From Ianthella basta (Eukaryota > Porifera > Demospongiae > Verongiida > Ianthellidae), in the NCBI GenBank assembly GCA_964019415.1, contig OZ025881.1:1699280-1763279 (forward strand): DNA of 64,000 nt. Reading direction: 5' to 3'. Below the pieces are notes generated by a model. The model was not told where the DNA came from, ran no database searches, and saw only the letters and a program-made list of their open reading frames with translations. Every line of letters begins with the position of its first letter. The stretch's first letter is position 1. This document shows, piece by piece, positions 1-64,000 of this stretch. Both the position numbers and the translations under genes were made by a program.

Positions 1-1036
<1,036 letters not shown>

Positions 1037-2061
1037 AATGTATTGCGTATATAGAATAAGGGGGATAGAATGAACCGTGACAACCGTGACTGTTTTAGGC
1101 ATGTGATGTCAGAAAAACGGAAAACGCTGGAAGGGATTCCGCTTGCCACTTCGTTTCGTCATATATCTATGGTTTCGTTCACAACAGGATGAGGTAAGCT
1201 TAATGCTCTTTCAAACACTTTGCCTGCATGGCTTTGCACTAGCATGTACTTTTCAACAGTTGCATGACTACTTCATTTCAGATACGTAGGCCTATCAGAG
1301 AGTACGATAGTACTTACTCTCTATGTAGGGATGGTACAGGGTGTTTCAAATTCACAATACATTGGCATAGGGACGAAATCGCGAAAAGCGTCGAAAACCG
1401 CCAAAACGAGGCTTCGTAGGGCTAAATACGAAATATTCATACACTAAACTGACCTGGAAGGCAAGCGAACGTGGTCTGTCAGCGAGAAAATGACACTCGA
1501 AAACATCCATTTTCGTCTTCATAATTCTTCTTCATATTCTTCTTCGCCAGCTGTAACTGACGAACAGAATTAGCTATCGAACTAATTCGAAAACGAACCT
1601 ACTGCAAATTAACCGAACTGTATTCTTTCGAAGTATAGGGTCCGAAAGCGTATTGTTCACACACTGGGGTTACCGAGTCTTTCGGGAGACGTTGCTACGC
1701 GCAAGACGCCATTTTATGATGACGTTGAGGAACGGCAGTTTTCCGCCTACTGTTCCTTCAGTTTCTGTCCAAAAGCCAGCCAACACCGTCAGGAGGACGT
1801 TTGAGGTGTATACGAGAAAAGGGCTTAGGCCGAAGTTAGCTAGCGAATAGTTTCAAAAGGTCATCCGTGGACGTGCGTATCCCGCCATTTTTAATTAGTA
1901 CTCGGCTAACTTCCGGTAACTGTTTCTAAGCTCTTAGGTGGGCTGGCGCGGAAGCTAGGAGATAGCTGACACCTCGAGCTCCAGGATTAAAGAAATAAGG
2001 TCCTATACTGTAACCTGCATGGATGTCCTCTAGTGGCACTTAGCATGTGCAGCTTGCACAC
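1037..2061. other. Intergenic, no recognised feature
   Basis: About 1 kb upstream of the kinase-HOIP gene. Similarity to the 5' flank of intact RPUSD2 ends near 1036. A 65-codon open frame at 1653-1850 has no recognisable motif and no splice context, and I do not call it a gene. Confidence 0.5.
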
Positions 2062-2345
2062 CATAAAAAGTACAGAAACTAGAAATAATAAATATTTTCT
2101 ACAAAAATAGCAAGGATGTAGGGATGGCACAAAAAGTACAGAAACAAGTAAAGGCTGTTACACAATGGAGCATTAACCATCATCCCTACATTCAAGGGTG
2201 TAGGACTATAAGGTGCGACATTCTTGCATGTAGGGACCATGGTTAATGCTCCACTGTGTAACAGCCTTTACTTGATTCTGTACTTTTTGTGCCATCCCTA
2301 CATCCTTGCTATTTTTGTAGAAAATTTTTATTATTTCTATTATAT
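2062..2345. mobile_element. MITE-like foldback element, about 130-bp arms
   Basis: The left arm (from about 2080) and right arm (to about 2345) are reverse complements over roughly 130 bp with few mismatches. Both arms carry TGTAGGGATGGCACAAAAAG next to a CTACAAAAATAGCAAGG block. One arm end recurs at about 55540-55570, so this is a dispersed family. It lies 150 bp upstream of the kinase-HOIP start codon. Confidence 0.8.
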
Positions 2346-2495
2346 GTAACTTTGATGCGAACGGCATAGCAACAAAAATGTTTTAGCTGTATAGGGGCTC
2401 TACTTTCTTGGTCACTTTCTCCATGCAGGGCACTCTAGTCCCTCTTTATCACAATCAGCCACCTTATTTACTCGCCGCAGAGGCGTGCTTACGTG

Positions 2496-5400
2496 ATGAA
2501 TCCTTCCCTTTTCGGGCTGAAGCACGAGTTCGGTGCCCTCGCACTCTCCGATCGCGACGTAAAGGAAACGGGAAAGGAGCTGGGAAGGGGATCCTATGGG
2601 GAGGTGAAGGAGGCCCACTGGCTTGGGACACCATGCGCCATAAAGAGAGTGCACCCCGTGCTAGTGCCGCAGTTGGGCGCAGTGGAGGACAACAAGGTGT
2701 CTCGAGACTTTGTCCAAGAGTGCCGAGCATGGAAAGACCTGCGACATCCCCACATCGTGCAGCTGCTGGGCGTCGTTTTCGAGGAGGCATCTCCCCTCCC
2801 CGTGCTGGTGATGGAGCGTCTGAGCACCAGCCTCCGGCGGTTCTTGGAGGAACACAGCAAGGAAGAGTTCCCTCTTGATAGAAAGGTCTCCGTCCTGTAT
2901 CAGGTGGCTTTGGGCCTAGTCTACCTCCACAGCCAGAAGCACATTCACCGTGATTTCTCCACCAACAACATCCTCCTTGAAACGGACAGTTGGAAGGCAA
3001 AGATCACTGACTTTGGAGTCAGTCGTGTGCTTGATTCAACTAAAAGTCGAATGACTGGCACACTTGTTCCAGGTGGGTGTGGGTGGGTACATGTGTGTGT
3101 GTGCAAGTGTGGGTGAGTGTGTGTGTGTATGTGTTTTTGTGTGTGTGCATGTGTGCGTGTGTGCATGCATTTGTATTTGTACTTGCTTGTACACACACAC
3201 AATCGGTTTTGTTGGGTTGTCTTAAATCAAACTGACCAATTAATCAAACACACTGCACCGTGATTTTGCCAGTAAGTTTGTTATTGGGTATGATTCAGTT
3301 TTATCTGTCAGTCTGTACATTTTAGGGACCGCCAACCGTAGATTGACAGTGTTCTGTCCAGCATTATCCACTTCCTGCCATTGTTTTTCTACCACCTTCC
3401 TGTCTATTTCGTATAGTATTGTTGGGCCTATTTCAGTGATTCTGTTCTAGTTTCGCTAGCCAGACCACTATCTCAAATTTTGTTTATTGACATAATCAAA
3501 TAAAAATGAAGAGGAGGTAGCAGTCTGGCTAGCGAGACTAATGTTCATGTATGCATCACACATCAATACTAACATTTGCGGTATTTGTGTTTACCAAAAT
3601 GATGACCTCATACATCAAAGAGACCGCCAGTGCAGTATTCAGATACTGCACTGCAGTAACCAAGTAAGTGCCTCCAACACTTCCTTATCACCTAAATTGT
3701 GGTCAACCAACACCTCCGTAAGGTAAACAAAGAGTGGAAAGGTCAGGAGAATCAATTTAGCCATGAAGTTTCATGTACCAACTTCTGGAAAAGTGGGTAG
3801 CTCATGAAAGAGGAGTGCGCACATGTACACGCTTTTCCCAAGAATGCATTTACTCCTGGGAAATGAGTCGACGCGCAATTGGCACCAATACACCGCAATT
3901 ATTGCTCACTGCTTTGCTTCTGTTGTGGGCTGAGCCAAGTTTTCCAAGCATGTGCAATCCAGCTGAGCCAAAGCAAAGCGCCAAAGCCTTCATGACATCT
4001 CCCGGTATTCGTGCGTCACTCATGTCGTTGGGTACTGCGGCCACAGATCTGCGCGTGCACTGAATGTTCCTGGTCTGAGAGTGTGCAGGAACAGAAGTCG
4101 GCGACACCGTTGCATAGCACTCAAAAGTACTACTAGGGTGGCGTGGAGAGGATACGAAGCGACTTCAGCCTTGTCCTACGGCGAGATTACCACCAGTTCC
4201 AATGCAGCTCCCCAGCAAGATGCACTAAAATTCAAATTACGGGCGCTTATTTTTGATAAATCACTTACTCCATGCCTTCCATGGCGTACGGCATATTTAC
4301 TGCACTCGCCCTTGGGTCTCGTGCAGTAATTGCCGCATGCCATCGAAGGTGTGTAGTAACTACTACTTAATGTCTCCTATAGGCACTCAAGCCTTCATGC
4401 CTCCCGAGATGTTTGAGGACCCCGCTCGGTTCAGTGACAAGGTAGATGTGTTTTCATTTGGGTGCATCATCATCAGCACCCTCACGCACCGATGGCCAGA
4501 GCCAGGCCCTGCCAAGCGCCAAGTTGCAGGGAAACTGGTAGCCCTGACTGAATATCAACGCCGGGAGAAGTTCTTTGCACTGTTGACTCCACAAGAGAAG
4601 GATCTGTTTCTGAGACTCACTGAATGGTGTCTACAAGAGGCCCCCTCCAGGCGCCCCTTCTCTCGTGATGTAGTGGAAAATCTTGTCCGGATTACAACGA
4701 AAATGGGGAAGGCCTCTACAGGAGGAACTGTGAGGAGTTACTGTATATATGTAGGTGGTTATATCTGTATTCTTTACTGATGGGTAATGTATACCGTGGA
4801 ACCCCTATAAAGCGGACATCCTTTGGAACATGAAAAATGTCCTGATTATAGGGGTGTCCACATTTCAGAGATATGGTATCTCCCCATATATATACTAAAA
4901 CAATCATGTAGTATGCATGAACAGACAAATTCATAAAGGTAGTCTGGAGGTGGTTCACTCAGTACCATACGCACACGTTTCTAAAGACAACTTCAAAGAC
5001 TGCATGTGTGCATGGAGTTCACACACTACAGTTTGGCAAACCTTAGTATACACGATTTATGGCACTCACCAATTTCTGTGCTACTTCTGTCTCTTGTCCA
5101 AAGTAGCGGTACGAACAGTGAACAGCCATTTTCTGGCAGCTACGTATTTGATCTGTCTGGATTATTGGGTACTTTATACAGTGTTGCATTGGCCGGTGCA
5201 CCAGCCACTGTCTGCAATACAGATTTACGTGGTTTCCTCATTTCAGTGGGAAGTTTATATTGCTATAGAATAGGACAAATCATTGCATGGGACTGTAAAG
5301 TGTCTGCATAATCGAGGTGTCCGGTTTTCAGGAGGTTGGGGGGAGAGCGACTGCCCCAGCCTCTTTGGCACTATGTATATCAGTGCTGCAGGCTTGTTAC

Positions 5401-8400
5401 GTATGTACTGTAGGTGTGGTAAGTCCAGCAATTATGCAGCCATGATTTTAGCTACCAGCAAAACTTGTGCTTAGGTTTTATGTTTTGGATGCCCAACAGG
5501 TGTATAATTAATCTTACATGGCAACCACCAAACTGCATGGTGACGGTTGTGTATAAAGTAGATGGAAATAAGCTAATGCAAGGATCCAACTAGTCTCATA
5601 CCAAGACCACTTTCTCATCTCCATTTTTATATGATGATGTCATCGGGCATGGCGTCACCAGTAAATGGCCGGCAGACGGGTGGGGTCTAGGTACGAGACT
5701 TCTTAATTGCTATGAATATCTTTGTTTGCCAAGGTAATTGCATATTAATGAGCCAAAAACAGTATAGGATGTTCACCTGTTCACCAACAAATGAAGTCTC
5801 AACTTAAAGTGGGTGGCAGGCGTGGGTCTGCTACCTGCTGTGTCCTTATAAATTGCATCAAATATGCTATCCTTCAGCTGCCTATTTATAATCCTGGGGT
5901 CTCTGTTCGCTCTTATATGGAATTTCTTGTTCTGTGTATCTGTATAACAGCTTTCAGAGCTACGGAAGGCAAATGCCCGTGTACTAGAGGCAGAGAAAGG
6001 CAAGGCCGATGCTGAAGCTGAGAAGATGATCCTGGAAGCAAGGGTGAGAGCAGCTGATAAGGCATTGCAGGAGGAAAAATTACACAAGCAACTCCTCCAA
6101 ATTGAAGCCCAGAGCTGCAAGGACAAAGCCAAAGAAATTCAGAAAAGAATTGAAGCGGAGAAGGCACACCTCTCTGAGCAACTAGCTGAGCTATGCATGA
6201 AGGAAGGAGCAGCTAGGCTGGAAATGCAGAAGATGGAAGGGGAGAGGACGGCACTGAAGGCGAAGGTTGCTTCCTTGGAAGCTGAAGTAGTAAGGGGTCA
6301 GGAGCACGTGTCCTCTCTTGAGCAGCAGCTGAGCCGTGTCAGGGGACAGCAGCAGATGGTGGTTGATATACCAAAGGCAGAGACCATACATAGGTTTAAG
6401 GCAAGTCTAACCATGGATAGCATAGAGACTCATTGCTACGTGTGTAGCTATGGCCACAGATCAGTGGTATGGCTTTTGAGCTGGATTCATGTAGCAAAAC
6501 TGCTATGAGTCAGGACGTTTTGGTCATGTAGTCCTTCATTAGCTGATAAAAGCCTATGTGCCCATAACATCCTGATCCATTGCAAGTCTGCAGTGTGAAT
6601 CCAGCTTGAAATGTCTAAACATACTGTATACAGACTTCATTGTAGGATAGTTGTATATCAATAGTGTTTTGGCAGTGTGGTGCACTGTAGCTGGCTGGGC
6701 TCTCACACCCAATGTGCATGGGGCTACACTGTGAAGTTGACTTAGTCTAGTCTAACGCACACTTCTATCTCTCAGTACTAGCACCCAAGTCAGGCTATGT
6801 ATATTGTCAGAATATAATGAGGTCATACGTACAGTATGTACATAACATTATATTAAGCTCTCTAATCCACTTTCCACATCCTATTTGTTGCAGGAATTCA
6901 CGAAAGTTGATTATGGGGCAGAGGATGATTTGGAGTCCTTGAGTGACTATATTGTGGTTGATCCCCAAGTCTATCGTGAGTTGAAGGAAAAGGCAAGGAA
7001 GGAGCCTGAGCAGCAGAAGGCCAAAAGGGGGAAAGCTGAAGATATTGATAGAATGAAAGAACAATGGGAAAGGCAATACGAAGAGGAGAGGATAAAATCA
7101 ATAATCACTGAAAGGGGTGCTCTGCAGCGCAAGAACGAAATTGAGGCAAAGAGACAAGAACTGAAAGACAGTGGGGAATTTTTCATGCACTGGTTGAAGG
7201 CAAGTTGCTGCACACACAGTCTGCATTGTGGAATATGCATTAATACACCTACTTACTGTACATACATTACATTGCATGCTACTTTACATCAGTGATACAG
7301 TGTAGCTGGACACCATTCACTGGATGGCACTATGATGTGAAGTACTTGCAGTACATAGACTAGTGTATGGTTCGTTTCTTTCTGTCAGTACTAAGGCACG
7401 CAATATTGTTAGTATGGTCAGGTTGTACAATGCTTTAAGCTCTCTAATCTACTTATCATACGTATTTGTTGCAGGAGGCCACAAAGATTGGCTATAAACG
7501 AGAAGAGGTGGAATTCGCTGTTCACCACTATGATGAGTATGAAGGTAAATACAAAACTCCACTGGACTTTCTTCATTCAGAGTGGCATGAGCGAAAGAGG
7601 GTCATTCGGGCACACATTGGGCGATATGTTGAGGAGAGAGGCATGCAAGATGTTGGCATGCCTTCTTTGATTGAAGCAAGGGACTGCCTGGTGGAAAGTG
7701 GAGGGAGCATGAAAGAAGCCATTGCCCTGTGTGCTCGGAGAAGGGAGAAGAAGGTGAGCAACATTTTCCTTAGCCACAGCAATGCATTGTTCTGCTCTCA
7801 ACTAACCCCCTTGAGCAATGGGCCATGTCCACATTGTAGCAATGTGTAGGAGCATTGGTAGTACTTTAAGACCTCATGATGCTATAATATACTTGCACAT
7901 GAAAAAATGTGTGAGAAGGACTTTACTGAGTGTATGTGTTCTCCCCTGCATGTCTGGACTCTATAGATCTGTGAGCTGCTTAGGCGCTACCCTACAAACC
8001 GCAAAGAGGCAGCGAGGGTCCTTACTGCCTTCAAGCTGAATGTGGATGTGGCTGTACGTGAACTGGCAAAGGAGAGCCTGACAGGATTCACCTCAGTAGA
8101 CCAAAGGCATACACGACGTATGAAGATGGACAAACTGGAGGAAAAGGTCAAGCAGAAGAAGGATGTAGACAATGATGTAAGCAGTGGCTAAGAATACATT
8201 GTGCATGCATATTGTATTTGGATCCTGTGGTAGTCATGATTGATGGCTTGGAATTGGTTTCTTCTTAGTTCTGTCACCGTTTGTTGATGGCTGAATTCAA
8301 CCTAGATGACTGGGACAATGCCTCTCTGGTTCTTGAGTTAATGGACAAGGGCATTGAGTTCAACATCTGTCTGAAAGTGGCCAAGAACTGCCGCAGCATG

Positions 8401-11400
8401 GAAGACACAGAGAGGTTTATGAACCAGGAATGCCCTGTTTGCATGGATGAATTTCTCATGGATGAGGTTGGTTGTTGTATTCAGTCACTCAACTGTTAAT
8501 CTCTGTTCACTTGGACAGAGCAGTGCATGTCGCTGAATGTCAGTGCACGGACACTCTTTTCACATGTTACCTTGCACAGATGGTTGCCATGGTTCACTGT
8601 GAGTGCTTTGTGTGCAAGGACTGCTTTTCGACTCACTACACCATGATGGCACGTGAGAAGGGCATCTTTCAGCTCAACTGCCTCATTTGTGCTCAGCCAG
8701 ATCTAGCAAACACCGACATTGACCAGGACGACTACCTCATGCTGTTTGCAGGCTTGTTGAAGGAGCATGTGTATTTTGAATATTACCAGATCTTCCAGAA
8801 GAAGACCGCAGAGTTTGCACTCCAAAAGGATCCCGACTTTCGCTGGTGTGCACATGTGAGTATATACAGTATTCATGCACAACGGCCTGGTGCCAATGCT
8901 CAGATGCTATTGAGGATGCATCAGATCACGACTTACCACAGTGATGCATGGCTGGGTCAACGAGCTGATAGCCCAGTAGCTACATAGCTATAGCTAGCTA
9001 TCTCTGAGTCCTTTCCATAGCCTCATTGTCGCCAGTTAGGCAATGTATTGGGGAGAATGTGGATCTGTCATAGCGAGTATGACATACATATTGTACGTAT
9101 ATTACATGGTCCTGGTGAGAGCATGGCAAAGGCCCTTTGTCCCAAAGTTACATCCGTCTGATTCCACATGACACTATGCACATCTTTTTAGGGTAGGTCT
9201 CAGTGTGCTTCCAACCCCACACTTGTGTTTAACAATGCATGCCTTAATTGCACTTTTGCCATCACACCCCAGCTGCCACATAGCAGGCAATGCTATCTAC
9301 TGCACTTGGCTCCACATGGTTTATGCCTGTCAAAATTGGGATTCTGCTGACGTCTCACACACTTCCACTAGCTGCCATTTGCTCACTAGTGAGGCTTCTG
9401 GCTTGGCTTACAACTAGTTTTAGTTGGTACTTTCATCCATTTACAAATCCTGACAACAATATTTCGTAACACACCCACACTGCTAATGTATTAAAACACT
9501 GTAGATGCTGCCTATGTATGTTTCACAAGCATACTGAGAAGCGGTTAGGCAGCCACCTCTCTAAAACAGCCAGCCTCCTGGCCCCAGCTACTGTATCACT
9601 AAAACATTGCTATCTACTTCTGTAGGGCAGCCATCTCTCTATGAATGTAAGTTAGAACTGGCCCACACGTGACTGTCTTAGACAGGCTCCACTTTACAAG
9701 CCACTGCATAGCGCTGTGCTTGCACCTCTTGACAAGTGTGTGAAAGTAGCCCAAGTTTAACAACTTTCTTTCTCTAACAGACTGAGTGTGGAGATGGGTT
9801 CATCCATCACCCTCCCCTGAACAAAGTCATCACTTGCCCGTACTGCCAGAACAAAATGTGCTTTGACTGCAAGAAACCTGTGAGTGAAGCCCTGTTGTTA
9901 TATTGGCTGGCACAGCACATACAGTAAGCGTATATATGGATATAAGTGCACCCTTCTATCCACTTTTATTTCAGTGGGAAGGCCAACACAAAGGTATCTC
10001 ATGCAAAGACTTTGCAAGGTGGAGGGCAGAGAATGACAAGGAGAACCAACAAAGGGGTTTGGCAGCTTTCCTGAATGAAATTGGCTGTGGTGAGACCATA
10101 CATAGTTACGTATGTTTTACAATTTACTATATATGCAGATGTGAAACTTGCCAAGGGTGTCTATGTACTCAATGTTACAGTTTCTGGTGCAGCGAGAGAC
10201 AAAAAATGCTTTCTCCCCCTTCCCACTGTTGCAGAGTGCCCCAAATGTCACTGCCGCTATAGCCTTACTCGAGGAAACTGCTTGCACTTTAGATGTGTGA
10301 TGTGCTCCACTGACATTTGTGGAGGATGTGGTGCAGTTTATGACAAGGTACGTACAAAAGTACACAGGCATACTACAGAATTACCCTCTATCATAGTGTG
10401 GCACATTTGTCCACAAAGCAAGATTATGTATAGCAAGTTCAGCCCTAACGACACACAAGTTTCACCTACCATGAACGGGAATGATCCAGAATATCCAACA
10501 ATGAAACATAATAGGAAACAGCCGGTCACAGCAACACGCAGGAAGTGATCTGGCTGAGGTAGAGAATGTGGTATTCAGGTGCTTGCTCTTGCTATAGCAT
10601 CATGTTCTAGAAGCCAAGGGTACGCTGCACACTTAACTACTACCTTGTATACATAGGAAAGCTCTAGGCATGTAAATTGGTTCTTATGAGGGAAGGGGAA
10701 ACTGTGGATGCTTATGCCTGTCGCTAAATTAGGCCCACCGCAGAATGAAACAACGACTGTAATGGTTCCCTTCTGCTAAACCATCAACAACAGCACTTAC
10801 TGACTTTTGGATTCTTCATACACTTGTATGCAGATGCCTTGCTCAAGTTGGCACACTTTCTCATCCAGGGTAACAGATTTGTTTGTTGGTTGGACCGTAT
10901 CATCTAACAATGCATGGAGATGGGCAGTTTTGTTCAACTAATAAACAGTGGCATTCATACGTGCTATTAGCAAGTTGGTTATACCTATGAAGTGGTAGTG
11001 GATGTCATGACTCCAAAGAGGGCAGGAAGGGCAATTTTGAATGAAAAGCTAAATGGGAATTTGCACCAGCTGATATCAAATCCGGGAGCTATGATCAAAC
11101 ACGGAGTTTCAAGCACACAAGCCAACCGACTTGGCAGTGACAATTTTCCTTCATACCTTATATAGGCTAGTTCGGCACAATGAAAGGTTAGACTAACCTC
11201 ACAGACAAGCTGCTCGCAGACAGAAGGGGAATTGCTGGTAGAGTGGAACCATTGTGGCAGCCATTTTGTGCCATTTTGGCCCTAGCTGAGTAGATGTAGG
11301 GGCATTTTGCAGCATGACATGTCCAAATACGCATTTTCTTTCTACCTATCTTCAGTACTGCCGGAAGTACAAATCATGTGCAAACGCAGGCTCCCATGCC

Positions 11401-12765
11401 CACCACCCTCGTCACTGCCTGTTCTACTTGAGGGACTGGCCTGTGAAGAGGTTGCAGAAGATGCTGACAGACAAGAAAATTAAGTTTGATACAGAGGCTC
11501 CTGAAGCACAGTGGTCAGCTGTTTATGCAATGGGTGGGTATAAGGGTCAACTGGAGATGAAGTGTCGTATAATGCTGCAAAAGGAAATGGGGACAGAAAG
11601 AGTGGAAGAGGAATGTGGGGATTACTGCAAACAAGGACGTGGTGGTCTCTGCGAGTAAGTTAACTCACACAGGCAGAAAGCTGTTGTGTTATATAGCAAG
11701 CTAAGAGTGAAGATCTACAATATATAAAATGCATGTTATATCCTACAAGCTTGTGCAACCATTGTTGAAATTGCTTCGTGAATAAGACTAAATGCATCAA
11801 ATGTAAAGAATAGCAGTGGCAAGTGTGCTGTGTGTCACCGGATGTACTTACGTATACTTTACAAATGCCCCTTAAATTGCCTACATTTGTGCAAAGATCT
11901 AATGAATGATTACATTAATGCTGTTTCTATACTCAAGAGTGATGCTATTTGATCAGCCCACACCTGAGTGAGGGCATGCATGTGAAAGTTGTTCCAGCAC
12001 ATGATTAGCAGCATGATAGAATAGAGATTCATTACCACGACCGGATATTCATAAGAGGGGATTTGTTGAGCGTTAAACACGTGGCACACTTTTTTACCAA
12101 AAGGCAAAACGTTTCGGCCCCAAAAGGGCCTTCTTCAGTTGCACAAAAGTACAAAACAGAACATCTGGCACAGAGCGTCTCGAGCCGATTCCCTGCAAGG
12201 CACCGATTTTATGACTGAACAAACGTACATACAAACTGAGATCCAATGCATTATAAAACACTTGCAATATGTTATTTGTCCTCTTCAAACTCCTCAGGAA
12301 ACACTACAAGGAGTATTTGGTCTTTAAGATCAATGAAGCCTCAATCGACCCTGCTGATGAGATGGATGTTGACGAGCTGAAAGCAGTGATATTGAGGGAG
12401 GACAAACCAGTCCCTGCAAGAAGGGGAATGGCTGTACAGTACAAGGAGAGACTGAAGGAGGTGAGCAGGGAATGCTGCATGGTGCTTAAATGTATGAAAC
12501 ATATCTATTGAAAGTCACTACTCAAATGAAAGATAAGTGAAGTCTTTTGAGTCGTGACTTTCAATAAACCTGTTACAGCTACATCCATCTTACACGCTCC
12601 ATGTTTGTTGCACTACATATTTGAGATACATGTGTTGTCACACTGCGTTTTCTTCCCATGCACCCTTTTATCTAGTCTTCCCTTATACCCTCCTCACTCC
12701 CTCCCCATTCACAGCAAGTGAAGATGAACTTTCCTCTGGCGAACATTCTAGGAAGATTTAATTAA
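2496..12765 (+). CDS. RNF31: TKL-like kinase / coiled-coil / HOIP-type RBR E3 ligase fusion
   Basis: Fourteen exons join in phase: 2496-3072, 4383-4729, 5951-6400, 6894-7199, 7475-7753, 7967-8176, 8269-8466, 8580-8855, 9781-9879, 9975-10089, 10235-10347, 11356-11654, 12298-12460, 12715-12765 (about 1160 aa). Residues 1-308 are a kinase: GRGSYG loop 30-35, Lys50 in CAIK, HRDFSTNN 151-158, DFG 172-174, PPE 199-201. The HRD loop lacks the usual Lys, as in some TKL-like kinases. Residues 309-458 are charged coiled coil. Residues 561-723 resemble a UBA-type region. RING1 starts at ECPVCMDEF (about 777), then IBR, then RING2 with RGNCLHFRC (predicted catalytic Cys968, His970), then the LDD (GHHPRDCLFYLRDW-like block) and a C-terminus ending LANILGRFN. 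In HOIP this module makes linear (Met1) ubiquitin chains. The PUB and NZF fingers of animal HOIP are absent. An upstream 5' exon is possible (acceptor at 2480). RNF31 homology is confident; single-transcript fusion is inferred from phase and lack of an intervening stop or start. Confidence 0.85.
3448..3541. mobile_element. Short hairpin MITE in kinase intron
   Basis: The ends are inverted copies around TAGTCTCGCTAGCCAGAC; about 94 bp in the first intron of the kinase-HOIP gene. Related hairpins lie at 20246-20321 and 31777-31847. Confidence 0.6.
5593..5700. mobile_element. Short hairpin element
   Basis: Inverted ends (AGTCTCATACCAAGACC on the left, GGTCTAGGTACGAGACT on the right) enclose about 70 bp, in the intron between kinase and coiled-coil exons. 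Similar in build to the TAGTCTGGCTAGC hairpins but with different arms. Confidence 0.45.
12108..12138 (-). other. Hammerhead-like hairpin motif
   Basis: Minus strand reads CTGAAGAA, then a GGCCC/GGGCC stem, then GAAACG. This resembles the hammerhead core CUGANGA-stem-GAAA with one extra A before the stem. Located in an intron of the kinase-HOIP gene. Catalytic competence is doubtful. Confidence 0.4.
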
Positions 12766-13129
12766 TGAGCAACAATTAAATTGCCTCTATGGGTACTAGC
12801 TAGTTTTGCAAGATAAGTAGACTATATTGTGTATTCTTGTTTTGTTTACGTGTAAGGATGATGGAAAACTGATAGAACACAATTCTAATTAGTTGCCCAA
12901 TGTTGAATGATATCAAGCAATGTATACATACATGCATGTGTCTGTACCTTCACAAGTCGTGTACATGTATATACATGCTCATACATTTGCTACATAATGA
13001 ATTAATTATAATGGCTGGGACCAGTAATATATTGCAAGCTGCATGAGTATACAGACCTAGACTGTATGGTACAATACGTTCCTGAATGTATATATCAGTG
13101 AATATATCTCTGGTTGGCTGGTTGCATTG
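12766..13129. other. Convergent intergenic spacer
   Basis: AT-rich spacer between the kinase-HOIP stop codon and the RPUSD2 stop codon, which face each other. No AATAAA is evident immediately after either stop. Nothing else recognised. Confidence 0.5.
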
Positions 13130-16120
13130 TCATTCGGTGAAGTCTTCACTAGCCCAGTATGGCAGGTCTGTCCTGTACTCCCAGTTTGCACCCTGCATAG
13201 AATAACAATTAACACTTACAGTACTGTACATGACTCTGTTCATGTGTACATGTGCGTGTGTGTGCGTGTGTGCGTGCATGTGTGTATTTTATATGGGGAG
13301 CAGTCCACAGTTTAAGACATGCTCTCATGTCACAAACCAGCATGCGACAACCACTGAAATTACGCATCATCAATGTTTGCATGCAGAGAAGTTCACTAGT
13401 TTACCAGGTAATCTACAATCTTGTTGGTTGCTGCAAGTCGGTTTGTGATGTCAGAGCACATCAGATTCTCAGAAAGGGTTGGTTCTCTAATACCAGCTTC
13501 ACAACAGGGTTGAATCTTCGCCCTGAAGAAGACCAGAGCATCTGGTCGAAACGTCGGCAAGGTTTTCAACCCTGTTATGAAGCTGGTATTAGAGAACCAA
13601 CCCTTTCTGATGCCTGATCCAGCTGAGAACCCCTCACTTCACATCAGATACTGTATTGTGATTGGGTTGCACTGTGGGCTCCAACACTGCCAGGCCTATA
13701 GTTGCCCCATATAAATAGGCCTGGATGTGCCAGGCTACAGGTCAGTACCCTCTCACCTTATAGGACACAGCATGGAGGTACATGACTAGGTCCTTGGGCT
13801 CTGGGTCTGGTCTTCTGACAGCGCACTCAGTGCAGGACAGGTCTACTGTCCATGTTGGGGTGGGGTCGATTGTGCTCATTGGAGGGGTGGGGCCAGGTGT
13901 AGGGGTGGGGTCAGTAGTGGATGTAGGGGTGGGGTCGGTAGCAGGTGTAGGGGTGGGGTCAGTAGTGGATGTAGGGGTGGGGTCGGTAGCAGGTGTAGGG
14001 GTGGGGTCGGTAGCAGGTGTAGGGGTGGGATCGATTGTATTCTTTGGAGGGGTTGGGCCAGGTGTAGGGGTGGGGCCAGAAGTGGGTGTAGGGGTGGGGT
14101 CCGTAGCTAGTGTAGAGGCGGGGTCCGTAGCTGGTGTAGGGGTGGGGTCCGTAGCTGGTGTAGGGGCGGGGTCTGTAGCTGGTGTAGGGGCGGGGTCTGT
14201 AGCTGGTGTAGGGGCGGGGTCCGTAGCTGGTGTAGGGGCGGGGTCCGTAGCTGATGTAGGGGCGGGGTCTGTAGCTGGTGTAGGGGTGGTGACACTGGTA
14301 GGTATAGGGGCAGGTTCTACCTCAGTACTAATCTCACTGTCACTGTCTAACAAAGGCTGAACGGTCTTGATTTGTGGACCTGAACAATCAACTACTTGTC
14401 CTCTCCCAATGCCAGCTATCGCTGTCACTTCAAATCTGTTCTCAGCAGTACAATTGCGACAAGCCATCCCAGTGGAATCAGAATGGGAAGTCATGTTACA
14501 TGCATCTCTTGTCCCCACAACACGTTCCTTGGAATCTGCCAATGTATCAGCTGGCTTGTAGTCGGCCGTCACCTCCTGCACATAGCTTAGTTCACTACTG
14601 TAGTTCAGTGCTGTAATCTCCTGAATCACCTACAGAACAAACCAGTATGTATGACCCCTCCCCCCACACACACATACTTTCACAGAGTGGAAACAAAATA
14701 GGCACATGTGTACATACGTACATGCTTACACACATACATACAATGTCATACTATACTGGGCATCGTGTCAGTGCATTTTCTACTTCACACCTGTTCCATA
14801 TTTTCAGCCCCTTTCCCCAGGGTACCACATTTAGGCCCCCAAGCCTTGTTGTTATACAGTGGGTCATTTACAATGGGATAACCTGCAAAATGTTAGGAAA
14901 CGCGTACGTACATACGTTGACAAGTGAGAAACAATTGCATGCTGATAAGAATCAGATCGAGTGCAATTGTGCAATACCCTTTGCGTTGCTATGGTAACAC
15001 ACCTAACCACTGCAAGTGGACCCTTATCTGGTGCATCCTTCCAGTCCTGGGAACACCTGCAGGACCCAACCAGCACATACAAGCAGAGCTCTCAACAAGG
15101 TATACTCCTCAATGCCTACACCCTAATGTACAGTACATTAGCTGCTATGCGTGATACAGCGGGAGGGGTATGGTTGTGTTGTTGTTCAACAGTTGATCTG
15201 TGAATTGGCCCAAGAGGTACGTACCAGAGGAGTAACAGCACAGGCTGATGTTGCCAATGGAATGGGTGAGCCAGGAGGCACTAGCTAAACTCTCAAATAC
15301 AACGCTGACATGCACAGCACATACGTATCAAGCCTTCTTGCCTATCCCAATGTATGCACCTTTTAGGCTACTGTATATACCTTTTAATGCTACTATTGCA
15401 AAATAGTTGTCATAAATGTCATCTGACTCACTCACGATACACTAAACCTGCAGCTGGTTGTATACCAATACACAGTGCAGATAGCTACGTACATTCTCCA
15501 CTTACATGTGACAACACTTGATGTGCCGTTGTACGAGATCCTGGTGAAGAGTGTGCTACATGGCTTCCCGGCCGGGTCCACCTTACACACACCCAACCTC
15601 TTGCAAACCACCAGAATGGGCTCACTACACTCTACTGGAGTTCTGAGGTGTCAAGGGTAGGACAGGCCAGGGGTGTGAGGTTAAAGCTTTGAACTGCACA
15701 AACACACTGTGTGAGGCACGGGGAGGATAGTCCTAGCAAGTCCCACATTCACAGAACACAGTTTCACTACTGAACTGTTCTGTAAACACGAACCAAATCC
15801 ACTGTCATGCATGTGCTGAGATCATGCGAGACGACTGTACTTGGACTATCTCATAACAGTTTGAAAATGAATTTTTTATATGGACAACATACACACTGTC
15901 CTAACAAATGTCAAATTGCTGTCTTAACTGTACAAACAGTGCTATACTAACAGGTGCTGTGTATGAAATACTCTTCCTTATTTAGCAATGCTGAAATAAG
16001 ATAATGTAATAACAGAACAAGAACAAATCTGTATACAGTGATGATGTCAGACAGCGTGGTGTGTGTGTGTGTGTGTGTGTGGGTGTGAGTGTGTGTGGGT
16101 GTGTGGGGGTGTGTGGGTGT

Positions 16121-16207
<87 letters not shown>

Positions 16208-16751
16208 TGTGTGTGGGTGTGTGTGTGTGTGTGGGTGTGTGGGTGGGTGTGTGGGTGTGAGTGTGAGTGCATGTGTGCACGCTTGCACTTATCAACTCAC
16301 TCTGGGAATTCCCCTGCTACTCTGCACACATACTCTTTCTCAACCTTACGATCCCGTATTTCGGCTTCAATTCTCTGAGCAGCTCCAAGGTGCCTGGTGA
16401 TACACACAGAAGGTACACACACAACACACACACACTGGGGTAGAGCAGCACATTATAGCTAAACTAACACCACATGTCATCATGAGAGAACACAGATGAT
16501 ACATACTTAGCAAAAATGAGGAGCCCTGACGTTAGTCTGTCCAGCCGATGGGAGGCTGTGTACAGTGGAACAGTAGGAGCCATCAGTTAGCCTTCACAGC
16601 CGTGCATTAGGGATGGTTCACATGCACTTGGGGTATACCCACTTTTGAGGTCCTTTTGTCCAAACTCTTTGCTGAGGATGAAGACCATTGTGTTGTGCCT
16701 GTACCGCCCACAAGGGTGGACCTACAGCGGGGACACACACACATACACGCA

Positions 16752-16794
<43 letters not shown>

Positions 16795-17746
16795 CCCCTA
16801 CTGGTATGGACGAAGGCTTGTTGACCACCAAGATATCATTATCCTCGTGCACAATCTCCACTGCCTGTGCAGAGACAGGAGGCTCGTGTCTGTGGACACA
16901 GTGGGCCAGGAGGTCATTGTCCCTCAGCACTGTCGTCATGGTTACCGCCTTCCCATTCACTGCACCATAGAGAAATGGGGACACATAATACTCAGTCCGT
17001 TCAGCTTGGAATAACTTTGTCTGAAAAGTATATATAAAGATACATATCTATGTAGTTCATGTGGATTACAAGTACCTGTGACCTTCCCTGTTTTGATAGC
17101 GCTCTCCTGTATAAGGGATGAGTATTACAGACATAATCCTATTCAATAGAGGTGATGGTTGTGTGTGCGTGTGCGCATGTGTGTATGTGTGTGAACTTGC
17201 ATTCACTGCATGCTGTGAGGCTTGCACACAGTGCAAGTGGCTCTGCTCACATAATACTCAGGCTGTTCAGCTTGGAACTCCCTGCACAGCACATCGTATA
17301 CCGTAGACCCCACCCATCGCCTCTTGACATATGACTTGAAGGTGAAGCAGTACGGCACCACACAGCGGAGACCTGCACACAAGATGTACAGCTCCCTACT
17401 CCACCACTAGACCTTAGTGACTGCATTCACACTAATGCCTCTTGTTCTAGTGCATCTGAAGCTAGTCGACATCCCATGCAAGGAAGACACTATAGCACAT
17501 GATGATAAAGAGGATAGCTGGGAAAGACATGCATCGCGCACCGTTCTTTATGTAATAGCTTGTCTCTGAGTGCATCTGTTGCGTTAAATCTGGGTCCCTT
17601 TCTTTGTTGACTCGTTTCCTCTACATTAGATTATACAATACGCTATTTAACGATAATAATCGCACAGACAACACTATGCGCACCTTCTTCGTCGGAGGAC
17701 AGCCTTCCTCTTCATTCTCCCGTTTAGCCTCGCTCTCGTCGGCCAT
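13130..17746 (-). CDS. RPUSD2: RNA pseudouridylate synthase domain protein 2
   Basis: Thirteen exons join in phase on the minus strand: 17746-17684, 17620-17542, 17372-17251, 17106-17076, 16959-16802, 16721-16643, 16555-16507, 16393-16301, 15624-15506, 15056-15003, 14882-14791, 14629-13757, 13192-13130 (about 624 aa). It is an RluA-family pseudouridine synthase, isomerising uridine in RNA. Matches to the family in order: RWVGSTVYDV, VNGKAV with HRHEPPV (S4-like part), VVNKPSSIPVHPCGRYRHNT, HRLDRLTSG with predicted catalytic Asp at about residue 183, EKEYVCRV, GVCKVDPAGKPC, MHQIRVHLQWLG, GYPIVNDPLYN. The C-terminal DLSCTECAVRRPDPEPKDLVMYL-type block and final WEY...WASEDF exon match the animal RPUSD2 tail. 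Unusual: exon 12 contains about 19 copies of an 8-residue DPxPTPAT repeat. Family identity is very secure; the exon 1 start (MADESEAK) is the only local ATG fitting the phase. Confidence 0.93.
13469..13610. mobile_element. 142-bp foldback element with internal hammerhead-like hairpin
   Basis: Terminal inverted repeats of about 50 bp begin TCAGAAAGGGTTGGTTCTC on both strands. The loop holds CCTGAAGAA, a GACCAG/CTGGTC stem and GAAACGTC. It sits in the last intron of RPUSD2. Confidence 0.8.
13845..14300 (-). repeat. Coding minisatellite, 24-bp unit (DPxPTPAT)n
   Basis: About 19 tandem 24-bp units within RPUSD2 exon 12 encode an acidic, Pro/Thr-rich segment with variants DPTPTSTT, GPTPTPGP and TPPKNTI. 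All units stay in frame. The opposite strand also reads openly (GVGSV repeats) but only as a shadow. Confidence 0.9.
16058..16262. repeat. (GT)n microsatellite
   Basis: Interrupted GT repeat of about 200 bp in an RPUSD2 intron, ending about 40 bp from the donor of the exon at 16393-16301. Confidence 0.95.
16733..16793. repeat. (CA)n microsatellite in RPUSD2 intron
   Basis: A short CA tract separates the KPSSIP exon from the VHPCGRY exon. It corresponds to the 240-bp tract in the pseudogene copy at 411-651. Confidence 0.95.
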
Positions 17747-18062
17747 TTTGTATTGCGTGATATTGCTAATAAGGAGGTGTGTGTGGCATGTGTTGCGCTG
17801 CGGTGGAGAATCACATGATAAACAAAGTGGGAGGCTGACGACGGAAACGCAGTCAGGCTTCATCTTCGATTCATAGTGCACAAGACGCGGGCATATCGTA
17901 CCAGTAGAGAACAGTCTGTCAGACGATAGGTGAAGGTTCAGTTACAGAGGTTGGTCAATCCCGTGCTTCACTGCTTTTGCTGCGCATGCAACAGCAACCA
18001 AGTGTATCTTCGTCGACCAGCTTGTGCTTACCTGTATGCCCTCATCGCATTCCTTTTAGATT
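17747..18062. promoter_or_regulatory. Divergent promoter region, RPUSD2 / CRAL-TRIO
   Basis: 316 bp separate the start codons of two genes in opposite directions, so both must be driven from here or nearby. No clear TATA box was seen. The call comes from gene geometry only. Confidence 0.5.
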
Positions 18063-22106
<4,044 letters not shown>

Positions 22107-22605
22107 TGTTGGATTGTATAGTTGTTACATTTTACAGTTGATTCATTATTCCTCTATTTAATTGCAAGGTACCTGGAAGCTGTCCAGTTCGTTGCTAGCT
22201 GCAGGTGCCTGTCTGTGTGTTAATGTTCTTTGAACGTTGAAAGCATCGTTCCAATTCAAACTTGTGTGAATTCAAAGTTCAGTACATAAACTCAGTGGGA
22301 ATTGGAAGTGGCAATGCAAACAGTGAAATGCCTAGTGCTCCCAACAGGGAGCTGGGACATGCTATTAGCACTCATTAGCTACCATATGAGAGCAGTAATG
22401 TACATAGAGTTAGGAGTACAGATTCATGTGTATGTAGGAGTGATGGAGAGCACACAGGCTTACAATAACAGGTTTGTATATATGGAGCAGAGGTCAGTGA
22501 CTCTGGCTGTGGTTGCAGCTTGCATGGAGAGCACTAACTATGTTATATACCTAACAGACACACAGAGAAGGTTTATGTATATATAAAATCATGACCTGGG
22601 GTTGT

Positions 22606-22611
22606 AATAAA
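22606..22611 (+). terminator. Poly(A) signal candidate for CRAL-TRIO gene
   Basis: AATAAA 500 bp after the stop codon, in the 750-bp spacer before the next gene. The rest of 22107-22857 holds the presumed 3' UTR and the promoter of the gene at 22858; nothing else recognised. Confidence 0.45.
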
Positions 22612-22857
22612 TAATCGATTTTCAGCACTTCCGCCTGGTTGCCGGAAGTCGTTAGAAGTTTTCCTTACCTTTTCTTCGGGCTCCGCCTGCTTCCGGGGCA
22701 AATAATTAAGGTGTACTTTGGGACTGTGGTATAAAATTCGGGGTGTGCCAGTGGCGGCAGTGCTGAAGATTGCCCGTCAGTGTGCTTTGTTGGTGCTTTC
22801 GCACAATTGTGCTGACGGTATAGAACACAGGCGAAGATCGAGCTCCCCAGAGCAGCC

Positions 22858-23880
22858 ATGTCGCGATTGGAAGTAGCACGTGCGGAACTTAAACGACTGC
22901 AGGCGGAGAACTCCAGATTACGGCAAGCTCGCTCGGAGCCAGCTTCGGAGGAACTACAACGCCAACTGGAGGATACCAGGGAATGTCTTGGGCGGAAGGA
23001 GATAGAGGTACAAAAGCTGCGTACCAAGTGCCAGCTGTTGGAGGAGACTTGCAAGACAATGCGTGAGGAGGCAGCTCGTGAGAGGACCGAACACGAGCTG
23101 CAACGACACCGTGCAGTGGAAGCTGAACGAGCAAAGTGGGAGGAGCGGGAATCCCGAATGGTGGCACAGCTGGATGCAGCTCGAAAGCCAGCAGATGTTG
23201 AAAGACAAGATTCTGCAGAGTCGCCCTCGCTATCCGTACCAAAAGTAAATACACCAGAGCAGACAGCTCTGGTCAATAAACCACGGAAGCCCCCGAGACC
23301 AGTCTCAATGTCGGAGTTGCGTGCTGCCTCCGAAACTAGCCCCTCTCTACAAGAAGCAGTAAAGGCCGCTCCAATTGTTGTCGAGGAGCAGCAGAGTAGG
23401 AAGGGATCAGCAACCTACTGCAACCTCTCTATGGGGGGGCACAACTACCAGAACTTTGAGCAGGCGAAGCAGAGCGAGAAGCAGAGTGACGATTTACAGT
23501 ACGTCATACTACCACAAATGGTTGCAGATACAAAGGCACGCAAGTTTCTTATCCGCACGCCCCACGAGAGGGAAGTAACTGAGCAAGAGAAGGCCTTTAT
23601 GAAAGACACATGGGGCGTCAAGACTGAGGGGGACACAACCTTTGCTGAAGTTGTACCTGAGGTAAGGTTTAGCCTGGGTGACTTGGAAACTGATCTGCTG
23701 CAGAAGTATGCCATGAAAGTAGGGGAGAGCAACAATGATCCAGAAGGGTTTGCTAGGGAATGCACACCAGAGAGTGGGAAGCCAGCACGAAGAAGGTCTT
23801 CCACCAAAGAGACTGAATTCAGTAACAATAAATTTAAATCTCGCCTCCTTCATCAGTCCTCGGACTCATCCCTGATGTAG
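22858..23880 (+). CDS. Intronless coiled-coil protein with adaptor-like Tyr motifs
   Basis: Single 340-codon open frame with no internal splice needed. I do not recognise the family. Residues 1-115 are a strongly charged coiled coil (leucine-spaced ELKRLQAENSRLRQ onward). Residues 141-149 (KPRKPPRPV) form a class-II-like PxxP SH3 ligand. Three tyrosines lie in SH2-ligand-like contexts: Y187 (YCNL) and Y197 (YQNF) fit the Grb2 SH2 preference pYxN, and Y215 is YVIL. The C-terminal third is polar, with an RRRSS basic/Ser patch. This suggests a cytoplasmic scaffold or adaptor downstream of tyrosine kinases; that is inference from short motifs. The start is the first ATG in frame and follows a clear 5' flank. 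An intronless gene among intron-rich neighbours could be a retrocopy. Confidence 0.75.
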   Translation: MSRLEVARAELKRLQAENSRLRQARSEPASEELQRQLEDTRECLGRKEIEVQKLRTKCQLLEETCKTMREEAARERTEHELQRHRAVEAERAKWEERESRMVAQLDAARKPADVERQDSAESPSLSVPKVNTPEQTALVNKPRKPPRPVSMSELRAASETSPSLQEAVKAAPIVVEEQQSRKGSATYCNLSMGGHNYQNFEQAKQSEKQSDDLQYVILPQMVADTKARKFLIRTPHEREVTEQEKAFMKDTWGVKTEGDTTFAEVVPEVRFSLGDLETDLLQKYAMKVGESNNDPEGFARECTPESGKPARRRSSTKETEFSNNKFKSRLLHQSSDSSLM

Positions 23881-25116
23881 TCTGATCATCGTGTGACCAG
23901 TGGCAGGCTTGCTGAATCCAACAATCAGAATTAGTGTGAATGGTAATCTCAAGATCTTGGTTAGGCAATGGACACGTACTAACATACATATTATATATAC
24001 ATACTCTATCGACTACAGGTCATCATTAGTTGTGTTTGCTCTCAATCTATGTTAGCAATAGTCAGCATATGACTGCCTTATGTTCCATCTCTAACAATAC
24101 TGTGAAATGCGGGAATGGTCATGGTGTTCAATGTACCGCTATATTACATCAGTTATCACTACTGCTATCACTATATCATCAGCAAGCCACTACTGCTGCA
24201 TTTCCTGTGTATACATGTTTGGCCAATTGTGTGGGCTCAATCTGTATCCCATGCAAGCTATAGCTAGAGATGCGCAGTGCTATAACGTTGATCAGTAGCA
24301 GTTTGTAGACATGCAGGCCTGTACGCAGCTCTGAGACTGGGGGGTTCTGCTCTCAAAGTGGAACTCATCATATAGATTAACATGTAGCAAAATTCTGGTG
24401 TCTGCAAGGAGAATGTTGAGGGTTTTGATTGCCTCTGTTCATTGTATAAGACTACTGCATAGTATAGTACATCTCAAATTCTGTGTAGCAAAAATGTTAT
24501 AGGAGTTGTTTCTCAGGTGGAACTCCTAGGCAGGGGGGGGGGGGGGGGGGTTCTTTCAGACTCCCCGACCCCCCTGCGTATGGGGCCTGACATGTATCAC
24601 CTTTGCAGGTACATTTACAGCAACTCCTGGCATGCAACGTACATATGCAGTGCCATGCTGTGCATAATATTATGCATGTTGCTGCCAGTGATCACACTAT
24701 TGCAGGAAGGGTGATTGCAAAGTCATTAAACTGAGTTTGCCAATGGATGAGATGGATATTAGCGCTATAGACATGTAAGCTGATTAACGTCATGCACATA
24801 TGCAATCTAAAGGTTGTATAGGGTGCATGGTACACTTACACACAGCCACATCAATAGTGCATCACATACGTGTTCTTCTTGTCGTCACTTAGGTAAGTTC
24901 AAAGCATCCCTGCGATGACGTGGTACCTTGTGAAGGTCCCTGTTCCGTAGAGCAGCTTCACTGATTACAAGAGGCAAGCGCCAAAGCAGCAAACGCCAGC
25001 GGGCTTCGCTCACCTTCTAAGAAAGCGACACCATGATAGCAACGCCGTCACTAAACACATGCTAGTAGCTCGAGACTGTGAACGTTTGTCTGTCGATCTG
25101 TCTGTTCGCCAGTGCC
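23881..25116. other. Intergenic spacer with G18 run
   Basis: No coding or RNA gene recognised over 1.2 kb. A pure G run occurs at 24533-24550. The stretch next to 25117 presumably holds the promoter and 5' UTR of the CCDC42-like gene. Confidence 0.5.
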
Positions 25117-28596
<3,480 letters not shown>

Positions 28597-28891
28597 ACAG
28601 CAGAGTAGGGTTATGATGTAACTTAAAGTTTATGGCCATCATGTTCGCCACCTGCTTGCCGAAGTTGTATTTTTGATTAATTAATGCCTAAGATGTGTGT
28701 TTAGCTTGCAGGCGCAATGTCCTTTAAAAAGACATTTAATTACATTATACAAGGGCCTACATTATGTAGCTGGAACCATTGCAATCTCATTTTAATGCAT
28801 GGACATAGATAACACAAGCAGACAGCTTGCACTGTAGTCCTCACTCCTGCATGCATGTCCAGCCTATGCGTATAATTATATAGTTCTTATT

Positions 28892-28897
28892 AATAAA
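28892..28897 (+). terminator. Poly(A) signal for CCDC42-like proximal last exon
   Basis: AATAAA 296 bp after the stop codon of exon 28510-28596. A G16 run lies further downstream at 28981-28996. Confidence 0.5.
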
Positions 28898-29496
28898 GTG
28901 ACAGCAGCATGTAATCAGAGGCTGCACGGCCAGTACTGGCTTAGTAGTCACAAAAAGGAGAAAAACAAGGTGGAGAGATTGGGGGGGGGGGGGGGGAGAT
29001 AAATCACACATGCGTGGAGTGTGAATTTTAAGTACTAAATAAAAGAGATTGCCTATAGGTGTACATCTTAGTAGGTATATTTGCAATGAAATCATCATAG
29101 AAGCTTAAGATGAAATGTGATTTGCTTGTGATCGGCTGTTGATAGAAAGTGCATGATAGTGAGTTACAGTGATTAAAAAGCTGCACTCTGTACTGATTGA
29201 AAGTGGGGCAAACAATTAAAAAGTGGAGCTGGTTTTCCACCTCCCCACGATCACATAACCTACAAGTCTGCTGGTAGACAATATGTGCATGCAGAGGAAA
29301 GACTATTCCTCAATAGCAAGCAACAAAACGGACTGGTCATGACCATGCAAGGCTATATGCAATTTTAGATCTATGCTCAAACATGCTCAAACATTGCCCA
29401 ATCAATGCCTCTCAATACCCAGCAGTATTATACTGAATAAAGATACCATAATTGAGCTGCTTCTTCCTTGTACCTGTACACATATATACTTCGCAG

Positions 29497-29577
29497 GAAC
29501 ACCTTCTGTACTTGGAGGACATCATTCAAAATGTCCAGGCATCTTCAACTGAAGCACCGCAGCAGCTCATAAAGTAA
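29497..29577 (+). CDS. Duplicated alternative last exon of the CCDC42-like gene
   Basis: Acceptor CTTCGCAG then a 26-codon frame starting EHLLYLEDIIQNVQASSTEA and ending LIK-stop. It is a diverged copy of exon 28510-28596 in the same phase, so exon 28298 could splice to either. Intronic flank is duplicated too. AATAAA at 29745-29750 gives it its own poly(A) signal. The alternative protein would be 2 residues shorter with a changed C-terminus. Either a true alternative exon or a decaying duplicate; the open frame favours use. Confidence 0.65.
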   Translation, partial: EHLLYLEDIIQNVQASSTEAPQQLIK

Positions 29578-29744
29578 TGAACTGCAAGGTGTATTGGAGC
29601 ACTATGATGTCACTGAATGGCTAGCATATTCATCACCTGCCTGACATACTTTTATTTTGGTTAATTAATCCACTGTGTTAATTAAATGATATTTAACACA
29701 GTTGACTCTGCGTAACTGAGGTTATATATTAATGTGGGGATTCA

Positions 29745-29750
29745 AATAAA
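29745..29750 (+). terminator. Poly(A) signal for distal last exon
   Basis: AATAAA 168 bp downstream of the stop codon of the exon at 29497-29577. Confidence 0.5.
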
Positions 29751-30019
29751 GTTCCTGCATTATTATAAATGTTATCCTAGTGGGGCGATATCAGCAATGG
29801 CCATGCAAGTGAACACAGCTACAGCTGGGTTTTGGCCACCACAACTGCGCATGCATACAGCACAGCTGCAATCTGTAAGGCGTCCACTGCCTAGCAGATT
29901 ATAATGTGGTCCAGGTCAGTCTTCTCTTGTCTTTTTCCTCTTACTTTCCTTGTGTAGTTTGTCTTCTTTGTTCACTGTATTGGACGTCACTAAGGTGTAT
30001 ATAAGCCATGTCACCCAAT

Positions 30020-30440
30020 AATTTTACACACCTAAAACTATAATCACGTGCTTGCAGGCCTAAATTCTAAGTATGTAAGTAGAAATTAAAAGTCACATGT
30101 TTTACTAAGGTGTACATAATAGGCACAAAATTATTCCCAACCAGCAGCAGTCCTACGGTATAAAATTGTAGCCACACAAAACTGTAGCTAAATGCATGCA
30201 AGAGTGCTAGGCACAATAGGAGTTAATTTTACGAAATAGTACAAATATCTTCCTTTGATCCAGGCCACTTTTGATACCCATCTCCTCCAATGTCTCAACA
30301 GTGAAGGAGGCAAGCAAATCACCATCCACATAATTTTCCCGGAAGAGCTCTGTGTACTTGGAGAGTTTGATGCTGATGAGGGGGAGAGTACAGGAGGAAA
30401 TTATGATGAGGCAATGCTACCCTGGTGCTTAAAGAAGAAG
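30020..30440 (-). pseudogene. Duplicate of the SAM-domain exon of the RNF213-like gene
   Basis: About 30020-30390 matches 32250-32610 over its length, including 3' flank. The minus strand reads IKLSKYTELFRENYVDGDLL, then LEEMGIKSGLDQRKIF, clearly a SAM domain lacking its N-terminal helix, because similarity fades upstream of about 30400. No acceptor matches the original. Probably a non-functional exon copy. Confidence 0.75.
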
Positions 30441-30458
30441 TGACAAGGGAGGAAGAAG

Positions 30459-31739
30459 CTAAAGGAGGCAGCTAAGTGGATCCATGACAAAGGAACAGTG
30501 CATGGCAATATGCACCGATGCAATGTGGCTCCCAAGGCTGAGTCCTTGGATGTCAGGTGTGTAGAAGCGCAGGAAGGAGCCTATGGTGAAGGCATTGCTG
30601 TCCCCTCCAATACACCAGGACTGGCCCTGCATGTGTGTAGAATAGGGAGACGACACTGCATCAACACAATTGTACACACCTCACATAGTGCTTCTTAGTG
30701 TGTAGCCATGGATATGGGTGTTAGTGTTGTGATGAGAGACAGAATAGGTTATTCAGAAGGGGCCAAGTTGGAAAGAGGCCCTACCAGTTCAAGGTAGTGC
30801 TTTTTTGGTCAAGCCTCATCACTACCGGCTGACACGGCAAGATCGTAAGACATGCCTCACCTTCTTAGACAAGCATGCACATTCAGTTAAAACACGATAT
30901 TCTGAACTACCTCACTCCTTTCTTATCTTCAGTGGAATTATTGTCATCTGCACCACTCGATGCAACCCAACTTCAAAAGGATTGCTACTAACAGTGTCTG
31001 CTGCACGAGCACCCACTCTCCACTCACCCTGTACTCCAGCAGATCTTGAAGTAGGTCTCCATGCCTCCCCATCATGCCAAAACCTGCATGCATTCATGTA
31101 ACAGATGATACTTTCTCATACACACAGAAAGGCACACCCTAACATCGTCCTATAACATCCCCCAGCACTTAATGAAGCGTGAACGCAACTCTGTTAATCT
31201 CCATTATCCTGGACAGTAACCAAACGCAATAACACAGTCTATGGTGCAGTGTGGACATTCCAGGACTACAGATGTCAATACTCTAAAACAGTAGCTGAAG
31301 CGGCTGTAAGAGCATGGTTAGCAGCTGCACGGTACGAAGCCTAGGGCGGATCGAAAAACTTTTATGACTGGTTTCCAACACATAAAGGTATAGCTATAAG
31401 GAAACATATGCATAGACATTATAAGACTGGTACATGCACATACTAGCCAGAGGTGATCTGACCAGTTTCTGGAAACCTTGGAAACACCCCTGGATCCGCC
31501 CTTGGAAGCTGCCCGTTACCTGCAGTTATACTGTCCCCCAGCGCCATGACGACCTTGATGTCTTGTGGCTTCAGCTCGTACACGGTCTGCGCCGGCTTGG
31601 TGAGGGGAGGAAGCTGGGGACAGGAAAAGTGTATGGGGAACTGCGCGTGCGCACTTCCCCATAGTCGGGAAAAGGTGCAGATTGCGGAGAGCAGCAAGAA
31701 CGAAGGGGAGACTCGTCTGCTTTCACTCGAGTCAGTCAT
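30459..31739 (-). CDS. PLB1: Phospholipase B-like (GDSL/SGNH) N-terminal part, incomplete
   Basis: Exons 31739-31520, 31083-31028 and from 30626 join in phase. Exon 1 starts at ATG 31739 with a possible hydrophobic segment (PSFLLLSAICTFSRLWG), consistent with a secretory signal, then ELKPQDIKVVMALGDSITAG, the block I of PLB1-type SGNH hydrolases carrying the catalytic Ser in GDS. Exon 2 gives FGMMGRHGDLLQDLLEYR and exon 3 GQSWCIGGDSNAF, LRFYTPDIQGLSLG, both matching the animal PLB1 order. Exon 3 stays open to a stop at 30459; its true donor is unclear. Exons with the oxyanion Asn and the catalytic Asp/His were not found before 29600. The SAM exon copy lies just beyond, so the gene is probably truncated. 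Active only if distal exons exist outside the recognised set. Confidence 0.7.
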
Positions 31740-31776
31740 TTTGTAGAAGCATAGGTCTATGGTAGAAGTCAACGAT

Positions 31777-31847
31777 TAGTCTGGCTAGCTATACGGTCCC
31801 GTAAGCGCCCTAGGGGTAATTGGGATGGTCTAGCGAGCCAGACTAGC
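31777..31847. mobile_element. Short hairpin MITE
   Basis: TAGTCTGGCTAGC at the left and GCGAGCCAGACTAGC at the right, 71 bp total, immediately upstream of the PLB-like start codon. Shares its arm core with 3448-3541. Confidence 0.65.
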
Positions 31848-32447
31848 TTTTGATATAATGACATCGGAAAATAATCATCTTTGCGTGCTGCTGCAGATAC
31901 ATAATTGCAGTCTCGTGCCAGCCCCGCTTCCACATATTTGCTGCCATGTTTGTGGAGTCGAAGTGAGGCTGGGCAGCACGAGCAGGCTTAGGAATAGGTG
32001 TATGGGGCCGAAATGTTTTGGTAAGAATTAGAATAACTCTTGGTGGACCGGATTGCATGCTAAAATCATGGCATTTGTTAGGCAAATTTTTCCTTTTACA
32101 TGAGCTAGCTTCGAATTCCTTTTGCATGCATATGCATGCACCATGGCTGATCATGATCAGTTCTACACATAATAATCATGCATGTGCACGCATGCACAAC
32201 ATTATGCTTGCATGGGGATTGGTACCACAAAATTAATTATAATTAATCCAATTTTACATACCTAAACTACAATCACGTGCTTGCAGGACTAAATTGTAAA
32301 CAAGTAGAAATTAAAAGTCAAATGTTAACTAAGGTTCATAATGAGCACAAAATTATTCCCAACCAGCGGCAGTCCTACAGTATAAAGTTGCAGCCACACA
32401 CGACTATAGTTAAATGCATGCAAGAGTGCTAGGCACAAAATAAGTAG
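31848..32447. other. Spacer downstream of RNF213-like stop
   Basis: Includes the 3' flank shared with the SAM duplicate (from about 32250). No other gene recognised. Confidence 0.5.
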
Positions 32448-35400
32448 CTATTTGATATCACGAAATCGCAAAAATATCTTCTTCCGATGCAAGTCACTCT
32501 TGATGCCTATCTCCTTCAATGTGTGAGGAGTGCAGGTGGCAAGTAATGCACCATCCACGTCTTCATCTCGGAAGATTTCTGCGTACTTGGAGAGATTGAT
32601 GGTCCCAAGCCACTCCACCACTTCTTCTGTGGTCATTGCCATTGCTTTTTCACTTGGTTCCTTAGCCAGCAGGGATGCTGGAACTGGACAGACAGGAGAT
32701 ATGAAGTCACAGCATGAATTACATACTGTACCATCTGGTTGGCAGCAGAGTCTAGACACACATGCAAGCTACATGAATGCATGTCCTACACAGCATTGTA
32801 TTTCATGATACTACCAACACAGTACAGTTGTGATCTGCTATTATTATACACACAATACTGTGTATGCTCCTCCAGCCATACAGTTGTGTAGGTCATCCTC
32901 TCCCTCAGTCTGTCCAACAGCAGCACTGAAGTCAGTTGCATCTCCATCTTCACCGGTGAGTTCCTCAAAGGAGTCCCATTGATTTGCATTCTCATTCATT
33001 TCTGGTTCAGACTCCACTGACACCTCACCATCCAACCAAATCTCATCTGAGTCCTGGTCCTCCGAGGAATAGTTGTCCTTATCCGTCATCTCAAAGGCAA
33101 ACTTCATTGTGCGGGTGTTCAAGACGAGGTCCTCAGCAGAGAAGAGAATCTTTGCAATGTTGTCCTGGAAGTGAGGCAGCTTCTCCCACACATCTGGCAC
33201 CACCTCCACCCACACCTGTTGGGATGGGTTGGCAGTGTCTGCACGGGCACTGCAACTACTCTGCAGCCGCAGCCTCCACCTGGGAAGGAAGGGGCAGTGG
33301 GCATGTGACATGCTATGGAATCATACAGTATGCCACATCAAGTGACTTCACATGGCACATCATGTGACACCAAATGACACACACTGAGGTCGTAGCAAGC
33401 CTTAATTTGGTACTGTGGTTTAGAGATTCTAGTCCCGATTGACTTCGCTCACTCATGTGAATACAGAATTGGAAAAGATAGATTCGCACGTGACTTAATC
33501 TTGACTCTCTATGCTTGAAGCACCCGCACTCTACCTTTCCAAAACTTTATTAGCATACGCATGCAAGTCAATTGGGACCAGGAACCCTAAAACCACAGTA
33601 AAGCAAACTGCCATTGATATCACATATCACACATGTACTGTACACATCATGTGACATCACACAAACACGGTGCAGTACAGTAACAGTACATACACCTGTG
33701 ACATCACACAACACTCAACACTTAACATAGCAAGGGATCAAGGCTACTGTATGTACGTAGTCGAGTTCTCACTTTCTGAGGAGGACCACAAAGTGCATGT
33801 AGTGCTGCAGCAGCACTCCCTCTGGCACCAGCTGCAGGGCAGCATCCTTTTCACTGTAGGACCCAGTGGTAACAAGGTTCTCTCGCAGTGGCTGTGAAGG
33901 CTAACAGGGTGGGAGCAGCAGTGGACATAGCACCTATCCACATATAATACCCTCATTAGCTACAGTGAAATGTGGCGTAGTGGAGTGTTAATGTTAGTGT
34001 GAGAAGCAGAGAGGATAGTCAAACGAAGTTGCCTGACTGGACCAACCTTGATACTGTCCTTGTGAAGACCTTGTGCAATGTGAGAGACAGTGTCTTCAAG
34101 ATCAGTCAACACCTCTAGAGAGGCTGTGGGAGATTTTGAGAGAGCAATACACAACAATGTAGGGTACTGGTAGTATCTCACAAGCCTCCACTACAGATGG
34201 GAATTGGACACATGTTCTTCAAACCCCTCAATCTTCTTGATCAAATCGTATAACTCAGTTTGGAGCTATGAAACACAAGTTCACACCACCACACTATCCA
34301 ACACATACACTCTAACCACTGTAAGGCTCTGCCACGCACATATCGTATTCGCTCTATTAGACGCCGCGGCTACTATTTATTTCGCTAGGCAATTTGGTGC
34401 GGCGTCTATTGGAGAGCGGCTACTAATAGAGAGCGGCATTTATTAAGCTCAGTGGGCATCCGTCGGTGACTCGGTCGGTGAAGTCTTTTGTGAAGTAGGG
34501 GCTTTTCTCAAAGCCCCTACCTCAACCCAAGACTTACACAGCTGCTGGGAATGTGCGTGCTCCCAGCAAAGCGTTGTGCCTCCAGTGGGTGAAGGAGTGC
34601 TGGGAGGCGCTTCCAACAGAGACCGTAAAGAAGTCCTTCCGCGCGTGTGGGATTTCTGTGCACACAGATGGCACAGAAGACGGAGAAATCCACTGTCTTA
34701 AGGAAGGCGGAGTGGCTGCAGACGCCAGGAAGACAATTGAAAGAGACACTGCCATGCTTGCCACTGTAACAGATTCGCTCGAGGAATCAGACCCCTTCGC
34801 CGATGTTGAAGAGGACGAAGAAGAGTTGGAGGAGAACGAACTTGTTCTAGAAGACTGCTAATTCATTATACTATGCTTTCTACAATTCTTAAAATGTAGC
34901 TACTGTATACTTTTTGCTTGTATTGCTATCTCTGCTATTGCCGTCGGGCGATCCTATCTCGATCCCAAGGTTGTCTACTCAAATACTAGCCGCGGCTACT
35001 AATAGAGAGCGGCTACTATTTCTTTCAGCACATCCGAAGGTGCGGCTACTATTAGAGAGCGGCGTTTAAAAGAGCAAATACGGTAGTATACACATTCAGT
35101 TGTTCTGCTAGCTGGTTCGAGGCTACTAGAAACCTGAAATTTTACAACAGTGGATTGATTCTGAAAAAGGTCCTACTCTACAGTAAAGTGACTCAAAAAC
35201 ATAAAGCTAAGAATAGGTACAGTACAGTCAGACTTGACTCAGGGGAGACAAGGTGCAGACAGAGCTTTCTTATGCAGAGATGCAGTTCACATCATAATGT
35301 TCATGTTGTTACTATTGCCACCACTCACCAGACTCAGACTTCTCTGCTAACTTCGCTTCAAACCACCTGGGTACCGCAATGGGCAGTGGCCTCTTGACAG

Positions 35401-38145
35401 CGAACGGCAACTCGTGGAAATCGTAGAGGCAATCTTTGATCCACCCCACAAACATCTCCAGGGTCTTGTAGAGGTACCTGACCTGCAGTGTCTCCAGAAC
35501 ACGGAGCTGCTCAGCTGTGAACCTGTACCACAAGACAGCAGTCATCATCATCACCCAGACAGGACAACTGCGGACATGCATGTCTTACTCTTCCAACTCA
35601 ATCCTTTTGAGGAGGTCACTGCTTGGCTGCTCCTCTCCAAAGTAGTGACCAAGGAACTTGACAAGGGTCAGCTTCAACACACCCTGCCCCTCCCGCTGCA
35701 GGGTCTACAGGTGGCACACACACAACTAGTCAACGCCACAGGACCTCACCACACAACAGCCTTACCATGCACAAGGCAGTACCAGTGGGCCATAACACAG
35801 ACCACGCACATGCACCAGGTAACTACAGTACACTACTTAGTTAGAGGGTACATAAGGCATAGACTCAATGCAGTAGGTTGCACGCTCCATACCTGGTACA
35901 AGTAACCCGCTGCAGTCCTCAGTCCTGTGACCAGTTCTGACAAGACATTGTAGCTGGCACTGTGGAAGTCTGCCTCCAAACCCTTTCTCTTGTCCTCCGT
36001 CAACTCAACCTACAATCACACACACAACGAATGACATGCAGTATGCATACAACTGTACCCACCCTAAACCTATGTATAACAGCATACACACTTGCCTTCC
36101 TTTCACTTACTGATACCACCTCAGAGCACCCCAATGCCTATGTTCTACATAGAGCAATTCTCTACTCACCTTACAAGACTCAGGAAGCTCTTGACTCAGT
36201 GCAGCCAGGTCAACAGGAGAGCCAGGACCAGCCAAACTGCATACAAAGGTGGAATAGAAGGCTCTAGGACATACATTCAGCCTCTACTACACTAACAATT
36301 AGCCACATAATGACCTTGTGTATTGTAGTGTATTCACTGACAGTGTGTGTGTATTGTATGTAGTGGGGCAGAGCTAATGTTTGTGACAAGCACACCAACC
36401 ACTGACTGTATCCAATGTTGGCACCTATTACCATACAGTATACTTTACAGTATAATTTATGCACAGAATAGCTACTTCTAATGCAAGCCTACTATACTGG
36501 TGGTAAAACTCCTTACCCAGTGGCCAATTCACTTGGGTCGGCCTTGTTGTCTCTGAACCGAAAGGACCTCTTCAATGTGAGATCTACATCCTTGATGAAA
36601 GGCTTGCCTGCCATGAAGCAGCGTACCACATCCAACTCCAACTTGTCCAAATCAAACATTGCACTACTTTTCATTGGGTTCACAATTGCCACTGAGGCAG
36701 AGGGGTCCTCGGGTACTTTGGGGAGGTATCGACTGCGAATCATGCTCAGGAGTCTTGCATCTGATTGCAGCTCAGGACTGTTGAAGAAAAGAGCGTCTGC
36801 AATGGAGAACTCCCTCACCTCAACTGTGAGCGGAGCAGACTGCAGCCAACAGGTGAAGGGGGCATCTTTGCCTTGACTGGCTACCAACTGGACAAGGTTG
36901 TTATGAGCAGAGATCTGTTGGGAAAGTTTGCCATTTTGTGAACACAGATCCAATGTGCTTTAGTGCAAGTGTGCGTTTAGCTAAGAAGATTGCCTGCACT
37001 TACAATGTCCTTCATGACCAAGCAGAGCCAGTCGTTCTTCCCTCTCTCCCTGCTGTTATCAGTGGACAACAGTCGGATCACGGGGGTGCTGTCAGTGATC
37101 TTGGTCACATGCTCATCATGCCAGTGACGTACACATCCTCCAGTGCCCACAACATCTCCATTCAACCTCACATACCTGTTGAAGTTGTCTGCAGCAGAGT
37201 GTGCAGGTGGAGATGAGAGTAGAGGTGAGGGTGAAGGTGAGGATGAGGGGGTAGGTGTCAGTGAGTGATGGTGTGTCTGCATGATGATGGATAGAGAAGT
37301 GAGGGTGTGATATGGAGCAGAGTAAAGCACAGGAGTGGGTTGGAAGTGCAGAGTGCCAATGAATCACTGCACATTGCTATTTTGGATTTTGGCAATGAAG
37401 ACAAAGCTGGATAGCATCAACACTTAAAAAGCACACAAGTAAAAAACGTAGCCCACACTTGTCAGGCACTATTGAATGAATGCGCTTCAGCACAAGCCAA
37501 CATTTGTCAACTACACAGGTGCAATCATCATAAGTGGTACTTTTTTCTTACTTGTAAGCCTCTCGTACAATTCATGGATGTGGTCAGCCTCAGAAGAGAA
37601 GCGTTTATAGGCCTTTGTGATGACTTCCTTCAGTGTCATCTTGAGAGCAGATTCATAGGGGAGGAGGTGGGCTAGGTGCATGTCCAGCCAGAGGTACATC
37701 TCCACCAGGTCTGGAAGGAGAGCACTGCCCACTGCGAGGCGCTCACGGTCATCCAGAAAGTGAGCCAGAATGGAGTGCTTTGGTCTGTTGGGGTCACTGC
37801 TGCTAAGTAAGGACTCAAGGCTGTGTCTAAACTGTCTTTCGGTGGGGAACTGCGGGTACATTGCACCAATGACACTACAGGTGTGTGTGTGTGGGGGGGG
37901 GGGGGGGGGGGGGACATGGTACCAGGGTGGGAGCAAGTATGTAGTTACTCTAGTGAGTGTAAGTGTACAATACTTGCTAGTTAAGAACCTAGTCCTGTAT
38001 CTCACCTGAGCTTCTGGAAGACTCCAGGATTCAGCAACTGACTGTGTTTCTTTAACTGCATTGGAACACATTAAAGCATGGCTAAATACTACTCTGTGCA
38101 CCCCTTTGCTTCTCCCTCACACAGGCATGTGTGCGCGCGGGCGCG

Positions 38146-38180
<35 letters not shown>

Positions 38181-40724
38181 ACCTTCTCTCCCAGACTACT
38201 TGCGCTGGACTCATACAAGGAATGCCACTGCTGCTCATACTTCTTAGCCGCCTCTTGAGATCCAAACTTACCAGGCAAAAGCCCTGATTGGCCATGCTGT
38301 AACCATAGAAACAAAAAGAAGTTACACTGCATACAAGGATCAATAGGTGTGAAGCTTGCAAACCACAACATTGCTACACAAATCACCACTACAGATGTGT
38401 GCTTATCTAATGATCTGGGCTCACAGACCTACTGTGAATACACAGTAGGTTTCAAGTGTAGTGGATGCATCAGTCACTCATGTACATAGCTACTGCAGTG
38501 AATACACACACCTCAAACAGTTGTTGCATGGCCTGAACAATGAGGAAGGACCTCTCCTCATCGCCAAGCTGCAGGTTACAGCGCATGAAGAGCCAGATCC
38601 GCCTCAGCTGCTCCAGACAGAAGTGTCGCAGTGGCTGCCAGTCAGAGATGATGTGACCTGAGGTGATACGTATGACCAAGCACTCCATGTAATACACTGT
38701 ATTTGGTGATACCTCATAAAGGTCACTACTGCCTTTAATCATACAAGTGCCACATGTACAGTATACCTACTCGTGTATTTGTACAGCACATTATACTGCA
38801 TTATTATATACTACAGTATAACCAGTCAAATTTCAGATTGTGAGTGTTACTGTGGACTAGCTCAACTTTACGCATACTCTAGGCCACTTCTAGGGCAGCT
38901 ACGAAACATCCATGTCTACACACATGCTAACAATCAAAGTCTACAGTGAACACACTGCACAGCTAGGAATGATTGCGCACAGGAACAGTACAAAGTACAC
39001 TCTTTGCATAACTAACAAGCAGCAACCAGTTCATTGAGATGTACTGTAACCCATAGTAAATTATTCACAGGTACAACCAAGGCAATTAGCCCTGCACAGC
39101 TGCAACACCCACCGTGAATCCTCTCCTTTGCCATTTCATCGGTGAGGAGTGCCATACAGAGTACTCCAAATGTTGCCCACTCTAGCAGGTAGAAGGAGTG
39201 CAGTGAGAGGGGTGAGTTGTGGTCACAGTAGTCAGGGCGACCAAACTGTCCTTCCTCATTCAGCAGTACACCACAGTCGTATAACATTTTGTTTGGTGTC
39301 ACTTTTGCAGGGTACTACAAGCAAGGGGAGGAGTTGGTTGTCATAGCAACAAATGAATGTGAGAACTAACTAACTGTTACATGGTAACCCCACCATATTG
39401 CCATGGTAACACCAAAGCACTGTTCTCTAAGGAGCTCCTCACCATGAATCCAGGGAGGTAGGTGTCCTCCAGTTCAGACTGACCAAAGAGGAAGTACCAC
39501 AAGTGAGTTGTTCTGGGTGGCAGACTGAAGGTCAGAGCAATGAGGTTGGCCAGAGCATGACGGAGCTGGACATCTGAGGGATCTGCACAACAGATACACA
39601 GGTAGACAGATAGAGAGATGAAAGACAGACAGGTGGATGAACGGACATGACAGTGCCTGCATCACTTCATCTCCAAAGCTGTAGGATGTATGCACACAGA
39701 TTAAGTGTAAATACAGTCCCTCACCATCTCTAGATCTCTTGGGAGGGTTGAAGAGAGCATGGATGGGGTCTTCCATCTGGTTTGAAGGAACTTCTTTCTC
39801 CTTTAGCCGTGGCTGCTCATCGGCACCCAACTCTAAAATCTCCTCATTTGTATCCCGTGGGAGAGGGGTCTCAGGACTTCGCACCATCAGTTTGGGGTGG
39901 AGGAAGCACTCCATGAGCTTCAGTTGTGCATTAGTGAACTCCAGCAGCTGGCACTGATTGTGAATGGCATTAATGAGGAGTGGGGACTGTGTCTGTATGG
40001 AAACAATGAAAAGAGGTGGGCATTAATGAGAACAACAATGAAGGGATCAAGCGCATAACAGAGAGAGAATACGTACTTGGCTGGGGCACCCAGTAAAGAG
40101 GCATGCATGCACTAAATGGAACTCATGTGGATGTCTTCTTCACTCAAAATGATAGGTGGGTTAGCTTCAATTTCAATCACCCCTCTTCTCGCTCACATGC
40201 TCCACCCATCACCCTACCCACATGCCCCACCCCTCACCCCTGTACTGTAGAACTGGTAGTACACAACCAGCCACACTGCCATCTTCAGGAAGAGCTTGGT
40301 GTCTACATCTTTTCCATTCTCCCCTTTCACTGTCTTTGCTCTGGTGAACATACAAAATTAGTAGTAACAGAGACCAAATGTGCAATAACCACTATACTCA
40401 AAAACAGTGATTGCAGCACTAGGTATGTGTAGAGTATGAACAAACTACCAACAAGTCTGTCTGACCTTGCCATCTTAGCTAGTCCAACTGTGAGTGCTGT
40501 CCGTGCCTCAGCATCTTGTTCATCTGTGCCTGCTGCTACCATCAGGCGTGTTAATCTGCGGTACATATCTGCAAGTGGGCCCTTGGCTCCAGGCAGCATG
40601 AAGGGGAACAAGTGGACAGACTCCATGCTGGTGCTCTGTAGGGGGGGAGGGTGAAGTGCTGTGCTAGTACTGTAGATAATCAAAGACAGACACTACAGGT
40701 ACACAAGCATAAGCCATGCAGCGA

Positions 40725-40803
<79 letters not shown>

Positions 40804-41474
40804 CATGCATGCACGCACGCACGCACGCACACACACACAGTACACACACACACACACCACACAACCTACTGTCAGTTTCTCCTTGTAGGGTGCGAGGAAT
40901 GGCAGGTCTCTTGTGATGGGAGTGTTGACAAACTCAAGCAGTGCATTCGGTCCATTGAGCTGCTTCAGGAGGTGCATCATGAAGACAAGCTCGTGTCCGC
41001 CCTCCTTCCCTCCTTGCGTGGAAGGGTCCTGGACAACTTTAACAATGCTTGGGCGCAATTTAAGGGCCTAGGGACAAGGTGGGGTGGTGACCATATTAGG
41101 AACTGTGCAGCTGACAACCCCCTACAATTCAGAGTCATCAGTAACAGTAACATAGCAGTTGGTAATAGTATGTACTGTATGTATGCCCAAGGGCCATTAA
41201 ATCACCCAAGGCTTACAGTACCATCACACAGCTACAGCAACACCCAGCATGAAGCAGCATATTGGGAAAATGGCCTGCTATTAAACTAGCTGGGCTACAA
41301 GTCCACCTGCTTAGCAAGTACTAGCATAGCCATCCTAAGTCAACTTACAGAGTTTCTCAACTCGCTGTCAGCTACGCTCTGTGCTGTCTTCCAAAGCACC
41401 ATCTGCACTACAGCCTGCAGCTCAATGTGGAGGAGTACCATCTCTTCCGGGTTGTGACTGCTTTGGGTCAGGGC
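32448..41474 (-). CDS. RNF213: RNF213-like E3 ligase, C-terminal half, ending in a SAM domain (5' incomplete)
   Basis: Minus-strand exons, in phase: 41474-41349, 41028-40870, 40635-40466, 40340-40238, 39992-39725, 39582-39443, 39314-39113, 38657-38512, 38296-38183, 38055-38006, 37874-37552, 37188-37004, 36914-36517, 36236-36170, 36009-35893, 35704-35589, 35522-35329; then 34123-34047, 33891-33773, 33279-32882, 32683-32448. One joint near 34290-34230 is unresolved. About 1235 aa. The order of blocks (H-LEQLRR-LQLGDEE, YPQFPTERQFR, LLPDLVEMYLWL, YERLTNNFNRYV, STDNSRERGKNDWLCLVMKD, FDLDKLELDVVRCFMAGKPF) follows the RNF213 E3-shell and C-terminal domain. I see no RZ zinc finger where vertebrate RNF213 has one. 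The last exon is a SAM domain (VVEWLGTINLSKYAEIF, LKEIGIKS), not part of vertebrate RNF213. AAA+ and RING exons are not in the next 22 kb, which is transposon-rich; the gene may be split by insertions or truncated. Confidence 0.7.
33411..33600. mobile_element. MITE, 190 bp
   Basis: Ends TACTGTGGTTTAGAG and CTAAAACCACAGTA are inverted, with pairing extending about 35 bp (GTCCCGATTGACTT against AAGTCAATTGGGAC). Intron of the RNF213-like gene. Confidence 0.8.
34344..35083 (+). mobile_element. Deleted pogo/Tigger-type transposon derivative
   Basis: About 740 bp in an RNF213-like intron. The inverted ends (CGTATTCGCTCTATTAGACG and, on the other strand, CGTATTTGCTCTTTTAAACG) are followed by CGGCTACTATT subterminal repeats. 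It retains a 102-codon frame (34553-34861) matching the C-terminal tail of pogo/Tigger/Jerky transposases: LCLQWVKECWEAL, SFRACGIS, DGTEDGEIHCLKEG, acidic end. DNA-binding and catalytic DDE regions are absent, so it could only move in trans. Confidence 0.75.
37893..37913. repeat. G21 run
   Basis: Homopolymer beginning 18 bp from the acceptor of exon 37874-37552, lying within the polypyrimidine position on the minus strand (C21). Confidence 0.95.
38141..38178. repeat. (CA)n microsatellite
   Basis: Short CA tract directly adjoining the donor of exon 38296-38183. Confidence 0.9.
40731..40858. repeat. (CA)n microsatellite
   Basis: Interrupted CA tract ending about 10 bp from the donor of exon 41028-40870. 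Confidence 0.95.
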
Positions 41475-41780
41475 CTGCAGGAAGTGGGTGATGGGGTACA
41501 AGATGTAAGGGGTGGGGGGGGAGGGGAGGGGGAGGGGAGGGAAGGGGGCATCAATCATTAGGTGCATATGCGTGGGGGATAGGGAAGGAGCATCAAGTGA
41601 TGGGTTTGGAAAAGGATACAAAGCCATGGTAACCAGTACAGATACTTATCCGTGTTCACAACACACAACTGAGCTTGACTATATATGTAACTACACCAGA
41701 TCACAATCAGAGGAGAAACAGCAATTAGAAGTCCAGTTAGAAACAGGACCTTCCATTGACAAGCACAGGTATCTACAGTA

Positions 41781-42627
41781 GATTAAGATGGTCTATGTAC
41801 CATGGTGACGCTAATGAAAGACAACGTTCGGAACTACACATGGTAAGGAAAGAGGGGGGAATGGAAAAACGGCAGTGAACCGGACCAGCACCGGCAACCT
41901 CCAGATCTTTAGCCGACCCTTTAGCAGCCGGGTCACTGGTCACCGCCAACAGCCACTGATCCATTCCCTCCTTATATACCAATGTGGGCGGGCTCTATCC
42001 AGAGCCTCCTTTGAAACTCCCACACCGGCCACTGACTAATCAGTGACTTAAAGACGTTGTCTTTCATTAGCGTCACCATGGTACATAGACCATCTTAATC
42101 AACATTTCCGATAAGTCACTGATTAGTCAGTGCCCGGTGTGGGAGTTTCAAAGGAGGCTCTGGATAGAGCCCGCCCACATTGGTATATAAGGAGGGAATG
42201 GATCAGTGGCTGTTGGCGGTGACCAGTGACCCGGCTGCTAAAGGGTCGGCTAAAGATCTGGAGGTTGCCGGTGCTGGTCCGGTTCACTGCCGTTTTTCCA
42301 TTCCCCCCTCTTTCCTTACCATGTGTAGTTCCGAACGTTGTCTTTCATTAGCGTCACCATGGTACATAGACCATCTTAATCAACATTTCCGATAAGTCAC
42401 TGATTAGTCAGTGCCCGGTGTGGGAGTTTCAAAGGAGGCTCTGGATAGAGCCCGCCCACATTGGTATATAAGGAGGGAATGGATCAGTGGCTGTTGGCGG
42501 TGACCAGTGACCCGGCTGCTAAAGGGTCGGCTAAAGATCTGGAGGTTGCCGGTGCTGGTCCGGTTCACTGCCGTTTTTCCATTCCCCCCTCTTTCCTTAC
42601 CATGTGTAGTTCCGAACGTTGTCTTTC
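41781..42627. repeat. Composite of three 281-bp units (one inverted, two direct) with a 13-bp flanking direct repeat
   Basis: Unit 1 is inverted (about 41783-42052); units 2 and 3 are direct at a 281-bp period (about 42055-42335 and 42336-42616), nearly identical. Each unit carries GGTATATAAGG (TATA-box-like), then ATGGATCAGTGGCTGTTGG, then GGTCCGGTTCACTGCC and TTTTT. GGTATCTACAGTA flanks the block at 41768 and 42628, consistent with a target-site duplication. Short open frames of about 70 codons exist in every unit (41982-41773, 42180-42395, 42461-42676). Might be an LTR-like or SINE-like unit; see findings. Confidence 0.8.
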
Positions 42628-42964
42628 GGTATCTACAGTATGCAGGGATGTATGGGGTGCCGTTCATAAAAAATGAGGGAAATTTGAACCCTTCCTTTTT
42701 ACAATATATGTAAACTGATATATATTGTATGGTGATTGTGGGATCATATGAATTTAAGTATTGTGAGGTGGTCTGATGTAATATATAACGTATGGTCTTT
42801 CTGAAGTTCATCCAGCGCGAAGACTCAATTCGACTGCCAGACAAGTAGCAGCTGACGCCATTTGCATTCCTTATTAAACGCCTAGGTAGACGTCACCCTA
42901 GCAGCCTAATCTGCGCATGCGCAGTAGATTCTGGTGCCAATTTCATGTTGCATTTGTGGTCTGT

Positions 42965-43393
42965 GATGGAACTGAACAAGCAGAAAACCTGGAGGCTCTC
43001 TCTCTCTCTTCCTCAAGCACTCGTCATCAGGGTAATTTCAGGCTGTATCATCAGAAGAGATAAGTCGACCGAAGGAACCCTACATTTCTGATAACACGCA
43101 GCGCTGAACTGATTGGGCAGTTAGGACCTTTGAGGATTGGAGGGATTTCTACAATTCCAGACATAGTGAATCCAAGTTCCCACGTACGCGATATTTTGCT
43201 GACAGAGGACAAGGAAGCGCTGTCACTGGCTTGCATTTTCGTAATGGAAGTGAGAAAGGCGAGTGGAGAGCCATACACACCACGAAGCTTTGATCGACTT
43301 ATCTCTTCTGATGGAACAGCCTGAAATCGCTCTGATGACGAGCGCTTCAGGGAGAGAAAGAGCGTCCGAGTTTTCTGCTCTTTCTGTTCCATC
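42965..43393. mobile_element. Foldback element, about 105-bp inverted arms
   Basis: 42968-43075 and 43285-43393 are inverted copies: GAAGAGATAAGTCGAC near the inner edge and CTCGTCATCAG further out. Both arms read CTGATGACGAG on their outward strand, which resembles a hammerhead half-core. The 200-bp centre has no recognised gene. Confidence 0.8.
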
Positions 43394-43497
43394 AATCACT
43401 GTATGTTGCATAGTGACATGCCAGATATGATATAATAACGAACCTCATTTTGGAGTTACTGTATTATGGCATATAACATACTTTTTAGTCCTATCCT

Positions 43498-44407
43498 TTA
43501 CTACGTGATTGTGCAATCACCATACGATATATATGTGATATTGATCTGCTTTCAGGTCTGATATAGAACGAGATTGTGCAAGAAGTCCTGCTATCAGTAT
43601 GAGCCTGAGTCACCAAAATCAAGTCAAGACAACCCTATCTTCCATTACCACCATGAGGGTGAGTGCTGCGGAGGATAAGGAAGCTCTTGGGAAGAGGCTG
43701 CGCATTTGCTGAAGCAAAATCCCATAGCAAATCAGTTGCATGTGAAAGTTACCAGGTAAATTGCTTCAATAGACCTCTAGGCACTGATTACTGTACTCAG
43801 TGCTGCTACGCCAACCTTACAGGCACAAAACAGCAAAATACACGTAAACTAGGAGAAAAAGTCAATAAGAGTTACACAGAGTACATACATAGAAAGAAGT
43901 CAGACAGTACATATTGATCATTGCATGCTATAAGAGGTTCAGATTCTTGCATCAGTGATAGTACAGGCATGAAAGACATGCACACAGCTCACTCGTAAGT
44001 TTTACACTACCTTTGAAGAGCATACTCCTTCCGTATCGTCTTGAAATGCCTCTAACTTGATTAAACCAATGTTAATAGCAGCATCATCGCTTCAAAGATG
44101 GTCATCTACCGCCCTGAAGAGAGAGTTCCAGGTTCTTCAGCACTCTCCGTCACAGTCACAATGAAAACCGATGAATGGGCATTGTTTGAAATACTTTTAT
44201 GAGATTTCATTGGTCAATCTGTTGCCAAGTGCATACAGAACCATGTAGTGACGTCACAGAAGTGTGCAAATGGTGCCATTGCCAGAGGCTATGATGTAAC
44301 TGGAACATTTATTGGATGCAAATGGCATCACCTTGAGAGCCAACTTTTGGCCCTTGCACTCAATTGCCAAAGATGGTATATACGTTTCGGTTGCACAAAT
44401 GCCATAC
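43498..44407 (+). mobile_element. TIR element, copy A (about 910 bp)
   Basis: Direct relative of 44515-45343. Shares GATTGTGCAA near the left end and GTTGCACAAATGCCATAC at the right end, and internal GAGTGCTGCGNNGGANNAGGAAGCTC-like sequence. No coding capacity recognised. Confidence 0.6.
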
Positions 44408-44514
44408 TATATATCATGTATAGTATGGTAGGTCGGTCCATAGCCTCAATATAAGACCCCAGCGCTCATATTTACCTCAGCACTTAGCGCCTCGGTAAAT
44501 ATGGTGCCTTGGTC
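44408..44514. repeat. Hairpin spacer between TIR copies
   Basis: Contains TAGTATGGTAGGTCGGTC, then CTCATATTTACC and its inverted partner GGTAAATATGG around GCGCC/GGCGC sequence. The same hairpin precedes copy C (55690-55790). Confidence 0.6.
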
Positions 44515-45343
44515 GTATGGTGATTGTGCAACCATAGGGAAGTTAAGCATTGGCAGGCGGTCTTATATACGGCATATAGACCTGAATAAACAGGTAAATT
44601 ACACAACAAGTCTGATATCAAGAGTGTGGGGTCTACTTTAGCAGTGTTCTCCTACCAATGTCAGGCTGAGTAGGCTTATCGTTTTCGCTGTGGCTGCGAC
44701 AATGAGTGCTGCGCGAGATCAGGAAGCTCCAACATAGCAGTTGTATCTGCAAATTTTGTCGCAATGAAGCTTAGTCAAAGCTGTACAAGTTACCAGAAAA
44801 ACCTACGAACGTCTTCTAGGCATTGAGCACTGTGGTCGGTCCTGTGGTGCGAAGCAATGGCATTTAAGATGCGCAGAGCTGGACCGTTGTGTGAATTCTT
44901 CGTGTTAGAACAGCAACATTCAGCAGAATGACGTCGAAAGACCCCAATTGTGAATAAAGTGATCCTTCCAATTCTGTTTCTGCAGCATAGACAGTTCCTC
45001 AGCACACTTTAACTTAATCGGTAGCTTTTTCAATCTTTCGCAGCACCCTGTCATAGCCACAATGAAAGCTGCTGACTGTGCATAATTATGAATTTCGGTT
45101 CCTCTCATCTCATTGGTCAGCCTGTGGCCAAACGGCGTGCAGTGTTCTCATTGGTCCAGCCCGAAGCCCATTGTGACATCACGTAGGTGTCTATGAATGT
45201 CAATGGCGCCTTTTCTGCCCTTCTTGTCTTGTCGACTTAATGCAGGCGCTTACGGGATGCACATGGTGTCTAATCTGAAAAGCAATTTTGCTTTGGATCT
45301 CGATTACCAAAACAGGTTTGCTCCTGTTGTGCACTCACCATAC
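44515..45343 (+). mobile_element. TIR element, copy B (829 bp)
   Basis: Terminal inverted repeats GTATGGTGATTGTGCAAC (left) and GTTGTGCACTCACCATAC (right). Non-coding. It is the closest length match to the inverted copy at 55802-56635. Confidence 0.75.
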
Positions 45344-46409
45344 AATATATGTAGTACGGTAGGTTGGGCCATAGCCTCTATCTACGACCTCGGCGGAATG
45401 GAATGTGCATAGATACATGGCTTTCAGTACAGTGTGTATGCAGCAGAGCCAAGTTAGAATCATACACACAGACATATGCAGCTATTAACAGGTACTCTGT
45501 TATTCTATCACTATGCTTGCAATGACAAAGACTGATGGACCATCTGGTAATGTTCAGCAAGTTTCATGACAGGCCACTACCTTTTATGTTTGCATTCATA
45601 GCTACTATGCACAAATGAGGTCAAGTTACATGTCCCTCTTGTATCACACACTCCAATGGCACTCATGCTGCTACATATGAACACAACTGCACTTTGAAAC
45701 AGCAGATATTTTTGGCCTCAGTCATCCAGCGTTTCCCACTACATGGACAGCTAGTGTTTGGCGCAGCTCTGGTCTGCACGAATGCATTAGAGGAACCGGC
45801 CTTGTGATCACTTGTGCTGATCTGATGCACCAACAGGCACAGGACAAAGGAGAGAACTTCCAGGTGAAAATGAACAATAAACTACGCAAGATTCTAGATG
45901 CTGACCACCCCACCACCATTGTGAACTGCCACTGACTAGGGCTTTGAGGTGGCAAACAAGATCTGTGTGGACCTGGCGTCCTCCTGGACATAGTGTCGTG
46001 AGTGCGAGTGATATTCCAATGGGGTGCGTGATAGATAAGCGTCTTTGTTTCGAAGTGTGCACGGTCAGTAAGTCGTCGTCGTTGCGGAGTGTGTGAGGTC
46101 GGCAAGTGAGCGGCAGCCATGTTCTGCAACTTCCAGTGAGATGTACCATCTATACATCTTTAATATACTTAATCTTTTCCAGTCTGTGCGTTCGATCGTT
46201 TGCTTGTGTGTGGCATTAAAAACAGGCATTTGATTGGACGACGCAATGACGTAACTGCAAACATGGCCACTCTAGCAGTGTGCATGTGCCTCACAGCCAG
46301 TCGTCTCTTAGACACTCCGCGCTCCTCAGTTTGGGTCTCCCAGGGGCGACTCGCACTTGCACAGAAGTTTACTGTTATTGTCTGGTGCGAGGGAACTGCT
46401 CTGGCTATA
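45344..46409. other. No recognised gene
   Basis: Includes the outer hairpin flank of copy B to about 45420. A few open frames under 135 codons have no family features. Confidence 0.4.
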
Positions 46410-46505
46410 GGTATGTGGGTAATTTTTTTTGCTATTTGGGTACTTTACCTGTCAGCGTTATGGGCTGCTGAAAGCCTTTTCTCTATGGCGAGTAAGCTAT
46501 TGGGG
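46410..46505 (+). repeat. 95-bp repeat, inverted copy at 53734-53823
   Basis: TATAGGTATGTGGGTAAT onward to CTCTATGGCGAGTAAGCTAT; near-identical to the reverse complement of 53734-53823, flanking the transposase and LINE block. Confidence 0.85.
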
Positions 46506-46879
46506 CAGAAAGCTTGCTTGGCTTCGGTACTGCCTTATTGGCTAAGGAAAGACATGACCAGGCAATTCTTTTAACATGGTGTAGGTGTCGCTATATGTAT
46601 ATGTGCATGCAAGTGTATGATAGTGGCCAACATTATACCCAGGCAGTGTCACCCAGCTGCAATCACACAAATGGTGATGGATGGCCTGCGTTGTCCACTG
46701 GGCGACTTGACGAGGAGTGAGCATGGCCAAAGGCCGCACTTACTCGTAATAATGATAATACAAAGACTTCTGCACCACACTCCACGCTAGAGTGGGGCTT
46801 GCTCAGGCTCGCCCGAATCAATTAATAAATAATAAATATCAGCTAATATTTATTAAATATCAGTTGATATAATTATATA

Positions 46880-47330
46880 AATATCAACAGATATAAGTTG
46901 CAAGCTGTTGCTGCATCCTGCTCCAACTTGTGCTGTTCGACTAGCACCAACACTGTACTTGCATTTATAGTGGTCCCCCACTGCATGCCAATCAATGCTG
47001 GTGCCCGGTCCCCCTGACCTTCAGCAACTTGTGCTGGTGGTGTTTTTCTTTCCATCAACTAGTGCAAACACTCTACTTGCACTCGGGGTGGTTACTCTCG
47101 GCAACTTGCACTGGTGGCCTTGTTCATAGAAGCACTGGCGCATATACTGCATGCACAGATTGCAACTTGCATTGTGTGGTGATAGTGCTGGTGGTGTATA
47201 TATAGCACAAACACTCTATCTGCAATTGGGGTAGTTACCCTTGTCAACTTGCACTGGTGGTCTTGTTCCTAGTAGTACTTGCACATATACTGCATGCACA
47301 GATTGCAACTTGTTAGTGGTGTCATGGAAG
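46880..47330. repeat. Diverged relative of the 56.6-64 kb palindromic array
   Basis: Repeats of CAACTTGCACTGGTGG, GCACTGGCGCATATACTGCA and CACAAACACTCTA in the same order as the right arms of the palindromic units. Degenerate, without the unit's tail. Confidence 0.7.
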
Positions 47331-47699
47331 GGGTGCCATGGGATAGTAGCATGTGGTGGTTGTATATTAATATTATAATATTTGGGCATGTGACATTATA
47401 GGTGTATGGTGATGTTGGCTGTACATGTATTTGTATGTGGCAGTCAGTGCTGGCAGTTGTGCACTTGCGCACTAGCTTGCCTTTAGCAGGATTCTGTACA
47501 AATATACCCTATCACCATTTGTCTCACCATATGTGAATATGGAAGTCAGTGGTGGTGATGGAGCACTTGTAAGAAAGCTTGCCTTTAGTGGTGGGTGTGC
47601 CAGTGGGTAAGTGAAGAAATGTAAGGTGCACACACACTGGCAGTGTGTGGTGTCAATGCATATGGCTATATTTATCCATGTAAAATGCCACCATAGCTA
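47331..47699. other. No recognised gene
   Basis: Short-repeat-rich sequence between the diverged array and the transposase remnant. Confidence 0.4.
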
Positions 47700-49581
47700 A
47701 AGTCTACGGTGCAATACACGCTACGGAAAGCTGTAGTGTACAGGCACATACACAATGAGCCGCATGGGAGTTTACTTCTTTCACTGAATCAGGCAAGCAC
47801 AGCACAGCCTTAACCCAGAAGAGCCTTCGTAACTTCACAGTGCGTGACTTCCTGAAGAATTTGCATATGGTGTTGAGAGACACGCTCTCAAGTGCAGGAG
47901 TCACCATTCTCTGCAGATCGTCAAAAGTATAGTCACACTTTGTACGAGTGTATGTTTTTGCTTTGCACCATACACATTGTATTGGATTCAATTCTGGATG
48001 AAATTTAGGGAGGAAGAGGACTTTGTGTTCAAAACGCACCAATAAACGTTCCACATTTCGTTTTCATTCTTAAAATCTTCAAACTCATTGAGGGTATCTA
48101 CAGTGTCTTCCTTTTTCATTTTCGATACATTCACTCCTCTCTCTTCCAGCACTACTTTTAATCCTTTTGGAGTGCCATCTGGAAATGTCATGGCTTGAGG
48201 TCGGCCATGAAAAATCATTGGAGAGGTGCGCATCTTTGGCTGTGCACCACCTGGGTTTACATTCATCCTGGAGGCCAATAGGGCATCATCATCATAGGTA
48301 GTGTGTATCTTTGCTTGATCAAACCCCAAATCACATGATAGTCATCAATAGGGTATTTACAGTAAAACTAGCAATTTGAGCAGCTTTTGCTACTTGCAGG
48401 AAAAATTTCTCCGCTGTGAAATATCCCTCACCTTGCACTCCAAACAACATTACCTCTCTTGCCATTGATGGAATGGTAGGATCAACTAATCTTGCTCTTC
48501 TCAACTCGTCCTCGTTCAATCACAAATAACCATTATATTCATCAATTAAATCGGTTACCATCAACCCCCGCCCTTGATCTTTAGGTTTAAGTGGCCTTTC
48601 TCATGCCACCCTTTCGTCAAGCCTTCGTTTGCATGAAAGGAGCTCTCATCATGGTAGATGAGAACTAATTTCTTTCTTGCAGAGGTGTCACCCATGGCAT
48701 AGGCATGCATGCCATCATCACAAGTAGGAGGTGGCTGGTGACTTGCTTCTAGTGTATGCAGTTTCCTCAAATATTCTTTCTAATATTCAACAACATCAGC
48801 TCGCTCATGACCATCAACATAGGGTTAACTGTTGTAGCCACCTCCACGCTGTCGTTCTAGAGATGGTCTTTGGATAGCTAGGGGGGAGGTTCTGATTTGG
48901 CAAGAGCTCCTGGTTTGCCCAGCGTGTGAATCTGGCAGTGGTGAGGTGTGCATTTGGTTTTGCTACTTCTTTCCTCGCCCATTCTATAACATGTTCACCC
49001 ATGTCTTCATCAGAGAGAATAGAGGCACGCTCCCAGCTGCCTCTATTCTCGCCAGGAACAGCACCCTTACTCTCATGAAATTCACTATTCCAGCACCACA
49101 CACTTCTTTTCCCAACACCAAGATAGCTGGCTGTTGCTTGCACAGCCTTGCTGCTTGGTACATTGCACATTTTAAGGCAACCGAGGCTGACAAGGGAAAC
49201 CATTCCGGTTGTCTCTTGCGACTGCTCAAGCAACCATAAAGAACAGATTTCCTGTGCATCTTTATCACTGAAGTCACACTCACTATCACCATCATCTCTC
49301 TCAGAATCATCAAAATCCTCTTCTGACTGATCATCAGAATCATCACTCAGCAGTGATTCAGGAATCGGAGTTACCATAGTGTTTGCTGACTGATGTATTT
49401 CAGCAGAACGTGAGGTTCCTGGCTGATCTACTCCATCTACATTGCTTTTGAATTCAACTGACCAGTCTAATGCACTCTGATATACTGCTATGGCTCTCGT
49501 TTTGCAACTCCTAACCTTTGCCATCTTCTCCTGAAGTTGCCTCTTCCTGCTCCATTTGTCCTTCTTAGCCTGCTCTGACAT
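47700..49581 (-). pseudogene. Broken IS630/Tc1-type DDE transposase
   Basis: Minus strand, starting MSEQAKKDKWSRKRQLQEK at 49581. N-terminal acidic segment, then a helix-turn-helix-like part ending PKTISRTTAWRWLQQL. The catalytic part is broken: a frameshift near 48820, an in-frame stop near 48780, a frameshift near 48600 and a stop near 48520. First Asp in LIYHDESSFHANEG (about 48660), second in GFDQAKIHTTY (about 48320), with MNVNPGGAQPKM after it. The third acidic position reads HPELNPIQ instead of the usual NPIE (about 47970), so the catalytic Glu is lost as well. Fragments end near 47704. Family is a sponge/cnidarian-type DDE_3 transposase by my recognition of YVDGHERADVV and GTPKGLKVVLEERGVN. 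Confidence 0.8.
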
Positions 49582-50641
49582 TCTTCAAGGCAGTGTTGCT
49601 AAAGCGCTTATACCCGAAACAGTCGAAAATTTGGCTTCACATCGTGATAGCAGCTTCAAATTACATACCAATACGCTTACTTTTAGAAGGCGGCCATTTA
49701 TTGGTATTGCGCAATATGCCAGTAATCGGAACTTTACTAAGAATACGGTGCTATGAATATTGTTATGGCAAAATGCGTTATTACATCATCACGAAGACAG
49801 CGATTTGATTGATGGGTATCAGAAACTGTACTTTCCACGCGTTTTAGCAGCAAACCGACTCCAGATTCGAAATCAGCGGCATCCAAAACCCACAAAACGA
49901 TACAAACTGATAGTGTATTCTTGCGGGCAGTGTCAGGGTATATATATGGTTACTGCCAGTCTTACTGAAATGCACTATCTTCTTATCATAATAAACGTAA
50001 CGCACATTTTCGTTGTTCGGGATAATCTCCTTCAATTCTAGAAACGTCACGAAACTTGGTAGGATTACGAAGAGGGGGACTGTGAGTAACCTCGCCGAGC
50101 CGAAATTTGGTTTAAGGTCGTTCCATCCGAGTTCTTGCCACTTTTACGGTCGCCGCCGTATCTAAGAGAGAGGGAAAAGATCGTGTTTGGTTGTGCACGA
50201 ACTCCTCCTTCAATTTTTCACCAATCTTCGCCAAACTTGGAAGAGTATATCAAGGCATTACGGGGGGTGACCTAAGGTGGTTAGTGCCTTCGACGCTGAA
50301 CTCCTTTAAACGAAATGGATTAACATAAGTAAATGCCGCTGATTTCTTTGTAATTTATGCACTCCTGTTTTATTTTGGGCAGTGCGCATGTGTGCCCATA
50401 ATTGTATTCATTGATCTTGTTATATACTCTATAGTGGCAAAAAAAAAAAAAACATAAGTAAATTCTGTGCGTACGGAGTTTTACGGAACGAGTCTACGGA
50501 ATGCTCCCAATTAAATGGACGGTTCCGATTGGTTCAATAATTCAATAACCAAAATGGATACATCTCCAATACTGGAGGTCATCCCTATACTTATACACTG
50601 ATATGTTAGCATGGCAAGTAGTTAGTTATACGATATAGAAG
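49582..50641. other. No recognised gene; A12 run at about 50440
   Basis: Lies between the transposase start and the LINE 3' end. The part next to 50641 is presumably the LINE 3' UTR. No diagnostic tail was found. Confidence 0.4.
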
Positions 50642-53485
50642 CTATTTAAAATTATCTGTCCATCTTGAGCGTGGTCTTCCTCTTGGTCTCTTCCCCTCCA
50701 TCTCTCCAACAAAAACTTTCTTTGTTAACCTCTCATTGCTCATTTCTTCCAGTCTAACCCTCCACTTCTCCTGCCTTCTCTTCACTGCATCCAAAACACT
50801 TTTTTGTCTCAACTTCTCCCTAATGTCTACATTTCTCATCCGATCCAACCTAGTCACACCTTCGATCCGCCTCAACACCTTCATCTGGGTGGCCTGCACT
50901 TTCAGTTGCTGCTGCTTAGATAGAGTCCACGTCTCACAACCGTACAATAATGTTGGCATCACTGTGGCATTCACTACTTTCAGCTTAGTGCTCCTGCTCA
51001 ATTCCTTCCTTCTCAGTACTACATCATTCAACCCTCCGATCACCCGTGTTGCACCCCCAATCCTTGCCTCTACTTCCTTCTCCATTCTCCCATCACTACT
51101 AATCATCACACCCAAGTACTTCATTGCATCTACCTGTTCTATTACCTCTTCATCAATTTTGACTTCACATTCCTCTCTCTTCCTTGCAATCCTCATCACT
51201 TTAGTCTTTCTCCAATTCACCCTCAGCTCCCACCTGCTCAGCACATCACTCATCACCTGTAAATTGTGCTGTAGCCCTTCCACTGATTCTGCCATTACCA
51301 CCATGTCATCCGCAAAAAGGAGTAGCCCTACATCACCAGTTGACAACTTCACCTCCCTCAGAAACTGCCTTCTTGCCTCCCTTGTCACACTGTCGATAAA
51401 CACATTAAAGAGACATGGTGAGAGAGTGCAACCCTGCCTCACACCTCTATGCACCTCAAACAACTCTGATTCCATTTCCCCAACTTTCACCTTGGCCCTT
51501 CCGTCGACATACAGTGCCTGAATTGCCCTTAACAGCCTTCCTTTCACCCCATAAGCATATAGCACTTTCCACAACTTTTCCCTGCTTACATTGTCGTATG
51601 CCTTTTCCAGATCCACAAAAGCCATGTATGTTTTCTTATCTTTCTCGATGGTTTTCTCCACAATTTGCTTGACTGCAAAAATTTGGTCATTGCACCCCCT
51701 GCCAGTTCTGAAACCTCCTTGCTCGTCCATCACTTTGTCAACTGTTGCCATCTTCACCCGCTCATTCAATACCCTCGCAAACACCTTACCAACAATACTC
51801 ATTAGACTAATTCCTCTGTAGTTTGCACACTCTAGTCTGCTTCCTTTCTTGTGGACTGGTACTACCACTGCATTCTTCCAGTCTCCAGGGGCTACCCCCA
51901 CTCTCCACACCAAATTGAATACATCAGCCATCCACTCTATCACCACTTCACCCCCTGCTTTTAACATCTCAGGCAGAATCCCACAAATACCAGGTGCCTT
52001 TCTCATCTTAAGCCTCTTCACCCCATTTCTCACTTCCTCCTTCATTATTCCCATATCATCCTCCTGCATTGCCTCACTACACTGTGTGTCTGAGAGGGGC
52101 TCTCCCACTTCATGGAATAACTCTTCAAAGTGCTCTTTCCACCTGCCAATGACTTCAGCCCCCTCTGACAATACTTGACCATTCTTACCATTAATGCGAG
52201 TCATACTCTCCTTTGTCATCCTGTTTCCATTCACCCTAGCCCAAAAATGTGGCTGATTGCCTTTTGCATCCTTCTCCAATTCCTTCCCAAACTGCACCCA
52301 CTCATCATTTTTAGCCTTTCTGACTAATTTCCTTGCCTCTAGCTTTGCCTCATTGTACCTGTGCCTAGCTTCTACATTGCCAGTGTCCAGCAGCCGCTTA
52401 TACAGCACTTTCTTCTTTTGCACTGCACTCTTCACCTCCTCATTCCACCATCTTGTTCTCTTTACCTGTCCACTTCTCCCCCTCATTGTCCCACACACCT
52501 TCGTTGCTGCCCCCACTATACCTTCTTTCAACTCCTTCAATGCCAATTCAACATCCTTTCCTGATGCACACCCACCAGCTCTAGCTTCCTCATACAGTTC
52601 AGCAATCACTGCCTGGTATTCTCTTCTCACCCTATCATCCTTCAAATTGCGAATTTTAATCTTCTGTCTCCCCCTCACTTGACTACTGTTCTTCACTCTC
52701 CTAGCCTTCAGCTTTATCTTCATCAACACTAGGTAATGGTCACTTCCTATTTCTGCCCCCCTCACTGCCTTGACATCCATTACCTGCTTCCTAGCCTCCT
52801 TTCCCACCAAGAAGTAGTCAATAAGCGACCTGAGCCCTCTGCCTCTACATTCCCAAGTGTACTTATGGATTCTTTTGTGTGGGAACCATGTGTTAGAAAT
52901 CCACAGATTGTACTCGTTACAAAACTGCAGCAGTCTCCTCCCATTCTCATTGCACACTTCCTCACCATATCTACCAAGGACTTCACCCCAGATACTTGTA
53001 TCATCACCCACTCTAGCATTCATGTCTCCCATCACAACCAATAAGTCACCACTCACCACTCTTCCAACAGTCTCTTGCAGCCTCAAGAAAAACTCATCCT
53101 TGCTAGCATCGCTACAGTCCTCGGTGGGCGCGTATACTTGCACCACAGACACCCACACGCCCTCTATCTTCAACTGTATCATCACAATTCGTTCGTCTAC
53201 ACACCTCCATTCCTTCAAAAACCGACCGAATCTTTCTGACAGCAAAATCGCCACACCCGCTTTCGCTCTACCTGTCTGCACGCCCGAATACACGCACGTA
53301 GTATCCCCAATCATCCTCATACCGTTTCCTCTCACTTTCGCTTCACTGACACCCAACACCTCCAGCCGATACTTCTTCATTTCAGCGACCAGCTCCTGCT
53401 CCCTTCCGTTCAACGTTCTTACATTCCAACACCCGAATCTACTTATATCACTCACTAAATCACTATCATAGTTCTTAGCGCTCAT
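50642..53485 (-). CDS. LINE-type ORF: AP endonuclease plus reverse transcriptase, intact
   Basis: One uninterrupted 947-codon frame from ATG 53485. The endonuclease (residues about 15-270) keeps WNVRTL, SEAK, GDMNARVG and the final SDH. The reverse transcriptase has the PVHKKGS, YRGISLMSIVGKVFARV, QGGFRTGRG, VDLEKAYD and GVRQGCTLSPCLFN blocks and the active site FADD. A C-terminal GRPRSRW block follows. Single-ORF layout and CFDP2-like endonuclease suggest the RTE/BovB-like group. Intactness implies recent insertion and possibly an active copy; promoter and 3' tail not delimited. Confidence 0.9.
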   Translation of the reverse strand: MSAKNYDSDLVSDISRFGCWNVRTLNGREQELVAEMKKYRLEVLGVSEAKVRGNGMRMIGDTTCVYSGVQTGRAKAGVAILLSERFGRFLKEWRCVDERIVMIQLKIEGVWVSVVQVYAPTEDCSDASKDEFFLRLQETVGRVVSGDLLVVMGDMNARVGDDTSIWGEVLGRYGEEVCNENGRRLLQFCNEYNLWISNTWFPHKRIHKYTWECRGRGLRSLIDYFLVGKEARKQVMDVKAVRGAEIGSDHYLVLMKIKLKARRVKNSSQVRGRQKIKIRNLKDDRVRREYQAVIAELYEEARAGGCASGKDVELALKELKEGIVGAATKVCGTMRGRSGQVKRTRWWNEEVKSAVQKKKVLYKRLLDTGNVEARHRYNEAKLEARKLVRKAKNDEWVQFGKELEKDAKGNQPHFWARVNGNRMTKESMTRINGKNGQVLSEGAEVIGRWKEHFEELFHEVGEPLSDTQCSEAMQEDDMGIMKEEVRNGVKRLKMRKAPGICGILPEMLKAGGEVVIEWMADVFNLVWRVGVAPGDWKNAVVVPVHKKGSRLECANYRGISLMSIVGKVFARVLNERVKMATVDKVMDEQGGFRTGRGCNDQIFAVKQIVEKTIEKDKKTYMAFVDLEKAYDNVSREKLWKVLYAYGVKGRLLRAIQALYVDGRAKVKVGEMESELFEVHRGVRQGCTLSPCLFNVFIDSVTREARRQFLREVKLSTGDVGLLLFADDMVVMAESVEGLQHNLQVMSDVLSRWELRVNWRKTKVMRIARKREECEVKIDEEVIEQVDAMKYLGVMISSDGRMEKEVEARIGGATRVIGGLNDVVLRRKELSRSTKLKVVNATVMPTLLYGCETWTLSKQQQLKVQATQMKVLRRIEGVTRLDRMRNVDIREKLRQKSVLDAVKRRQEKWRVRLEEMSNERLTKKVFVGEMEGKRPRGRPRSRWTDNFK

Positions 53486-53709
53486 CTTTTACCGTCCTTA
53501 GTTTGCTGGCAGGCTGTCTATGACCATCACCCAGCGCAGCTGCCTTCCGCCATTTTTTAGCGCCAATCAACTATGAACAGGACACCACCAAACTCTCAGG
53601 GATTATACATCAGGGCTCCAGAAGTGTCCTCCACGGATTGGAATCGCCTGTCTTGCAGTTCTTGAAGAGATATCCTTCAATTTCCGGTTTTTTACTTGCG
53701 ACTGATGGC

Positions 53710-53850
53710 CATATTATCAATTATTGCTCCCTATAGCTTACTCGCCATAGAGAAAGGGCTTTTAGCAGCCCATAACGCTGACAGGTAAAGTACCCAAATA
53801 GCAAAGAATTACCCACATACCTATATCCATATTATCAATTATTGCTCCCT
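53710..53850. repeat. 95-bp repeat between 23-bp direct repeats
   Basis: 53734-53823 is the inverted copy of 46410-46505. It is flanked by two copies of CCATATTATCAATTATTGCT (53710 and 53827), like a long target-site duplication. Confidence 0.8.
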
Positions 53851-54337
53851 TGACTTCCAGTTTTGAGCGGTTTCATTTGGTGTCGTCCAACGATCGAGTT
53901 TAAACTCGGCCATTGTTATAGCAGCAACCCTCCGTTGCTAACAGCACAGATTCTTTGAATTGCTTTGGGCCCGACTCGTTGTTGTGCGACTTTCCGTAGC
54001 AGAAGCCCACCGAAGGCGGGCGCCCTGCTAGTATTGAATTGAATGTATTGGGCAAAGAATTGGGTATGGGGAATTTATATTGTACGCCATTTTATTCAGC
54101 CGGAGGTGGACCATGTGCGAGCCCAAGGGACTTTCAAAACTGGCATCTAAACGTTGTCTTAGCAAACTTTAGCTGTTCTCTTCCGCTGCTAATTGTGGAA
54201 CAGACTCCTACACTAGCTACTCTCGTGACTGTGGGTTCCTTGGTACATTTCTAGAAATACTCATTGTAAATGCATGTGCTGTGAGCAGTCATGTGTCTGT
54301 GCTGGAGATTTCTCTGTGCTTGTGTGCATGGTGTGGC
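53851..54337. other. No recognised gene
   Basis: Unremarkable sequence before the GT repeat; a 71-codon frame at 54039-54254 has no family features. Confidence 0.4.
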
Positions 54338-54429
<92 letters not shown>

Positions 54430-54517
54430 TGTGTCATGTATGTCTGGTGACAGTGGTGTGTGTGTGCGTGTGTGTGTGTGTGTCATGTATGTCTGGTGAC
54501 AGGGGTGTGTGTGTGTG
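54338..54517. repeat. (GT)n with a duplicated 45-bp interruption
   Basis: GT repeat to 54427; GTCATGTATGTCTGGTGACA then occurs twice, each followed by more GT. Confidence 0.9.
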
Positions 54518-54519
54518 AC

Positions 54520-55360
54520 GTCATCGCCAAAATGGCTGCCGCGAGGTATCAAGTGTTGGAAGACAGTCAGTTTCGCTGGAAGTTTATGCCTGAAAGATGC
54601 CCAGTCTGTGCCTACAACTCCAGAATGGTTGTTTAGGCAGCACTGGAAGAGAAAGTCTGAGCCTCACAAAGGACGAAGCGGAGAATGGCAACCCATCCGA
54701 GGTGCGAACTTTTGGCTATCTATCGTAACGGCGAACGGCCTCCTCGACAATCACTGGAACAGGCGACTATCACAATGCACCGATCTGTCAGGCGTACCAT
54801 AACCCTGACTCGGAGCTGGCAGGGCCCCGACAGGCGAATGAGGGACACGAGTGTCCCCACCGGCTGGCGGTTGGAAGGGAATTATCCCCAACGGCCCCCT
54901 GCTACTACCACACGGCAGAATGAACTGGCCATTGAGAGCAGAGCTGAAACAGTGCTACCACGGTTAGTAAGATGGTCTGGCTCAAAAGTCCCAGCAATAG
55001 CAGCACAGTGGATCTGTCAGTGACACACAACCATGGAGCAGCACCTCAAGATCAAGAAGCTTTTGTCTCACTAGTTGACACTGTCACATGCACACAGACA
55101 CACACTACTCATTATTCCATATGCATACGCATGCATACACCGTCCATATGCATACAGACAACCCATGCCTCATATGCATACACACAACCCATGCCTCATA
55201 TGCATACACACAACCTCCATATGCATACACATGATCCCCATATGCATACACTCTTGCCACTACTAAAATGTGTCCCTCAACATGTAGACAATAACTGTTA
55301 TTCCAATGACTCCATTTCCTTCTTTTTGTACTGTTGTCTTATAATAAGGAGATGTTTTGC

Positions 55361-55363
<3 letters not shown>
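54520..55363. other. Unassigned, possibly partial coding region
   Basis: ATGGCTGCCGCGAGG near 54531 begins a plausible but short frame (MAAARYQVLEDSQFRW...), ending at a stop near 54635. Frames at 54509-54802 and 54685-55023 overlap. None is recognised. ATATGCATACAC-type short repeats occupy about 55120-55260. Confidence 0.25.

Positions 55364-55405
<42 letters not shown>
55364..55405. repeat. (TG)n microsatellite
   Basis: Short pure TG run. Confidence 0.9.
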
Positions 55406-55407
<2 letters not shown>

Positions 55408-55639
55408 AGGTCACTAAGGTGTATGACACAATCTCATGTTTACCTATCATGAGTGACAGAGCAACGACCGAAGGGAGCAAGTATTTCAAGTTGGGGCAGC
55501 AGCCCCATGAGTTTTTTAACTCAAAATACTTGTTGTGCTATCCCTACATCCTTGCTATTTTTGTAGAAACTTTTTTAGGGGCTGCCGCAGGCAGCCCCTA
55601 TATTGTTCTCAAATTGACGTTTTCATATGGCTTCATGTT

Positions 55640-55801
55640 ACGGATATGTAATACATATAGTACGGTAGGGAGGTCTATAGCCGATATATAGGACCGAGGC
55701 GCTTACATATTTACCGAGGCGCGAAGCGCCGAGGTAAATATGAGCGCCGAGGTCCTATATAGAGGCTATAGACCGACCTACCGTACTATATGTCTTATAT
55801 A
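55640..55801. repeat. Palindromic flank of copy C
   Basis: Hairpin built on GGTCCTATATA...GGACCGAGGCGC with TTTACCGAGGCGCGAAGCGCC, the same hairpin as at 44408-44514. Confidence 0.7.
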
Positions 55802-56635
55802 GTATGGTGAGTGCGCAACAGGAAGAACCTTCTCAGCAATATCGAGGCCAGACCTCTCCGGAGACGACGCCATTTGTATTCGATAAGCGCCTGCATTACG
55901 TCATTGCTCTTTCCGGGAACGGGCTACGGCACCGTTGCATTCAATAGACGCTTCCGTGACGTCACAACAGGCTTCAAGGCTGACCAATGAGAATACTGCG
56001 CGCCTTTTGGCAGCACGCTGACCAATGAGATTACAGGGAACCGAATTCAAAATAATGCACAGTCAGCAGTTTTTGTTGTGGCCGTGACTGGGTGCTGCAC
56101 GGAGAGTCTTGAAAACGCTTCTTTTCTGGCAGAACACCGACTTCGCTGCGGACTCGGAACTAGAGAGGGCAATTTTAATCACTTTTGAGAGCTTTCGACC
56201 ATATCCAGCTGGACTTTGTTTTCGTCATTTGAAGAAGTCGCTCAACGGACCTTGTCTGCGCATCTTCCACGCCACAGTTTCGCGCAACAGAGCCGGACTC
56301 AGTGCTCGGTTCCTAGAATGCGTCCCTTTACGCATGTATTGGTATCTTGTCTAACCGACTTACCTTCGTGCGACGATTTTTAGCGGTCGCGTTTTTTCTT
56401 GGAGCGTCAAGATCCTCCGCAGCACTGATTGTCACGGTCCCAGTGAAATGGTAAGGCAGCTTCGCCTGACAGTACACACATTTGGCTCTGGATTCATTAT
56501 ATTCCTTCTTGATATCAGACCTCTTGCGCAATCAGAGCCCTGATATTGTGATATCAGACCTCTTTTCAGGTCTATATCACATATATAGGACCACCTGCTA
56601 ATGCTTAAATCTCTATAGTTGCGCAATCACCATAC
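55802..56635 (-). mobile_element. TIR element, copy C (834 bp), inverted
   Basis: Ends GTATGGTGAGTGCGCAAC and GTTGCGCAATCACCATAC; reverse-orientation relative of 44515-45343. Contains GACCAATGAGA/TCTCATTGGTC-type CCAAT-box-like motifs in both copies. Non-coding as far as visible. Confidence 0.8.
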
Positions 56636-56639
56636 TATA

Positions 56640-59036
56640 TATATATATATATATAAAATGGCCGACATATGTGAGGTGTATGATGTATTCAACCAGCCCG
56701 GCCCGCTCAGTCATGACATTTGATGGACCTAGCCAGATAATCCAACTGTTCTTGTCATTAGCAGGATTTCTTAATTAGTCGCAAAATGGCCGAGAAAAAT
56801 GAGGTTCATTGCATATCTTACTGACCCAGCCCTGCTAAGTCATGATACTAAGTGGATGTAGTTAGATGACCAATTTCCTCATATCATTAGCAGTATTGCT
56901 TAATTAGTCACAAAATGGAGGCGATGTTTTGAACAATCACATTTTGACACCAATTTGTAGGCATTTGTCGCTATGCTGGAGCAGAGCAGCACCAACATAT
57001 ACACTTGCTCACAACTATCCAGCCACAATATCCAGCTACTACACCACCACATAGATAAATACAACCACCATCACCACCACCACAGTGGAAGTTGCAATGA
57101 GCACACCAGTATGATATTATGTGCTAGAGCTGCAAGAAAACAGACCACCACATCAGGCGCTGCTACCACATACTACCACCACTACCACACAGTGCAAGTT
57201 ACAATATTACGGCCACCACATGCATTCCTAGATGAAAATGACCGCCACCACCACCACACTGTGCAAGTTTCAATGCATGCATTCAGTATATGCGCCATTG
57301 CTCTAGAAAAAACACCACCACCACCACCACCACACAGTGCAAGTTACAATATCGCAGCCACCACCACCTGTGTCAGTAGAGTATCTGTGCTAGTTGGTCA
57401 TAGAAAAAGACTACCACCAGTGCAAGTTACAGTGGCTACCACCACATGTGCCAGTAGAGTATCTGTGCTAGTTGGTCATAGAAAAAGACCACCAGTGCAA
57501 GTTACAGTGGCCCCGGACCAGCACACGCACCATTCGCACCACCACATGTGCCTGAAAGTAAATGCGCTCAATGGCTGAAGAAAAAGACCACCAGCGCAAG
57601 TTACAGCCGGTCAGAACCTGCACCGCCGCCATTGGAGTGCACGCTGCAGCAAGCAATTGTAAGCTTGCCTAAGGGCATGCCATTGAATTGAGGGTGCATG
57701 GGAAGAAATTCAATGGCATGCCCTTAGGCAAGTTACAATTGCTTGCTGCAGCGTGCACTCCAATGGCGGCGGTGCAGGTTCTGACCGGCTGTAACTTGCG
57801 CTGGTGGTCTTTTTCTTCAGCCATTGAGCGCATTTACTTTCAGGCACATGTGGTGGTGCGAATGGTGCGTGTGCTGGTCCGGGGCCACTGTAACTTGCAC
57901 TGGTGGTCTTTTCTATGACCAACTAGCACAGATACTCTACTGGCACATGTGATGGTAGCCACTGTAACTTGCACTGGTGGTAGTCTTTTTCTATGACCAA
58001 CTAGCACAGATACTCTACTGACACAGGTGGTGGTGGCTGCGATATTGTAACTTGCACTGTGTGGTGGTGGTGGTGGTGGTGTTTTTTCTAGAGCAATGGC
58101 GCATATACTGAATGCATGCATTGAAACTTGCACAGTGTGGTGGTGGTGGCGGTCATTTTCATCTAGGAATGCATGTGGTGGCCGTAATATTGTAACTTGC
58201 ACTGTGTGGTAGTGGTGGTAGTATGTGGTAGCAGCGCCTGATGTGGTGGTCTGTTTTCTTGCAGCTCTAGCACATAATATCATACTGGTGTGCTCATTGC
58301 AACTTCCACTGTGGTGGTGGTGATGGTGGTTGTATTTATCTATGTGGTGGTGTAGTAGCTGGATATTGTGGCTGGATAGTTGTGAGCAAGTGTATATGTT
58401 GGTGCTGCTCTGCTCCAGCATAGCGACAAATGCCTACAAATTGGTGTCAAAATGTGATTGTTCAAAACATCGCCTCCATTTTGTGACTAATTAAGCAATA
58501 CTGCTAATGATATGAGGAAATTGGTCATCTAACTACATCCACTTAGTATCATGACTTAGCAGGGCTGGGTCAGTAAGATATGCAATGAACCTCATTTTTC
58601 TCGGCCATTTTGCGACTAATTAAGAAATCCTGCTAATGACAAGAACAGTTGGATTATCTGGCTAGGTCCATCAAATGTCATGACTGAGCGGGCCGGGCTG
58701 GTTGAATACATCATACACCTCACATATGTCGGCCATTTTGAGACTAATTAAAAAATCCCGCTAATAACATAGGAAGGTGGACCACTTGGATGTGTCCACC
58801 AAGTTTCACGTCTCAACGAGCCCAGTTGCATTCATATACAAGATACCACTATGCATCGATATAAATGCACCATACATTAAGTGTTATGCTATGCACATTT
58901 ATATTAAGATTTAGCGGGCTGCTTGTAGAAGAACGAAGGCCTAATTAGAAATTCTGCCTCATTTAAAAGTCTTAAAATCTCCCATACTTCAAAAGCACAC
59001 CTATCACATGTTCGTGAGGGGTGCCTAACCCCCCGG
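56640..59036. repeat. Palindromic unit 1: about 1.05-kb arms plus 3' tail
   Basis: Arms 56640-57690 and 57706-58740 are near-perfect reverse complements around the 16-bp loop at about 57691-57706. Inner arms are built of CAGTGCAAGTTACA / TGTAACTTGCACTG subrepeats spaced about 75-80 bp with CCACCA runs. Outer arms hold about 130-bp subrepeats with GACTAATTAAGNAATCC. A unique tail (58740-59036) follows, ending GGTGCCTAACCCCCCGGGAA. Confidence 0.9.
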
Positions 59037-59096
59037 GAATTATATTATATTATATTATATTATATTATATTATATTATATTATATTATATTATATT
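59037..59096. repeat. (ATTAT)n tail of unit 1
   Basis: Pure pentanucleotide repeat; the same tail follows the CCCCCCGGGAA end at about 60785, 61672 and 63329. Confidence 0.95.
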
Positions 59097-60822
59097 ACCA
59101 CCACCACACAGTGCAAGTTACAATATCGCAGCCACCACCACCTGTGCCAGTAGAGTATCTGTGCTAGTTGGTCATAGAAAAAGAGCACCACCAGTGCAAG
59201 TTACAGTAGCCACCACCACATGTGCCAGTAGAGTATCTGCACTAGTTGGTCATAGAAAAAGACCACCAGTGCAAGTTACAGTGGCACCAGCACCATTCGC
59301 ACCACCACATGTGCCAGAAAGTAAATGCGCTCAATGGCTGAAGAAAAAGACCACCAGCGCAAGTTACAGCTGGTCAGAACCTGCACCGCCACCATTGGAG
59401 TGCACGCTGCAGCAAGCAAATGTAAGCTTACCTAAGGGCATGCCATTGAATTGAGGGTGCGTGGGAAGAAATTCAATGGCATGCCCTTAGGCAAGTTACA
59501 TTTGCTTGCTGCAGCGTGCACTCCAATGGTGGCGGTGCAGGTTCTGACCAGCTGTAACTTGCGCTGGTGGTCTTTTTCTTCAGCCATTGAGCGCATTTAC
59601 TTTCTGGCACATGTGGTGGTGCGAATGGTGCTGGTGCCACTGTAACTTGCACTGGTGGTCTTTTTCTATGACCAACTAGTGCAGATACTCTACTGGCACA
59701 TGTGGTGGTGGCTACTGTAACTTGCACTGGTGGTGCTCTTTTTCTATGACCAACTAGCACAGATACTCTACTGGCACAGGTGGTGGTGGCTGCGATATTG
59801 TAACTTGCACTGTGTGGTGGTGGTGGTGGTGTTTTTTCTAGAGCAATGGCGCATATACTGAATGCATGCATTGTACTGGTACCATGTGGTGGTGGTGGTG
59901 GTGGTCATTTTCATCTAGGAATGCATGTGGTGGCCGTAATATTGTAACTTGCACTGTGTGGTGGTGGTGGTAGTAGTATGTGGTAGCAGCACCTGATGTG
60001 GTGGTCTGTTTCCTTGCAGCTCTGGCACATAATATTATACTGGTGTGCTCATTGCAACTTCCGCTGTGGTGGTGATGATGGCGGTTGTATTTATCTATGT
60101 GGTGGTGAGTAGCTGGATATTGTGGCTGGATAGTTGTGAGCAAGTGTTGGTGCTGCTCTGCTCCAGCATAGCGGCAAATGCCTACAAATTGATGTCAAAA
60201 TGTGATTGTTCAAAACATCGCCTCCATTTTGTGACTAATTAAGCAATACTGCTAATGACATGAGGAAATTGGTCATCTAACTTCATCCACTTAGTATCAT
60301 GACTTAGCAGGGCTGGGTCGGTAAGATATGCAATGAACCTCATTTTTCTCGGCCATTTTGCAACTAATTAAGAAATCCTGCTAATGACATGAACAGTTGG
60401 ATTATCTGGTTAGGTCCATCAAGTGTCATGACTGAGCGGGCCGGGCTGGTTGAATACATCATACACCTCACATACGTCGGCCATTTTGAGACTAATTAAG
60501 AAATCCCGCTAATAACATAGGAAGGTGGACCACTTGGATGTGTCCACCAAGTTTCACGTCTCAACGAGCCAAGTTGCATTCATATACAAGATACCACTAT
60601 GCATCAATATAAATGCACTATACATTAAGTGTTATGCTATGCACATTTATATTAGGATTTGGCGGGCTGCTTGTAGAAGAACGAAGACCTAATTAAAAAT
60701 TCTGCCTCATTTAAAAGTCTTAAAATCTCCCATACTTCAAAGGCACACCTATCACATGTTCGTGAGGGGTGCCTAACCCCCCGGGAATTATATTATATTA
60801 TATTATATTATATTATATTATT
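59097..60822. repeat. Palindromic unit 2, left arm truncated
   Basis: Left arm 59097-59450, loop near 59455, full right arm to about 60500, tail to 60784, then (ATTAT)n. Confidence 0.85.
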
Positions 60823-61706
60823 TACTTTAGATTAGTGGTGTATATTGTAACTTGCACTGTATATATTATATTATAGCACCTGATGTGGTGGTCTGTTTCC
60901 TTGCAGCTCTGGCACATAATATTATACTGGTGTGCTCATTGCAACTTCCGCTGTGGTGGTGATGATGGCGGTTGTATTTATCTATGTGGTGGTGAGTAGC
61001 TGGATATTGTGGCTGGATAGTTGTGAGCAAGTGTTGGTGCTGCTCTGCTCCAGCATAGCGGCAAATGCCTACAAATTGATGTCAAAATGTGATTGTTCAA
61101 AACATCGCCTCCATTTTGTGACTAATTAAGCAATACTGCTAATGACATGAGGAAATTGGTCATCTAACTTCATCCACTTAGTATCATGACTTAGCAGGGC
61201 TGGGTCGGTAAGATATGCAATGAACCTCATTTTTCTCGGCCATTTTGCAACTAATTAAGAAATCCTGCTAATGACATGAACAGTTGGATTATCTGGTTAG
61301 GTCCATCAAGTGTCATGACTGAGCGGGCCGGGCTGGTTGAATACATCATACACCTCACATATGTCGGCCATTTTGAGACTAATTAAGAAATCCCGCTAAT
61401 AACATAGGAAGGTGGACCACTTGGATGTGTCCACCAAGTTTCACGTCTCAACGAGCCCAGTTGCATTCATATACAAGATACCACTATGCATCAATATAAA
61501 TGCACTATACATTAAGTGTTATGCTATGCACATTTATATTAGGATTTTGCGGGCTGCTTGTAGAAGAACGAAGACCTAATTAAAAATTCTGCCTCATTTA
61601 AAAGTCTTAAAATCTCCCATACTTCAAAGGCACACCTATCACATGTTCGTGAGTGGTGCCTAACCCCCCGGGAATTATATTATATTATATTATATTATAT
61701 TATATT
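60823..61706. repeat. Unit 3, right-arm part and tail only
   Basis: Starts inside the right arm (from about 60875, GCACCTGATGTGGTGG) after a TTTACTTTAGATTAGTGG linker, then tail and (ATTAT)n. Nearly identical to the end of unit 2. Confidence 0.85.
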
Positions 61707-63377
61707 AGTTGGTCATAGAGAAAAAGACCACCAGTGCAAGTTACAGTAGCCACCACCACATGTGCCAGTAGAGTATCTGCACTAGTTGGTCATAGAAAAA
61801 GACCACCAGTGCAAGTTACAGTGGCACCAGCACCATTCGCACCACCACATGTGCCAGAAAGTGAATGCGCTCAATGGCTGAAGAAAAAGACCACCAGCGC
61901 AAGTTACAGCTGGTCAGAACCTGCACCGCCGCCATTGGAGTGCACGCTGCAGCAAGCAAATGTAAGCTTGCCTAAGGGCATGCCATTGAATTGGGGTGCA
62001 TGGGAAGAAATTCAATGGCATGCCCTTAGGCAAGTTACAATTGCTTGCTGCAGCGTGCACTCCAATGGCGGCGGTGCAGGTTCTGACCGGCTGTAACTTG
62101 CGCTGGTGGTCTTTTTCTTCAGCCATTGAGCGCATTCACTTTCTGGCACATGTGGTGGTGCGAATGGTGCTGGTGCCACTGTAACTTGCACTGGTGGTCT
62201 TTTTCTATGACCAACTAGTGCAGATACTCTACTGGCACATGTGGTGGTGGCTACTGTAACTTGCACTGGTGGTCTTTTTCTCTATGACCAACTAGCACAG
62301 ATACTTTACTGGCACAGGTGGTGGTGGCTGCGATATTGTAACTTGCACTGTGTGGTGGTGGTGGCGGTGTTTTTTCTAGAGCAATGGCACATATACTGAA
62401 TGCATCCATTGTACTGGCACCATGTGGTGGTGGTGGTGGTCATTTTCATTTAGGAATGCATGTGGTGGCCGTAATATTGTAACTTGCACTGTGTGGTGGT
62501 GGTAGTAGTAGTATATAGTAGCAGCGCCTGATGTGGTGGTCTGTTTTCTTGCAGCTCTAGCACATAATATTATACTGGTGTGCTCATTGCAACTTCCACT
62601 GTGGTGGTGGTGATGGCGGTTGTATTTATCTATGTGGTGGTGTAGTAGCTGGATATTGTGGCTGGATAGTTGTGAGCAAGTGTACATGTTGGTGCTGCTC
62701 TGCTCCAGCATAGCGGCAAATGCCTACAAATTGGTTTCAAAATGTGATTGTTCAAAACATCGCCTCCATTTTGTGACTAATTAAGCAATACTGCTAATGA
62801 CATGAGGAAATTGGTCATCTAACTTCATCCACTTAGTATCATGACTTAGCAGGGCTGGGTCGGTAAGATATGCAATGAACCTCATTTTTCTCGGCCATTT
62901 TGCAACTAATTAAGAAATCCTGCTAATGACATGAACAGTTGCATTATCTGGCTAGGTCCATCAAGTGTCATGACTGAGCGGGCCGGGCTGGTTGAATACA
63001 TCATACACATCACATATGTCGGCCATTTTGAGACTAATTAAGAAATCCCGCTAATAACATAGGAAGGTGGACCACTTGGATGTGTCCACCAAGTTTCACG
63101 TCTCAACGAGCCAAGTTGCATTCATATACAAGATACCACTATGCATCAATATAAATGCACCATACATTAAGTGTTATGCTATGCACATTTATATTAGGAT
63201 TTGGCGGGCTGCTTGTAGAAGAACGAAGACCTAATTAAAAATTCTGCCTCATTTAAAAGTCTTAAAATCTCCCATACTTCAAAGGCACACCTATCACATG
63301 TTCGTGAGGGGTGCCTAACCCCCCGGGAATTATATTATATTATATTATATTATATTATATTATATTATATTATATTA
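61707..63377. repeat. Palindromic unit 4, left arm truncated
   Basis: Left arm 61707-61990, loop near 62000, full right arm, tail, (ATTAT)n at 63329-63377. Confidence 0.85.
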
Positions 63378-64000
63378 TTTACTTTAGATTAGTGGTGTAT
63401 ATTGTAACTTGCACTGTATATATTATATTATATTATATTACCACCAGTGCAAGTTACAGTGGCTCCGGGCCAGCACATGCAAGTTACAGCTGGTCAGAAC
63501 CTGCACTGCTGCCATTGTAATGCACGCTGCAGCAAGCAATTGTAAGCTTGCCTAAGGGCATGCCATTGAATTGAGAGCATGGGAAGAAATTCAATGGCAT
63601 GCCCTTAGGCAAGTTACAATTGCTTGCTGCAGCGTGCATTACAATGGCAGCAGTGCAGGTTCTGACCAGCTGTAACTTGCATGTGCTGGCCCGGAGCCAC
63701 TGTAACTTGCACTGGTGGTCTTTTTCAATGACCAACTAGCGCAGATACTCTACTGGCACATGTGGTGGTGGCTACTGTAACTTGCACTGGTGTTCTTTTT
63801 CCATGACTAGCTAGCGCAGATACTCTACTGGCACATGTGGTGGTGGCTACTGTAACTTGCACTGGTGGTGGTCTTTTTCTATGACCAACTAGCACAGATA
63901 CTCTACTGGCACAGGTGGTGGTGGCTGCGATATTGTAACTTGCACTGTGTGGTGGTGGTGGTGGTGTTTATTCTAAGGCAATGGCGCATATACTGAATGC
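63378..64000. repeat. Palindromic unit 5, incomplete at window end
   Basis: TTTACTTTAGATTAGTGG linker as in unit 3, short left arm (63441-63575), loop near 63580, right arm runs off the window. Confidence 0.85.

Follow-up and report, generated by a model that had tools for sequence, protein, structure and literature searches.

Kinases and HOIP in known systems

HOIP builds linear ubiquitin chains. Its catalytic core is conserved and, so far as is known, has been examined as the ligase component of a complex that adaptors recruit. In human HOIP (RNF31), represented by the RBR-LDD structures 5EDV, 6SC5, and 4LJO, a pair of UBA domains precedes RING1-IBR-RING2 and the linear chain determining domain (LDD). 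MAP3K1 and plant KEG combine a kinase and a ubiquitin ligase in one polypeptide, but their ligases are of the RING type rather than the HOIP RBR-LDD type. Passages of published reports describe RNF31 as widely conserved across metazoans, in a comparison that includes Porifera (PMC12778051), give the PUB domain a role in HOIP docking of OTULIN (PMC4017264), and present STK4 as acting directly on HOIP through inhibitory phosphorylation of T786 (PMC12441119). In that last case kinase and HOIP are separate proteins, whereas the locus analyzed here carries both in one gene model and has Ala at the T786 position.

The window, the whole 64,000-nucleotide stretch of Ianthella basta DNA that was analyzed, contains this model, termed copy C. 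Farther upstream on that contig, in the same orientation, are two more HOIP copies, A and B, and UBA_HOIP matches are confined to these three copies. A search for the LDD family failed to recover the LDD of copy A, so that such family counts are lower bounds. Copy A (C14) is a conventional PUB-HOIP whose PUB exon lies 25 kb before the window; its PUB domain scores 30.8 bits and that of the related HOIP P0001 30.9 bits, both under the cut-off of 34.3. Copy B is a second, tandem kinase-HOIP with the same order of kinase, coiled-coil exon, intron 3, and HOIP exon 5. As assembled, its kinase has a 16-base deletion directly after HRDFS that shifts the frame, and its 3' end is lost in a stretch of exactly 5000 N just before the window. 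Because copy A keeps its PUB domain, the fusion exists in addition to a conventional HOIP, and the proposal that the sole HOIP had its N-terminus exchanged for a kinase was rejected.

Copy C shares the human order of UBA pair, RING1-IBR-RING2, and LDD, but has a kinase and coiled-coil-like N-terminus in place of any PUB or NZF match. This is a known ligase in a new architecture. Over the shared part it is 76.6% identical to copy A (700 columns) and 50.3% identical to P0001 (682 columns); unlike copy C, both of these have PUB ahead of the UBA pair and no kinase. The insect LUBEL/RNF31 proteins P0004 and P0005 resemble copy C in having the UBA pair, RBR, and LDD with no PUB match, so that PUB loss alone is not unique, and differ in having other long N-terminal parts with no kinase match. 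The earlier note on this DNA stated that known HOIPs carry PUB, zinc fingers, and NZF. This fits the fish members for PUB but not the two insects, and NZF was not found in P0001; PUB and NZF are therefore not treated as defining HOIP. Pfam scans found no PUB domain in copy C and no NZF or zinc fingers before the UBA pair in copy C, P0001, or a 479-aa piece of copy A.

Kinase domains occur in none of five database proteins matching the HOIP part, and HOIP domains occur in none of the best 120 of 186 proteins matching the kinase part (7992 candidates scored; some Pfam lists shortened). An alignment query of the database gave no matches and also left P0001, a member of that alignment, unrecovered; such searches cannot show that other kinase-HOIP proteins are absent from databases. 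The literature titles and abstract openings searched, mostly outside subscription journals, name no kinase-HOIP fusion.

Exons and domains of copy C

As the earlier note had read them, the exons of copy C stay in frame: 14 exons on the + strand lead from ATG at 2496 to TAA at 12765 and encode 1160 aa with no internal stop, in the order kinase, coiled-coil-like exon, HOIP UBA pair, RBR, and LDD. Of its 13 introns, 11 are GT-AG and two are GC-AG with the donor AAG/GCAAGT. Positions 1-13000 of the window contain no N. The segment 2429..2495, which follows the acceptor CAG/G, is probably a 5' UTR part of exon 1; this leader resembles those of copy B and the C5 kinase paralogs, and an exact-match search found the leader and the ATGAATCC start to be similar in copy B and five of nine paralog loci.

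Exon 1 (2496..3072) encodes the start codon and the kinase domain up to the HRD and DFG motifs, both of which are kept, with the glycine loop GRGSYGEV, HIHRDFSTNNIL, and ITDFG. Exon 2 (4383..4729) encodes the remainder of the domain and ends in phase 0 at the donor ACT/GTGAGG. The Pfam E value of the kinase is 9.1e-40, with 137 bits for PF07714 and 131.6 bits for PF00069. These data do not carry the comparison once drawn with a polypeptide that unites RIPK signalling and LUBAC. RIPKs are absent among the best 60 of 2596 PDB matches to the kinase, and a Pfam scan of copy C found no RHIM or death domain, leaving a RIPK identity unsupported by the PDB matches listed and the scan; some RIPKs, such as the ankyrin-bearing ones, have neither domain. 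Exon 3 (5951..6400) is coiled-coil-like, belongs to the kinase side, and ends in a GC donor. The coiled coil that the earlier note placed in the N-terminal part finds no support in a simple heptad test, in which 400 of 2000 shuffles were as good.

The HOIP part begins with exon 4 (6894..7199), a copy-A-like exon that copy B does not have; its acceptor and first 30 nt are similar to those of HOIP exon 5 (23 of 30 as in copy B exon 5). Exons 5-6 (7475-7753 and 7967-8176) encode the UBA pair (UBA_HOIP, PF16678, 76.6 bits, cut-off 22.4, E 2.6e-21). RING1 and the start of the IBR, placed by Pfam and PDB matches, occupy exons 7-9 (8269-8466, 8580-8855, and 9781-9879), and the end of the IBR, RING2, and the catalytic Cys (TRGNCLHF) occupy exons 10-11 (9975-10089 and 10235-10347). 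The Pfam IBR match has an E value of 7.8e-11, and a second IBR model covering the RING2 region, PF22191, scores 21.3 bits, below its cut-off of 27. The LDD (PF18091, 74.8 bits, cut-off 23, E 5.8e-21) and the stop codon lie in exons 12-14 (11356-11654, 12298-12460, and 12715-12765). An ATTAAA follows 10 nt past the stop, a weak signal given 0.7 expected in 300 nt. The best PDB matches to the HOIP part are human RNF31 RBR-LDD structures (4e-82), and the 5EDV alignment spans residues 318-696 of its 702 aa.

Copies A and C both keep all 32 Cys/His columns compared, which are those invariant in P0001, P0002, P0003, and P0005, with columns gapped in A and C alike left out. Also conserved in copy C are the catalytic Cys, the His two positions after it, and the YLRDW motif. 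Three positions differ. The residue before the catalytic Cys is Asn in copy C, where human HOIP, copy A, and five of five database HOIPs have Gly. The Asp of the LDD motif HHPRDC, present in copy A, P0001, and two fish and replaced by Asn in two insects, is His in copy C. The Ala at the T786 position corresponds to Thr in copy A, P0001, and two fish and to Arg in two insects. The HOIP part may make Met1-linked chains.

Constraint on the two halves

Substitution patterns indicate that both halves of copy C are constrained. For the HOIP part, dN/dS between copies C and A is 0.39 over 686 codons, and a neutral simulation restricted to substitutions, without indels, predicted 13.8 stops where none is observed, with none of 500 runs stop-free. 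For the kinase, dN/dS between copies B and C is 0.37 (bootstrap 0.20-0.69), and exon 1 compared with a C5 paralog gives dN 0.132 and dS 0.741 over 187 codons.

These values bear on the reading that copy C is a decaying or non-enzymatic duplicate, perhaps transcribed, in which neither the kinase nor the ligase works, the role of HOIP being left to copy A. The frameshift in the copy B kinase is in keeping with decay, as is the Asn beside the catalytic Cys; the His in the LDD motif and the RING2-region model below its cut-off count against the main reading of a chimeric gene. Copy C also evolves faster, with 69 unique changes to 22 in copy A (chi-square 24.3), and dN/dS intervals include 1 for some single segments, such as exon 3 between B and C and exons 6, 7, and 8 between A and C. 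However, the stop-free HOIP frame, the retained Cys/His columns and YLRDW motif, the HRD and DFG motifs of the kinase, and a dN far under dS relative to a C5 paralog make decay an unlikely account.

The joint and a proposed origin of the probable chimera

The earlier note placed the joint at 4729/5951. Both exon ends there are indeed in phase 0, but 10 of 13 junctions in copy C share that phase, so frame agreement is weak evidence alone and easily met by chance. Exon and intron comparisons place the kinase-side/HOIP boundary in intron 3 (6401..6893, + strand) instead: copy A has no coiled-coil exon, further members of that exon's family occur at other places in the genome, and intron 3 is chimeric. 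When the intron was compared half by half with HOIP intron 4 of copies A and C, its 3' half exceeded the best of 200 shuffles in four of four comparisons (scores 58, 50, 32, and 49 versus 23, 29, 24, and 31), and its 5' half in none of four. Intron 3 is 87.5% identical between copies B and C over 455 aligned columns.

A rival reading splits the locus into two neighboring genes: a kinase, which may or may not include the coiled-coil exon, and a HOIP shortened at its N-terminus and transcribed from its own internal promoter. Here the earlier claim that exon 3 has no start codon context of its own is only partly right. In-frame ATGs occur inside exons 3 and 4, the first Met of exon 3 being residue 26 of that exon, and an internal start in exon 3 is compatible with the sequence. 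An internal promoter or ATG in either exon could yield a kinase-free product, and readthrough past the exon 3 donor, which reaches a stop at 6506-6508, could yield a HOIP-free one. The frequency of phase 0 makes chance agreement easy, and constraint on both halves is expected whether they are joined or not. On the other hand, each half lacks an end: no terminal exon was identified behind the donors that close the kinase exons, an acceptor opens the HOIP part in both copy B and copy C, and tblastn found none of the upstream exons of copy A in either copy. Intron 3 combines sequence from both loci and is conserved as a whole between copies B and C, and introns 2 and 3 of copy C contain no AATAAA or ATTAAA (1.2 and 0.5 expected), a weak point. 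Two separate genes are accordingly quite improbable. An assembly artefact that misjoined alleles or neighboring loci, to which the N stretch within copy B and the closeness of kinase exon 1 between B and C (dS 0.087; 31 codons without difference) might point, is very improbable given the absence of N across the locus, the kinase-to-HOIP order in two copies that differ in sequence and exon content, and a B-C dS outside exon 1 of 0.14-0.28 by segment, which exceeds what alleles usually show.

Copy C is thus probably a real, lineage-specific chimeric gene. The earlier proposal that one gene unites a kinase with the catalytic half of HOIP remains the best reading, given the same order in copy B and the chimeric intron, with its joint moved. 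HOIP would have duplicated in tandem, and a kinase-side gene whose last exon was coiled-coil-like would have been joined by recombination within introns to a HOIP duplicate in which the 5' exons that include PUB were missing. The resulting chimera may then have duplicated to give copies B and C, with copy C gaining the copy-A-like exon 4. The copy C locus also illustrates how recombination within introns can spread members of a large kinase family.

Activity of both enzymes is less likely than the reality of the chimeric gene. In the proposed mechanism, a single transcript would encode a chain whose kinase and helical part form a sensing and clustering module. Clustering would turn on the kinase and position the UBA-RBR-LDD to build Met1 chains, bringing phosphorylation and linear ubiquitination to one spot with no separate recruitment of the ligase. 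With no PUB domain, docking of OTULIN or SPATA2-CYLD by PUB would be impossible; SPATA2 uses PUB. An OTULIN search of this genome gave no match, and its search controls likewise gave none. A single animal chain that couples an active kinase permanently to an active Met1-specific ligase, out of reach of PUB-bound deubiquitinases and of T786 inhibition, is possible but somewhat doubtful. If it existed, this chain would act as a switch complete in itself, with no need for LUBAC to be recruited separately. A natural chimera beside an unfused HOIP would show that kinase and linear-ubiquitin signalling can merge in one chain, and would test in vivo which N-terminal features the RBR-LDD requires.

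An unfused kinase and coiled-coil parent gene was not found in the paralog neighborhoods examined. One C5 paralog (L029+L061) has ankyrin exons downstream and no coiled-coil exon within ~5 kb, and the C3 kinase L066 has none in the 1.4 kb of downstream sequence seen. No kinase lies within ~5.5 kb upstream of the related coiled-coil exons at C13:6.62 Mb, C3:125 kb, C7:7.0 Mb, and C3:6.77 Mb. Homology of exon 3 to the C-terminal coils of nine other kinases (eight on C11, one on C9) was rejected, as BLASTP gave no match at E 1 for any of them. Upstream of the coiled-coil exon at C3:125 kb lies a CARD-like exon (PF16739, 21.8 bits, below the cut-off of 28.2).

A second kinase-HOIP copy and the probable position of the joint

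The kinase-to-HOIP exon series claimed at 2496..12765 by the earlier note is borne out by a 14-exon model (copy C) running from ATG 2496 to TAA 12765 and encoding 1160 aa, with 11 GT-AG and two GC-AG introns and phase 0 at 10 of 13 junctions. Pfam detects a kinase, the HOIP UBA pair, the IBR and the linear chain determining domain (LDD), with PF22191 in the RING2 region scoring under its cut-off, and the C-terminal half aligns with RBR-LDD structures of human RNF31 (4e-82). The UBA pair, RBR and LDD classify the predicted protein as a HOIP-family ligase with a new N-terminal architecture. No kinase-HOIP chain was found in the literature searched or among the database proteins listed, a non-exhaustive search that does not show absence.

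A search of the genome (209 Mb, 96 contigs; the window is C14:1699280-1763279) places UBA_HOIP matches in three places, one per HOIP copy, with copies A and B on the same contig and strand as copy C. Copy A, at about C14:1674.1-1687.2 kb, carries a PUB exon (scored at 34.8 bits in one scan and 30.8 in another; cut-off 34.3) followed by a linker, the UBA pair, the RBR and the LDD, and its PUB-to-stop interval contains no kinase exon; a candidate first exon lies near C14 1666.6 kb (E 4.7e-4). Copy B begins ~1.2 kb past the copy A stop and has kinase exons, the coiled-coil exon, and HOIP exons 5 and 6 with part of exon 7, before it meets exactly 5000 N that end at the window start. A 16-base deletion after HRDFS shifts the frame of its kinase exon 1. 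This exon (L009 8420-8980) is far nearer to copy C than is exon 2 (protein identity 96-97% versus 83%), and its last 31 compared codons have no base differences, making gene conversion possible.

The earlier note was probably right to join a kinase side to a HOIP half, but the joint is not at 4729/5951, because copy A lacks the coiled-coil exon (exon 3) and intron 3 (6401-6893) is half HOIP-like. Between B and C, intron 3 has 87.5% identity across 455 columns. When intron 4 of A or C was compared with intron 3 of B or C, using the best of 200 shuffles as threshold, the 3' half matched in four of four comparisons (weakest, C intron 3 against A intron 4: score 32, best shuffle 24) and the 5' half in none of four. 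Recombination therefore probably occurred inside intron 3 and placed HOIP exon 5 downstream of a kinase-side exon. We infer that both halves share one transcript, since neither has its missing end, the chimeric intron is conserved, and leader and start are shared. In such a chain, the kinase and helical exon would recruit and cluster the ligase, and PUB-dependent deubiquitinase docking would be lost. The consecutive GC-AG introns after exons 3 and 4 (6401, 7200) have the identical donor AAG|GCAAGT, also used by intron 4 of copy A and intron 3 of copy B.

Exon 4 is an extra exon in copy C, missing from copy B. Its body and downstream intron resemble copy A (intron 4, 83.4% identity over 229 columns). 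Of its first 30 bases, 23 agree with the copy B exon 5 start and 16 with copy C's own exon 5, and the acceptor end before it is similar to that of intron 4 (87.5% over 40 columns). It looks as if an A-like and a B-like gene recombined here with the frame preserved.

Constraint and active-site residues

Over 686 codons of the HOIP part, A and C differ with dN 0.134 and dS 0.345 (ratio 0.39). Copy C has no stops there; a neutral one-branch simulation (substitutions only, dS assumed split equally between the A and C branches) averages 13.8, with zero in none of 500 runs. The B-C kinase ratio is 0.37 (bootstrap 0.20-0.69), and kinase exon 1 of copy C against a paralog on contig C5 gives dN 0.132 and dS 0.741. 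Constraint in single segments is less clear: dN/dS is 0.61 (0.33-1.26) for exon 3, 0.62 (0.26-1.71) for exon 6 and 0.81 (28 codons) for part of exon 7 between B and C, and 0.74 (0.38-1.58), 0.62 (0.27-2.03) and 0.53 (0.26-1.12) for exons 6, 7 and 8 between A and C.

Of the columns in which the database HOIPs P0001, P0002, P0003 and P0005 share an invariant Cys or His, all 32 are kept in both A and C. Retention extends to the catalytic Cys, to a His two positions after it and to the YLRDW motif (C885, H887, R935 and D936 in HOIP numbering). Five database HOIPs share 115 invariant columns; only C departs at five of these, two of them at the ragged start, and only A at one. Copy C's own departures include Gly to Asn just before the catalytic Cys. 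Unique changes number 69 on C versus 22 on A (chi-square 24.3).

In human HOIP, phosphorylation of T786 by STK4 blocks allosteric ubiquitin binding, according to PMC12441119, from which, with our alignment, the numbering of T786, V789 and L790 derives. Copy C differs from human HOIP in having Ala at this position; copy A, P0001 (a related PUB-bearing HOIP) and two fish have Thr, and two insects Arg. Since a T786A mutant is reported to evade STK4 yet is also expected to show weaker allosteric ubiquitin binding (PMC12441119), the Ala is a suggestive difference rather than proof of rewiring.

Relatives of the kinase and coiled-coil exons

The genome contains more than 100 relatives of copy C's kinase (129 matches, from a search that scored 128 of 925 candidates), the nearest by identity outside the locus being seven C5 copies (76-80% over exon 1). 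Among the database matches listed for the kinase part, one is a sponge protein, a Dysidea avara kinase, and named matches from other groups score higher. After one member of the C5 family, the closest outside the locus (L029 and L061, C5:5433012 on), come ankyrin-repeat exons (PF00023; one of them at 4.4e-12), suggesting a kinase-ankyrin gene with putative splicing between the parts.

Exon 3 also has relatives elsewhere in the genome, most of those listed having a phase-0 acceptor as in copy C. A CARD-like exon (PF16739, 21.8 bits, below cut-off; L019 2201-2635, - strand) lies upstream of one of them, so the coiled-coil exon may be a shuffled module.

Repeats flanking the gene

An inverted repeat at 2062-2357 (145-nt arms, 89% complementary, 6 nt between) lies almost wholly within 1283-2348, a stretch without a match upstream of copy B, and is thus probably a small mobile element. 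Another, at 13469-13610 (46-nt arms, 98% complementary), resembles translated sequence in L009 (~5967-6260) and is perhaps a dispersed repeat. At 13742-14629, on the - strand, an open frame rich in Pro-Thr repeats overlies a 24/48/72-base tandem array.
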